A stretch of 43,672 bases of DNA from Nitrososphaerota archaeon. Lineage in GTDB: Archaea > Thermoproteota > Nitrososphaeria > Nitrososphaerales > Nitrosopumilaceae. The notes under the pieces were generated by a model. That model searched no databases. It saw only the letters and a list, made by a program, of their open reading frames with translations, and had not been told where the DNA came from. Position numbers and translations under genes: made by a program. The DNA lies in the NCBI GenBank assembly GCA_028867275.1, contig JAGWGU010000009.1, forward strand, positions 1 to 43,672. The letters run 5' to 3'. Below are positions 1 to 43,672 of this stretch, piece after piece; within the stretch, counting starts at the first letter, position 1; the number at the start of each line of letters is the position of its first letter.

Positions 1-122
1 ATATGTCCAAGCGAAAGATAGAGTTCAGGCACAAATGGCATTCTAAATATGCTAAAAACCACGGTACAATTTTCATGAAAGATTAAATCATTTTTTAAGC
101 ATTTGAAACACACATACCATCA

Positions 123-1568
123 ATGAAGCCAAGTGACATTGGTCCACAGCTGTCAAAAATAGTAAAATGTACAGTATCATGGGATAGCCACATACGTAAT
201 TTTTATTCAGTTGATTCAAGCTCTTATATCTTAAAACCACAAGTTGTTGCATTTCCTCGCAACGAATCAGATGTCATAAAAATTATAAAATTTGCAAGAA
301 AACATCACATCCCAGTAACTCCAAGGGGTGCAGGTACTGGGCTTGTTGGGAGTGCACTTGGAAGAGGAATTGTCTTGAACATGAGGCATCTTGACAAGAT
401 AAAACTTGGTACTAAACATGTCAAAGTGGGGAGTGGCGTCTTCAAAGGAAGACTAGACAAAATATTGAAAAAACAAGGCAGATTCATAGGTCCAGATCCA
501 TCAATAGGCCCGTTCTGTACAATAGGTGGGATGATTGGTACCAATGCAAGCGGAATTCATTCTTTAAAGTATGGTAGTGTGATAGACAACTTGATTCAGG
601 TCAGGATGATAAACTCTTTTGGCAATATTATAGAGTTTCCAGGAAAAAACAAATTCACTGATGTAATCAAAAAAATACATTCAAAAAGAGACATACAGTT
701 TCCCAAGGTATCAAAAAATTCCTGCGGTTATAGAATCGATACTATTTCTTCAGAAAGAGATCTTCACAAATTAATTGCAGGCTCTGAAGGCACACTTGGC
801 ATAATAACTTCTGCAAAACTTAGGACATATGAATTGCCAAAAAATGTATTTCTGTGCATAATACATTACAAGACACTACCAGATGCAGTAAGAGATGTTC
901 CAGAGATAATAAAATCAAGACCATCAGCTGTTGAGATTGTAGACAGCAACATAATAAAACACATCAAGATAAACGTGCCAAAAACAGGCTGTCTTCTTTT
1001 TGTAGAGTATGATAACACAATACAAGCAAACAGAAAGCAGATTCACAAAACCATATCAGGCAAAATCATCAAGACAGAATCGGACATAGAAAAAATCAAA
1101 AAATTGTGGAGTTTTAGAAATTCTGCCTTGGCATACAGCCTAAGAAGCATAGCAAAAAACGAGACGATGCCCACCCTTATAGAAGATGCAGTGGTTCCAG
1201 TAAGAAGATTACCTCTTCTATTGAAGATGCTTGACATGATTGCAAAAAAGTACGGCCTCAAGACGATAGTCTATGGCCATGCGGGAAACGGTAACCTACA
1301 CATCAGGCCAATTCTCAAACAAAAGGATTTGCGCCTCATCAAGAACATTGCACATGAGTTCTTTTCAGGAGTAATAGGAATAGGTGGAAGCATAACAGGC
1401 GAGCATGGAGATGGTCTTGCCAGGTCAGAGTTTGTAAAGATGCAGTATGACAGAAAAACATATTCCATTTTCAAAAATATCAAAAAACAGTTTGACCCAG
1501 AAAATATTCTAAACCCCGGAAAGATAATATCTAATCGCAGCACAGTAACAAGAAACTTGAAGATCTGA
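123..1568 (+). CDS. FAD-linked oxidase, GlcD/D-lactate dehydrogenase family
   Basis: A 481-residue flavoprotein of the vanillyl-alcohol-oxidase fold, related to glycolate oxidase GlcD and D-lactate dehydrogenase, which oxidise 2-hydroxy acids to 2-keto acids. The FAD-binding PCMH half shows PRGAGTGLVG at residues 67-76 and a glycine-rich GPDPS...GGMIGTNASG segment at 123-144. The C-terminal cap domain shows GHAGNGNLHIRP at 385-396, GEHGDG at 426-431 and the closing NILNPGKI at 461-468, all family hallmarks. Length is normal for GlcD. There is no transmembrane segment or Fe-S domain, so the electron acceptor is unknown. It is transcribed alone and converges on the minus-strand gene at 1587. 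The substrate cannot be read from sequence; glycolate and D-lactate are both possible. Confidence 0.88.
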   Translation: MKPSDIGPQLSKIVKCTVSWDSHIRNFYSVDSSSYILKPQVVAFPRNESDVIKIIKFARKHHIPVTPRGAGTGLVGSALGRGIVLNMRHLDKIKLGTKHVKVGSGVFKGRLDKILKKQGRFIGPDPSIGPFCTIGGMIGTNASGIHSLKYGSVIDNLIQVRMINSFGNIIEFPGKNKFTDVIKKIHSKRDIQFPKVSKNSCGYRIDTISSERDLHKLIAGSEGTLGIITSAKLRTYELPKNVFLCIIHYKTLPDAVRDVPEIIKSRPSAVEIVDSNIIKHIKINVPKTGCLLFVEYDNTIQANRKQIHKTISGKIIKTESDIEKIKKLWSFRNSALAYSLRSIAKNETMPTLIEDAVVPVRRLPLLLKMLDMIAKKYGLKTIVYGHAGNGNLHIRPILKQKDLRLIKNIAHEFFSGVIGIGGSITGEHGDGLARSEFVKMQYDRKTYSIFKNIKKQFDPENILNPGKIISNRSTVTRNLKI

Positions 1569-1586
1569 TTGTATCTTTAAAACATA

Positions 1587-1913
1587 TCACTTGATTCCAG
1601 TACCAAGTGGAACGTCTTCTGTGACAGTAAGCCAGAATGGCTTGTCATCAGAGTCAGCTGCTAAAAGCATTGCACCAGATTCAATTCCTGCAATTTTTAT
1701 AGGTTCCAGATTTACAAGGGCTATGACAGTTCTGCCCACCAGTTCTTCAGGCTTGTAATATTGTGCACCTCCAATGATGACATCACGCTTTTCATCCCCG
1801 AGGTCAATTGTGCCTTTGATAATTTTTGATTTTCCCGGAATTTCCTCAGCTGAGATCACTTTTGCCACCCTCATGTCCAGCTTGGCAAAATCATCGTATG
1901 TTATTAGAGTCAC
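1587..1913 (-). CDS. stand-alone tRNA-binding domain (MetG C-terminal/CsaA-like)
   Basis: A 108-residue OB-fold protein matching the tRNA-binding domain found at the C-terminus of methionyl-tRNA synthetase and in EMAPII/Arc1p/CsaA. The visible pattern is FAKLDMRVAKVISAEEIPG near the N-terminus, then GGAQYYKPEELVGRTV and IAGIESGAMLLAA, typical of this fold. In archaea this domain is often encoded apart from MetRS, where it helps tRNA binding in trans; that role is inferred here. No synthetase gene lies next to it. It is divergent from the SRPBCC gene at 2024 and convergent with the FAD oxidase. Confidence 0.85.
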   Translation of the reverse strand: MTLITYDDFAKLDMRVAKVISAEEIPGKSKIIKGTIDLGDEKRDVIIGGAQYYKPEELVGRTVIALVNLEPIKIAGIESGAMLLAADSDDKPFWLTVTEDVPLGTGIK

Positions 1914-1993
1914 AACAATTGTCAGATCATGAGATTAAAATTGATTTCGAAACCACATGGATTTGTTTTAAAATCTACTCTTTTATGTTACAA

Positions 1994-2002
1994 CATAAAT
2001 AT
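1994..2002 (+). promoter_or_regulatory. TATA box for SRPBCC gene
   Basis: CATAAATAT lies about 26 bases upstream of the ATG at 2024. This is archaeal TATA-to-start spacing for a leaderless transcript and supports the short reading of that gene rather than the longer open frame from 1826. Confidence 0.5.
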
Positions 2003-2023
2003 GAAGAAATAAAGATCTTTTTC

Positions 2024-2440
2024 ATGGTTCAGATTCAGGCATCTATTGAGATTGACGCGCCAGCTGATAAAGTATGGAACATAGTGTCTGATCTTGATTC
2101 AGAGCCCAAGTTCTGGAAGGGAACAAAAGAGGTAAGAAACATCTCAAAGGATGGAAATACCATAACAAGAGAGGTTACCATAGCTTTCAAGGATTCAAAA
2201 TGCATGCAGACAGTGACGCTATATCCAAAAGAAAAGATTCAGATCCAGTTTACAAAAGGAGTAATTGAAGGAACAAAGACTCTCACACTTGTCCAGATGG
2301 AGAATAAAACAAGACTAGATGTTCTGTGGGACATGAAACTGGCAGGTATGATGGGAATGTTTACGGGAATGATAAAAAAGCACATACAGAGTGGCTCAGA
2401 GCAAGCCCTTGAGAGCATAAAGCAAGAAGCCCAGAGATAG
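2024..2440 (+). CDS. SRPBCC / START-like lipid-binding family protein
   Basis: A 138-residue protein of the SRPBCC (Bet v1-like, polyketide cyclase/CoxG-like) superfamily, which forms a helix-grip fold around a hydrophobic ligand. The N-terminal strand IQASIEIDAPADKVWNIVSDLD and the following FWKGTKEVRNI...REVTIAF pattern are typical. The open frame extends back to 1826, but that extension overlaps the divergent tRNA-binding gene and reads as non-coding. The TATA box at 1994-2002 places a leaderless start at the ATG at 2024. The stop is five bases before the glycosyltransferase start, so the two are probably co-transcribed. Ligand and function are unknown. Confidence 0.8.
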   Translation: MVQIQASIEIDAPADKVWNIVSDLDSEPKFWKGTKEVRNISKDGNTITREVTIAFKDSKCMQTVTLYPKEKIQIQFTKGVIEGTKTLTLVQMENKTRLDVLWDMKLAGMMGMFTGMIKKHIQSGSEQALESIKQEAQR

Positions 2441-2444
2441 CCAA

Positions 2445-3653
2445 ATGTATTTTCTAGTTGATATCATAAACTATCTTCTTGCAGCTATTCTGCTGAGCGT
2501 TTCTGTTGCATGGATATTTTTGATAAAATCAATGTGGATCACATTTAGAGACTCGCCATTTCTTGACAAGTATAATTCCAGACCACACCACATACCAAAG
2601 GTTTCTGTTATTTTACCTGCAAGAAACGAAGAGATGTTCATTGAAAAATGCATCAATTCCCTTTTGGAGCAAGACTATGAAAATTATGAAATAATAGCTA
2701 TTGATGACATGTCAGATGACAACACGGGAGAGATAATTAAAAAAATTGCCAAGAAAAATTCCAAAGTTATACATGTACAAGCAAAACCCAAACCAGAGAA
2801 ATGGATTGGAAAGAACTGGGCATGTATAGAGGGCTTCAAAGTATCATCAGGAGAATTATTGTTATTTACTGATGCAGATACCATTCACACAAAAAGGACA
2901 ATCTCTCTTTCGGTAGACCATCTTTTAAGTGAAGGACTAGATTCACTCACAGCAGTTCCAAAAATGCTCTGTCTTGACTGGTGGACAAAGATCACACTCC
3001 CAGTTTTATCGACATTTTTGCATACAAGATTTTCGGCACTGAGAGTAAACGACCCTTCCAAAAAGACAGGATATTTTTTTGGAAGTTTTTTCATCATAAA
3101 AAGAAAAACGTACGAGGTAGTAGGGACACATGAAAGCGTGAAAAGTGAGATCGTAGAGGATGGGGCACTTGGCAAAAAAGTAAAGGAGCAAGGATTCAAG
3201 CTAAAGATGGTACGTGGCGAGCACTTGATTGAGGCGGTATGGGCAAGAGATTTGACCACATTGTGGCATGCCCTCAAGAGACTTATGATTCCCCTTTACA
3301 TCCAGTCAAGCAAGATGGCCATCGGGATATTTTTTGCAGTGCTCTTCTTGTTATTTGTGCCATTTCCAGTTCTTGTCTACTCAGCACTTTATGCCAATGC
3401 TTCCACGTCCTTTGGAGTCTTGTTTGGAGCTTCGTTACTTGCATCAGGACTAGTTTATCTTGGAAGTACAATAGATGCAAAGAAAGGACTGGGTCTAGGA
3501 TTGCGACACACATTGTTTACTCCACTGGGTAGCGCGGTGATTGTATCAGGATTTGCAAGTGGAATTTTACATGCAAAGAAAAGTAACGCAGTGACTTGGA
3601 GAGGAAGAACATATTCCATATCAGAAACTGCACAGAATCCCATTAGCTTGTGA
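2445..3653 (+). CDS. membrane glycosyltransferase, GT2 family (HpnB/CrtQ-like)
   Basis: A 402-residue GT-A glycosyltransferase. An N-terminal membrane segment (about residues 8-27) precedes the catalytic domain: VSVILPARNEE at 53-63, the nucleotide-binding IDDMS at 86-90, KWIGKNWAC at 119-127 and the metal-binding DAD at 143-145. The W-I-G-K-x-W-A signature resembles hopanoid/carotenoid-associated glycosyltransferases (HpnB/CrtQ type). Three hydrophobic segments follow in the last 120 residues, so the active site probably works at the inner membrane face on a lipid-like acceptor. It starts just after the SRPBCC gene, a pairing that would suit lipid modification (inference). The acceptor is unknown. 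Confidence 0.85.
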   Translation: MYFLVDIINYLLAAILLSVSVAWIFLIKSMWITFRDSPFLDKYNSRPHHIPKVSVILPARNEEMFIEKCINSLLEQDYENYEIIAIDDMSDDNTGEIIKKIAKKNSKVIHVQAKPKPEKWIGKNWACIEGFKVSSGELLLFTDADTIHTKRTISLSVDHLLSEGLDSLTAVPKMLCLDWWTKITLPVLSTFLHTRFSALRVNDPSKKTGYFFGSFFIIKRKTYEVVGTHESVKSEIVEDGALGKKVKEQGFKLKMVRGEHLIEAVWARDLTTLWHALKRLMIPLYIQSSKMAIGIFFAVLFLLFVPFPVLVYSALYANASTSFGVLFGASLLASGLVYLGSTIDAKKGLGLGLRHTLFTPLGSAVIVSGFASGILHAKKSNAVTWRGRTYSISETAQNPISL

Positions 3654-3690
3654 GTAAGAATTATACAGTAACCAAGGATGATTCAGATTA

Positions 3691-4818
3691 TTGGACAAGA
3701 CTACGGCAGTTTTAGGTGGAGCATATGGAATCGTTGTATTGATTCTGGTATTTGCATTTGTATTTGAGCAGCAAAAAACAGATGTCACACATCAGACTTC
3801 AACTTTGGGAAATATTGTCCAGTCAAGTCCAGGATCTCAACTGAGTTTAGCGGATCTTTTTTCCAAATCTCAAGACGGTGTTGTACAAATAATAGTCCGC
3901 AAAACAGGTGACAATGCTTCGGACAGAGCAATTGGCTCAGGTATTGTATATGATCTTGGAGGACACATCATTACAAGCAATCATGTTGTAGAAGATTATC
4001 AAAAGATCAGAGTTGTATTTCACGATGGTCAATCTTACTCAGCCAAGGTAAGTGGTACTGATAGGTTTGCAGACTTGGCAGTAATCAAGGTAGATGCAGA
4101 CCCACAGGCACTGCATCCACTACCTCTAGGGGATTCGTCAAAACTTCGCATAGGTGATCAAGTGACAGCAATTGGCAGCCCATTTGGTTTGAGTGGATCA
4201 ATGACATCAGGAATAGTTAGCCAGTTGGGCAGAATTCTAAACCCTCCAAATCTCCAGTCATTTTCCATTCCAAACGTGATCCAGACTGATGCTGCAATAA
4301 ATCCTGGAAATTCAGGTGGGCCACTTTTGAATAATCACGGCGAAGTAATTGGAATCAACACTGCAATTCAAACCGAGACCGGAGAGTTTTCAGGAGTAGG
4401 TTTTGCCATACCGTCAAATACAATGAAGAAGATAGTGCCAGTTTTAATACAGACAGGACATTACAAGCACCCATGGCTTGGAGTGTCAGGCATATCAGTC
4501 GACCCAGACCTGGCAGACAGCTTGAGTCTTCCTGCACATTCAGGCTTTTTAATTGAAAATATAGTATCAGACAGTCCAGCTTCCAAGGCAGGTTTGCATG
4601 CATCAAACCAGACCAAGATAGTAGATGGCATCAAATACAAATTCGGTGGTGATATCATAATAGGAGTAGACAATACCCAAGTTACAAAACTAGAAGACCT
4701 TTTGAATTATTTACAAGACTACAAATCTGCTGGAGATAACATGATTATGCATATAGTTCGAGACAACAAAACCATGGATGTAACACTCACACTGCAAGAA
4801 AGACCATACAGCCAGTAA
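3691..4818 (+). CDS. membrane-anchored HtrA/DegP-type serine protease with PDZ domain
   Basis: A 375-residue trypsin-like protease with an N-terminal membrane anchor (about residues 10-26). The catalytic triad is visible as His98 in ITSNHVVED, Asp128 in FADLAVIKVD and Ser208 in NPGNSGGPLL. A C-terminal PDZ domain occupies roughly residues 250-370, including the SPASKAGL and FGGDIIIGVD segments. The catalytic domain should lie outside the cytoplasmic membrane and handle misfolded extracytoplasmic proteins. The start is TTG; the nearby ATG at 3678 is out of frame. Length and domain order are standard for single-PDZ HtrA proteins. Confidence 0.9.
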   Translation: MDKTTAVLGGAYGIVVLILVFAFVFEQQKTDVTHQTSTLGNIVQSSPGSQLSLADLFSKSQDGVVQIIVRKTGDNASDRAIGSGIVYDLGGHIITSNHVVEDYQKIRVVFHDGQSYSAKVSGTDRFADLAVIKVDADPQALHPLPLGDSSKLRIGDQVTAIGSPFGLSGSMTSGIVSQLGRILNPPNLQSFSIPNVIQTDAAINPGNSGGPLLNNHGEVIGINTAIQTETGEFSGVGFAIPSNTMKKIVPVLIQTGHYKHPWLGVSGISVDPDLADSLSLPAHSGFLIENIVSDSPASKAGLHASNQTKIVDGIKYKFGGDIIIGVDNTQVTKLEDLLNYLQDYKSAGDNMIMHIVRDNKTMDVTLTLQERPYSQ

Positions 4819-4881
4819 AGATCAGAAAATAAATTGTAGAAACATCATTTTGAAAATGGATTGGAGGTTTTCCTATCTGTA

Positions 4882-4890
4882 TTTATTAAA
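4882..4890 (+). promoter_or_regulatory. TATA box for GSDH-like gene
   Basis: TTTATTAAA is centred 26 bases upstream of the TTG at 4912, supporting a leaderless TTG start. Confidence 0.5.
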
Positions 4891-4911
4891 TAGCGTTTTA
4901 TTAGAAAAATA

Positions 4912-6156
4912 TTGAAGTTTTGGCTAATTTTTGTTTTCATATTATTTGGTGTTGTCATGATACCATCATATGCAGAGCCTGTCATGAATGATACAGGTTT
5001 TGTAATTCAAAATTATATTACAGGCATTTGTTGCAGCCCAACTACAATGGCCTTTGAGGGAAATGATATTCTTATTTTATCAAAAGTTTCTGGACAGGTG
5101 CACTTGTTTAGAAACTGGGTTTTGCAAGACAAGCCAGTACTGCAGGAAAATGTTACAAGCAGTGGAGAACAGGGAATGCTCGGAATTACAACGGTTGGAA
5201 CCAAGGTTTATCTCTATTTCACAGAGTCATCAAAGATGGGTGGACCTCCACTTGGAAAACGTGTTTATAGTTATGACTGGAATGGAGAACATCTTGTCAA
5301 CAAGACCCTGGTAAAGGATCTGCCGCAGACCAGATTGTATCATAATGGCGGTGCCATGGTCACAGACAAGAACGGTTCAGTATACTTGGTAGTAGGAGAT
5401 GCAGGCAGATTTGGAAAATTACAAAACAAGCCAACAGGAGAACCTGATGATACATCAGTCATCTTTAGGATTGCCCCACCAGGCCCATACTATGCAATAG
5501 GAATAAGAAACAGCTTTGGATTGGCAGTTGATCCTGTTACGGGAAAATTATGGGATACAGAAAACGGTCCAGATTTTGGAGACGAAGTCAACATCGTTCC
5601 CCCAGGTTTTAACAGTGGATGGGCAGCCATAATGGGTCCTGCAAACAAAACCCAACTTGCAGATCTTCCAGGATATCCAGGATACACATATCATGATCCT
5701 CAATTTACTTGGCAAAAACCTGTTGCACCAACTGGAATTGCTTTTTCATCCCCACAAGGGTTTGGAAAACACAAAGATAGTGTCTTTGTAGGAGATTGCA
5801 ACAATGGCAATGTCTATCGCTTTCAATTAAATCAAAACAGGGATGGCTTTGTCTTTAACAGTCCACAGTTAGCTGACAAGCAAGCAAACATTGGAGATTC
5901 GATGAGTGAGATAGTATTTGCAACAGGATTTGGTTGCATCAGCGATGTAGTGACAGGGCCTGACGGGTTGTTGTATGTAACATCTCTAACTGATGGGACA
6001 ATCTACAGGATAGTTCCACAGTATAGTCCAGAAGGCATAGAGACTACCATCATCAGTCCACCAATAATATACATAGTACTGGCAGCAATTTTTGTAGCTA
6101 TCATAACAACATATGTCATACGTAGAAAAAAATCCAGTAAAAAAATAAATCCTTGA
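4912..6156 (+). CDS. membrane-anchored glucose/sorbosone dehydrogenase-like beta-propeller
   Basis: A 414-residue extracytoplasmic protein of the PQQ-dependent sugar dehydrogenase (GSDH) family. A signal peptide covers about residues 1-21 (ending SYA) and one C-terminal membrane helix (about 382-402) is followed by a basic RRKKSSKK tail, so the propeller is displayed outside. Family features are visible: HNGGAMVTDKNGSVYLVVGD, the IGIRNSFGLAVDPVTGKLW block and ENGPDFGDEVN. Bacterial relatives oxidise aldoses with PQQ; whether this lineage makes PQQ is not shown here. A TATA box at 4882 supports the TTG start. Substrate and cofactor are uncertain. Confidence 0.82.
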   Translation: MKFWLIFVFILFGVVMIPSYAEPVMNDTGFVIQNYITGICCSPTTMAFEGNDILILSKVSGQVHLFRNWVLQDKPVLQENVTSSGEQGMLGITTVGTKVYLYFTESSKMGGPPLGKRVYSYDWNGEHLVNKTLVKDLPQTRLYHNGGAMVTDKNGSVYLVVGDAGRFGKLQNKPTGEPDDTSVIFRIAPPGPYYAIGIRNSFGLAVDPVTGKLWDTENGPDFGDEVNIVPPGFNSGWAAIMGPANKTQLADLPGYPGYTYHDPQFTWQKPVAPTGIAFSSPQGFGKHKDSVFVGDCNNGNVYRFQLNQNRDGFVFNSPQLADKQANIGDSMSEIVFATGFGCISDVVTGPDGLLYVTSLTDGTIYRIVPQYSPEGIETTIISPPIIYIVLAAIFVAIITTYVIRRKKSSKKINP

Positions 6157-6263
6157 AAAATTTACAAAAATATTCAAGAAAATTCTAGTTGACAATTACT
6201 TGAGCTGTTAGAGAAAAAAATTAGGTTTTAGCAAATAACAATTAAAAAATAAAGTGCCAGAAG

Positions 6264-6986
6264 TTGAACAAATACATCATTTTCACAATTTGCACTTTAC
6301 TGATAGGTTTTACAATCACAATGTCAAACATCCAGGTCTCCGAATCAGCATTATCAAGTAAGATGCTAGTATCAGTCAAGGCAGAAAAGGACCCAATAAC
6401 AGAAGGCGGATTTCCAGTAATAATAGGCACAGTAAAGGATCAAGCCTACAAGGCAATTTCAAATGCAAATGTTCTGATAAGGTTTGGAACCATCATAGTT
6501 ACCACAACTACAGACGACAAGGGGAATTTCAGATACCAATCAGCTACACCTTCAACTCATGGAATATACGAAGTTGACGTGACCGCAACAAAGGATGGCT
6601 ATGCAAAGAGTCTTACAAATTCAACATTTACAGTAAGCCCAAGGCAAGTCGTATCTACGGTAACAAAAACCATAACAGGCTTGCCAATACAGGCTGGTAA
6701 CTATACAGTATTTCTTGGAAAAGTTACACAATGGAATCTAGAGACAACTTGCTTTGTAGACTTTGGTGACAAGTACATGCGATTCTTGAAGACATGTGAC
6801 TTGTACAATATTGCATCAGAGGATTTCAAGACAGACCAGCAGGTAATACCAATGGTTTCAGTGATACAAAATAATGACACATACCTACTCTTCCCAGAAA
6901 ATGTCTACATGAAAGCATTCAGTATGGACAACAGTACATTAAAGACATTTGTTGCCAGTACATTTGCAAACTATACTGCCCCATAG
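6264..6986 (+). CDS. secreted protein with Ig-like/carboxypeptidase-regulatory-like domain
   Basis: A 240-residue protein with an N-terminal signal sequence (about residues 1-28). Residues about 37-125 look like a beta-sandwich of the carboxypeptidase-regulatory/bacterial Ig-like kind: VSVKAEKDPITEGG, GTVKDQAYKAISNANVLIRF, then TDDKGNFRYQ and GIYEVDVTATKDGYA. The second half has no family I recognise and holds two cysteines (CFVDFG and KTCDLYN) that could pair. No membrane anchor is visible after the signal sequence. The start codon is TTG. It is probably a cell-surface or released protein; function is unknown. Confidence 0.65.
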   Translation: MNKYIIFTICTLLIGFTITMSNIQVSESALSSKMLVSVKAEKDPITEGGFPVIIGTVKDQAYKAISNANVLIRFGTIIVTTTTDDKGNFRYQSATPSTHGIYEVDVTATKDGYAKSLTNSTFTVSPRQVVSTVTKTITGLPIQAGNYTVFLGKVTQWNLETTCFVDFGDKYMRFLKTCDLYNIASEDFKTDQQVIPMVSVIQNNDTYLLFPENVYMKAFSMDNSTLKTFVASTFANYTAP

Positions 6987-6998
6987 CATAATCAGAAA

Positions 6999-7008
6999 TT
7001 TATAAAAT
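6999..7008 (+). promoter_or_regulatory. strong TATA box upstream of a very short ORF
   Basis: TTTATAAAAT is close to the archaeal TATA consensus and predicts transcription from about 7030. The nearest obvious gene in that direction begins only at 7244 and has its own TATA box. Confidence 0.45.
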
Positions 7009-7035
7009 ATGCTTCTCGTATAGTACAACAATATC

Positions 7036-7092
7036 ATGAAACTAGATATGAATGGTTCCGGTACAAAATGTAAGGATATGATTCAGTATTGA
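7036..7092 (+). CDS. possible 18-residue leaderless micro-ORF
   Basis: The ATG lies about 33 bases after the centre of the TATA box at 6999-7008, where a near-leaderless start is expected. The 18 codons end in TGA at 7090-7092 and encode a short polar peptide with one cysteine. The transcript could equally be a small non-coding RNA. Nothing but promoter position supports translation. Confidence 0.25.
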   Translation: MKLDMNGSGTKCKDMIQY

Positions 7093-7215
7093 TACCACAT
7101 CAATCATTTCACACATCACAAATGCAAACTAGTATTTTAAATTTGGTGTAAATCACATGTCAGTTGGCATCATAAATCTGAGTTAACAATGTTAAGGAAC
7201 AAAGTGTCACAATTT

Positions 7216-7223
7216 TTTATTAA
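7216..7223 (+). promoter_or_regulatory. TATA box for wHTH gene at 7244
   Basis: TTTATTAA is centred about 24 bases upstream of the ATG at 7244, fitting a leaderless transcript. Confidence 0.5.
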
Positions 7224-7243
7224 CTAGATTTTCACTTGAGAGT

Positions 7244-7531
7244 ATGTCAAAGCAGCCATACCGATCAGAACTCGGAATGATTTCAGACATATTACAGGTT
7301 ACAATGGACTATGGTAGACAAGGAACAATAATTACAACCATAGCAAGAAGAGCAAATCTGTCACACTATACAGCAACAGACAAGTGCCAGAAACTGATAG
7401 ACTTTGGGTTAATGGAATCAAGGGCAGACAAGAGAAGCAATTTTTTTGCCATCACGGAAAAAGGAATACATTTTTACGAAGAGCTTCAAAGGTTTACAGA
7501 AACTATGCAGGCAATAAGGGTCAGATATTAA
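7244..7531 (+). CDS. archaeal winged helix-turn-helix regulator
   Basis: A 95-residue single-domain wHTH protein. Residues about 8-22 form the first helix (SELGMISDILQVTMDY), then TIITTIARRANLSHYTATDKCQKLIDFGLM reads as helix-turn-helix with the recognition helix around SHYTATDKCQKLI, and the wing is ESRADKRSNFFAITEKG. This is the common thaumarchaeal small-regulator design. There is no effector domain. Its 3' end abuts the decayed multicopper oxidase gene on the opposite strand. It may have regulated that oxidase or something now lost; that is a guess. Confidence 0.8.
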   Translation: MSKQPYRSELGMISDILQVTMDYGRQGTIITTIARRANLSHYTATDKCQKLIDFGLMESRADKRSNFFAITEKGIHFYEELQRFTETMQAIRVRY

Positions 7532-7539
7532 AAATTGAG

Positions 7540-8118
7540 TTGTGTAAGGTTGAACAGTAAACAGAGACAACATGCCAGCTGAGATAATGATAATGATCAT
7601 GACATGGCAGCGATATAATCAAGTACCAAACATCATCTGGATACATGTCAAGTATCTTCACACTCATTGGCAGAAGCTCCACCATGTCAGTGCACATTCA
7701 GTCCATGAGAAGTGTCTGCCCATGCCAATGCGGGGTGTGTAGGTCGGTCTCCGTTCCCATACCCACAACATACACTGGACATATGATTTGCTTTCATTGT
7801 AAGCCCAGGCAGATCACCATACATGCATCCATTTATTGTATGTCTCATGTGGCTTTCTTGAAAATCAGCATCATCAACAGTTACACAAGATAGGTTGGTA
7901 TTATGTACCTCAAGGCTATAGACTGAGCAATTACTCAAGTCAGTTCTGGGAGCCAGATTCAGGGTACAAAATTTTGTTGCATGTGTTGCAATTTTTGTTG
8001 TTAAGAATTATTTTTAACATTATTTTGTTCATCAGCAAAAACATTTGTCACTTGACCCAGTGGCATCAAAACTAGTGCTGCTGTTACAAACAATAAAATA
8101 ATTTGTATTTGTTTGCAT
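7540..8118 (-). pseudogene. decayed multicopper oxidase (nitrite-reductase/laccase-like)
   Basis: Minus-strand reading across three frames recovers the ends of a multicopper oxidase. A TATA box (8142-8149) and ATG (8116-8118) are followed by one extra base at 8115, then a signal peptide in the shifted frame (KQIQIILLFVTAALVLM...VFADEQ). The central domains are missing. The C-terminal cupredoxin domain then appears: INGCMYGDLPGLTMK (about 7795-7840), a frame change, GMGTETDLHTPHWHGQT (about 7710-7755), VELLPMSVKILDMYPDD, another frame change, and finally SAGMLSLFTVQP (about 7546-7582). An in-frame TGA replaces the expected TGG at 7619-7621, and the copper-ligand His of the HCH motif reads as Arg (CGC, 7610-7612). 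It is therefore inactive. The exact subfamily cannot be fixed. Confidence 0.8.
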
Positions 8119-8141
8119 GATTAGGGCAAGCTAATCAACAG

Positions 8142-8149
8142 TATTTAAT
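8142..8149 (-). promoter_or_regulatory. surviving TATA box of the multicopper oxidase pseudogene
   Basis: On the minus strand, AATTAAATAC is centred about 28 bases before the relic ATG at 8118. The promoter may therefore still drive a transcript antisense to nothing known. Confidence 0.35.
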
Positions 8150-8307
8150 TTGTCAGAGAGAAATTATTTTTTAAAACAAATTCTAGTTCTAGTAACATAG
8201 AATATAATGATAAAATAAAATCAACAAAATTTTGTCGCACATCCAAAACTAGTTTTTAAATTTTAGAAAACCAAAATATGGTTTTACTTGGATAAACCCT
8301 CCAACAA

Positions 8308-8315
8308 CTTAAATA
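8308..8315 (+). promoter_or_regulatory. TATA box for cbtA-like gene
   Basis: CTTAAATA lies about 34 bases before the ATG at 8346, leaving room for a short leader that carries the ribosome binding site at 8332. Confidence 0.45.
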
Positions 8316-8331
8316 CAAATCTTTCAGACAT

Positions 8332-8339
8332 GGGGTGAG
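8332..8339 (+). promoter_or_regulatory. Shine-Dalgarno site for cbtA-like gene
   Basis: GGGGTGAG matches the archaeal anti-Shine-Dalgarno (GGAGGTGA type) six bases before the ATG at 8346. This is unusual here, where most first genes look leaderless, and it decides the start. Confidence 0.55.
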
Positions 8340-8345
8340 AAAAAC

Positions 8346-9062
8346 ATGAAGGTACTCTCTTTTATTATCATTGTGATATCAGCAGGCATTCTAGCAGGAC
8401 TTGTCCACGGTATGCTCAACATTGTTGTTGTAGAACCATATCTAGACAATGCAATAGGAATTGAGAACCAGCGCATGTTTGCAGAAGGACAAGCAAAAGA
8501 CACCCCACAGTTTTGGAAACAGTTTAGCGATTACAGAATATGGCAAAAACAAGGCTCCATAGTTGCAGGAGCAATGCTTGGTGCCTCTACAGGAGCATTG
8601 TTTGGTCTTGTATTTGCATATTCAAAAAAGTCACTTCCAGGTAACAGTGACATCAAAAAAGCCCTCATACTTGCAGTCATAATGTGGGCAGTACTGTATT
8701 TCATACCATTTTTGAAATACCCCGCAAACCCACCTACAGTTGGAGATCCTGATACCATAACTTTCAGGGCCACAACTTATGCATTGTTTGTTGCGCTATC
8801 AGGATTTGGCGCAATTGGCTTTTCAATGCTTTACAAAAAGATGAGAAACAAAAAGTTTCTTGCCTTTGTAGGATATATAGGGTTCATGGGAATAACATTT
8901 GTGGTAATGCCGGCAAACCCAGATCCAATCAATACTTCGATGGATCTTGTAAACGGATTTCGGATAATATCTGCTTCAACCATGACAGCATACTGGATTT
9001 CAAATGGCATCATACTTGGATGGATGTGGAAAAAAGTAAAGCCAGATGCAGTTTTAACATAA
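8346..9062 (+). CDS. cbtA: CbtA-type putative cobalt transporter subunit
   Basis: A 238-residue membrane protein with about six hydrophobic segments. It shows the hallmark of the CbtA family (predicted cobalt transporter linked to cobalamin synthesis): FLKYPANPPTVGDPDT in the middle, followed by a conserved arginine. The N-terminal GLVHGMLNIVVVEPYL is also typical. In bacteria CbtA acts with the small His-rich CbtB, which I do not see in the flanking sequence. Thaumarchaeota make cobalamin, so cobalt uptake would make sense. Transport itself is a family prediction, not shown. Confidence 0.75.
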   Translation: MKVLSFIIIVISAGILAGLVHGMLNIVVVEPYLDNAIGIENQRMFAEGQAKDTPQFWKQFSDYRIWQKQGSIVAGAMLGASTGALFGLVFAYSKKSLPGNSDIKKALILAVIMWAVLYFIPFLKYPANPPTVGDPDTITFRATTYALFVALSGFGAIGFSMLYKKMRNKKFLAFVGYIGFMGITFVVMPANPDPINTSMDLVNGFRIISASTMTAYWISNGIILGWMWKKVKPDAVLT

Positions 9063-9177
9063 GGGACAAAATGAAAATACCAATTTTTGGCAGTATTTGC
9101 CACGTCTGGCATTTTTTGGCCAGTTAAATGTCACACTATCTAAGGATAAATACAACTGCCAAAGCTATCATGACTAG

Positions 9178-10347
9178 TTGAGCAAGCTAATCCTCAGTTC
9201 CGAGCTGTTAAACAGTCTAGTAGATGGGAGGACTCCATCAAAAGATGATGCTTGCAACATTTACCAAGATGCAGAGAGGGACCCAACAGAGCTTTACAAA
9301 GTATCCCAGTTTTTGAGAACCAAAAACAAGGGCATCAGGGTGACATATTCAAGAAAAGTCTTTTTCAACCTGATCAACCTTTGCCGAGATACATGCTCGT
9401 ATTGCACTTACAAGTCAGAGCCAGGCCAAGCCAAAGTTTCAATGTTGTCAAAAAAAGACATCATGACACTTGCAGATGTAGCAAAAAAGCACAACTGCAC
9501 CGAGGCATTGTTTGTAACAGGTGAGAGACCAGAGCAAAAGTACCCAGAGGCAAGAACATGGCTCAAAGAAAACGGATTTTCAAGTACTGCAGAATACCTA
9601 GCCGAGGCATCAGAGATTGCACTCAGAGCTGGGCTGTTCCCGCACACCAATGCTGGAAATCTTACAAAAGATGAGATGCGACAACTAAAGGATACAAACG
9701 TGAGCCTAGGCATAATGCTAGAGAATGCAAGTGAACGTCTTTCAAAAGAAGGCATGCCGCATCAGTTTGCTCCAAGCAAAAACCCCAAGGCAAGAATCAA
9801 AGTTCTCCAAAATGCAGGCGAGCTAAAGATACCAATGACTACAGGACTGCTAGTGGGAATTGGAGAGAGTCCACAGGAATTGATTGATTCAATTTATGCG
9901 ATAAAAGAAATTCATGACAGATATCAAAATATTCAAGAGATAATTTTACAAAACTTTCAGCCAAAGATAGATACCCCAATGAAAACAAGTCATTCCCCGC
10001 AAGAAAGATATTTCAAGATACTTGTTGCATTAACCAGAATAATTTTGCCTGACATGAATATCCAGATACCACCAAATCTTTCTCCAGGATCATACTCGTC
10101 ATTTTTATCATCTGGGATAAACGACTGGGGTGGTATATCTCCAATAACCCTTGATTATGTAAATCCAGAATTTCCATGGCCACAGATCAATGATGTAAAT
10201 ACAAACTGTATCGATGCAGGATTTCACCTAAGGGCAAGATTCCCTGTCTATCCAGAATTTTTTCACATGGTAAACCCTGATCTGGTTTCAAAAATGTCTG
10301 AGATTTCAGATTCAGAAAATCTAGTAAGTGTGGAGTATGCAAAATGA
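9178..10347 (+). CDS. cofG: FO synthase subunit 1 (CofG)
   Basis: A 389-residue radical SAM enzyme that, with CofH, builds 7,8-didemethyl-8-hydroxy-5-deazariboflavin, the chromophore of coenzyme F420. The SAM/4Fe-4S motif is C69-x3-C73-x2-C76 in NLCRDTCSYCTY. Other CofG signatures include FVTGERPEQKYPEA, PHTNAGNLT, LGIMLENASERL, TGLLVGIGE and the C-terminal PPNLSPGSYSSFLSSGINDWGGISP. It is somewhat longer than many CofG proteins. The start is TTG. The stop overlaps the cofH start by four bases (ATGA at 10344-10347), implying translational coupling. Confident by motif and partner. Confidence 0.93.
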   Translation: MSKLILSSELLNSLVDGRTPSKDDACNIYQDAERDPTELYKVSQFLRTKNKGIRVTYSRKVFFNLINLCRDTCSYCTYKSEPGQAKVSMLSKKDIMTLADVAKKHNCTEALFVTGERPEQKYPEARTWLKENGFSSTAEYLAEASEIALRAGLFPHTNAGNLTKDEMRQLKDTNVSLGIMLENASERLSKEGMPHQFAPSKNPKARIKVLQNAGELKIPMTTGLLVGIGESPQELIDSIYAIKEIHDRYQNIQEIILQNFQPKIDTPMKTSHSPQERYFKILVALTRIILPDMNIQIPPNLSPGSYSSFLSSGINDWGGISPITLDYVNPEFPWPQINDVNTNCIDAGFHLRARFPVYPEFFHMVNPDLVSKMSEISDSENLVSVEYAK

Positions 10348-11603
10348 ACATGTCCTTACTAGAACGACTTGTGAGAAATTCTGATCCGCTGATATCAGAT
10401 ACTCTAAATCGTGCACTGGATGAAAAAGAGATTTCAGTTGACGAGGCAACAAGATTGTTCCATGCAAAAGGGCTTGACTTTCACTTGGTAGGAATGGTTG
10501 CAGATGAGCTCAGAAAAAGACGAGTTGGAGACATCGTAACATATGTAGTTAATCGAAACATCAATTTTACCAATGTCTGCATAAAGCAATGCGGCTTTTG
10601 TGCATTTAGTAGGGATTTTCGTGAAGAGGAAGGATACTTTTTGCCAATAGATGAAATAGTAAGACGTGCAAAGGAGGCGCGAACACTTGGCGCAACAGAG
10701 GTCTGTGTCCAAGCAGGACTTCCTCCAGACATGGACGCAAACACATACGAGAACATCTGCAGGGCAATTAAGAGCCAGGTCGGCGACATTCACATCCATG
10801 GGTTTTCACCCGAAGAGGTCCTCTATGGTGCCACAAGATCTAATGTATCAATAAAAGAATATTTGCAAAGACTCAAGGATGCAGGTGTCAACTCCCTGCC
10901 AGGAACTGCAGCAGAAATTTTAGACCAGGCCATGCGTGACAAGATCTCCCCAGGAAGAATAAGTGTAAGCAAATGGATAGAGATTATCAAGACTGCACAC
11001 AAGGTAGGAATACCATCTACTTCAACCATAATGTTTGGACATCTTGAATCACCAGAGGACAGAGCAAAGCACATGGCGCTTATTCGTGACATTCAAAAAG
11101 AGACTGGAGGGTTTACAGAATTTGTTCCTTTAAATTTCATCCACACCGAAGCTCCAATGTACAAGGAGAACTTGCACCACAACATACGAAACGGTGCGGA
11201 TGGTAAAGATGTCTTGTTGATGCATGCAGTGTCCAGAATCATGTTCAACAATTACATCAACAATATCCAGACATCATGGGTAAAGGAAGGAGCAGGCATG
11301 GCACAATTGTTGTTATCATGGGGGGCAAATGATTTTGGTGGTACTTTGATTAACGAGAGTATCTCTACTGCAGCAGGTGCAGCGCACGGTCAGCTTCTCA
11401 AACCAAAGGACATCAGGCAGCTAATACGACAAGCAGGAAAGATTCCAGCCCAGAGGGCAACGTCTTACAGAATAATCAAGACATTTGCCTCAGATGAAGG
11501 CATAGATCCACTGGATGAGGTTCAAAACACATCTCAATTTGGCTCATATCACGAATTGATAAAGCTTGACGGATATAGGTATAAGAACAACAGGCGACGC
11601 TAG
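10344..11603 (+). CDS. cofH: FO synthase subunit 2 (CofH)
   Basis: A 419-residue radical SAM enzyme, partner of CofG in F420 chromophore synthesis; it joins the tyrosine-derived unit to the uracil-derived substrate. The cluster motif is C79-x3-C83-x2-C86 in NVCIKQCGFCAF. Further CofH/MqnC-family features are ATEVCVQAGLPPDMD, HIHGFSPEEV, LPGTAAEILDQAMR, STSTIMFGH and SWGANDFGGTL. It overlaps cofG by four bases and is followed directly by tldE, so the three form one operon. MqnC/MqnE are related, but the CofG partner makes CofH the best call. Confidence 0.93.
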   Translation: MNMSLLERLVRNSDPLISDTLNRALDEKEISVDEATRLFHAKGLDFHLVGMVADELRKRRVGDIVTYVVNRNINFTNVCIKQCGFCAFSRDFREEEGYFLPIDEIVRRAKEARTLGATEVCVQAGLPPDMDANTYENICRAIKSQVGDIHIHGFSPEEVLYGATRSNVSIKEYLQRLKDAGVNSLPGTAAEILDQAMRDKISPGRISVSKWIEIIKTAHKVGIPSTSTIMFGHLESPEDRAKHMALIRDIQKETGGFTEFVPLNFIHTEAPMYKENLHHNIRNGADGKDVLLMHAVSRIMFNNYINNIQTSWVKEGAGMAQLLLSWGANDFGGTLINESISTAAGAAHGQLLKPKDIRQLIRQAGKIPAQRATSYRIIKTFASDEGIDPLDEVQNTSQFGSYHELIKLDGYRYKNNRRR

Positions 11604-12953
11604 TTGTCATACTGTGACGACATACTTGCAAAGTCAAGAGCCCTGCGCTTGGATGAATGTGAGGTAGCATCCATACAAAAAAAGATCATAACAGTAAGAA
11701 TAACAGATTCAGAGATTGTAGAGATAAAACAAAACCAGGAAGAGTCTGTTGCAGTACGCATCATAGACGAAAAAAAGATAATTTCCGGCAGAGCATCAGT
11801 CAATGAAAAAAATTTCTTGGAGAAGATCTTGGAGACAAGACCATTTGCAAAACCAAAAAACTTTTGGAAGACACTTCCATATCCATCCAAGTTTACACCA
11901 GTAAGTAAGACACATGACCCAAGACTTGAAAACATCTCAGGATCTCTTGCAGTAGACATTGCAAATGAAATGATAAACTCTTCAACCCACAAGGACATAA
12001 TCCGCATTTCAGGCTCACTCAATATTGTTTCAGAAAAATTTCATTTAATGAACACAAACGGGGTTGACTGCTCAGATGACTCTACCTTCATATCAGCAAC
12101 AATAAACACAGACTCCAATACAGGAGGCTTGCCTGTAAGCGGCATAGGTGCATCCTGTGCAAGAACACTTGGTGGCTTTTCTGCACATAAGGTCGGTAGT
12201 GATGCTTTAGAAATGTGTACGAGTTCTATAGGTCCAAAAAAAATCGAGCCCGATTTATATGACATAATTTTTGAGCCTTTTGCATTTGGAGAATTGTTGG
12301 CGTTTGTATTTTCTGCAAACTTTAACCTAAAGACATATTCTGAGAAACGAAGTTGTTTTGCAGATAAGATAGGAGAGAGCATCTCAACTGAAAATTTCAC
12401 TCTCATAGATGATCCACATAGCCCTGACGGAATTGGTAGCAAGTCATTTGACGATGAGGGGACCGCAACCACTCCCCAATCTTTGATAAAATCAGGAATT
12501 CTCTCAGGCCTTTACTCAGACTCTTTTGAGGCATTCAAGAATGGAATCAGTTCTAGTGGAAATGCCACAAGGTTAGGCTCCCCAATGGGAAGGCAAGCCC
12601 AGCCCTTGCCTATCCCCTTACCCCACAACATCAAAGTAATAGATGGAAATGTTTCAAAAGAAGAAATCATAAAAGATACAAAAAAAGGCATTCTAGTTGG
12701 CAGGCTGTGGTACACATATCCAGTAAATCCAGAGCAGGGAGATTTTTCATGTACTGCAAGAAGCGGAATCAAGATAATTGAAAATGGAAAGACAAGCCCT
12801 GGTGGGTCTGTCAGAATAGTTCACAACCTCAAGACATTATTGAAAAACATATCATCCGTAGGAAATGATTCAAAAAACATTCTCCAGTGGGGTTCCATTC
12901 CTTCCATAACACCCACTGTCAAGGTGGGAAAAATCAAAATCTCTCCGCTCTAA
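11604..12953 (+). CDS. TldD/PmbA family protein, TldE-like
   Basis: A 449-residue member of the TldD/PmbA (modulator of DNA gyrase) family. TldD/TldE heterodimers are metalloproteases in which TldD carries the HExxxH zinc site and TldE does not. No HExxxH is visible here, so it fits the non-catalytic TldE/PmbA branch. Family segments seen are SGSLAVDIANEM, GIGASCARTLGG, PDGIGSKSFDDEGTATTP and the C-terminal GILVGRLWYTYPVNPEQGDFS. The TTG start follows the cofH stop without a gap, so it belongs to the cof operon. No TldD partner is in the window. Its last bases overlap the convergent exchanger gene. Confidence 0.85.
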   Translation: MSYCDDILAKSRALRLDECEVASIQKKIITVRITDSEIVEIKQNQEESVAVRIIDEKKIISGRASVNEKNFLEKILETRPFAKPKNFWKTLPYPSKFTPVSKTHDPRLENISGSLAVDIANEMINSSTHKDIIRISGSLNIVSEKFHLMNTNGVDCSDDSTFISATINTDSNTGGLPVSGIGASCARTLGGFSAHKVGSDALEMCTSSIGPKKIEPDLYDIIFEPFAFGELLAFVFSANFNLKTYSEKRSCFADKIGESISTENFTLIDDPHSPDGIGSKSFDDEGTATTPQSLIKSGILSGLYSDSFEAFKNGISSSGNATRLGSPMGRQAQPLPIPLPHNIKVIDGNVSKEEIIKDTKKGILVGRLWYTYPVNPEQGDFSCTARSGIKIIENGKTSPGGSVRIVHNLKTLLKNISSVGNDSKNILQWGSIPSITPTVKVGKIKISPL

Positions 12954-13957
12954 AGATCAGGCAGAATAAACTGCATGCCAATCCCTATAGCATACAATAC
13001 AAGCAACATCACGCCAGACTTTAACCCAAGCTTATTTTTGAACATGGGGATCAGCGCAATAATCGTAATCGCCGTAACAAGTATCATCTGGTTTTCAAGT
13101 ATTGACGTGTTTGCAATCTTTGCATGAAGACCTTGGTAGCTCATTGCAGCAAATATTGCAACAGAGAGAAGCAGAGTATTGTTTAGAATCTTGGAGCCAA
13201 GCACATTTGCAACTGCAATGGATGCCCCATGTGCACCCTTTCTTGCAAGCAATATCATAGATATTTTTTCGGGCATCTCACCTGCAATGGGACTGACTAT
13301 CACTGCAAGCATTACAACAGAGACGCCAAGGTCGACTGAAACGCCTTCAAGTGCATGTACAAATGGTTCTGCTCCTACAAATATCCCAATGGTGCCTGCA
13401 ACAAAAAGGACCATTGCCCGTGCAAAATGTTTTTTGGGTTTTGTCTGGATTTCATCCTCATGCAAGTCTTTTTCAAGCGGAACTTGTCTCTTTTCCCTCT
13501 TCATCTCACGGAAAGCAAACACAAGATACACTACAAACAGTCCAGTGAATAGTATGCCATCAAGAACGTCATATCCGTCAATAAACAGAACGGCACCCGC
13601 AACGGCTGTTATTACAAGAAAAATTTTGTCAAGCCCAAATTCTTTTACATCAACAAATTTTTGCGGAGCCTTTGAAAGCCGAGTTGTTGCAATTATTAAC
13701 ATCACTGCAAGTCCAAGTGTCATCATGAACAAGTTACTTCCAAGTGCAGAGCCAATGGCAGTACCGTATGAGCCATCCTTTGCAGCGGCAACAACAATCC
13801 CTATCTCAGGCAATGTTGTTGCAATACTAAGCAATGTCCTTCCAACAAATCTTCCGCCCCATCTCTCCGCAAGGTGCTCTGCTCCGTCAGACAACATCCA
13901 ACTTGCAAAGACAAGCTCCCCAAGCCAACCAAGCAAAAGTAGTATATTGCCTGCCAA
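12950..13957 (-). CDS. Na+/Ca2+ exchanger superfamily antiporter (CaCA)
   Basis: A 335-residue integral membrane protein with about ten hydrophobic segments in two homologous halves. The two alpha-repeats that form the ion pathway are visible: SIATTLPEIGIVVAAAK...GSALGSNLFMM near residues 42-78, and SPIAGEMPEKISMILLAR...NVLGSKILNNTLL near 221-263. Each carries the acidic residue used for cation binding. The central cytoplasmic loop is highly charged (EMKREKRQVPLEKDLHEDE). The family exchanges Na+ or H+ against Ca2+; the ion is not certain here. The gene overlaps the end of the tldE-like gene by four bases, tail to tail. Confidence 0.88.
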   Translation of the reverse strand: MAGNILLLLGWLGELVFASWMLSDGAEHLAERWGGRFVGRTLLSIATTLPEIGIVVAAAKDGSYGTAIGSALGSNLFMMTLGLAVMLIIATTRLSKAPQKFVDVKEFGLDKIFLVITAVAGAVLFIDGYDVLDGILFTGLFVVYLVFAFREMKREKRQVPLEKDLHEDEIQTKPKKHFARAMVLFVAGTIGIFVGAEPFVHALEGVSVDLGVSVVMLAVIVSPIAGEMPEKISMILLARKGAHGASIAVANVLGSKILNNTLLLSVAIFAAMSYQGLHAKIANTSILENQMILVTAITIIALIPMFKNKLGLKSGVMLLVLYAIGIGMQFILPDL

Positions 13958-14010
13958 GTTATTACTCTTGCAAATCTTGTGCTATTATTTGTGACGATGA
14001 CAATACAGAT

Positions 14011-14244
14011 CTAGTCTTTGACTATGATCATGGTAAGGGTTGATTTTATTCCATCTAGTTTTCGTACCTGCGTTGTTATTGCCTCTCTCAAGGATTCCAT
14101 AGAATCAGACTCGAGCACCATTAACACATCATATACACCATACACCGGATACACTTCTTTTACATACGGAATTTTTTTTATCTCGTCCACAATGTGAAGT
14201 TCTTTTCCAAGTTCTGCATTTATCAAAACAAATGCGCTATGCAT
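14011..14244 (-). CDS. stand-alone Lrp/AsnC ligand-binding (RAM) domain
   Basis: A 77-residue protein consisting only of the alpha-beta RAM domain of Lrp/AsnC regulators; the DNA-binding helix-turn-helix is absent. The pattern SAFVLINAELGKE...VKEVYPVYGVYDVLMVLESDS...TQVRKLDGIKSTLTMIIV matches the fold. Such proteins bind amino acids or other small ligands and can pair with full Lrp proteins. A close paralogue is encoded at 20111. A 17-base palindrome at 14272-14288 lies just upstream. Confidence 0.85.
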   Translation of the reverse strand: MHSAFVLINAELGKELHIVDEIKKIPYVKEVYPVYGVYDVLMVLESDSMESLREAITTQVRKLDGIKSTLTMIIVKD

Positions 14245-14271
14245 GCAGAAACTGGATGTGCCTAGAATAAA

Positions 14272-14288
14272 AACAAATTGAATTTGTT
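14272..14288. promoter_or_regulatory. perfect 8-1-8 palindrome in divergent promoter region
   Basis: AACAAATT-G-AATTTGTT is a perfect inverted repeat lying upstream of a T-rich putative TATA region (about 14264-14271) for the minus-strand RAM gene. Its position fits an operator for a dimeric regulator. AT-rich composition lowers confidence. Confidence 0.4.
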
Positions 14289-14329
14289 CAAAAAAGCTAG
14301 TGCCAAGCTCAAAAAATTCACTCAGCTAG

Positions 14330-14338
14330 AATTAATAA
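14330..14338 (+). promoter_or_regulatory. TATA box for wHTH gene at 14366
   Basis: AATTAATAA is centred about 32 bases upstream of the ATG at 14366, so transcription should begin inside the palindrome at 14346-14363. Confidence 0.45.
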
Positions 14339-14345
14339 GGTATAG

Positions 14346-14363
14346 TACGGTATAAGTACCGTA
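14346..14363. promoter_or_regulatory. palindromic operator candidate for wHTH gene
   Basis: TACGGTA-TAAG-TACCGTA is a perfect 7-base inverted repeat with a 4-base spacer. It fills the interval between the TATA box and the ATG at 14366, where a bound dimer would block transcription. A partial direct repeat of its left part starts at 14339. Autoregulation by the wHTH protein is the simplest reading. Confidence 0.6.
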
Positions 14364-14365
14364 AC

Positions 14366-14710
14366 ATGAAGTCAAGAATGACATACATATCAGTAGAAGT
14401 GGCAGATCACTTTGCCGACTTTATCATAAAGCGAGATGAACAAGTGCTTGATGCAGTCAAGACAAGGGCAAGAGACTTTAGCACAATATCCATCCTAAAG
14501 CTGCTCTACCAACTCAGATGCAGTCCAATGACATTTTCAGACCTATATGTAAAATCAAACATACGTATGAAGCGGTCTTTTTTGAACTATTTGCATCTGT
14601 GTGTGTCATACAATTTCATCAGAAAAGATCCCAAAGGATCAAACATGGTCTATTCCATAACAGACAAGGGAAGAACTATGCTGGATTTGTTCATGCAAAA
14701 AAGCAACTGA
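14366..14710 (+). CDS. winged-helix regulator, probably autoregulated
   Basis: A 114-residue protein with a wHTH-like C-terminal part: TISILKLLYQLRCSPMTFSDLYVKSNIRMKRSFLNYLHLCVSYNFI followed by the wing RKDPKGSNMVYSITDKG. The N-terminal 40 residues are charged and may help dimerisation. The only effector-like elements are two cysteines. A palindrome covers the expected transcription start, two bases before the ATG. The next gene, purM, has its own candidate promoter. Target genes are unknown. Confidence 0.72.
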   Translation: MKSRMTYISVEVADHFADFIIKRDEQVLDAVKTRARDFSTISILKLLYQLRCSPMTFSDLYVKSNIRMKRSFLNYLHLCVSYNFIRKDPKGSNMVYSITDKGRTMLDLFMQKSN

Positions 14711-14750
14711 TTTCATAATTCTTTTATTCCAATCAGATAGAGCAAAACCA

Positions 14751-15773
14751 TTGGCAATCACCTACAAGGATGCTGGAGTTGACATCAAAAAGATAAAGCA
14801 GAGCCAGCAAAGCATTGGAAATCTAATTGCATCAACTCACAAGTTGCAAAAGAGAGCAAAGACAATGTCAGGATTTGGCCATTATGCAGGAATTGTAGAG
14901 ATACCGGGTGGTACATTACTTGCAACCCATACAGATGGAGTTGGAACAAAGGTGATGATTGCACAGATGATGAAAAAATACGACACTGTAGGAATAGACT
15001 GTGTTGCAATGAATGTTAACGATATCATTTGCACCGGTGCAGTTCCCATATCTTTTGTAGATTATATTGCAGCAAACAGAAATGACCAAAAAATATTCAA
15101 CCAGATAGTTCGCGGACTGGTAAAGGGTGCAAAAGAGGCCCAAGTTCCAATAGTGGGTGGAGAGACTGCAATACTTCCAGATTTAATAGCGGGAAAAAAT
15201 TTCTCTTTTGATCTTGCAGGAATGGTGGTAGGAATTCTCAATAAAGGCGATATGGTTCTTGGAAATAAAATTAGGACAGGAGATGTAATCATGGGAATAA
15301 ACAGTAGTGGACTGCACTCAAATGGATACTCACTTGCACGCAAGGCTCTCCTTTCAAAGCATTCCATACATGATAAAATAAAGGGCATTGGAGTTTTAGG
15401 GGATGCGCTTTTAGCACCAACAGAGATCTATGTCAAGCCAGTTCTGCAGGCAATCAAGGAATGCAATATTCACGGACTAGCTCACATAACAGGCGGCTCT
15501 TTTACCAAACTTTTGAGGCTAAAAAAAACTGGATTTATCTTAGATAACTTGCCCACTACACCACAAATATTTCAGGCAATTGAGGACCAGGGCGTGGAAA
15601 AAGAAGAAATGTACAAGACATTTAACATGGGAATAGGATTTTGCCTGATTGCACCAAAGGATGAGGCAGTACACATTGGTAAAATATTCAAAAAACATGG
15701 ATTTGAAAGCAGGCAGATTGGTAAAACCATAGACAAAAAAGGTGTCTACATCAACAAGCTAAGAATAGCATGA
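14751..15773 (+). CDS. purM: phosphoribosylformylglycinamidine cyclo-ligase
   Basis: A 340-residue AIR synthetase that closes the imidazole ring in step five of purine synthesis, using ATP. Family motifs are YKDAGVDI at residues 4-11, the glycine-rich HTDGVGTK, DCVAMNVNDIICTGA, PIVGGETAILPD, FDLAGMVVG and INSSGLHSNGYSLAR, then LAHITGGSFTKLLRL. Length is normal. The start is TTG with a T-rich TATA-like element (CTTTTATT) about 25 bases upstream. No other purine genes are adjacent. Confidence 0.94.
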   Translation: MAITYKDAGVDIKKIKQSQQSIGNLIASTHKLQKRAKTMSGFGHYAGIVEIPGGTLLATHTDGVGTKVMIAQMMKKYDTVGIDCVAMNVNDIICTGAVPISFVDYIAANRNDQKIFNQIVRGLVKGAKEAQVPIVGGETAILPDLIAGKNFSFDLAGMVVGILNKGDMVLGNKIRTGDVIMGINSSGLHSNGYSLARKALLSKHSIHDKIKGIGVLGDALLAPTEIYVKPVLQAIKECNIHGLAHITGGSFTKLLRLKKTGFILDNLPTTPQIFQAIEDQGVEKEEMYKTFNMGIGFCLIAPKDEAVHIGKIFKKHGFESRQIGKTIDKKGVYINKLRIA

Positions 15774-15830
15774 TATTTGGCAAGTCAACCCTAGATTAGG
15801 ATTTAATACCCAAATTAATTCTAACAAGGC

Positions 15831-17417
15831 GTGCAAAGAGCTGGAGTAACATTTGAGGATGCATGTAAAGAGATCTGCAACAACCTTCTTTCAATTTCTA
15901 ATCCTACCGACAAGGATGTAAAAAAAGAAGTCAAGCGAATTTGCATAAAATATTCTTTAGAAAGAATTCCAAGAAATTATGAAATCCTTGCATCCGTTGC
16001 AGGTCAAGATTACATAAAACTGCAAAAGGCACTTGTAAGAAAGCCTGTCAAGACAGCATCAGGTGTTGCAGTAATTGCACTCATGCCAAAACCTTATGCA
16101 TGTCCGCATGGAAGATGCAGCTATTGTCCAGGCGGAATAGAGTACAATTCCCCAAACAGTTACACAGGACGGGAACCATCAACACAGAATGCAATTGTAA
16201 ACAGCTATGACCCAAAAAAACAGATCCTCGACAAGCTTGAGCACCTAATTGCATATGGTCACGACAGCACAAAACTAGAACTTGTCATAGTAGGTGGAAC
16301 ATTTCTTTTCATGCCGCGCAGTTACCAGACTGATTTTATAAAATCATGCTATGATTCTCTAAACGGATTTGACTCTCAAGATTTAGAGGCAGCCAAGAAA
16401 AATAATGAAAAGGCAAATTTCAGAAATGTCGGATTTACAATAGAGACCAAGCCAGATTATTGCAAAAAAGAACACGTAGACTGGATGCTAGAATATGGAG
16501 TAACACGAGTAGAGATAGGAGTACAGAGTTTACATGAAAAGGTGTACGAACTTGTAAACAGGGGACATACGTACAAAAATGTTACAGAATCATTTGAGAT
16601 ATCAAAGGATGCAGGATACAAAATAGTGGCACACATGATGCCAGGCCTTCCGTCTATGACCCCAGATGAGGACATTGCAGATTTCAAGAAATTATTTTCC
16701 GACCCCCAGCTAAGGCCAGATATGCTAAAGATCTACCCGACCCTTGTGCTTGAAGACACTCCACTTTATGCAACATACAAAGAGGGAAACTTTACTCCAT
16801 ATTCAGACGATGAAATGGTTCGAGTACTCACAGAGATAAAAAAAATCATTCCAAGGTGGGCAAGAATAATGAGGGTCCAAAGAGAGATTTCATCAGACCA
16901 GATAATTGCAGGACCAAAACTTGGAAACCTACGACAGATAGTGCAACAGAATCTAAAAAAACAAAACATCTCCTGCAAGTGCATCAGGTGCAGAGAGGCA
17001 GGACTCTCAGAGGGCACAATAAACATGGATGACATAAAAATGCACAGGGAAAATTATGATTCGTCAGATGGAAATGAAGTATTCTTGTCATATGACGATT
17101 CCCACGACAAGATATTCGGATTTTTGAGACTAAGAAGGCCAAGCAACATGGCACACAGAAGCGAGGTTACGTCAAATACATGCATAGTAAGGGAGCTCCA
17201 TGTGTATGGAAGATCATTGAAGATTGGAGAAAGAGAACATGATACAATACAGCATTCAGGATTGGGAAAGAACCTGATGAGCGAAGCAGAAAAGATTTCA
17301 ATGGAAGAGTTTGATTCAAAGAGGTTGCTAGTGATAAGCGCAGTTGGTACAAGAGAATATTATAGAAAACTTGGTTACACCCAGCTTGGTCCATACATGT
17401 CAAAGGATTTGAGATAA
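15831..17417 (+). CDS. elp3: archaeal Elp3, tRNA wobble-uridine modification enzyme
   Basis: A 528-residue radical SAM/acetyltransferase that starts the cm5U-type modification at U34 of tRNA. The cluster motif is C91-x4-C96-x2-C99 in YACPHGRCSYCPGG. The GNAT domain occupies roughly residues 400-528, with SNTCIVRELHVYGRSL, HSGLGKNLMSEAEKI and REYYRKLGYTQLGPYMSK. Length is standard for archaeal Elp3, which acts without the other Elongator subunits. The start is GTG with a TATA-like ATTTAATA at 15801. The stop overlaps the lysS start by one base. Confidence 0.94.
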   Translation: MQRAGVTFEDACKEICNNLLSISNPTDKDVKKEVKRICIKYSLERIPRNYEILASVAGQDYIKLQKALVRKPVKTASGVAVIALMPKPYACPHGRCSYCPGGIEYNSPNSYTGREPSTQNAIVNSYDPKKQILDKLEHLIAYGHDSTKLELVIVGGTFLFMPRSYQTDFIKSCYDSLNGFDSQDLEAAKKNNEKANFRNVGFTIETKPDYCKKEHVDWMLEYGVTRVEIGVQSLHEKVYELVNRGHTYKNVTESFEISKDAGYKIVAHMMPGLPSMTPDEDIADFKKLFSDPQLRPDMLKIYPTLVLEDTPLYATYKEGNFTPYSDDEMVRVLTEIKKIIPRWARIMRVQREISSDQIIAGPKLGNLRQIVQQNLKKQNISCKCIRCREAGLSEGTINMDDIKMHRENYDSSDGNEVFLSYDDSHDKIFGFLRLRRPSNMAHRSEVTSNTCIVRELHVYGRSLKIGEREHDTIQHSGLGKNLMSEAEKISMEEFDSKRLLVISAVGTREYYRKLGYTQLGPYMSKDLR

Positions 17418-19006
17418 TGGAAGAAGAGCAGCAGATAATTGGCAGGGGTACATGGATTGACAAACTTGCAGACGAATTGCTGCAAAGAGAAAAATCACTT
17501 GGAAGAAAGACAGAACTAATTAGAGTTGAGAGTGGCCTTGGCGCATCAGGAATACCTCACATCGGAAGCCTTGGTGACGCAGTTAGGGCATATGGAGTAA
17601 AACTTGCCCTTGAAAACTTTGGATACAAGTCCGAATTGATTGCATATTCTGATGATCTTGACGGCCTGCGTAAGATTCCAGAAGGCTTGCCAGAATCACT
17701 AAAAGAACACATTGGAAAACCAGTCTCTTTTATCCCAGACCCGTTTGGGTGCCATGACTCGTATGGGTTACACATGAGCAGTATTTTGCTTGACGGTCTT
17801 GACAAGCTTGGAATCAAGTACAAGTTCCAGCGCGGTGTTGACACTTACAAAAACGGATTGTTAAAGGACCAGATTCATACAATTTTAATAAACAGTAAAA
17901 AAATTGGCGAAAAAATTGCAGATATGGTGGGCCAGGAAAAATACCAGGAAGCTCTGCCATATTTTCCAGTCTGTGTAAACTGCGGAAGACTGTACACTGC
18001 AATTGCATACGAATACCTTGCAGATGAAAAAAAGATCAAGTACAGGTGTGCAGATACAACAATTGGTTCAAAACCATTGAAGGGATGTGGTCATGAAGGC
18101 ATTGCGGACATCACAAAGGATCTAGGTAAGCTACCATGGAAGGTAGAGTTTGCAGCAAGATGGAGTGCATTTGACATTAGGTTTGAGGCATATGGTAAGG
18201 ACATTATGGATTCAGTCAAGGTAAATGACTGGGTCTCAGAAGAGATCTTGGGTTTTCCAGCACCCACTCATGTAAAATATGAAATGTTCCTTGACAAGGG
18301 AGGAAAAAAGATATCAAAATCACTTGGAAATGTGCTGACGTCACAAGCCTGGCTCCGATATGGTACCCCGAAAACAATTCTTCTTTTGCTCTACAAGAGA
18401 ATCACAGGTGCACGTGAAGTAGGAATTGATGACATTCCAGCACTGATGGACGAATACAATGAGCTTGAGAACATCTATTTTGGAAAGATAAAACTTGACA
18501 ATGAAACCAAGGCAATAAGATCAAAGGGACTGTACGAGTATGTCAATTTGCTAAATCCCCCCAAGACCCAGAGGTCATATGTCAACTATCGATTGCTAAT
18601 CCAGTTGTGTAAGATATTTCGAGAAAACAGAATTCCCCTTGTTACAAAAAAACTGTTAGAGTACGGCACAATAAAAGAATCAAGCCCAGAAATAGAGGAG
18701 CTCATCACACTTGCAGGAAACTATGCTGACGACTATGACAATCCGACAAAGGTTGAGATCCAACTAGATGACATTTCAAAACAAGTGCTTGGTCAATTGG
18801 TAAACATCTTGTCATCAGACCAAGAACCTATAGATTTGCAAAATACAATTTACCAGATTGCAAAAGATAATGGAATGCAGCCAAAGGATCTGTTCAAGAT
18901 GCTATACCAAATCATATTGGCATCAGATAGGGGCCCAAAGATTGGACCGTTGATAATAGACATAGGAAGAAAGAAGATATCTTCTTCAATTTCAGAATAC
19001 CTGTAA
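17417..19006 (+). CDS. lysS: class I lysyl-tRNA synthetase
   Basis: A 529-residue class I LysRS, the type used by most archaea in place of the class II enzyme. The HIGH-equivalent is PHIGSLGD at residues 47-54 and the KMSKS-equivalent is KKISKSLGN near residue 297. Conserved DDLDGLRKIPEGLP and a cysteine-rich CVNCGRLY...GCGHEG insert near 184-228 are typical. It charges tRNA-Lys with lysine. It overlaps elp3 by one base, placing two tRNA-related enzymes in one operon, and is followed three bases later by a small membrane protein gene. Confidence 0.95.
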   Translation: MEEEQQIIGRGTWIDKLADELLQREKSLGRKTELIRVESGLGASGIPHIGSLGDAVRAYGVKLALENFGYKSELIAYSDDLDGLRKIPEGLPESLKEHIGKPVSFIPDPFGCHDSYGLHMSSILLDGLDKLGIKYKFQRGVDTYKNGLLKDQIHTILINSKKIGEKIADMVGQEKYQEALPYFPVCVNCGRLYTAIAYEYLADEKKIKYRCADTTIGSKPLKGCGHEGIADITKDLGKLPWKVEFAARWSAFDIRFEAYGKDIMDSVKVNDWVSEEILGFPAPTHVKYEMFLDKGGKKISKSLGNVLTSQAWLRYGTPKTILLLLYKRITGAREVGIDDIPALMDEYNELENIYFGKIKLDNETKAIRSKGLYEYVNLLNPPKTQRSYVNYRLLIQLCKIFRENRIPLVTKKLLEYGTIKESSPEIEELITLAGNYADDYDNPTKVEIQLDDISKQVLGQLVNILSSDQEPIDLQNTIYQIAKDNGMQPKDLFKMLYQIILASDRGPKIGPLIIDIGRKKISSSISEYL

Positions 19007-19009
19007 GAT

Positions 19010-19198
19010 ATGGCACATAGTGAACACAATAGACCAAAGGGCAGTGGAGTGATACTGATTGCAATTGGAATACTGATCTTCTTTTTTGTTCCAAGATACT
19101 ATACAAAGGACTTGATAGGAGGTATGGTCCTCATAATACTTGGTTTTGTCTTGGGCGGAATAGGCTTTTACATTGCATTTCTAAAAAAACGAAGATAG
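19010..19198 (+). CDS. small two-TM membrane protein
   Basis: A 62-residue protein with two hydrophobic helices (about residues 13-28 and 36-57) and a basic end (KKRR). No family is recognised. It begins three bases after the lysS stop and is probably expressed with elp3-lysS. Function is unknown. Confidence 0.65.
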   Translation: MAHSEHNRPKGSGVILIAIGILIFFFVPRYYTKDLIGGMVLIILGFVLGGIGFYIAFLKKRR

Positions 19199-19253
19199 TT
19201 TTAGGCCACACCCAAAAGGAATACTTTTCTTACCTAGTACCAAAGTTCTATCC

Positions 19254-20057
19254 ATGGGACTTTTTGGACGCGCAAAGAGGGAACACGTAGAGGATACAAA
19301 GCAAGATGAGACAATCTCACCCCCAAGAGAAGAAAACACACAAGAGATAACAGACCTGAAAAAAGAGATCCAAGATACCGCAGTGATGCTTGAATCATAC
19401 TCTCATGAACTTGAAAAGGCAAAGGCAGAACTTGATGCAGTGACACTGGAGACAAACACTATACGCGGGGAGGTCAAGTCTGCAAGAGAAGAGATCCAAT
19501 CAATCAAAACAGAGCGAGATTTGATTTTAAGCCAGATAAAATCTGCAAAAGAGGAACTAGAACTTGTCAGGTCACAATATTCCAAGACAGAGGTGGAACA
19601 GACAAGACGGCAGATAAATGATGTAAAAGAAGAGTTGTCAAGAATAAACTATGAAAAGGGATCTACAGTAACAGAACTTGAATCTCTAAAGTCTAGCATA
19701 AATTTAGCAAGAGAAGAACTAGAAAAGATATCATCTTCAAGAGAGAATGAAGAGCGAGAGATTGAATCGTTAAAGTCTCAACACGAAATAAAGAAAAAAG
19801 AAATTTTCCTGTCCAAAAAAGAGTTGGAGTTTATTGAAACAGAGCTTGCAACAGTTGGAAGAAGCAACGATACCAAGAAAATTGTAGAGGCAGCAGGCGC
19901 AGTTGCTGCTGCAATAAATGCAAAGTATGAGGATACCAAGAAGGAACTCGAAATAGTAAAAGTCGCACTGGCAAGAACAAAGGAAGAGTATGAGAACACC
20001 AAAAAAGAACTCGAGTCCCTAAAAGACATTATCAATGCAAAAAATATCACAACCTGA
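19254..20057 (+). CDS. long coiled-coil protein
   Basis: A 267-residue, highly charged protein. From about residue 30 to the end it is nearly continuous heptad-like sequence rich in Glu, Lys and Leu, with repeated blocks such as SAREEIQSIKTERDL and TKEEYENTKKELESL. A short break near residues 200-225 is Ala/Val-rich (VEAAGAVAAAINAKY). The N-terminus MGLFGRAKREH is basic and could contact membrane or nucleic acid. It is not a full SMC protein, lacking Walker motifs. It is a possible scaffold; function is unknown. Confidence 0.72.
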   Translation: MGLFGRAKREHVEDTKQDETISPPREENTQEITDLKKEIQDTAVMLESYSHELEKAKAELDAVTLETNTIRGEVKSAREEIQSIKTERDLILSQIKSAKEELELVRSQYSKTEVEQTRRQINDVKEELSRINYEKGSTVTELESLKSSINLAREELEKISSSRENEEREIESLKSQHEIKKKEIFLSKKELEFIETELATVGRSNDTKKIVEAAGAVAAAINAKYEDTKKELEIVKVALARTKEEYENTKKELESLKDIINAKNITT

Positions 20058-20110
20058 TCATATCACTACAACTAGACAATCCTTTTATCATATGAAAATC
20101 ATACAAGCCT

Positions 20111-20341
20111 GTGAATGAGGCATTTGTCTTATTAAATGTCGATTACAAACAACAGCAAAACATAATCGAGACTGCAAAAAAAATCCCAATAGCTAAAGCA
20201 GTAAAGACAATTTATGGAATATACGATGTTTTGGTAATTCTAGAGTCAAACAGCATGCAGGACATCAAGACAGCAATTGATGTAGATTTACACAAAATTG
20301 ACGGAATAAACAACATCACATCACTTATTGCTGTAAACTAG
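20111..20341 (+). CDS. stand-alone Lrp/AsnC ligand-binding (RAM) domain
   Basis: A 76-residue RAM domain without a helix-turn-helix, paralogous to the protein at 14011 (shared EAFVLLNVD, YGIYDVLVILESNSM, DLHKIDGI pattern). The GTG start sits about 27 bases after a T-rich TATA-like element. The stop is one base before the thioredoxin-reductase-like gene, so the two are co-transcribed. It probably acts as a small-ligand sensor or as a partner of full-length Lrp proteins. Confidence 0.83.
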   Translation: MNEAFVLLNVDYKQQQNIIETAKKIPIAKAVKTIYGIYDVLVILESNSMQDIKTAIDVDLHKIDGINNITSLIAVN

Positions 20342-20342
20342 A

Positions 20343-21317
20343 ATGGCCCAAGAGTATGAGGTAATCATCATTGGAGGTGGACCTGCTGGACTTTCAGCTG
20401 GAATATTCATAGCTAGACAAAGAGTTTCATGTCTGCTAATTTCAAAAGACCTCGGTGGACAGCTAAACCTAATCCCAAAACTTGAGAATTATCCTGGAAC
20501 AATAATGTCAAGCGGGCCATTACTTGCAAAGACACTTGAAAACCAGTTTCTAATGTTTGGCGGAGAGATGATCTATGACACAGTAGAAAAAGTCGAAGAG
20601 ACAGAATCTGGACTGAGTGTCAAGACAATACGTTCAGAGTACAAGACCAAAGCCCTAGTTGTTGCACCAGGCAAAGTTCCAAACAACCTAGGAGTAGAAA
20701 ACGAATCCAACTTTGTAAACAAGGGAGTACATTATTGCACTAAGTGTGATGCACCGTTTTATCAGGGAAGAACAACTGCCGTGATTGGTGTTGGTGCATA
20801 TCTTTTAGAATCAGGCATCTTGCTTTCAAGGATGGCATCAAAAATTTATTTAATCTACAAGGGAGGTGCATTGGGCGGAGACAAGGAAATGATTGCATCA
20901 ATTGAAAAGAAAGAAAACATTGAGCTTGTTCCTCAGTCTTCTGTCAAGGCTATCTCTGGGACAAACAACCTCCAGTCAATTACCATAGTAAACAACTCCG
21001 GACAAGAAAAAGTTGTAAACGTGGACGGGCTTTTCATAGAGATGGGCTCCAAGATCAATCTTGATTTCATAAAACATTTGGTAAAGATAAACAGCAAGAG
21101 TGAGATTGAAATCACTGCAGATGGTAAGACTTCGCACCCTGCAATATTTGCAGCAGGTGATGCATCAAGCATTCCATACAAGCAGATCATAGCAGCGTGT
21201 TCTGGTGGTGCAACTGCAGGACTGTCTGCCTTTAACTATGTAGAAAAACTCAAGGGCAAGCCAGGAATACGGGCAGACTGGAAGAAGACTATCGGGGATA
21301 CAGTATTTCACTACTAG
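20343..21317 (+). CDS. thioredoxin-reductase-like FAD flavoprotein with atypical NAD(P) site
   Basis: A 324-residue pyridine-nucleotide-disulfide-oxidoreductase-type protein. The FAD motif GGGPAGLSAG is at residues 11-20, a redox-active CTKC pair at 132-135, and the C-terminal FAD segment FAAGDASSIPYKQIIAACSGG is present. The second dinucleotide site is atypical: GVGAYLLESG replaces the usual GGGNSA-type motif, and YKGGALGGDKEM replaces the HRR-type NADPH clamp. It may therefore not use NADPH, as reported for some archaeal TrxR-like enzymes. It is co-transcribed with the RAM-domain gene. The electron donor is unknown. Confidence 0.85.
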   Translation: MAQEYEVIIIGGGPAGLSAGIFIARQRVSCLLISKDLGGQLNLIPKLENYPGTIMSSGPLLAKTLENQFLMFGGEMIYDTVEKVEETESGLSVKTIRSEYKTKALVVAPGKVPNNLGVENESNFVNKGVHYCTKCDAPFYQGRTTAVIGVGAYLLESGILLSRMASKIYLIYKGGALGGDKEMIASIEKKENIELVPQSSVKAISGTNNLQSITIVNNSGQEKVVNVDGLFIEMGSKINLDFIKHLVKINSKSEIEITADGKTSHPAIFAAGDASSIPYKQIIAACSGGATAGLSAFNYVEKLKGKPGIRADWKKTIGDTVFHY

Positions 21318-21324
21318 TATAGTG

Positions 21325-22788
21325 CTAGTTTACGATTGGAGATTTGCCCAGTTGCCGTTTCAAGATAATTGAGAGCCCTATTGAGACACATGATATCAAA
21401 GTGGCAGTAAGAAATATCAGATTATACGAATCTGCATTAGGAAAGGATCCTGCAGCTCCGGCAAGCATTGTCTTGTGAGTCTGCATGTACATTGCAGCCA
21501 TTGCAGGACCAATAGAGGCGCCAACTATTCGTATCAACGTGCTCATCCCAAGTGATACCCCAATATCCTGTTTCGGAGTAGATAGCATGATGACATTCAT
21601 CGCACCTACATTTGTCAGCGACAGCCCAGTTGACAATATTGCAAGGTTGATAGAGACTAAAAGTCCTGTAGAGTGATTCAGGTAGAGATCTGCAAACCCA
21701 ATTGTGCTGATTATGCTTCCAGCAATTATTGGTTTTGTAGAACCAAGTTTTGATATGATAAAACCTGATGTCGGCCCAAAGATTAGCAAGACCAAGGCAA
21801 ATGGAAGCTGGATGTTGCTAGTCATAAGAGGATCTTCGCCAAATCCCAATGGTGATGGACTACGAACAAGAACAGGTATTGTTTGAAATACCATAAACAT
21901 TGACAGTCCAACAATCATTACTAGGATATTAGATGGCAGAATTATTTTATTTGTGAGAACTTTCATACTGACAAGCGGTGAGCTTGATCTTTTTTCGATG
22001 ATTGTAAAAAGTATCAAGTATATAATTCCAATCACTACAAGACCCATCACAGAAAATGAATTAGCGTCATCTCCAGTTTCCATCATTGTCAGTGCCATCA
22101 AAAACGCACCGATGGAAACTGTCAGCGTGATTGCACCTTGGATGTCTATCTTGTTTTTTGGACTTCCATTGAGCTGTTCTTTCAGATGGGACTCGTCAAC
22201 GTGTACAAAGCGTGCAATAATACCAAGCAATAGAATGACAACAGGAATTATTGAGAAAAATGTAGCATTCCAGCCATAGTTTTGTATCAAGTGTCCACCT
22301 GCAACAAGGCCAATGACAGCACCTGTTGCAAACATGGATGATATGATTCCCTGCCCTATTGCAAGCTTGCTTCTAGGAAACATCTCACGGATTATGCCAA
22401 AAGCAATAGGAAACATAGACATGCCAATTCCCTGGATTATACGAATTGCAAGCATTTGGTAGATGTCGGTGACAAATCCACCAAGGGAAACACCAATTGC
22501 ATAGATTCCCATCACTACAAGAAGCATCTTTTTGCGCCCATAGATGTCTGAGAGCTTGCCAGTAATGGGGGTCATGATTGCACCGGCAATTAGATATGCA
22601 GTTAGAATCCATGACGACGTGCCATACGATATGTGAAAATCTTTTATCAGATCAGGAATTGCAGGAACCAGCATGGTCTCAGCATACATTACCATGGTAG
22701 CAATCAAGCTAAGAATTGCAAGTGTCTTCCATGCAGCAGGAGAAATTTTTTCCTGTAGTCCGTTGTCACTTGACTTTGAAACTTTCAT
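21325..22788 (-). CDS. MFS multidrug exporter, DHA2 (EmrB/QacA-like)
   Basis: A 487-residue major facilitator with about 14 hydrophobic segments, as in the DHA2 drug:H+ antiporters. Visible motifs are the TM1 region PAIPDLIKDF, motif A GKLSDIYGRKKMLL after TM2 and the motif-C-like GMSMFPIAFGIIREMFP region. It exports amphipathic or toxic compounds by proton antiport; the substrate is unknown. The start is one base after the end of the marR gene, so the regulator and exporter form an operon, a standard arrangement for inducible efflux. Confidence 0.88.
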   Translation of the reverse strand: MKVSKSSDNGLQEKISPAAWKTLAILSLIATMVMYAETMLVPAIPDLIKDFHISYGTSSWILTAYLIAGAIMTPITGKLSDIYGRKKMLLVVMGIYAIGVSLGGFVTDIYQMLAIRIIQGIGMSMFPIAFGIIREMFPRSKLAIGQGIISSMFATGAVIGLVAGGHLIQNYGWNATFFSIIPVVILLLGIIARFVHVDESHLKEQLNGSPKNKIDIQGAITLTVSIGAFLMALTMMETGDDANSFSVMGLVVIGIIYLILFTIIEKRSSSPLVSMKVLTNKIILPSNILVMIVGLSMFMVFQTIPVLVRSPSPLGFGEDPLMTSNIQLPFALVLLIFGPTSGFIISKLGSTKPIIAGSIISTIGFADLYLNHSTGLLVSINLAILSTGLSLTNVGAMNVIMLSTPKQDIGVSLGMSTLIRIVGASIGPAMAAMYMQTHKTMLAGAAGSFPNADSYNLIFLTATLISCVSIGLSIILKRQLGKSPIVN

Positions 22789-22789
22789 T

Positions 22790-23278
22790 TTAGGTCATCC
22801 TGTTTATCTTTTTTACATGGACAATAGTCTTGTCAAGCTCAGAAAATGATGTCAAGTTCTGCGATATTTTTCGAAGCGTTTCAAGAGTTGTCTGGATATC
22901 ACTTTCAGAAATATTTTTGGCAGAAGACTTTCTTATCCTTAGAGCACACTCCATCATAGATTCCCATAGAGAGTCAGCCTTTTGTGTAAGATAAATTCGG
23001 TTTACTCGCCTGTCACTAGAATCAGGTTTTCTTTTTAGCAATCCTTCTTTTTCCATCCTGTCAAGTATTGGAACAAGTGTAGCCCCTTCAATTCCCACCT
23101 TGTCAGCAATCTCCTTTTGTGTAAGACCTGGCTGCATCACAAGTGCTCCAACTACACGCCATTGGCTTAGAGAGACGCCTGCATTTTTTCGAAGCTCAAT
23201 ATCAAAGGATCTCTGAAATGCCTTGGCAGTCATGTTTACGACAAACCCCATGCTGTTCTCAAAATCATATTTAATCAT
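22790..23278 (-). CDS. MarR family transcriptional regulator
   Basis: A 162-residue MarR-type wHTH dimer. The core reads VSLSQWRVVGALVMQPGLTQKEIADKVGIEGATLVPILDRMEKEGLLKRKPDSSDRRVNRIYLT, with the DxR wing typical of MarR. An ATG at 23296 could extend it by six residues, but the TATA box at 23309-23316 puts transcription start near 23285, downstream of that codon, so the ATG at 23278 is preferred. A palindrome (23288-23300) lies between TATA and start. It probably represses the drug exporter downstream and itself. Confidence 0.88.
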   Translation of the reverse strand: MIKYDFENSMGFVVNMTAKAFQRSFDIELRKNAGVSLSQWRVVGALVMQPGLTQKEIADKVGIEGATLVPILDRMEKEGLLKRKPDSSDRRVNRIYLTQKADSLWESMMECALRIRKSSAKNISESDIQTTLETLRKISQNLTSFSELDKTIVHVKKINRMT

Positions 23279-23287
23279 GCCTAGAGT

Positions 23288-23307
23288 ACTAATCATTAGT
23301 GTACTAA
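23288..23307. promoter_or_regulatory. MarR operator candidate
   Basis: ACTAAT-C-ATTAGT (23288-23300) is a perfect 6-1-6 palindrome, followed by GT and a third half-site ACTAA (23303-23307). It lies between the minus-strand TATA box and the expected transcription start of marR. A near match occurs at 36036-36051. Confidence 0.6.
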
Positions 23308-23308
23308 C

Positions 23309-23316
23309 GATATAAG
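23309..23316 (-). promoter_or_regulatory. TATA box for marR-exporter operon
   Basis: On the minus strand CTTATATC is centred about 34 bases before the ATG at 23278, giving a start near 23285. It decides between the two possible marR starts. Confidence 0.5.
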
Positions 23317-23341
23317 TCTTGATGACATAACCATCGATTTG

Positions 23342-23349
23342 CTTATATC
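23342..23349 (+). promoter_or_regulatory. TATA box for ferritin/Dps-like gene
   Basis: CTTATATC is centred 27 bases before the ATG at 23373. This supports a leaderless start there rather than the TTG at 23361. Confidence 0.55.
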
Positions 23350-23372
23350 TGAAACAGACTTTGACTCAAGTC

Positions 23373-23948
23373 ATGGTTAAAGAACCTAACGTAGTAGGAG
23401 TAAAAGTCCTAGAACAAAATGGTGTAAATGTAAATGAGCTGATAAAAGCCCTAGTTTACAATGCATCAGTAGAGTTTACGGCATACTATTACTTCACAAA
23501 TCTAAGAGCCCACTGTGTCGGAATGGAGGGAGAGGCATTAAAGGGAGTAATTGAGGATGCAAGATTAGAAGACCTAAGTCACTTTGAGTCTTGCTTGTCA
23601 AGAATCTATGAGCTTGGCGGAAAATTACCACTTGATGCTCAAGATTTCATCAAGATGTCAGGCTGTGAATTTTTGCAGCTTCCAACAAACCCAATAGACA
23701 CCAAGGCAATTTTAGAAAAATGTCTCAAGGCAGAACAAGGTGCCATAGTCAACTGGAACAAGGTGTGCAATATGACACATGGAAAGGACCCTGCAACATA
23801 TGATGTTGCAAAAGATATCCTCAGAGAGGAGATAGAACACGAGGCATGGTTTTTGGAATTATTATATTCAAGACCATCAGGCCACATGCGAAGAAAGTTT
23901 CCAGGAGAGAGACCCCACACCCACAAGCATTCAAGGGCTTTGGGTTAA
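23373..23948 (+). CDS. ferritin-like / Dps-like protein
   Basis: A 191-residue four-helix-bundle protein of the ferritin/Dps-like superfamily. Candidate metal ligands are Glu34, Asp67-x2-His70, Glu121 and Glu153-x2-His156 (REEIEHEAWF), the usual one-per-helix pattern. Dps-like proteins form hollow shells that oxidise iron with peroxide and protect DNA. The C-terminal tail is His/Arg-rich (RPHTHKHSR) and might bind metal or DNA. Cysteines at 98 and 131 recall Dps-like archaeal proteins with a thiol pair, though this is uncertain. It is divergent from marR with a 95-base shared promoter region. Confidence 0.85.
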   Translation: MVKEPNVVGVKVLEQNGVNVNELIKALVYNASVEFTAYYYFTNLRAHCVGMEGEALKGVIEDARLEDLSHFESCLSRIYELGGKLPLDAQDFIKMSGCEFLQLPTNPIDTKAILEKCLKAEQGAIVNWNKVCNMTHGKDPATYDVAKDILREEIEHEAWFLELLYSRPSGHMRRKFPGERPHTHKHSRALG

Positions 23949-24022
23949 CACCATTTTTCTTTTATATTTTTAAAACATCAGATAAATATCTACAAACAAA
24001 TCAGATATTTGGTAAAATACAA

Positions 24023-24535
24023 TTGATAGTTATTATATGTGGTCTGCCAGGAGTTGGAAAAAGCACACTTGCAAAAAATCTTGCACCAAGGATTAATGCC
24101 ATTGTCTTGTCTTCAGATAAAATTCGAAAGGAATTGTTTCCCATTCCAACATATTCTGTGCCTGAGCTAAAGTTAGTTTATGATGTGATGATCATCACTG
24201 CAAAATACCTCAATGACACAGGTGCAAACTGCATACTAGATGCCACATTTAATAGAGAAGATTCTAGAATGGAGGTAAAAAAGAAACTAGGGCTAGACGA
24301 CAGACAGTTTCAGATAATAGAGTGCTCTTGTCCAGAAGATATCGCCATTTCAAGGCTGGGGTCTCGCAAAAACGACTACTCTGATGCAACCATACAAGTG
24401 TATCAAAAAATGAAAGGTATACGCGAGCCTGTAAAGGTAGACCACATTACAGTAGATACCACATTATCCCCAGAGGAAAATGCTGTAAAGGCAGCAGAAT
24501 ACATTTCAAAAAGACTAGGCAAAAACTCAGGGTAA
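24023..24535 (+). CDS. P-loop kinase (AAA_33/zeta-toxin-like fold)
   Basis: A 170-residue NTP-dependent small-molecule or nucleotide kinase. The Walker A motif GLPGVGKST is at residues 7-15, followed by VLSSDKIRKEL, which resembles the substrate-binding region of AAA_33 kinases, and NCILDATFNRED as the Walker-B-like strand. The lid region includes ISRLGSRKNDYSDA. The frame is open back to 23846, but that part overlaps the ferritin gene; the TTG at 24023 directly precedes the first beta strand. The substrate is unknown. Its end overlaps a tiny convergent zinc-finger gene by nine bases. Confidence 0.8.
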   Translation: MIVIICGLPGVGKSTLAKNLAPRINAIVLSSDKIRKELFPIPTYSVPELKLVYDVMIITAKYLNDTGANCILDATFNREDSRMEVKKKLGLDDRQFQIIECSCPEDIAISRLGSRKNDYSDATIQVYQKMKGIREPVKVDHITVDTTLSPEENAVKAAEYISKRLGKNSG

Positions 24536-24658
24536 TTCTTCAGAGCTTGGTGCACAATACTTGTGGACCCATTTTCCTGCAGGATTTTTTGCAATCTCCT
24601 CGCCTGACTTGATTGGTGCGTTGCACTCTGAACACGTGGTCTTGAACTTGGCTTTCAT
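24527..24658 (-). CDS. 43-residue zinc-finger protein
   Basis: This small gene encodes 43 residues with a clear zinc-binding pattern: C9-x2-C12 (TTCSECNAP) and H32-x2-C35 (WVHKYCAPS), separated by a basic GEEIAKNPAGKW hairpin. The spacing resembles treble-clef or PARP/LIM-like half fingers. The frame is clean from ATG (24656-24658) to TGA (24527-24529). It probably binds nucleic acid or protein; function is unknown. It overlaps the 3' end of the kinase gene, tail to tail. Confidence 0.7.
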   Translation of the reverse strand: MKAKFKTTCSECNAPIKSGEEIAKNPAGKWVHKYCAPSSEELP

Positions 24659-24881
24659 GATATCATGGTACCAAAACCGAATAGATAAACCATCAAAGAT
24701 GCAAATAGGTGATAAACTTGGTCAACTCACTAGAACATTGTCTTTTTATCAGACCTAGATCAGAGTGATTGAAAAAATCAATAGACATCACCTCACAGAT
24801 AAGAAATTAACCCAAATGTAGAGAATGGAGCGAAAACATATCAATAATAGTCCAAATGCCACAATCCATTTCTGATGAAAC

Positions 24882-25814
24882 TTGTCAGTGTTTAGGAATG
24901 TTTCCAGCCTAGTCTTTTCACTACTAGTTTTGAGCATGTGCATACCTGCATACGCATTACAGTCAAACATGCTTGATCCAAATCTGCAAGTCACTTTAGA
25001 GTATCCAGACGTGGTAAGACAGGGAGACAAGTTTGTCTTGTCATCGATAATCAAGGCAACTGCAGACCAAGTATCAAATATCACTCTTTCAATATCCTCG
25101 CCTGAACTGTACTCTGCAAATAACACTTTTAGATTGGCAAAGCTTGCAAAAGATTCTACTTTTGGTAATGATTTTAAACTAGAGACAAAGAACGATACAC
25201 CCAACGGAGGATTTGTTGCAAATGCCCAAGTCACTTATTACATCAAGGGACTCTTTGATGCAAATCCAATCAAAAACACGTTCACCCATGCATTTAATCT
25301 CAATACCCAGTCCAGCCCAATTTTGAGTTTTGACATCCAGGCGCCAAGCAATGTATTTTCAGGAGAGCCTTTTTCGATAAAAACAACGATAAAAAACCAA
25401 GGTACCACCGTCCAGAACGTACAGGTTGTAGTATATTCAGATGATATCAACCTCGAAGGCAAAAAATCATTTTTACTTTCAAGCCTTGACTCGGGAAAAA
25501 GCTCGGAGTTTGATTTCTTGGTGAACACACCAAAAGATCTTGACATTCCAACCCATGCAGTGATCCATGTAAATGGTACATATCTTGACGATTCAAACCA
25601 GTCGCACTCGATTCAAGACTCAGTCAACATATTTGTAAGACATAGAGGCATAATGGAAATTGGAGACGCAAACGGAGTTTGGCTTGGTACATTTTTCATT
25701 GCACCAGTGGTGGGGGTTGGCACAATTGTTTCAAGTGTAATTGGTTTTTTCATATTCTTGTGGCATTTTAGAAACAGGAAGAAACAAAAAAAGAATAAAA
25801 AACCAAAGACATAG
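24882..25814 (+). CDS. membrane-anchored extracytoplasmic protein with CARDB-like domain
   Basis: A 310-residue surface protein. A signal peptide covers about residues 1-25 (ending AYA), and a C-terminal helix (about 272-295) is followed by a very basic tail. Between them are two beta-sandwich regions: one around residues 35-140 and a CARDB-like one around 150-250 with PSNVFSGEPFSIKTTIKNQG and SLDSGKSSEFDFLVNTP. CARDB domains mediate adhesion or cell-surface assembly. The start is TTG; the ATG at 24875 is out of frame. Confidence 0.72.
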   Translation: MSVFRNVSSLVFSLLVLSMCIPAYALQSNMLDPNLQVTLEYPDVVRQGDKFVLSSIIKATADQVSNITLSISSPELYSANNTFRLAKLAKDSTFGNDFKLETKNDTPNGGFVANAQVTYYIKGLFDANPIKNTFTHAFNLNTQSSPILSFDIQAPSNVFSGEPFSIKTTIKNQGTTVQNVQVVVYSDDINLEGKKSFLLSSLDSGKSSEFDFLVNTPKDLDIPTHAVIHVNGTYLDDSNQSHSIQDSVNIFVRHRGIMEIGDANGVWLGTFFIAPVVGVGTIVSSVIGFFIFLWHFRNRKKQKKNKKPKT

Positions 25815-25860
25815 CATCATCCTTAAATTACCTCAAACTAGAGCCAAGTTTGATCATACC

Positions 25861-26205
25861 ATGGTAAAGCCAATAGTATATGGTGCAATAGGTGGAGGAG
25901 CTGCAGTGACTGTTGCAGTCATTGTTCTTTTCGCATTCCACCCTACACAACAATATGCATTGAATGTGGAACCAAGAACTGAAATGGTCATGGGCGTAGG
26001 AAACGTTGTTCGCGTTTATGTACAGAATACAGGTTCGTCACCGCTTACCAACGTCAAAATAGACTATGGTACCACTTCAGATGTCTTGCCAGTCTTAAAT
26101 TCAGGTGAGAAGCAAATGTTGTCCCCACCAGCCGGTACAAAGATGGTAACAGTGACAAACGATCAAGGTATCACAGTGACGAAACCCATCTCAGATTCAA
26201 TGTAA
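25861..26205 (+). CDS. small membrane-anchored extracytoplasmic protein
   Basis: A 114-residue protein with one N-terminal membrane helix (about residues 5-25, GAIGGGAAVTVAVIVLFAF) and an external beta-rich domain with VVRVYVQNTGSSPLTNVKIDYG, resembling a short CARDB-type fold. The open frame runs back to 25741 inside the previous gene, but the ATG at 25861 starts the helix. It may work with the preceding CARDB-like protein. Function is unknown. Confidence 0.68.
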   Translation: MVKPIVYGAIGGGAAVTVAVIVLFAFHPTQQYALNVEPRTEMVMGVGNVVRVYVQNTGSSPLTNVKIDYGTTSDVLPVLNSGEKQMLSPPAGTKMVTVTNDQGITVTKPISDSM

Positions 26206-26302
26206 CAAGAATCTAAAATCATCAACGTATTTTATTATTTAAAAATCTGAAAAAGATGCCTGTGTATTCCCAAAAACACATCAAGAAAAATTTGTCACAC
26301 CA
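26206..26302. other. gap after CARDB-like genes (26206-26536): only a small gene seen
   Basis: The 331-base gap between 26205 and 26537 holds only the 30-codon minus-strand candidate at 26303-26395. The rest is AT-rich with no other structure that I can support. Confidence 0.4.
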
Positions 26303-26395
26303 TCATACCGATTGGACTTTGTTTATGGTGACTTTTTGGTATTCTTCTGGATTTTCTTCTTTTAGTCTTTGAAAATAGACTTCTTCATACGGCAT
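26303..26395 (-). CDS. 30-residue putative small protein
   Basis: The frame encodes a 30-residue acidic, helix-prone peptide (MPYEEVYFQRLKEENPEEYQ at its start). On the minus strand a CTTTAAATA element lies about 27 bases upstream of the ATG, and there is an in-frame stop before it, so start and promoter agree. The codon content looks coding (Glu/Lys/Tyr-rich, no rare runs). There is no homologue I can name. Confidence 0.4.
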   Translation of the reverse strand: MPYEEVYFQRLKEENPEEYQKVTINKVQSV

Positions 26396-26536
26396 TTCAT
26401 CAATTTGCTAAATTTCTATTTAAAGAAAAGATTCACTAATTTTACTAGGTTGGGTCAAATATTTCACAATTCAGGGGCTAGTGCCCAATTATCAAAAATA
26501 ACGGATTTTAACTGAGTGTTATTTATGCATTAATAG

Positions 26537-26791
26537 ATGACAGATGATACTCTAATCAAAAAAATCAAGGAAAAAATAAGCAAGAATGAAAACAAACTAG
26601 GAAAACAGATAAGCGAGGTGGAAAGAATTTGGGAAGATACAGGTCTTGATCCAAAGGATCCATCATATTTGGTTGAAAAGACAATGCGATTTGAGATGGC
26701 CCAGGCAGACATCAACAAGGTTTTCTTGCTATTCAGTGAAACCATCAACGAGTATAAAAAACTCTGTGCTGAACTTGAAAAATCAGAATAG
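26537..26791 (+). CDS. small charged helical protein
   Basis: An 84-residue protein, predicted mostly alpha-helical and rich in Lys/Glu (LIKKIKEKISKNENKLGKQ near the start, NEYKKLCAELEKSE at the end). A central WEDTGLDPKDPSYLVEKT turn separates two helices. No family is recognised. It is divergent from nothing and convergent with the receiver gene at 26887. It is likely a lineage-specific cytosolic protein. Confidence 0.6.
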   Translation: MTDDTLIKKIKEKISKNENKLGKQISEVERIWEDTGLDPKDPSYLVEKTMRFEMAQADINKVFLLFSETINEYKKLCAELEKSE

Positions 26792-26886
26792 ATATCAAGA
26801 CATCAGGCGTAAAATCAGGATTTTATCGAATAACCTTCCTTTGATCAGACTTGGATCCCAGATCGGGATACAAATTTAGTAAATAA

Positions 26887-27297
26887 TCAGTTGAAAAATC
26901 TAATTTGTCCAGTATCTGCTGTAGATTCGATTTCATTTACAATTTTTACCAGATCATTGATGTCAAACGGTTTGTAGACAACAGCAGTAGCTCTAAGATC
27001 CTCTAGTTTCTTGGCAGTATCCTGAGATAGATCCGTTGTAATCATTATCACTATGGCATCAGAGTTCATTTCTCGAATATGACCCAGTGCATACAGCCCA
27101 TCTGCGTCGGGCATGACAACATCTAAAAGTGTAATATCCGGTTTTAGTTTTTCATACAACGTAACAGCTTCATTGCCATTACGCCCTGTTCCAACCACCT
27201 GGAGATTTTTCAATTCCAAGAGTTCAACAAGGAGGGAACGAACATCTGGATTGTCATCTACTACAAGAACAGTTTTCAGTCTCTTACTACCTTCCAC
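26887..27297 (-). CDS. single-domain response regulator (CheY-like)
   Basis: A 136-residue receiver domain with no output domain. The acidic pocket is VVDDNPD, the phosphorylation site Asp59 is in DITLLDVVMPDADG, and Lys109 is in VVYKPFD. It should be phosphorylated by a sensor kinase and act by protein contact. No kinase is adjacent. It is divergent from the TrmB-like regulator gene at 27488 across a 190-base gap. Confidence 0.88.
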   Translation of the reverse strand: MEGSKRLKTVLVVDDNPDVRSLLVELLELKNLQVVGTGRNGNEAVTLYEKLKPDITLLDVVMPDADGLYALGHIREMNSDAIVIMITTDLSQDTAKKLEDLRATAVVYKPFDINDLVKIVNEIESTADTGQIRFFN

Positions 27298-27487
27298 TTG
27301 TCAAATACATCATATTCCCTATTTAAGGCATTTTTCCATGATATGTTCACTGTTTACAGGGAATCAGATCCAAAACACCGCGAGTCTTACACTACAATAA
27401 CAAGTTACACACATTTATTGGGAAAATATGAATGAAATTCACCAAAATCGATATAAAGAACTCTTGTTGACAAATAGGTAGAAATCC

Positions 27488-28441
27488 ATGAAGACAGTTA
27501 CTGAAAAACAGATAGAGCCAACGGGCTCATTTGTGGTCTCAAATGACAATTCCAAAATTCTAGCACAGTTAACTGAAGTATTATCGGTTTTATCAAAAAA
27601 TGATGCTCTTACAATATTTCTCATGGCAAATGAAGGAATCAAGTCAGAGTTGGACACACCAACAAAAATAGGCTTGACAAAGAAGCAGTACTACACCAGA
27701 CTAAAACAATTGGTAGATTTGGGTTTGATTACCAAAAACAATGAATCATACATCCAGACAGCATTTGGAAAAGTTGTTTACCAAAAACACATCATAGGCC
27801 TGACAAACAACATCAAGAATTCAAAATACTTGCAGATGGTTGATGTACTAAAGGCGGATCCAAAATTCAATGATAAAGACATCATGGAGTTTATGTCAAA
27901 AGTTGAACCACAGGTTAGTTCGGATTTGCAAAACTCTCCCAAGAAAATTTCGATTATTGCATCATATGAAGACATGGTAAGAAAAGCTTTAGAGATCATA
28001 GAATTTGCTCAAAACGAGATATGTTTAGTCACAAGATTCCAAAATGATCTTATCATCAATGCCATCTTAAAGAAAGCATCCATGGGAGTCAGTGTTAGAG
28101 CTCTTGCAGACATTGATCTTGTAGAACAATACTTTGGAAATGAAAAAGAAATTAAAAAGGATAAGAACCAAAATGAACGTGTCAACGTGGTCTCAAATCC
28201 ATTTTATCCTTCAAAAATAGAAAGAAGATATGTCAAGACACCATTTTCCATCATAATAGTAGACAATAAACATTTAGGATTTGAGATAACAGATGTAAGC
28301 GAACCAAAGAAATTCAAGATGAGTTTGTACATAGAAGACGAAAGCATTTCGTCACATTTTGCAACAATCTTTGATGACTTGTGGAAGAAGTCAAGTGCAA
28401 CCCCACCTAAAATAGTCACAAAGTCTGTGTCTAGAAACTAG
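27488..28441 (+). CDS. winged-helix regulator with TrmB/PLD-like C-terminal domain
   Basis: A 317-residue regulator. The N-terminal part (about residues 25-105) is a wHTH: LTEVLSVLSKNDALTIFLMANEGI...TKIGLTKKQYYTRLKQLVDLGLITKNNESYIQTAFGK. The C-terminal part (about 150-300), with ISIIASYEDMVRKALEIIEFAQNEICLVTRFQNDLIINAIL and SIIIVDNKHLGFEI, resembles the sensor domain of TrmB-like or phospholipase-D-like regulators. Its effector is unknown. It stops one base before the convergent UbiA gene. Confidence 0.7.
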   Translation: MKTVTEKQIEPTGSFVVSNDNSKILAQLTEVLSVLSKNDALTIFLMANEGIKSELDTPTKIGLTKKQYYTRLKQLVDLGLITKNNESYIQTAFGKVVYQKHIIGLTNNIKNSKYLQMVDVLKADPKFNDKDIMEFMSKVEPQVSSDLQNSPKKISIIASYEDMVRKALEIIEFAQNEICLVTRFQNDLIINAILKKASMGVSVRALADIDLVEQYFGNEKEIKKDKNQNERVNVVSNPFYPSKIERRYVKTPFSIIIVDNKHLGFEITDVSEPKKFKMSLYIEDESISSHFATIFDDLWKKSSATPPKIVTKSVSRN

Positions 28442-28442
28442 T

Positions 28443-29369
28443 TCACACAGGCAAGAACACATTCAAGAGTATGCCTGCAAACATTGACAATTGAATAGTA
28501 AAAACACTTATTCTTATGGCTGATCTGGTCTGAGAAATTTTTTTCTTGTCATCATATTGTTTTGATAATTTTTTTACCCTCAAGATGAGTGAGGCACAAA
28601 TTGCCAGCCCCAACAGTACCCCAACCACGTGCAACCCAAAAAAGAGATAATCGACAATCAGTATGACAGAAATTGAAGATATTGCAGACATGATAATTAA
28701 AAATGCTTTATCGATTCCCAACACAATAGGAATTGTTCTTCTACCGCCTTTTTTATCGCCAGACATGTCACCAATATCTCCAAGAGGTCCATTAATGAAA
28801 TACATGAAAAATAAAATTATTGATGAAGATATGCCAACATAAGATATGTTTTGAACTGCTAGTGCGCCCATAAATGAGGCCATGAATCCGCCAGCTGAAG
28901 TAATAACAGTTTTTACTACAAACATATTTTTGAGATGTGTTACTGGATGAGAATAGGCCATAGCAAGCCCTACACATACCAACGAAGCAACACCAGTAGG
29001 CAGATTAATTGAAAAGGCAAGAGATATTGCAATTGCAAAGAAGCCAATTGTAGAATACAATATTTGACGATAGCTTATCGTTTTGGAATTGCGTGAATTG
29101 TTGCGATTGTTTACTTTATCAATTTCATAATCAGTAAGATCATTATAGAGATATGTAGCGAGGGCAAGAAAATACACTGAAACTGCAAGTCGTCCAAGTA
29201 CCAGAAAATCAGGAATCTGAATCCCAGAGGAGATAAGAAATGTCCCAATAGAAGCTAGTGCAAAAGCATAGACCAGCGTTCTTGATTTCACAAGGACAAA
29301 AAGCGTTGACAGAGACATGGAAATCTGCATTGACAATTCAGGCTTGTTGGGTTTAGAGACTAGAGCCAT
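28443..29369 (-). CDS. UbiA family prenyltransferase
   Basis: A 308-residue integral membrane prenyltransferase with about nine hydrophobic segments. The two aspartate-rich motifs are N76-D77-x2-D80-x3-D84 (YNDLTDYEID) and D198-x2-D201-x3-D205 (GDIGDMSGDKK); they bind Mg2+ and the prenyl diphosphate. Archaeal members make digeranylgeranylglyceryl phosphate lipids or respiratory quinones, and which one applies is not clear. A TTG at 29390 would add seven residues, but the TATA box at 29401 and a GGAGGG site 9-14 bases before ATG 29369 favour the ATG. Confidence 0.87.
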   Translation of the reverse strand: MALVSKPNKPELSMQISMSLSTLFVLVKSRTLVYAFALASIGTFLISSGIQIPDFLVLGRLAVSVYFLALATYLYNDLTDYEIDKVNNRNNSRNSKTISYRQILYSTIGFFAIAISLAFSINLPTGVASLVCVGLAMAYSHPVTHLKNMFVVKTVITSAGGFMASFMGALAVQNISYVGISSSIILFFMYFINGPLGDIGDMSGDKKGGRRTIPIVLGIDKAFLIIMSAISSISVILIVDYLFFGLHVVGVLLGLAICASLILRVKKLSKQYDDKKKISQTRSAIRISVFTIQLSMFAGILLNVFLPV

Positions 29370-29377
29370 GTTCCAGT

Positions 29378-29383
29378 CCCTCC
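29378..29383 (-). promoter_or_regulatory. Shine-Dalgarno site for UbiA gene
   Basis: GGAGGG on the minus strand lies about nine bases before the ATG at 29369 and decides the start over the upstream TTG. Confidence 0.45.
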
Positions 29384-29400
29384 ATTCCAATTGATTTCCC

Positions 29401-29409
29401 GTTTTATAG
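29401..29409 (-). promoter_or_regulatory. TATA box for UbiA gene
   Basis: CTATAAAAC on the minus strand predicts transcription from about 29380. The interval 29410-29686 to its right is very AT-rich and shows no gene. Confidence 0.45.
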
Positions 29410-29668
29410 TAAAACAGTGATTAAAATTCTCCATATATGGATAATAATACCACTAGATTATAACTTTTTAGATAATTGGTCTTAAAATTAGAAAATAATA
29501 TATCATTATCTTCAATTTTCATGAAATTTTGTAATATTTGAAAAATTACATCACATACAATAACAAAATGAATATACCGATCAAATTACAAAAACAAGAC
29601 CTGTTTTTGAGCAAAAATTTATGAAAACAACAGACTGTATATCAATACAAAAGACTAAAATGCATTTT

Positions 29669-29718
29669 TGGGAACCCCCAACTTGATTGAATTTCAAATT
29701 ATACCGTAATGGTTCCCA
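29669..29718. repeat. 8-base inverted repeat bracketing the S-layer-like start
   Basis: TGGGAACC (29669-29676) and GGTTCCCA (29711-29718) are perfect complements 34 bases apart. The TTG start at 29687 lies in the loop. In RNA it could form a stem that hides the start; as DNA it could be a split operator. Confidence 0.4.
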
Positions 29719-31183
29719 GAAAATGAATTGCATACTATTTGCCATCATACTTGTTACAGGCAGCATAATTTTTCCACATAGCATAATGTCAGCAAATGCA
29801 ATGACACCATTAATTCCAAAAATAGAGCCAACGGAACATATTTCATCAAACCCCAATCTTTATGTCTCTGCAGAAAATCCTTTGTTTAAAAATTATTTTG
29901 CAGGACCACAGGTAATAGAAGTCATAGTAGTAGATCCAGACATAAACAGATTAGATCAAGCGTATGGAGAACCAGTTGTAACTGTCAATGGTAAAAGATT
30001 GAGGATGGCTCAGGTCACAGATGGTAGCTGGCATGCATATTTTGCAGACATGAAGCAAGCACAATATGCAGATGCAACTCAGACAAGTAATTCTGGAAAG
30101 GGTTTGGATTTCGGACAGTTCTGTTCAAGTGATTCTTCTATGGCAACAGGAGTTGACTTTACAGAAACACAAGGAATTGCAGTAGCAAGACACTTTAGTG
30201 GAGCTTCAAACGGAACCCAACCACTTGGAACATGTTCATCCACAAACATTGGTGGTGTGACAAATATCATAGGCGGTACTCTTCTAAATCATGTTGTAAG
30301 ACAAAATGGAACACTGAACGGTCAAGCACCTAGCTTCAGACTTGGGCAGATTGCAAGCAATAATATGGCATTTTCTAACGCTTGGCCAATAATTCAACTA
30401 TTTGATTTTTCGGGATTTCCAGAAACAGTCACAATTCAATATCAGAAAGCAGGCGGAGTCCAGTCAGTTGATCTTATTTTTGATAGGATTCCAACGAAAT
30501 TCATAAGGCCAGTAGTTGTTAGACCAGACTATCCACAAGGAGCACAGGTTCAAGCAGATCTGATTGATCCGCAACTTAACATTGACCCAACAGATGAAGA
30601 TTCCTGGACGTGGGGTACTGCGATAAAGAACAATACACTATTTTATCAAGCATTTGATAGGAATGGAAATCCTGACGCAGATGGAACAAGTGCGATGCAA
30701 AATGTTATTGGTAATCTTACTACTTTTATGTTCAACCACAATGGCAAATTAACACTAGATCCTCGCCCGCAGGGTGTGAACGTTGGAGAGTTTCAGAATA
30801 ATGGGATACAGAAATTATTCAAAGGTAGTAATGGGTTTTTTAGGACTCTATCAATCAATGGACTCTCCATCCCAATAACATTATTGGAGATTCAGCCAAA
30901 CGTAGGAATTTTGGCATGTTATGATAGTGGTGGTATTGCAGATATTAAGATACTAGACAATGCCAAAAGAGACACATCAATCATAGCAAAATATAATGAT
31001 ATATCATATAGCGTAATAGTAAAATTCCACACAGCAACTCTGACAATGGACACACCAGAAGTAAATACACATGTCAATCCAAGTCCGTCATTAAAACAAG
31101 CAGTATCAATTCACACGAGCATGGAATCAGTCTTTTTCTCACTTCTCAAATTAGCTGTTGTAAAAAGTCTATTATTATATTGA
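29687..31183 (+). CDS. short S-layer-protein-like surface protein (N-terminal part only)
   Basis: A 498-residue secreted protein resembling, from memory, the N-terminal part of the very large thaumarchaeal S-layer proteins: GPQVIEVIVVDPDINRLDQ, YGEPVVTVNGKRLRMAQVTDG, ATQTSNSGKGLDFG, and the later NIDPTDEDSWTWG and MMFNHNGKLT-like blocks. A signal peptide covers about residues 10-38. Known S-layer proteins are several times longer; here the similarity fades after about residue 455 and the chain ends in a hydrophobic stretch (VFFSLLKLAVVKSLLLY). It may be a truncated paralogue or a specialised minor surface protein. Start is TTG; ATG at 29723 is an alternative. Confidence 0.65.
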   Translation: MNFKLYRNGSQKMNCILFAIILVTGSIIFPHSIMSANAMTPLIPKIEPTEHISSNPNLYVSAENPLFKNYFAGPQVIEVIVVDPDINRLDQAYGEPVVTVNGKRLRMAQVTDGSWHAYFADMKQAQYADATQTSNSGKGLDFGQFCSSDSSMATGVDFTETQGIAVARHFSGASNGTQPLGTCSSTNIGGVTNIIGGTLLNHVVRQNGTLNGQAPSFRLGQIASNNMAFSNAWPIIQLFDFSGFPETVTIQYQKAGGVQSVDLIFDRIPTKFIRPVVVRPDYPQGAQVQADLIDPQLNIDPTDEDSWTWGTAIKNNTLFYQAFDRNGNPDADGTSAMQNVIGNLTTFMFNHNGKLTLDPRPQGVNVGEFQNNGIQKLFKGSNGFFRTLSINGLSIPITLLEIQPNVGILACYDSGGIADIKILDNAKRDTSIIAKYNDISYSVIVKFHTATLTMDTPEVNTHVNPSPSLKQAVSIHTSMESVFFSLLKLAVVKSLLLY

Positions 31184-31243
31184 TTCACGGTTGATATAAA
31201 ATAACATCAGCAATCCCAACATCGTTTCAAATCACAATCACAT

Positions 31244-31615
31244 TCAAATCTTGATACCGATTACAACAGGTGTACCTTTTCTGTATACAGATAGGCCTAT
31301 GAGTTTTGCCATCAGACCATATTTTTTCTTGCGAAGTTTTATTGCTTGAGAGGATTCAGATTCGTTTGCAAAATATGCTGTTGCATCAACCCAGTCTCCC
31401 ATGGGCTTGCCTTTTATGTTTGAAGGCACAATGCGAACATTCTTGCTATGGTTCAGACGCTTGACTTTTCCAGTAGTGGATGGCGTTGTAACATAGATTA
31501 TTCCATTATCAATAACAAACCAGACAGGTGTTCTTACTGGTTGACCATTTTTTCTATACGTTTCAAGATTAAGATATTTTGCATCTAGAAATGGAGTTAT
31601 CATACCAGAAGACAT
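31244..31615 (-). CDS. PPOX-class putative F420-dependent oxidoreductase (Rv2061-like)
   Basis: A 123-residue split-barrel flavin/deazaflavin-binding protein of the pyridoxamine-phosphate-oxidase superfamily. The start region DAKYLNLETYRKNGQPVRTPVWFVI and GKVKRLNHSKNVRIVPSNIKGKPMGDWV match the small F420-binding subgroup typified by Rv2061. It probably uses reduced F420 to reduce an unknown substrate. The ATG at 31615 lies about 25 bases after a TATA-like element (CTTAGCATAAAACC read on the other strand), which is preferred over the TTG at 31621. F420 would come from the cofG/cofH pathway encoded at 9-11 kb. Confidence 0.78.
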   Translation of the reverse strand: MSSGMITPFLDAKYLNLETYRKNGQPVRTPVWFVIDNGIIYVTTPSTTGKVKRLNHSKNVRIVPSNIKGKPMGDWVDATAYFANESESSQAIKLRKKKYGLMAKLIGLSVYRKGTPVVIGIKI

Positions 31616-31750
31616 TCTCAAAAATACTTAGCATAAAACCAGATTAAAAGATGGCGATAAAGAGACACCATACAATTTTGAAATAATCATATGAGATCAG
31701 TGCGGTCTGGTTTATTCCAACAACGTATTTGAAGTACATTAAACCGTGTA

Positions 31751-32290
31751 CTATTTTTTCACAATGGGGTAAAACCTGAAAATCAATAACAGTAAAAATC
31801 CTACTGCCATTGCAGACATTGATATTGGAAATTCGGGTATTATGCTAGTTCCTTGAATTTCAACAGTATGTGCGTTGGCAGCAACCGTAAAACCCATTAT
31901 TGTAGAATGACCAGATGTAGCAAGTTCATATTTTTCATTCTGCCCATCCACATAGAGTACAAAGTTGTTGCCATCTGCAGAAATAATTGCTTGTGGAATG
32001 TATACCCACATGGTATCAACCTCAGTCATATTTTTCAGAGATATCTGTACAGAGTTATGTTCTGGAACAAGCAAAATGTCAGAAGCTACTGCGCTAGTTG
32101 TATGAAATCCATAGTATATTGGATATGTCTTGTTGTCAACTTGGAGATTGTATGTGTTCCCAAATACTGAAACAGGATTACTCACCATGGCATGAATCAT
32201 GCCTGGAGTGAGTACATTGTCTGCACTTGCAGAGACAAAACCAATTGAGGATATCAACACAATACAGACTAGCACGCTTGTTTTTTCCAT
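31751..32290 (-). CDS. secreted protein with PEF-CTERM-like anchor
   Basis: A 179-residue exported protein. A signal peptide covers about residues 1-22 (ending ASA), a beta-rich domain follows, and the C-terminus has the archaeal sorting pattern: PEFP, a hydrophobic helix, then basic residues (about 151-179). PEF(G)-CTERM tails are processed by archaeosortases, which swap them for a lipid-type anchor. No archaeosortase gene is in the window. A TATA-like element lies about 25 bases before the ATG. Function is unknown. Confidence 0.72.
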   Translation of the reverse strand: MEKTSVLVCIVLISSIGFVSASADNVLTPGMIHAMVSNPVSVFGNTYNLQVDNKTYPIYYGFHTTSAVASDILLVPEHNSVQISLKNMTEVDTMWVYIPQAIISADGNNFVLYVDGQNEKYELATSGHSTIMGFTVAANAHTVEIQGTSIIPEFPISMSAMAVGFLLLLIFRFYPIVKK

Positions 32291-32474
32291 ATATCCAAGT
32301 CAGTTTCTGGAATATAATAGACCACTCATAAATATCAGACTTGAAAAACAAGCATTACTGCAATGAGAATCAGCACAAACCAGCAATATCAGTAAGACAA
32401 TCATCACAAGTCATAAAAACGCACTAGGAATGTGTTACAAAATTCTTGCTATCAACTTTTTCTTCATGAAATTA

Positions 32475-34172
32475 CTATAATTTGTTGCTAGTTGGGATAC
32501 TAAAGTAAAATGAAGTCCCCTTTCCTTCCTCGCTTTCAAACCAGATTTTTCCTCCAAGCGCATCTACAATTCCTTTACAGATTACCAGTCCAAGGCCAGT
32601 ACCACCATGTTTTCTTTTAAGTGAAGTATCAATCTGATAGAATTTTTTGAATAGGTATGGTTGTTTATCTTTGGGAATTCCAGCACCGTTATCTTTTACA
32701 TAGAATACAGCCTTATCAGAGTCCTGCTGCATGCCAATTTCTATTCTGCCACATTTTTCTGGAACAAAATCAATGGAATTTCTTATTAAATTACCAAACA
32801 CCTGAGTCAATCTGCTCTTGTCACCATAAACTGTCAAATCATCTGTTGTGGAATTGACAAATTCTATCTTTTTATCCTGCATCATAGGAGAAAACATGTC
32901 AACCATTTCTTGCATGAATATTCTTCCGGAAAAATTTTCCTTGTCAAACTTCATCTTCTGTAGATCAAGTTTTTGAGTATCAAGCATGTCACCAATTAAG
33001 CGGTCTAGCTTAATCGAGCTTTCATGGATTCTACTTATTGCATCATCCTGTTCTGCATTAAGAGTTCCCAAAAATCCAGGCTCTCTTAACATTTCACTAT
33101 ATCCATTTATTGTGACAAGAGGCGTTTTTAATTCATGAGTGACCATTGCAGTGAATTCCTCTTTTTTAATGTCTGCCTCCCGTAGTTTTTCCATGAGAAT
33201 TGTCTTTTGTCGGGTTAATCGGTATACATAGAATCCAGAGATGATCAGTATCACCACTATGACAAGGACGTAAACAAATAGCATGTCCTGAGTTGCGATT
33301 TCAGTATAATATGCATCCCCATATGGTTGGACTAGTAATACCACCCACGTATTTCCCAGTATCTTAAGTGGAGTATAGGCAATCAACATTTTTTCATTGT
33401 TGATCATTTCCACACTTGTTCCTTCTTTCCCATTTCGTGCATTCATGTAACCCTCAAGGTTTTCAAACTGTGATGCAGATACATGATTTTTATTGGAATC
33501 TGCTACAACATTGCCGTGTTGATCAAGATAGATGAGCCTACCGTTATTGCCAAGATCAATTAGATTTAATGAATCATCCATAGATTGTAGATTCAGGGCG
33601 CCCACCCAAAGCCCTATGAACGAACCATTCGTTTTAGAATAAACAGGCGTTGCAATTGATACTACGCGGTGTTTGTTATTGTCAGAAACATACACTTCAC
33701 TGATGTACTGATTATGCGTTGACATGACTCCTTTGTAATAATCCCTGTAAGAAAAATTATTTTTTGTCAGATTTAGCTGTTGTACATATGGTTCAAGAAA
33801 ATACATTTTACCATCGGGCAACAAGAAGAAGACATAGTCCAGATCTTTGCAATTTGCCAATAAACGGGTTGCAATTTCCCTTTTCTCTGGCTCAACATCA
33901 TTTGGTATTCCATGTAGTTTTTCGTCGACAAGTTCGGCATTTTTTATCGTACCAAATACAGGAGAATTTGAGGTGGTGTTCATTATAGTTGCAATTGTTT
34001 TTATTCTAACATGTGCGTCGTCTGCCAAGATCCTGACTTGATTCATTTTGTATCTCATAATTTGTTCAGTCTGATTTTGAACAATAAGTTCTGTCAAGTA
34101 AATGCTGGATCCAATAATCAATATTCCAGCAGAGGATAAAATTATGATCATTTTTACCATGGATTTATCCAA
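32475..34172 (-). CDS. membrane sensor histidine kinase with Cache sensor
   Basis: A 565-residue sensor kinase. TM1 is at about residues 8-27, an extracytoplasmic dCache-like sensor at about 30-295 (LDYVFFLLPDGKMYFLEPY, FSYRDYYKGV, TPVYSKTNGSFIGLWVGAL), and TM2 at about 298-318. The cytoplasmic part has the phospho-acceptor His346 in MVTHELKTPL, the N-box FGNLIRNSIDFVPE, G1 DNGAGIP and G2 KHGGTGLGLVICKG. There is no HAMP domain. It starts 12 bases after the matrixin gene and is the last gene of the receiver-matrixin-kinase operon. It is paralogous to the kinase at 37909. Confidence 0.92.
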   Translation of the reverse strand: MDKSMVKMIIILSSAGILIIGSSIYLTELIVQNQTEQIMRYKMNQVRILADDAHVRIKTIATIMNTTSNSPVFGTIKNAELVDEKLHGIPNDVEPEKREIATRLLANCKDLDYVFFLLPDGKMYFLEPYVQQLNLTKNNFSYRDYYKGVMSTHNQYISEVYVSDNNKHRVVSIATPVYSKTNGSFIGLWVGALNLQSMDDSLNLIDLGNNGRLIYLDQHGNVVADSNKNHVSASQFENLEGYMNARNGKEGTSVEMINNEKMLIAYTPLKILGNTWVVLLVQPYGDAYYTEIATQDMLFVYVLVIVVILIISGFYVYRLTRQKTILMEKLREADIKKEEFTAMVTHELKTPLVTINGYSEMLREPGFLGTLNAEQDDAISRIHESSIKLDRLIGDMLDTQKLDLQKMKFDKENFSGRIFMQEMVDMFSPMMQDKKIEFVNSTTDDLTVYGDKSRLTQVFGNLIRNSIDFVPEKCGRIEIGMQQDSDKAVFYVKDNGAGIPKDKQPYLFKKFYQIDTSLKRKHGGTGLGLVICKGIVDALGGKIWFESEEGKGTSFYFSIPTSNKL

Positions 34173-34184
34173 GTATGATCATAC

Positions 34185-35201
34185 CTACTTTGTACACACT
34201 ACCTTGCTGTTCTTATCACCATTATACAGTTCCTTCAATGTATCAACATCGCAGCCTGAAATGTATGGATAGTCTGGAAGTATTGGGCTCATCAAATCTT
34301 CTGAAGCAGTAGAATGCCCAAGTCCCATTGCATGTCCAAACTCGTGTCGTACAATTGCCTCAAGACTATCTGCATCAAGCTTGTTTGCTTTGTAGATTGT
34401 TATCTTGGATTTTAAGATTTGATTGCCATCAACAAGAGATTTTGTATATCCAGAATACCCGTCCGGGTTTATATCGTTTGTCAGTATGATTTCCACATCT
34501 CCCACCCCATCAGGGGAACCGTTGATATCAAACTTTTGAGGTATGTACAACTTGGTAGGCTCAGAATATGCATTTATCGCAGCTCCTTCCCATCCTACAT
34601 AATATATTGACGAAGATCCCTTTGGTCCTTTACCAGTTTGTGAATCATCTATTGATACAATTTTGGTAGACATGATTGCATTTTCCATGGCATTTATCAT
34701 GTCTTGTGGAAGATTTGCATTGTTTACTACATGTACATGAATTGTTCTTCCGTTTTCAATATTCCATGATACCCATGTATTGACGGTGTCACCTTGCAGA
34801 TTCTGGATGACATAGTTTGAATTATAATTTGACATATCATGAGCAGTCACTTTGATTATGACCTGATTCTCATAGTAAGAATAGCCCACAAATCCTATTG
34901 ACATTGTTATCGCAATTAGTGCAATCAAAGTGTAGGACTTTTTGTGAGTTTTTTGTGCTACTTTTTCATGTTCTTTAGAAATTTCTTCAAGAATATTTTT
35001 TTCTTGTTCTAGCTCTTTTCCTTTCTTAGTTTCTTCAACAAGTTTTTTCTCTAGATCTTCTTTTGATGTAGCAATATCTTTTGTTTTTTCATCTATGAGT
35101 TTGTTTTTTTCTTTGAGAAATGCGTTTTCTTGTTCTAGGTCTTTTAGTCGGTCTTTATCTGTAGATTCTAATTCTTTGCTATTTTTATCGTCTATTGTCA
35201 G
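34185..35201 (-). CDS. coiled-coil, membrane-anchored matrixin metalloprotease with probable CTG start
   Basis: A 338-residue protein if it begins at CTG 35201. Residues about 3-88 are a charged coiled coil with no ATG, GTG or TTG; the first standard codon is TTG 34928, inside the membrane helix (about 92-110). The outer domain carries the zinc site H286-EFGHAMGLGH-296 and a Met-turn (SEDLMSPIL), the matrixin hallmark. A GGAGGG site ends six bases before the CTG, and the receiver stop TAA is one codon upstream in the same frame. I infer CTG initiation by coupling; a stop-codon error making a receiver-protease fusion is the alternative. The protease should act outside the membrane while the coiled coil lies inside. 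Confidence 0.75.
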   Translation of the reverse strand: MTIDDKNSKELESTDKDRLKDLEQENAFLKEKNKLIDEKTKDIATSKEDLEKKLVEETKKGKELEQEKNILEEISKEHEKVAQKTHKKSYTLIALIAITMSIGFVGYSYYENQVIIKVTAHDMSNYNSNYVIQNLQGDTVNTWVSWNIENGRTIHVHVVNNANLPQDMINAMENAIMSTKIVSIDDSQTGKGPKGSSSIYYVGWEGAAINAYSEPTKLYIPQKFDINGSPDGVGDVEIILTNDINPDGYSGYTKSLVDGNQILKSKITIYKANKLDADSLEAIVRHEFGHAMGLGHSTASEDLMSPILPDYPYISGCDVDTLKELYNGDKNSKVVCTK

Positions 35202-35204
35202 AGT

Positions 35205-35573
35205 TTACCCTCCAATAGATTTTATCAGAGTATCTAGCTTTACGGGTTTTTTAAGACAGGAATGTATTCCCTTTTTTAGAAGATCTTGTATTTCATCTTC
35301 TTTAACGCTTGAGGCGGTAAACAAAATTATTTTGTGATTTTTTATTTTCCCTGAATTATACAGACTATTGACAATATCAACGCCTGTAAATTCCGGCATT
35401 GCAAGATCAAGCAAGACAACATCAAATTTTTGCTGCTCAATTAGTGTTAGTCCATTTCTTCCATCATTTGATACAGTACAATCATGCCCTTTGAGGGTCA
35501 GGTACTTGGATAGCATTGTTGTGATATCCTTGTTGTCATCAATCAGTAATATGTCCAGTGTTTTCCCTTTCAT
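35205..35573 (-). CDS. single-domain response regulator
   Basis: A 122-residue receiver with acidic pocket IDDNKD, phosphorylation site Asp56 in DVVLLDLAMPEFTG and Lys109 in CLKKPVK. It has no output domain. It ends naturally at LIKSIGG, matching the end of the paralogue at 37465 (LLKTIGID). It is first in an operon with the matrixin protease and a histidine kinase, so it is probably phosphorylated by that kinase. A TATA element lies about 27 bases upstream of the ATG. Confidence 0.9.
   Translation of the reverse strand: MKGKTLDILLIDDNKDITTMLSKYLTLKGHDCTVSNDGRNGLTLIEQQKFDVVLLDLAMPEFTGVDIVNSLYNSGKIKNHKIILFTASSVKEDEIQDLLKKGIHSCLKKPVKLDTLIKSIGG
35208..35213 (-). promoter_or_regulatory. Shine-Dalgarno site before CTG start of matrixin gene
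   Basis: GGAGGG inside the last codons of the receiver gene sits six bases before CTG 35201. It is the main evidence for initiation at this rare codon. Confidence 0.55.
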
Positions 35574-35629
35574 CGGTAAAATATCGTGTGAAACTACTAT
35601 TTATGGATGGTTATCATAGAAGAATGTCA

Positions 35630-36016
35630 GATATGCGATTACTAGAGGGTTTTATCATCATAATTACGTAAAATTCGAATTTTCATGTCAGAGTCTACTG
35701 AAGGTTTGATTTCCATAAAACTCGTTACAAAACTCTATTCCTTAATTGGTTATTCATTATTGAAAAAGAATTGTAAATACAGAGAGTTAATTATAAAATG
35801 ACTACCTACTTGTCTAGTAACCGTGTGACATATCAGATATTACTTTGATTTTATATTTTGTCGTCCAAGAAGTCGTTTTGAAAACTTTTAGTTATGAATT
35901 TCTCGGGTCAGCAGATTTTTGATTTTGTCTTCTTCCTTTACCCATACAGCGTGGAAGATTGAACTGAAATTTAAGGAAGGCATGTGATTTTCAGATATGA
36001 TAGTCTTTGATCTATC
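35630..36016. other. gene-poor gap with a tRNA-3'-like fragment
   Basis: This AT-rich interval between the receiver and the membrane protein at 36050 contains a degenerate copy (about 35701-35745) of the tRNA-3'-end-like repeat described at 37396. A 31-codon minus-strand frame at 35888-35983 is too weak to call. I see nothing else. Confidence 0.4.
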
Positions 36017-36017
36017 T

Positions 36018-36025
36018 GATATATC
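36018..36025 (+). promoter_or_regulatory. TATA box for membrane protein at 36050
   Basis: GATATATC is centred about 28 bases before the ATG at 36050, fitting leaderless transcription. Confidence 0.5.
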
Positions 36026-36035
36026 TAGAAATACA

Positions 36036-36051
36036 ATACTAATCATAGTAT
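36036..36051. promoter_or_regulatory. operator candidate resembling the MarR site
   Basis: ATACTA-ATCA-TAGTAT is a perfect 6-base inverted repeat that overlaps the start codon at 36050. It shares the TACTAATCAT-AGT core with the palindrome at the marR promoter (23288-23300) and sits at the same distance from its TATA box. Confidence 0.5.
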
Positions 36052-36445
36052 GCCCATGTCAAAGAGATTAGAATATCGTTTTTCTTCAGAGTTGTCATTA
36101 GTTTCTGGTGTAATCATACTCAGTGCTGCAATCTTATTCCTTTTGCATATTTCATTTTTCCCCAACATGCAATGGATGATGGGCCCTCAATTATCAAACC
36201 ATGTTTTAATTACATCCATAGTAGGCATTGTAAGTGGAATCATGGTCATAATAGGGGCAATCATGATTTATGCACAACCCCTCCACATTAGAAAGTGGGG
36301 AACGCTAATCTGGTTCTTCGCCAGCCTGAGTTTCTTTGGAATTGGCGGTTTTTTCATAGGCGGCATATTAGGAATAATTGCAGGATCACTGGCAGTAACA
36401 AAGGGAATAACATTTTTTGGTTCAAAGCCCAAACATCTCAAATGA
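36050..36445 (+). CDS. small multi-TM membrane protein
   Basis: A 131-residue protein with three or four hydrophobic helices (about residues 17-35, 48-72, 83-100 and 101-118). The last part is glycine-rich (FGIGGFFIGGILGIIAGSLAVTKG). No family is recognised with certainty. Its promoter carries a MarR-like palindrome, so it may be a member of the same stress or efflux regulon. An alternative start is ATG 36056. Confidence 0.65.
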   Translation: MPMSKRLEYRFSSELSLVSGVIILSAAILFLLHISFFPNMQWMMGPQLSNHVLITSIVGIVSGIMVIIGAIMIYAQPLHIRKWGTLIWFFASLSFFGIGGFFIGGILGIIAGSLAVTKGITFFGSKPKHLK

Positions 36446-36468
36446 GTGCTAGATTTGTCCTATGAGAC

Positions 36469-36738
36469 TCAAAGAAACTTGGTTAACCAATTGCCACCTT
36501 CACCATCGTCAACAAAAAAACAACGTTCACCGTTAATTTCAGGTTCTTGAAGAAATTTCTTTTCCTTTGTTTTAGAATCAACAATTACTTCATATGGTCG
36601 ATCTAACTTTCCATGCCTTGCAACTAAATCCACTTCCTCAGATTTTCCATCGGAGCTTTTGGGTAGCTGTACCGCGGTTATCTCAACTATCCCATGTTTG
36701 CCTTTTCTCACTTCAATTATTTCAGATAAAGTGGGCAT
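36469..36738 (-). CDS. hypothetical 89-residue protein
   Basis: An 89-residue soluble, charged, beta-rich protein (GKHGIVEITAVQLPKSSDGK, DLVARHGKLDRPYEVIVDS, ending WLTKFL). A TATA-like TATAATAATT element lies about 25 bases upstream of the ATG. It converges on the membrane protein gene. No family is recognised. Confidence 0.55.
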   Translation of the reverse strand: MPTLSEIIEVRKGKHGIVEITAVQLPKSSDGKSEEVDLVARHGKLDRPYEVIVDSKTKEKKFLQEPEINGERCFFVDDGEGGNWLTKFL

Positions 36739-36808
36739 ATGAGATGTGACAGATTCAAATTATTATAGATATTGTACTTGATTTTTTAATCCAATTCAGA
36801 TGAAATTA

Positions 36809-36907
36809 TCAACACCTACAATAAGACAGTTTTTTGATGCCATGGTAGAACAATTTTATTGGCTCGTCTGGCACTTTTTGTATCTCGATTTTGCTGATTT
36901 TCATCAT
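36809..36907 (-). CDS. possible 32-residue basic small protein
   Basis: The frame encodes 32 residues, basic and ending in a Cys-Arg-Cys. A GAGG site lies about six bases before the ATG. There is no homologue I can name and the frame is short, so this is tentative. Confidence 0.3.
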   Translation of the reverse strand: MMKISKIEIQKVPDEPIKLFYHGIKKLSYCRC

Positions 36908-36952
36908 TTGTCCTCTTTTCGGTTTGGAACCCTAAAAAGGACATTATTGTAG

Positions 36953-36993
36953 CGGGCCCGTGGGTTCTCTTGCTGACAGTAAGTACGAGTCCG
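36953..36993. repeat. GC-rich hairpin repeat, copy 1
   Basis: CGGGCCCGT (36953-36961) can pair with ACGAGTCCG (36985-36993) with one mismatch and one G-U pair. The left flank CATTATTGT and the two arms recur, on the opposite strand, at 40469-40497. The GC-rich core stands out against the AT-rich region. Confidence 0.5.
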
Positions 36994-37047
36994 GGAGATT
37001 TTGGGAGTAAAATTTGACAGAAAGTGTGCAGTAAGATAATTGGAGTA

Positions 37048-37065
37048 GCTACAAAACTCCTTTCC
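37048..37065 (+). repeat. 18-base repeat, copy 1 (GCTACAAAACTCCTTTCC)
   Basis: This 18-mer is identical to 37419-37436 and matches 15 of 18 bases at 35724-35741. In the other two copies it follows a tRNA T-arm-like sequence; here that part is not recognisable. Confidence 0.6.
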
Positions 37066-37111
37066 TTAATTTTGTATCATAAACAATTACAATCCAGCTA
37101 AAAGGTGATGA

Positions 37112-37285
37112 TTATAATTTAGAAACATCTCTTTCTATTTTTTTGCCTTCTTTATCTATAAAGTAGTAGGTATCATGTCCATCATTTTCAAAATGTAATG
37201 TAAAGCTCTCATCTAAATCGTCTAATGTATCGCCTCTGACTTGAAATCCACATTCGACACAAATTCCCCTCATGTCTCTAGTCAT
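37112..37285 (-). CDS. 57-residue CxxC small protein
   Basis: The frame encodes 57 residues with a single zinc-knuckle-like C9-x2-C12 (GICVECGFQV) followed by an acidic segment (GDTLDDLDESF) and a basic C-terminus. Such proteins may bind zinc as dimers. Codons look coding and the frame is uninterrupted from ATG to TAA. An A/T-rich TATA-like stretch lies upstream. Function is unknown. Confidence 0.6.
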   Translation of the reverse strand: MTRDMRGICVECGFQVRGDTLDDLDESFTLHFENDGHDTYYFIDKEGKKIERDVSKL

Positions 37286-37395
37286 ATTACTTTTTTATTT
37301 TATCATTTCTTACTATTAAACAAGATCTAAATTTTCAGTAATGATGACAATGTATGATTACAGACCAGCTAAAGATGGTTACAATTTTAAAATCT

Positions 37396-37440
37396 CAGGT
37401 TTGAGTCCTGTAAGACTCGCTACAAAACTCCTTTCCCAAA
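37396..37440 (+). repeat. tRNA-3'-end-like fragment plus 18-base repeat, best copy
   Basis: CAGG-TTTGAGT-CCTG (37396-37410) has the form of a tRNA T-arm (stem, 7-base loop, stem) and is followed by TAAGACTCGCTACA, resembling an acceptor 3' strand. No 5' half of a tRNA is present. A related copy lies at 39772-39797 (21 of 26 bases equal) and a more decayed one at 35701-35745. Confidence 0.5.
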
Positions 37441-37464
37441 TTTTTTATTTTAGAGAAAATAATT

Positions 37465-37821
37465 TTAGTCTATGCCAATAGTTTTCAGCAATACATCGGT
37501 TCCAACAGGTTTTCTTAGAACTGCATTTACACCAGTTTTACGTAGATCATTGGCCTTATCTTCTGTAACGGTAGCTGCTGTCAGAACAGTTATCTTTTGA
37601 TTTTTTATTTCACCGCTCTTGGATAATTCATTAATGACATCAAACCCTGTGAACTCTGGCATTGCCAGATCAAGTATTATGGAATCAAATTTATGTTGCC
37701 TCATAATATTCAACCCCATTCTTCCATTGGTTGTAATGGTACATTTGTTTCCCTTAAGTTCTAAAAATTTCTTCAGCATTTTATCAATCTCAGGGTTATC
37801 ATCAATTACTAAAATGTCCAT
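37465..37821 (-). CDS. single-domain response regulator
   Basis: A 118-residue receiver, paralogous to the one at 35205. It shows IDDNPE, phosphorylation site Asp51 in DSIILDLAMPEFTG and Lys104 in VLRKPVG. The open frame extends to 37872, but the TATA box at 37843-37853 puts the leaderless start at ATG 37821, and the fold begins there (MDILVIDDN). It follows the histidine kinase at 37909 with its own promoter and is its likely partner. Confidence 0.9.
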   Translation of the reverse strand: MDILVIDDNPEIDKMLKKFLELKGNKCTITTNGRMGLNIMRQHKFDSIILDLAMPEFTGFDVINELSKSGEIKNQKITVLTAATVTEDKANDLRKTGVNAVLRKPVGTDVLLKTIGID

Positions 37822-37842
37822 ATCCCATTGGGTATTAAAAAA

Positions 37843-37853
37843 TAATATATAAA
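37843..37853 (-). promoter_or_regulatory. TATA box for receiver at 37465
   Basis: TTTATATATTA on the minus strand is centred 27 bases before ATG 37821 and decides the start. Confidence 0.6.
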
Positions 37854-37908
37854 CAGGTATGATGAATTCCAAACCATTCTAACATTGAATGCATGAATCG
37901 AGTAATTG

Positions 37909-39696
37909 TCAAATCAGTTTTGGTTGTCTCGGGATTTTGAAATAAAATGTAGCACCTAAACCAGTGTCACTTTCAACCCAAATATTTCCACCCAAACCCT
38001 GTACAATTCCCCTACATATGGACAGTCCAAGACCAGTACCTCCGTGTTTTCTTTTCCACGAAGTATCTATCTGGTAAAATTTTTTAAAGAGATTTTCTTG
38101 TTTTTCTTTTGCAATTCCAATCCCGTTATCTTTTACATAAAATTCAATCTCATTTTCTAGCACGTTTGCGCCAATCTCTATTTTACCATTTGTTTCCGGA
38201 ACAAAATCAACCGAGTTCACTATCAGATTCGTAAAAATCTGGTGCAGCCTGTCCGAATCACCCCGGAATGTGATATTCTGCTTGTTCGTATTAGTAAATT
38301 CAATGTGTTTTGCATGCATCAAGGGAGAGTTGAATTTTATCACTTCCTCCAAGAACTTGTTTAATTCAATATCTTTTATCTCAAATCGCAGTTTCTCCAT
38401 GTCAAGTTTCTGCGAGGTTAGAACATCGTCGATTATTTGTTCCAATCTTGATGCGTTTCTATAAATTGCATCCACTGATTCTATTTGCTCTGAATTTAAG
38501 ACTCCAAGTAACTTTGGGTCTTTTAGCATCTCTGAATGAAATTTTATTGGAAACAAAGGTGTTCTAAGCTCATGAGACACCATTGCTGAAAACTCGTCTT
38601 TTAATTTCTCAGTCTCTTCCTTTTTTTGTAATTGTTCCTCGATTTTTCTTCTTGCTTCTGCAAGTGATTCCTGAGATTTCTGCAAAGATTCGTTTGATTT
38701 TAGGGCCAACTTACGAAGCCCAACCTGAGTTTGAAACTGCCTTTGTATCAGATAAGCAGAAATAGATGACACCATGACAATTGAAATTATCACTGTTACG
38801 GATTCGTATATTGTCAAGTTTACAGAAGAAAATGCCTCATTATAGGGATCCATCAGTATCGCATACCAAGAATTTTGCCCAGCATTTATTGAGGTGTATG
38901 CCAGATACATTTTGGTATCGTTGACAAGTTCAGTCATGGTCCCAGTTTTATCAGAAATGATACGTGTAAAGATCTTGTTATTTGTAAACAGAGGTTTGCC
39001 AATCTGATTAATCCCTTCAGAATCCGCAATTAAATTACCATTGTTATCAATTACTAAGATACGATCATCTGAATACGAACTAAATTCTCTGATTCTTTTC
39101 TGCATATGCTCTAGATCCAAAGATGCAGCCAAGATGCCTGCAAGGGAACCGTTTTGGGTAAACACGGGTACACTTATTGGCGAAATCGAATGACCAGTGG
39201 TAGCAGAGGTTACAATCGAGCTCAAATAAGGCAAATGTGTTTTTAATGATTCAATATACCAATCTCGAAAGCCAAAATTGGAAACGCTAAGACTTTGTTG
39301 CGATGAATAAGGTTCTGCCAAATACACATCTCCATTCGGTAAAACATACACCATATCTTCAAAACCAGCATATGATTTGAGAATATTTTGAAATTCCAGC
39401 CTTTTTTCATTGTCAAGATAATCTGGTATTCCATGCATATTCTGGTTGATTTCAGAGACATAAGGAGAGTTCACAACATTTGCACTATGGCTTGCAATTT
39501 CTAAAATATCTATTGCATCAAGGACTCTTAATTCTGCCCTGTTTGCAATTTGTTTGATTAGTGTGTTCTTATCGGCTTTGATTATTTCAGATTGTTGTTT
39601 GATTTGTTCTTGGGCGTACAATATTATTATAATTATTAGAATAATTACAGCACTAATCAGTATTAGAAGAAAATTCCTTGGTGTTGAAAGTTTCAA
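37909..39696 (-). CDS. membrane sensor histidine kinase with Cache sensor
   Basis: A 595-residue paralogue of the kinase at 32475. TM1 is at about residues 8-28, a dCache-like outer domain at about 30-295 (FEDMVYVLPNGDVYLAEPY, FGFRDWYIES, SVPVFTQNGSLAGILAASL), TM2 at about 298-316, and a coiled-coil linker at about 330-368. The phospho-acceptor is His375 in MVSHELRTPL, and the ATPase shows DNGIGIA and KHGGTGLGLSICRG. There is no HAMP domain. The TTG start lies about 26 bases after a TATA element (TTTATTTAATAC). It likely signals to the receiver encoded just downstream. Confidence 0.92.
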   Translation of the reverse strand: MKLSTPRNFLLILISAVIILIIIIILYAQEQIKQQSEIIKADKNTLIKQIANRAELRVLDAIDILEIASHSANVVNSPYVSEINQNMHGIPDYLDNEKRLEFQNILKSYAGFEDMVYVLPNGDVYLAEPYSSQQSLSVSNFGFRDWYIESLKTHLPYLSSIVTSATTGHSISPISVPVFTQNGSLAGILAASLDLEHMQKRIREFSSYSDDRILVIDNNGNLIADSEGINQIGKPLFTNNKIFTRIISDKTGTMTELVNDTKMYLAYTSINAGQNSWYAILMDPYNEAFSSVNLTIYESVTVIISIVMVSSISAYLIQRQFQTQVGLRKLALKSNESLQKSQESLAEARRKIEEQLQKKEETEKLKDEFSAMVSHELRTPLFPIKFHSEMLKDPKLLGVLNSEQIESVDAIYRNASRLEQIIDDVLTSQKLDMEKLRFEIKDIELNKFLEEVIKFNSPLMHAKHIEFTNTNKQNITFRGDSDRLHQIFTNLIVNSVDFVPETNGKIEIGANVLENEIEFYVKDNGIGIAKEKQENLFKKFYQIDTSWKRKHGGTGLGLSICRGIVQGLGGNIWVESDTGLGATFYFKIPRQPKLI

Positions 39697-39771
39697 TAAT
39701 GCTTGTTCGTGTTTGTATTAAATAAAGAAAGTTTACCATTATCAATGCTGAATACGAGTCGTACTCTTGCA

Positions 39772-39797
39772 GATTTGAATCCTGTAAGACCCGGTAG
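39772..39797 (+). repeat. tRNA-3'-end-like fragment, second copy
   Basis: This matches 21 of 26 bases of 37398-37423. It has the same T-arm shape (TTTGAAT loop) followed by CCTGTAAGACCCGG. It lies between the kinase gene and the nuclease-like gene. Confidence 0.5.
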
Positions 39798-39801
39798 AAT
39801 T

Positions 39802-40290
39802 CTAAAATCCCCAACTACTCGAAGAGCGTCTTTTTTTAGAACTTCCAGTTCCAAACATACTGTCAAAACCTGAAGAATTGGTTTTCTTTCTAGAACTTGA
39901 ACTTCCACCTAGACCAAACATAGAATCATAGCCAGAAGATTTCTTTTTAGTTTCATGCCCCATAGAATTACTTTTAGGAATTAGACCTAGAGGAGTAGGT
40001 TCATATCTTTTTTCAATATACCTTGAACCATACTGTCTTTTCTTTTTCTTTTGTAACTCAGATAATTTCGAATTACCCGTTTTTACTTCAACATATTTCG
40101 GTTTTCCTTTTTTTCCTGTTAGCCAATCCCGTTTTGTAACTTTAAGATCATGACCTTTTCCAGTCCGCTCTACCTCATGTCCGCTAAACTCGTATTCTCT
40201 TCTGGCTTGTTCTTCCCCTTGTCTGCCTTGTGATTGATTTTCTCGGTTGACTTCTCTTCTGCTTTTTTTGAAAAAATCACGAAATTCCAA
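39802..40290 (-). CDS. PD-(D/E)XK nuclease-like protein with repetitive Ser/Gly tail
   Basis: A 162-residue protein. The N-terminal 90 residues resemble a small PD-(D/E)XK endonuclease: QGEEQARREY with Glu26, GHDLKV with Asp48, and YVEVKTG with Glu68 and Lys70 as the E-x-K pair. The remaining 70 residues are disordered-looking and contain two tandem units, SSGYDSMFGLGGSSSS and SSGFDSMFGTGSS, followed by a Ser/Arg-rich end in WGF. The TTG start lies about 22 bases after TATA box 40308-40316. It could process DNA or RNA; the tail may recruit a partner. Confidence 0.7.
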   Translation of the reverse strand: MEFRDFFKKSRREVNRENQSQGRQGEEQARREYEFSGHEVERTGKGHDLKVTKRDWLTGKKGKPKYVEVKTGNSKLSELQKKKKRQYGSRYIEKRYEPTPLGLIPKSNSMGHETKKKSSGYDSMFGLGGSSSSRKKTNSSGFDSMFGTGSSKKRRSSSSWGF

Positions 40291-40307
40291 TGTCTAAAAT
40301 CAATGAT

Positions 40308-40316
40308 TCATATAAG
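40308..40316 (-). promoter_or_regulatory. TATA box for nuclease-like gene
   Basis: CTTATATGA on the minus strand is about 22-24 bases before the TTG at 40290. Confidence 0.5.
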
Positions 40317-40640
40317 AGAAGTATGATCATTCTTGGTTCTGTAAAGTCTTAGTCGGTTGCTATATTTGTAAAAAATCGTAACTGTCGAAGAGTTTGAAAA
40401 ACTAATTTCGGAAGGCTGCAGTATGCCGCAACCCTGCCAAATGACAAAATTTTGGTCAAAAACAGTCGGGGCTCGTAGTCACATGTAATACGGGCCCGGG
40501 GGGATCTCAAACAATAATGTTCGGTATCAAGATTCCTAGATCACATACACAAGACAAAGATTTATCTTTTTTCTTTTTCAAAGATTTAGATTTTTCATTT
40601 TCAGATGTGAGAATCTAAATTTTGCTTTCGTTGATGGCGA
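40317..40640. other. gene-poor gap with palindrome and hairpin
   Basis: No convincing gene is seen. The interval holds a 17-base near-palindrome TGACAAAATTTTGGTCA (40442-40458, seven of eight pairs) and the GC-rich hairpin at 40469-40497. The rest is AT-rich. Confidence 0.45.
40469..40497. repeat. GC-rich hairpin repeat, copy 2
   Basis: GGGCTCGTA (40469-40477) pairs with TACGGGCCC (40489-40497) over nine pairs with one G-U, loop of 11 bases. On the minus strand its flank and arms resemble the hairpin at 36953-36993 (shared CATTATTGT, GGGCCCGT, TACGAG). Confidence 0.55.
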
Positions 40641-40977
40641 TTACATATTTAGTAAATCGCTGATGTTGAAAGTCTTCAGAATTGATTCAGACCTCAATCT
40701 TAGACTTACATTACTAATACCAGCAGCCTTTGCAATCTCTCTTTGGGTAAATCTCTCGCCATTGATTGTACATGAAACATAAAGTGCAGAGGCTGTCAAA
40801 GCAATTGGAATACAAATCTCATACTTTTTCCAGTTTTGAAAGCAAATTCTCAATCTTTTCTGCATCGATTGCAAACTCTTGATTGATGCTTTCCACAGGA
40901 CATGCACCTTCGGCAAACTTTAGTATTTCAATTAGCATTGCAATGTCTTTTTCACTCAGCGTTATTTGTTTGTCCAT
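40641..40977 (-). pseudogene. frameshifted small TFB-like gene
   Basis: The frame starting at ATG 40977 encodes 52 residues (MDKQITLSEKDIAML...ENLLSKLEKV) and stops at TGA 40819. One base on, the next frame continues without a break as YEICIPIALTASALYVSC, then GERFTQREIAKAAGISNVSLR, the helix-turn-helix of a TFB C-terminal cyclin repeat, to 40641. A single +1 shift at an A-run near 40822-40830 would join them into about 110 residues. A good TATA box (41000-41008) lies 27 bases before the ATG, so expression looks intact. Options are a recent pseudogene, a sequencing error, or recoding. Confidence 0.6.
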
Positions 40978-40999
40978 TGAATCAAGTATGCATGGATTT

Positions 41000-41008
41000 G
41001 ATATAAAC
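41000..41008 (-). promoter_or_regulatory. TATA box for TFB-like gene
   Basis: GTTTATATC on the minus strand is centred 27 bases before ATG 40977. Confidence 0.5.
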
Positions 41009-41099
41009 ATCAGGTCAATTCCCAATGCATGCTATTGCGATTCAACAGTAATTTCGATCTTTGAAAACCTTCCTTTTCTCTTAAATATCTAAACATCAA

Positions 41100-41198
41100 A
41101 TGAATAACATGCATTGCTATTTGCATGATCTGATAAACACATTTCGTAAAAAAGACAAAAAGGGATTAGACTCTAGCCAGAATTCACATGCACTATAA
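41100..41198 (+). CDS. possible 32-residue small protein
   Basis: A clean frame from ATG 41100 to TAA 41196-41198; an internal ATG at 41109 lies about 25 bases after a CTTAAATAT element (41080-41088), the usual leaderless spacing, giving 29 residues. The peptide is basic in the middle (FRKKDKKG) with a His/Cys-containing start. No homologue can be named. Confidence 0.33.
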   Translation: MNNMHCYLHDLINTFRKKDKKGLDSSQNSHAL

Positions 41199-41228
41199 GT
41201 CTACAAAATGTAAAGATCAGGTGTAATT

Positions 41229-41657
41229 TTACTTTACTAAAAGTACCGGTACACTAGAATCATGCAAAACACCGTTTGCTACACTTCCAAAATATTCTGA
41301 TTTTGGCGATCCTTGGCCTCTTGAGCCGATTATTATCACATCATACTTTCCTGATTTAGCTTGATTTGAAATTGCTGCAACAGTATCGTTTGACCTGACA
41401 ACTTTTTCTTCAAACTCCAACCCATGTCTGCCTGCATTAATTCTCGCATCAGACATGAACTTTCCAATGTTTTTCATAGCATGGGTTTCATATTTTTTTG
41501 ATGTTCCAAAATTCTTAGGAAAACCAGGGATTACATGTATTCCAGTTATGACAGCATCAGATTGTCTTGCAAGTGATATTGCCTCATTCATGCCCCGCCT
41601 AGAATGCATGGAACCATCTAAAGCGACAAGAATTTTCTTGAATCTGTTTTGAAGCAT
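41229..41657 (-). CDS. universal stress protein, UspA family
   Basis: A 142-residue Usp-domain protein. The N-terminal strand KKILVALDGSMHSRRGMNEAI and the C-terminal ATP-binding motif GSRGQG-x8-GSVANGVLHDSSVPVLLV are complete, so it probably binds ATP and acts as a dimer in stress responses. A GTG at 41669 could extend it by four residues; a TATA-like TTTTTATAC element upstream fits either. No partner gene is adjacent. Confidence 0.88.
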   Translation of the reverse strand: MLQNRFKKILVALDGSMHSRRGMNEAISLARQSDAVITGIHVIPGFPKNFGTSKKYETHAMKNIGKFMSDARINAGRHGLEFEEKVVRSNDTVAAISNQAKSGKYDVIIIGSRGQGSPKSEYFGSVANGVLHDSSVPVLLVK

Positions 41658-41818
41658 TGCAATACACACAAAGACTTTGTATAAAAATTCCCTTATGATT
41701 ACCAGTTATGACAAAACAAATGTCAAATAAAACTAAATAGTATGATTCAGTATAACATAGCAACGGTTTATAGAATTCATATCAAATCAAAAGTACAAAG
41801 GAACGAGGGTTTTGCAAG

Positions 41819-42583
41819 GTGGAACCTTTAGCATCTTCAATATCAGGCAATGCTACCACATCATATATGACAGAATCCATAACTCTTAGAATTTCAAAAT
41901 CCAATCCTGCTGAAAACGTACTGCCTACTTTTGAAGAATTTAAAGTTCCGGTCAAGAAATGGACTACTGTATTAGAAGCAATCTTATACGTTAAACAAAA
42001 TCTTGATCATTCAGTTGCTGTAAGATATTCATGCCGACAGGCATCATGCGGTTCGTGTGGAATGAGAATAAATGGATATCCTAGACTTGCGTGTTATACA
42101 AAAATCTCTGAGCTTGATTCAAATGTTGTAACTGTTGAGCCCATGTACAACTTTCCAGTACTAAGAGACTTGGCAGTTGATATGACACAGATGTTTGCAA
42201 CCCATAAAAAAATGAAACCATACATAATCAATGAGGAGTCAGAACTTGGTTCAGGTAAAAAAGAATTTTTACAAACACCAAAAGACGTGGAGAATTACCT
42301 CCAGTTCTCTTACTGCATAAAATGTGGATTATGTAATTCCGGATGTCCCACAATGGCTACAGACAAGTCATTTATTGGCCCACAGGGTCTGGCTCAGGCG
42401 TACAGGTATGTTGCTGATAGCAGAGACAAAGGAGCAAAGGACAGATTAAAGATTGTAGACGAGTCACATGGGATTTGGAGGTGTCATTTTGCAGGAACAT
42501 GCAGCCACGTTTGCCCAAAAGGGGTAGATCCAGCAATGGCCATTCAGCTATTACGAGGATATTTGCTCGGTTTCAAAAAATAG
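41819..42583 (+). CDS. sdhB: succinate dehydrogenase/fumarate reductase iron-sulfur subunit
   Basis: A 254-residue SdhB-type protein carrying electrons from the flavoprotein to quinone. The [2Fe-2S] ligands are Cys72, 77, 80 and 92 (SCRQASCGSCG...LAC), the [4Fe-4S] ligands Cys166, 169 and 172 (CIKCGLCNSGCP), and the third cluster Cys176, 222, 228, 232 region (CHFAGTCSHVCPKG). The GTG start gives a slightly long N-terminus; ATG 41867 is an alternative. SdhA, SdhC and SdhD are not in the window, so the complex is either encoded elsewhere or this subunit serves a different enzyme. Confidence 0.92.
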   Translation: MEPLASSISGNATTSYMTESITLRISKSNPAENVLPTFEEFKVPVKKWTTVLEAILYVKQNLDHSVAVRYSCRQASCGSCGMRINGYPRLACYTKISELDSNVVTVEPMYNFPVLRDLAVDMTQMFATHKKMKPYIINEESELGSGKKEFLQTPKDVENYLQFSYCIKCGLCNSGCPTMATDKSFIGPQGLAQAYRYVADSRDKGAKDRLKIVDESHGIWRCHFAGTCSHVCPKGVDPAMAIQLLRGYLLGFKK

Positions 42584-42625
42584 AGTTTTATTTTCTTTCA
42601 CGTGTTGTTTGAGTTTCTTCATTGG

Positions 42626-42850
42626 TTATTCAGAGAAATTCTCATATACTTCACTTGACTGTATTTCAACTCTGGTTCCATCCTTATCATACATGTAAAG
42701 TTTACCAGGTTCTTCTCCAGAAGTCTTTTTGTGTGAGGCATCACAGAATGGTTGATTTTTGCTCAAACCACACATACAAATCCACTTGGATTCATTTCCT
42801 ACTTTGATTTCCATTGGACCCATAGCATCCTTTCTTACTAACCTTGCCAT
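42626..42850 (-). CDS. CDGSH-type iron-sulfur protein (CDASH variant)
   Basis: A 74-residue small Fe-S protein. The signature is C25-x-C27-x2-S-x3-P-x-C36-D-A-S-H40, the three-Cys one-His ligand set of CDGSH [2Fe-2S] proteins, here with Ala in place of Gly. Such proteins transfer clusters or electrons. A TATA-like element lies about 28 bases before the ATG. It converges on sdhB with a 42-base gap. Confidence 0.87.
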   Translation of the reverse strand: MARLVRKDAMGPMEIKVGNESKWICMCGLSKNQPFCDASHKKTSGEEPGKLYMYDKDGTRVEIQSSEVYENFSE

Positions 42851-43009
42851 TTTGATGATTCCTATTGATCAAGCACAGATAAAAAGCAAGTGTTGGTCCA
42901 TACATCCAATTTTTAGAACATCGTTTCTTACAAATGTCGTTCTCCATGAGTGGTAAAACTAAATTATTGTCATGTTGATAGTATGTGGTGTGGAATTAAG
43001 TGAATTTAG

Positions 43010-43366
43010 TTGATATCAGATCTTGATGTATTATGCAAAAAAGTACTTGAAATTGACAAGAATATACGTTCCGCACGTGTGATAAATGGCATAGGTCGAC
43101 TGATAGCTGGCGGAATGAGAAAGGGAGTGGAATCATTAGAGGGTTTGAAAAAAGATGAGCTGTTGTTTATGAACTTGGCACTAGAGGTGAAACTTAGACA
43201 TGATTTTGATGACGAGTTTGGAACAGTAGATTTTGTGGTATTTCATCGTGGGAAGATAATCATCATGAGCTTTCCATTCGATGATAATGTACTTTATGTA
43301 TCTGCTGAAAAGCAAATTGATTTTAAGAAAATCCCATTTGAAATTCTTAAAATAATGGACAAATAA
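43010..43366 (+). CDS. hypothetical 118-residue protein
   Basis: A soluble alpha/beta protein: helical N-terminus (LDVLCKKVLEIDKNIRSARVING), a glycine-containing GRLIAGGMRKGVESL loop, a helix, then beta strands (FGTVDFVVFHRGKIIIMSFPF). It looks like members of a widespread thaumarchaeal family of unknown function with a possible Roadblock-like or PAS-like fold; I cannot name it securely. The start is TTG with no clear TATA box. Confidence 0.6.
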   Translation: MISDLDVLCKKVLEIDKNIRSARVINGIGRLIAGGMRKGVESLEGLKKDELLFMNLALEVKLRHDFDDEFGTVDFVVFHRGKIIIMSFPFDDNVLYVSAEKQIDFKKIPFEILKIMDK

Positions 43367-43440
43367 ATTTACGAGTGACTTTACAAGAATATTGGAAATG
43401 GTGTGTTGATCAAAATCATAGTATGAATTCTTTCAAGTTA

Positions 43441-43672
43441 TCAAATCTCCGATAATGCCAGAATTGCATCTCTTCCTCCCTGTTCCATAAGATTCTTTAT
43501 CGTGGTGATGGAAAAATCAGCATCCTCAAATAGAAAATGCGAGTCTTCCTTGCGTTGGATTCTCACTATTTGATCTATAATTGCGCCTCTCTCTTGAGCT
43601 ATCTCATGGTATTCTTTTTGAATATTTGAAAACTTTGTCCTTGAATTTTCATCTAATGAAGATTTGTCAAGA
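43441..43672 (-). CDS. partial hypothetical gene, C-terminal 77 residues
   Basis: An open frame enters from the right edge and ends at TGA 43441-43443. The visible part is charged and helical (KFSNIQKEYHEIAQERGAI, then HFLFEDADFSITTIKNLMEQGGRDAILALSEI). It is incomplete, so size and family cannot be given. Confidence 0.55.
   Translation of the reverse strand, partial: LDKSSLDENSRTKFSNIQKEYHEIAQERGAIIDQIVRIQRKEDSHFLFEDADFSITTIKNLMEQGGRDAILALSEI

Follow-up and report, generated by a model that had tools for sequence, protein, structure and literature searches.

In Escherichia coli, infC and pcnB start at AUU. Archaea do not possess IF3, and its role is taken by aIF1. Of 61,358 ancestral AUG starts in bacteria, 2 became CUG and 1 became AUU (PMC5622118). 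In Sulfolobus, aIF1 favours discrimination against non-canonical starts (PMC6237735). A 2021 review of recoding describes non-canonical translation events in archaea as demonstrated only at elongation and termination (PMC8211752). A 2020 review names AUG, GUG and UUG as archaeal start codons, and neither CUG nor AUU occurs in its text (PMC7531240). Moreover, we found no report of CUG or AUU starts in archaea in the open-licence literature that was searched. Stop-start distances as short as the one described below permit reinitiation in Haloferax and E. coli (PMC10666635), which may not hold in Nitrososphaeria.

We analysed a window of 43,672 nt from a Nitrosotalea-like soil ammonia-oxidizing archaeon, whose named relatives belong to Ca. 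Nitrosotalea. On its minus strand a receiver gene (35573-35205) is followed by a matrixin gene (35201-34185) and then by a Cache histidine kinase gene (34172-32475). The features of this cluster are as follows.

35205..35573, minus strand: receiver (REC) gene standing alone, from an ATG start to the stop TAA 35207-35205; Pfam Response_reg E 2e-21
35208..35213, minus strand: GGAGGG as Shine-Dalgarno, in the final two receiver codons and 6 nt upstream of CTG
35199..35201, minus strand: CTG, proposed matrixin start codon; the same column is CTG in L013, L014 and L015 and TTG in L017
34185..35201, minus strand: matrixin gene read from CTG, 338 aa; open frame, Pfam Peptidase_M10 E 6.7e-8, orthologues
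34959..35174, minus strand: residues 10-81, a long amphipathic helix on the cytoplasmic side, putatively a coiled coil; AlphaFold, pN/pS, heptad test
34872..34937, minus strand: single TM helix, about residues 89-110; sequence, AlphaFold helix H87-119
34926..34928, minus strand: TTG, the earliest standard start in the matrixin frame; it falls in the TM segment and is rejected as start
34314..34346, minus strand: zinc site HEFGHAMGLGH (HExxHxxGxxH), residues 286-296, with Met-turn M304; 33 homologues
32475..34172, minus strand: third gene of the cluster, a membrane histidine kinase with dCache_1-HisKA-HATPase_c; Pfam

Pfam confirmed the cluster of receiver, matrixin (E 6.7e-8) and dCache_1/HisKA/HATPase_c kinase that a first-pass annotation, made from the sequence, had named. 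A kinase gene comes after the protease gene at most of the orthologous loci. Just upstream of the window cluster, on the same strand, lie one more receiver and one more Cache kinase of these types (37465-37872 and 37909-39696), with no protease. The receiver 3′ end reads ATT GGA GGG TAA, then ACT and CTG, and from there no stop interrupts the matrixin frame until 34185. The first-pass account of this junction was accurate in coordinates and sequence: GGAGGG at 35213-35208, the TAA, an in-frame CTG at 35201, and no ATG, GTG or TTG for 91 codons from that CTG. The first such codon, TTG 34928, has index 92 in this frame.

A codon-usage scan of all ORFs in the window gave 23.1 bits to the 90 codons before TTG 34928, the next-best ORF reaching 6.8 bits over 14 codons. 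When 26 loci were scanned for upstream coding signal, the four CTG orthologues were exactly the top four of ~150 genes, and several other members of the matrixin family also ranked high. A wider scan covered a 400 kb sample of N. devanaterra, with 283 strong genes, and 340 kb of another genus. Two of the 283 genes exceeded 9 bits, one a likely frameshift and the other a UbiB-like gene, and none did so in the 340 kb. One hit of the sample, a carB-like gene of N. devanaterra (L090:11762-14974), whose conserved N-terminus seems to run on in another frame, was considered as a non-standard start and rejected; it looks like a frameshift or assembly error instead. Among the three groups of orthologues described below, pN/pS of the helix is 0.31 (group A), 0.24 (B) and 0.26 (C), and 0.33 overall. 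The helix encoded upstream of TTG 34928 is coding and under purifying selection, and the same helix starts at ATG in paralogues of the same genus and in homologues of other genera. The first-pass claim that the 91 upstream codons are translated is supported by codon usage, selection and the ATG-started helix. The first ~18 residues evolve fast (pN/pS 0.94, 0.66 and 0.72 in groups A, B and C). The precise start is therefore supported by the codon column, by Shine-Dalgarno spacing and by the maintenance of frame, and not by protein conservation.

The receiver-protease pair was present in 14 sampled species, with an ATG start for the protease gene in 0/14. In group A, the window, L013, L014 and L015 carry stop-NNN-CTG behind TAA or TAG, and L017 has TTG at that place; the column (CTG four times, TTG once) is conserved or exchanged only for another start codon. 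The codons near CTG vary, as do the length of the stretch behind it and the stops (TAA, TAG), and the share of CTG among Leu codons here is 8-12%. GGAGG-7-CTG is a good spacing, and 3 nt separate the receiver stop from CTG, a distance short enough for a termination-reinitiation pair. The 16S 3′ end was taken from three congeners, as none was found in the window's own genome; it reads CACCTCCTT and pairs with GGAGGG. This duplex has a free energy of -9.8 kcal/mol, and about 2% of random 28-mers reach -9. In group B the junction is TGA-GTG (L003, L007), TGA-GTA (L004, L008) or TGA-GTC (L005), followed by AAA ATT AGC, with AGT in L008. The third base of the first codon varies and ATT is constant, 11 nt from GGAG, which is rather long. 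In the four species of group C, GGGGG or GGAGG directly abuts CTG, ATT or ATC stands three codons on at a spacing of 9 nt, and the protease is one base out of frame with the receiver. For groups B and C, codons other than the CTG of group A must be taken as the start. We infer from these alignments that CUG is the start in group A and that B and C more probably begin at AUU or AUC, GTG being a possible start in L003 and L007.

Starts of this kind may extend to other genes, and a UbiB-like kinase offers a separate precedent for them within the genus. At the start column of this kinase, a standard start is absent in 30/30 Nitrosotalea species (L119-L148); the codon is ATT in 28, ATC in 1 and ATA in 1, typically with a GGAGG-like stretch upstream. 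The window's own genome carries the ATT form (L126, G000:C65:6063-7622). Of the other genera read, most have ATG, GTG or TTG in this column and some have ATT or ATA; as an exception, three sequences from a single genus (L169-L171) carry TTT. In group C, the helix-containing kinase downstream of the protease has no standard start for 40-45 codons (L032:6441, L033:6426), and GAGGTG stands 6-7 nt before a shared ATC in both. L034 has an upstream ATG, which weakens the case of the downstream kinase. We see an even chance that in Nitrosotalea and close relatives CUG, AUU, AUC and AUA are regular starts of a defined gene set (the matrixin protease, the UbiB-like kinase and the group C downstream kinase) whose starts would be kept between species as a low-yield or regulated class and be systematically truncated in present annotation.

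Several other readings of the matrixin junction have to be weighed. Initiation at a different near-cognate codon would fall on ATA in the window, two codons after CTG, and on the aligned ATT or ATC in groups B and C. In its favour, ATT or ATC is kept in 9/9 species of these two groups and in C is better spaced than the first codon; AUU, AUC and AUA starts are also supported for UbiB in Nitrosotalea. However, the group A codon is ATA, ACA or TCA and GGAGG would stand 13 nt away, and we regard this reading as unlikely. More improbable still is partial readthrough of the receiver stop to give a receiver-helix-TM-protease fusion, with CTG as a linker Leu codon. The 10 species of groups A and B, in which receiver and protease share one frame interrupted by a single in-frame stop, would be suited to such a fusion. 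The stops differ, however, between TAA, TAG and TGA with no fixed context, the frames of group C are out of phase, no homologue with its N-terminus read has a receiver-matrixin fusion, and a strong Shine-Dalgarno would serve no need.

The first-pass annotation had also allowed that a miscalled or mutated TAA hides a receiver fusion. Comparison of orthologues for fused and separate forms, which it had proposed as a check, spoke against this, as receiver and protease are separate with a TAA, TAG or TGA stop in 14/14, and the frame is offset by one base in four. A sequencing or assembly error at the stop or start might be feared in a draft contig such as the window, but the same arrangement recurs in independent assemblies of several species and error hardly comes into question. 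A protease that starts at the internal TTG 34928, with the upstream helix untranslated, is the call expected from a standard gene finder. This TTG lies inside the TM helix, and in homologues the upstream helix belongs to an ATG-started protein; the sequence before the TTG has the coding score and purifying selection given above, and the orthologues have no conserved standard start. Orthologues that begin at this TTG behind non-coding sequence, which the first-pass annotation had named as the finding that would overturn its proposal, did not appear; their upstream helix is conserved and under purifying selection. This makes the internal start very improbable.

We consider it likely that the matrixin starts at CUG 35201, guided by the Shine-Dalgarno and probably by reinitiation, and that the product is a type II effector of the Cache kinase and receiver. 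The conserved start site, the selection on the coding sequence, the operon and the domains are established from sequence. The first-pass proposal of CTG as protease start is supported by the same codon in four species and TTG in a fifth. The GGAGG inside the last codons of the receiver would place ribosomes at CUG 35201, and local reinitiation after the receiver UAA, three bases upstream, would probably add to them. A near-cognate start would be expected to give less protease than receiver; since aIF1 favours discrimination against non-canonical starts in Sulfolobus, the yield from CUG should be low. The predicted product is a type II membrane protein with a cytoplasmic helix, one TM segment and an extracellular zinc protease. 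Its most likely role would be that of an effector of the linked Cache kinase and receiver, in which the helix may carry a cytoplasmic signal across the membrane.

The AlphaFold model (mean pLDDT 72.9) consists of the helix, a TM segment and a matrixin domain. Residues 10-81 form a single helix with pLDDT mostly 60-74, near 50 at its end. In the heptads, 45% of a/d positions are I/L/M/V/F vs 11% elsewhere (shuffle p = 0.011). The upstream codons, first described as a perfect coiled coil, do encode an amphipathic charged helix; "perfect" overstates a heptad pattern that is only moderate. KTHKK precedes the TM helix, an inside-positive arrangement that would place the helix in the cytoplasm and the protease outside. 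The Pfam matrixin match (33.0 bits vs a cut-off of 24) covers only profile positions 103-158. Across 33 homologues the residues of the HExxHxxGxxH site and Met-turn, H286, E287, H290, G293, H296, S297 and M304, are invariant, and so is the cysteine pair C317/C336. The best Foldseek matches are MMP catalytic domains, with E to 2.5e-7 and TMt mostly 0.54-0.64, in keeping with an MMP-like fold.

In relatives, a HisKA-like N-terminus without ATPase is fused to helix-TM-matrixin (L012, L018, L021, L022, L023, L026, L027, L029, L031). The carriers are other Nitrosopumilaceae and one Nitrosotalea, and Pfam confirms HisKA in L012 and L031 only. The 464-488 aa ORFs of other genera had been taken for receiver fusions; this was wrong, and they are HisKA (DHp)-helix-TM-matrixin fusions. 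In the window protease Pfam finds no HisKA (DHp), and the basis for a REC-DHp contact is missing. Since a HisKA without ATPase sits on the protease beside a receiver in related genera, these fusions suggest, as a tentative lead, that the receiver may act on the cytoplasmic part of the protease; we rate this as possible, on the doubtful side. The window gene is mosaic-looking, with receiver and helix nearer group A (L013-L017) and catalytic domain nearer B/C (L003-L011), and in L012 a protease domain of B/C type follows a HisKA-type N-terminus. The catalytic-domain tree and the helix tree disagree, and loss of HisKA as the source of the ATG-less gene therefore stays a candidate.

Taken together, an ATG-less protease in 14/14 species suggests that these archaea use starts outside the rules of gene finders. 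Because standard gene callers as a rule recognize no starts but ATG, GTG and TTG, such N-termini are lost; here 91 codons would go missing, among them all of the cytoplasmic part. A near-cognate start conserved between species would offer a direct handle on archaeal start-codon stringency (aIF1, aIF2), and the UbiB column a natural AUG-to-AUU exchange series.

Lastly, we compared the locus with known systems. Like the bacterial near-cognate starts, the matrixin gene combines a strong Shine-Dalgarno with a predicted start other than AUG, GUG or UUG; unlike them, it lies in an archaeon, would use CUG, is kept across species and stands behind a two-component gene. In common with the coupled pairs of Haloferax volcanii (PMC10666635), the stop and the putative start are 3 nt apart and the Shine-Dalgarno lies in the upstream gene, whereas the start codon here would be CUG and the pair is known from sequence. 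The HisKA fusions (L012, L018, L021, L031) share a homologous helix, TM and protease and adjoin a receiver and often a Cache kinase; unlike the window gene, they carry HisKA (DHp) but no ATPase, and standard starts, mostly ATG, are available to them. Compared with matrixins (PF00413), the window protein has the HExxHxxGxxHS zinc site, the Met-turn and a fold matching MMP-7, MMP-3 and MMP-9, but has no visible cysteine-switch prodomain and begins with a cytoplasmic helix and TM segment in place of a signal peptide.
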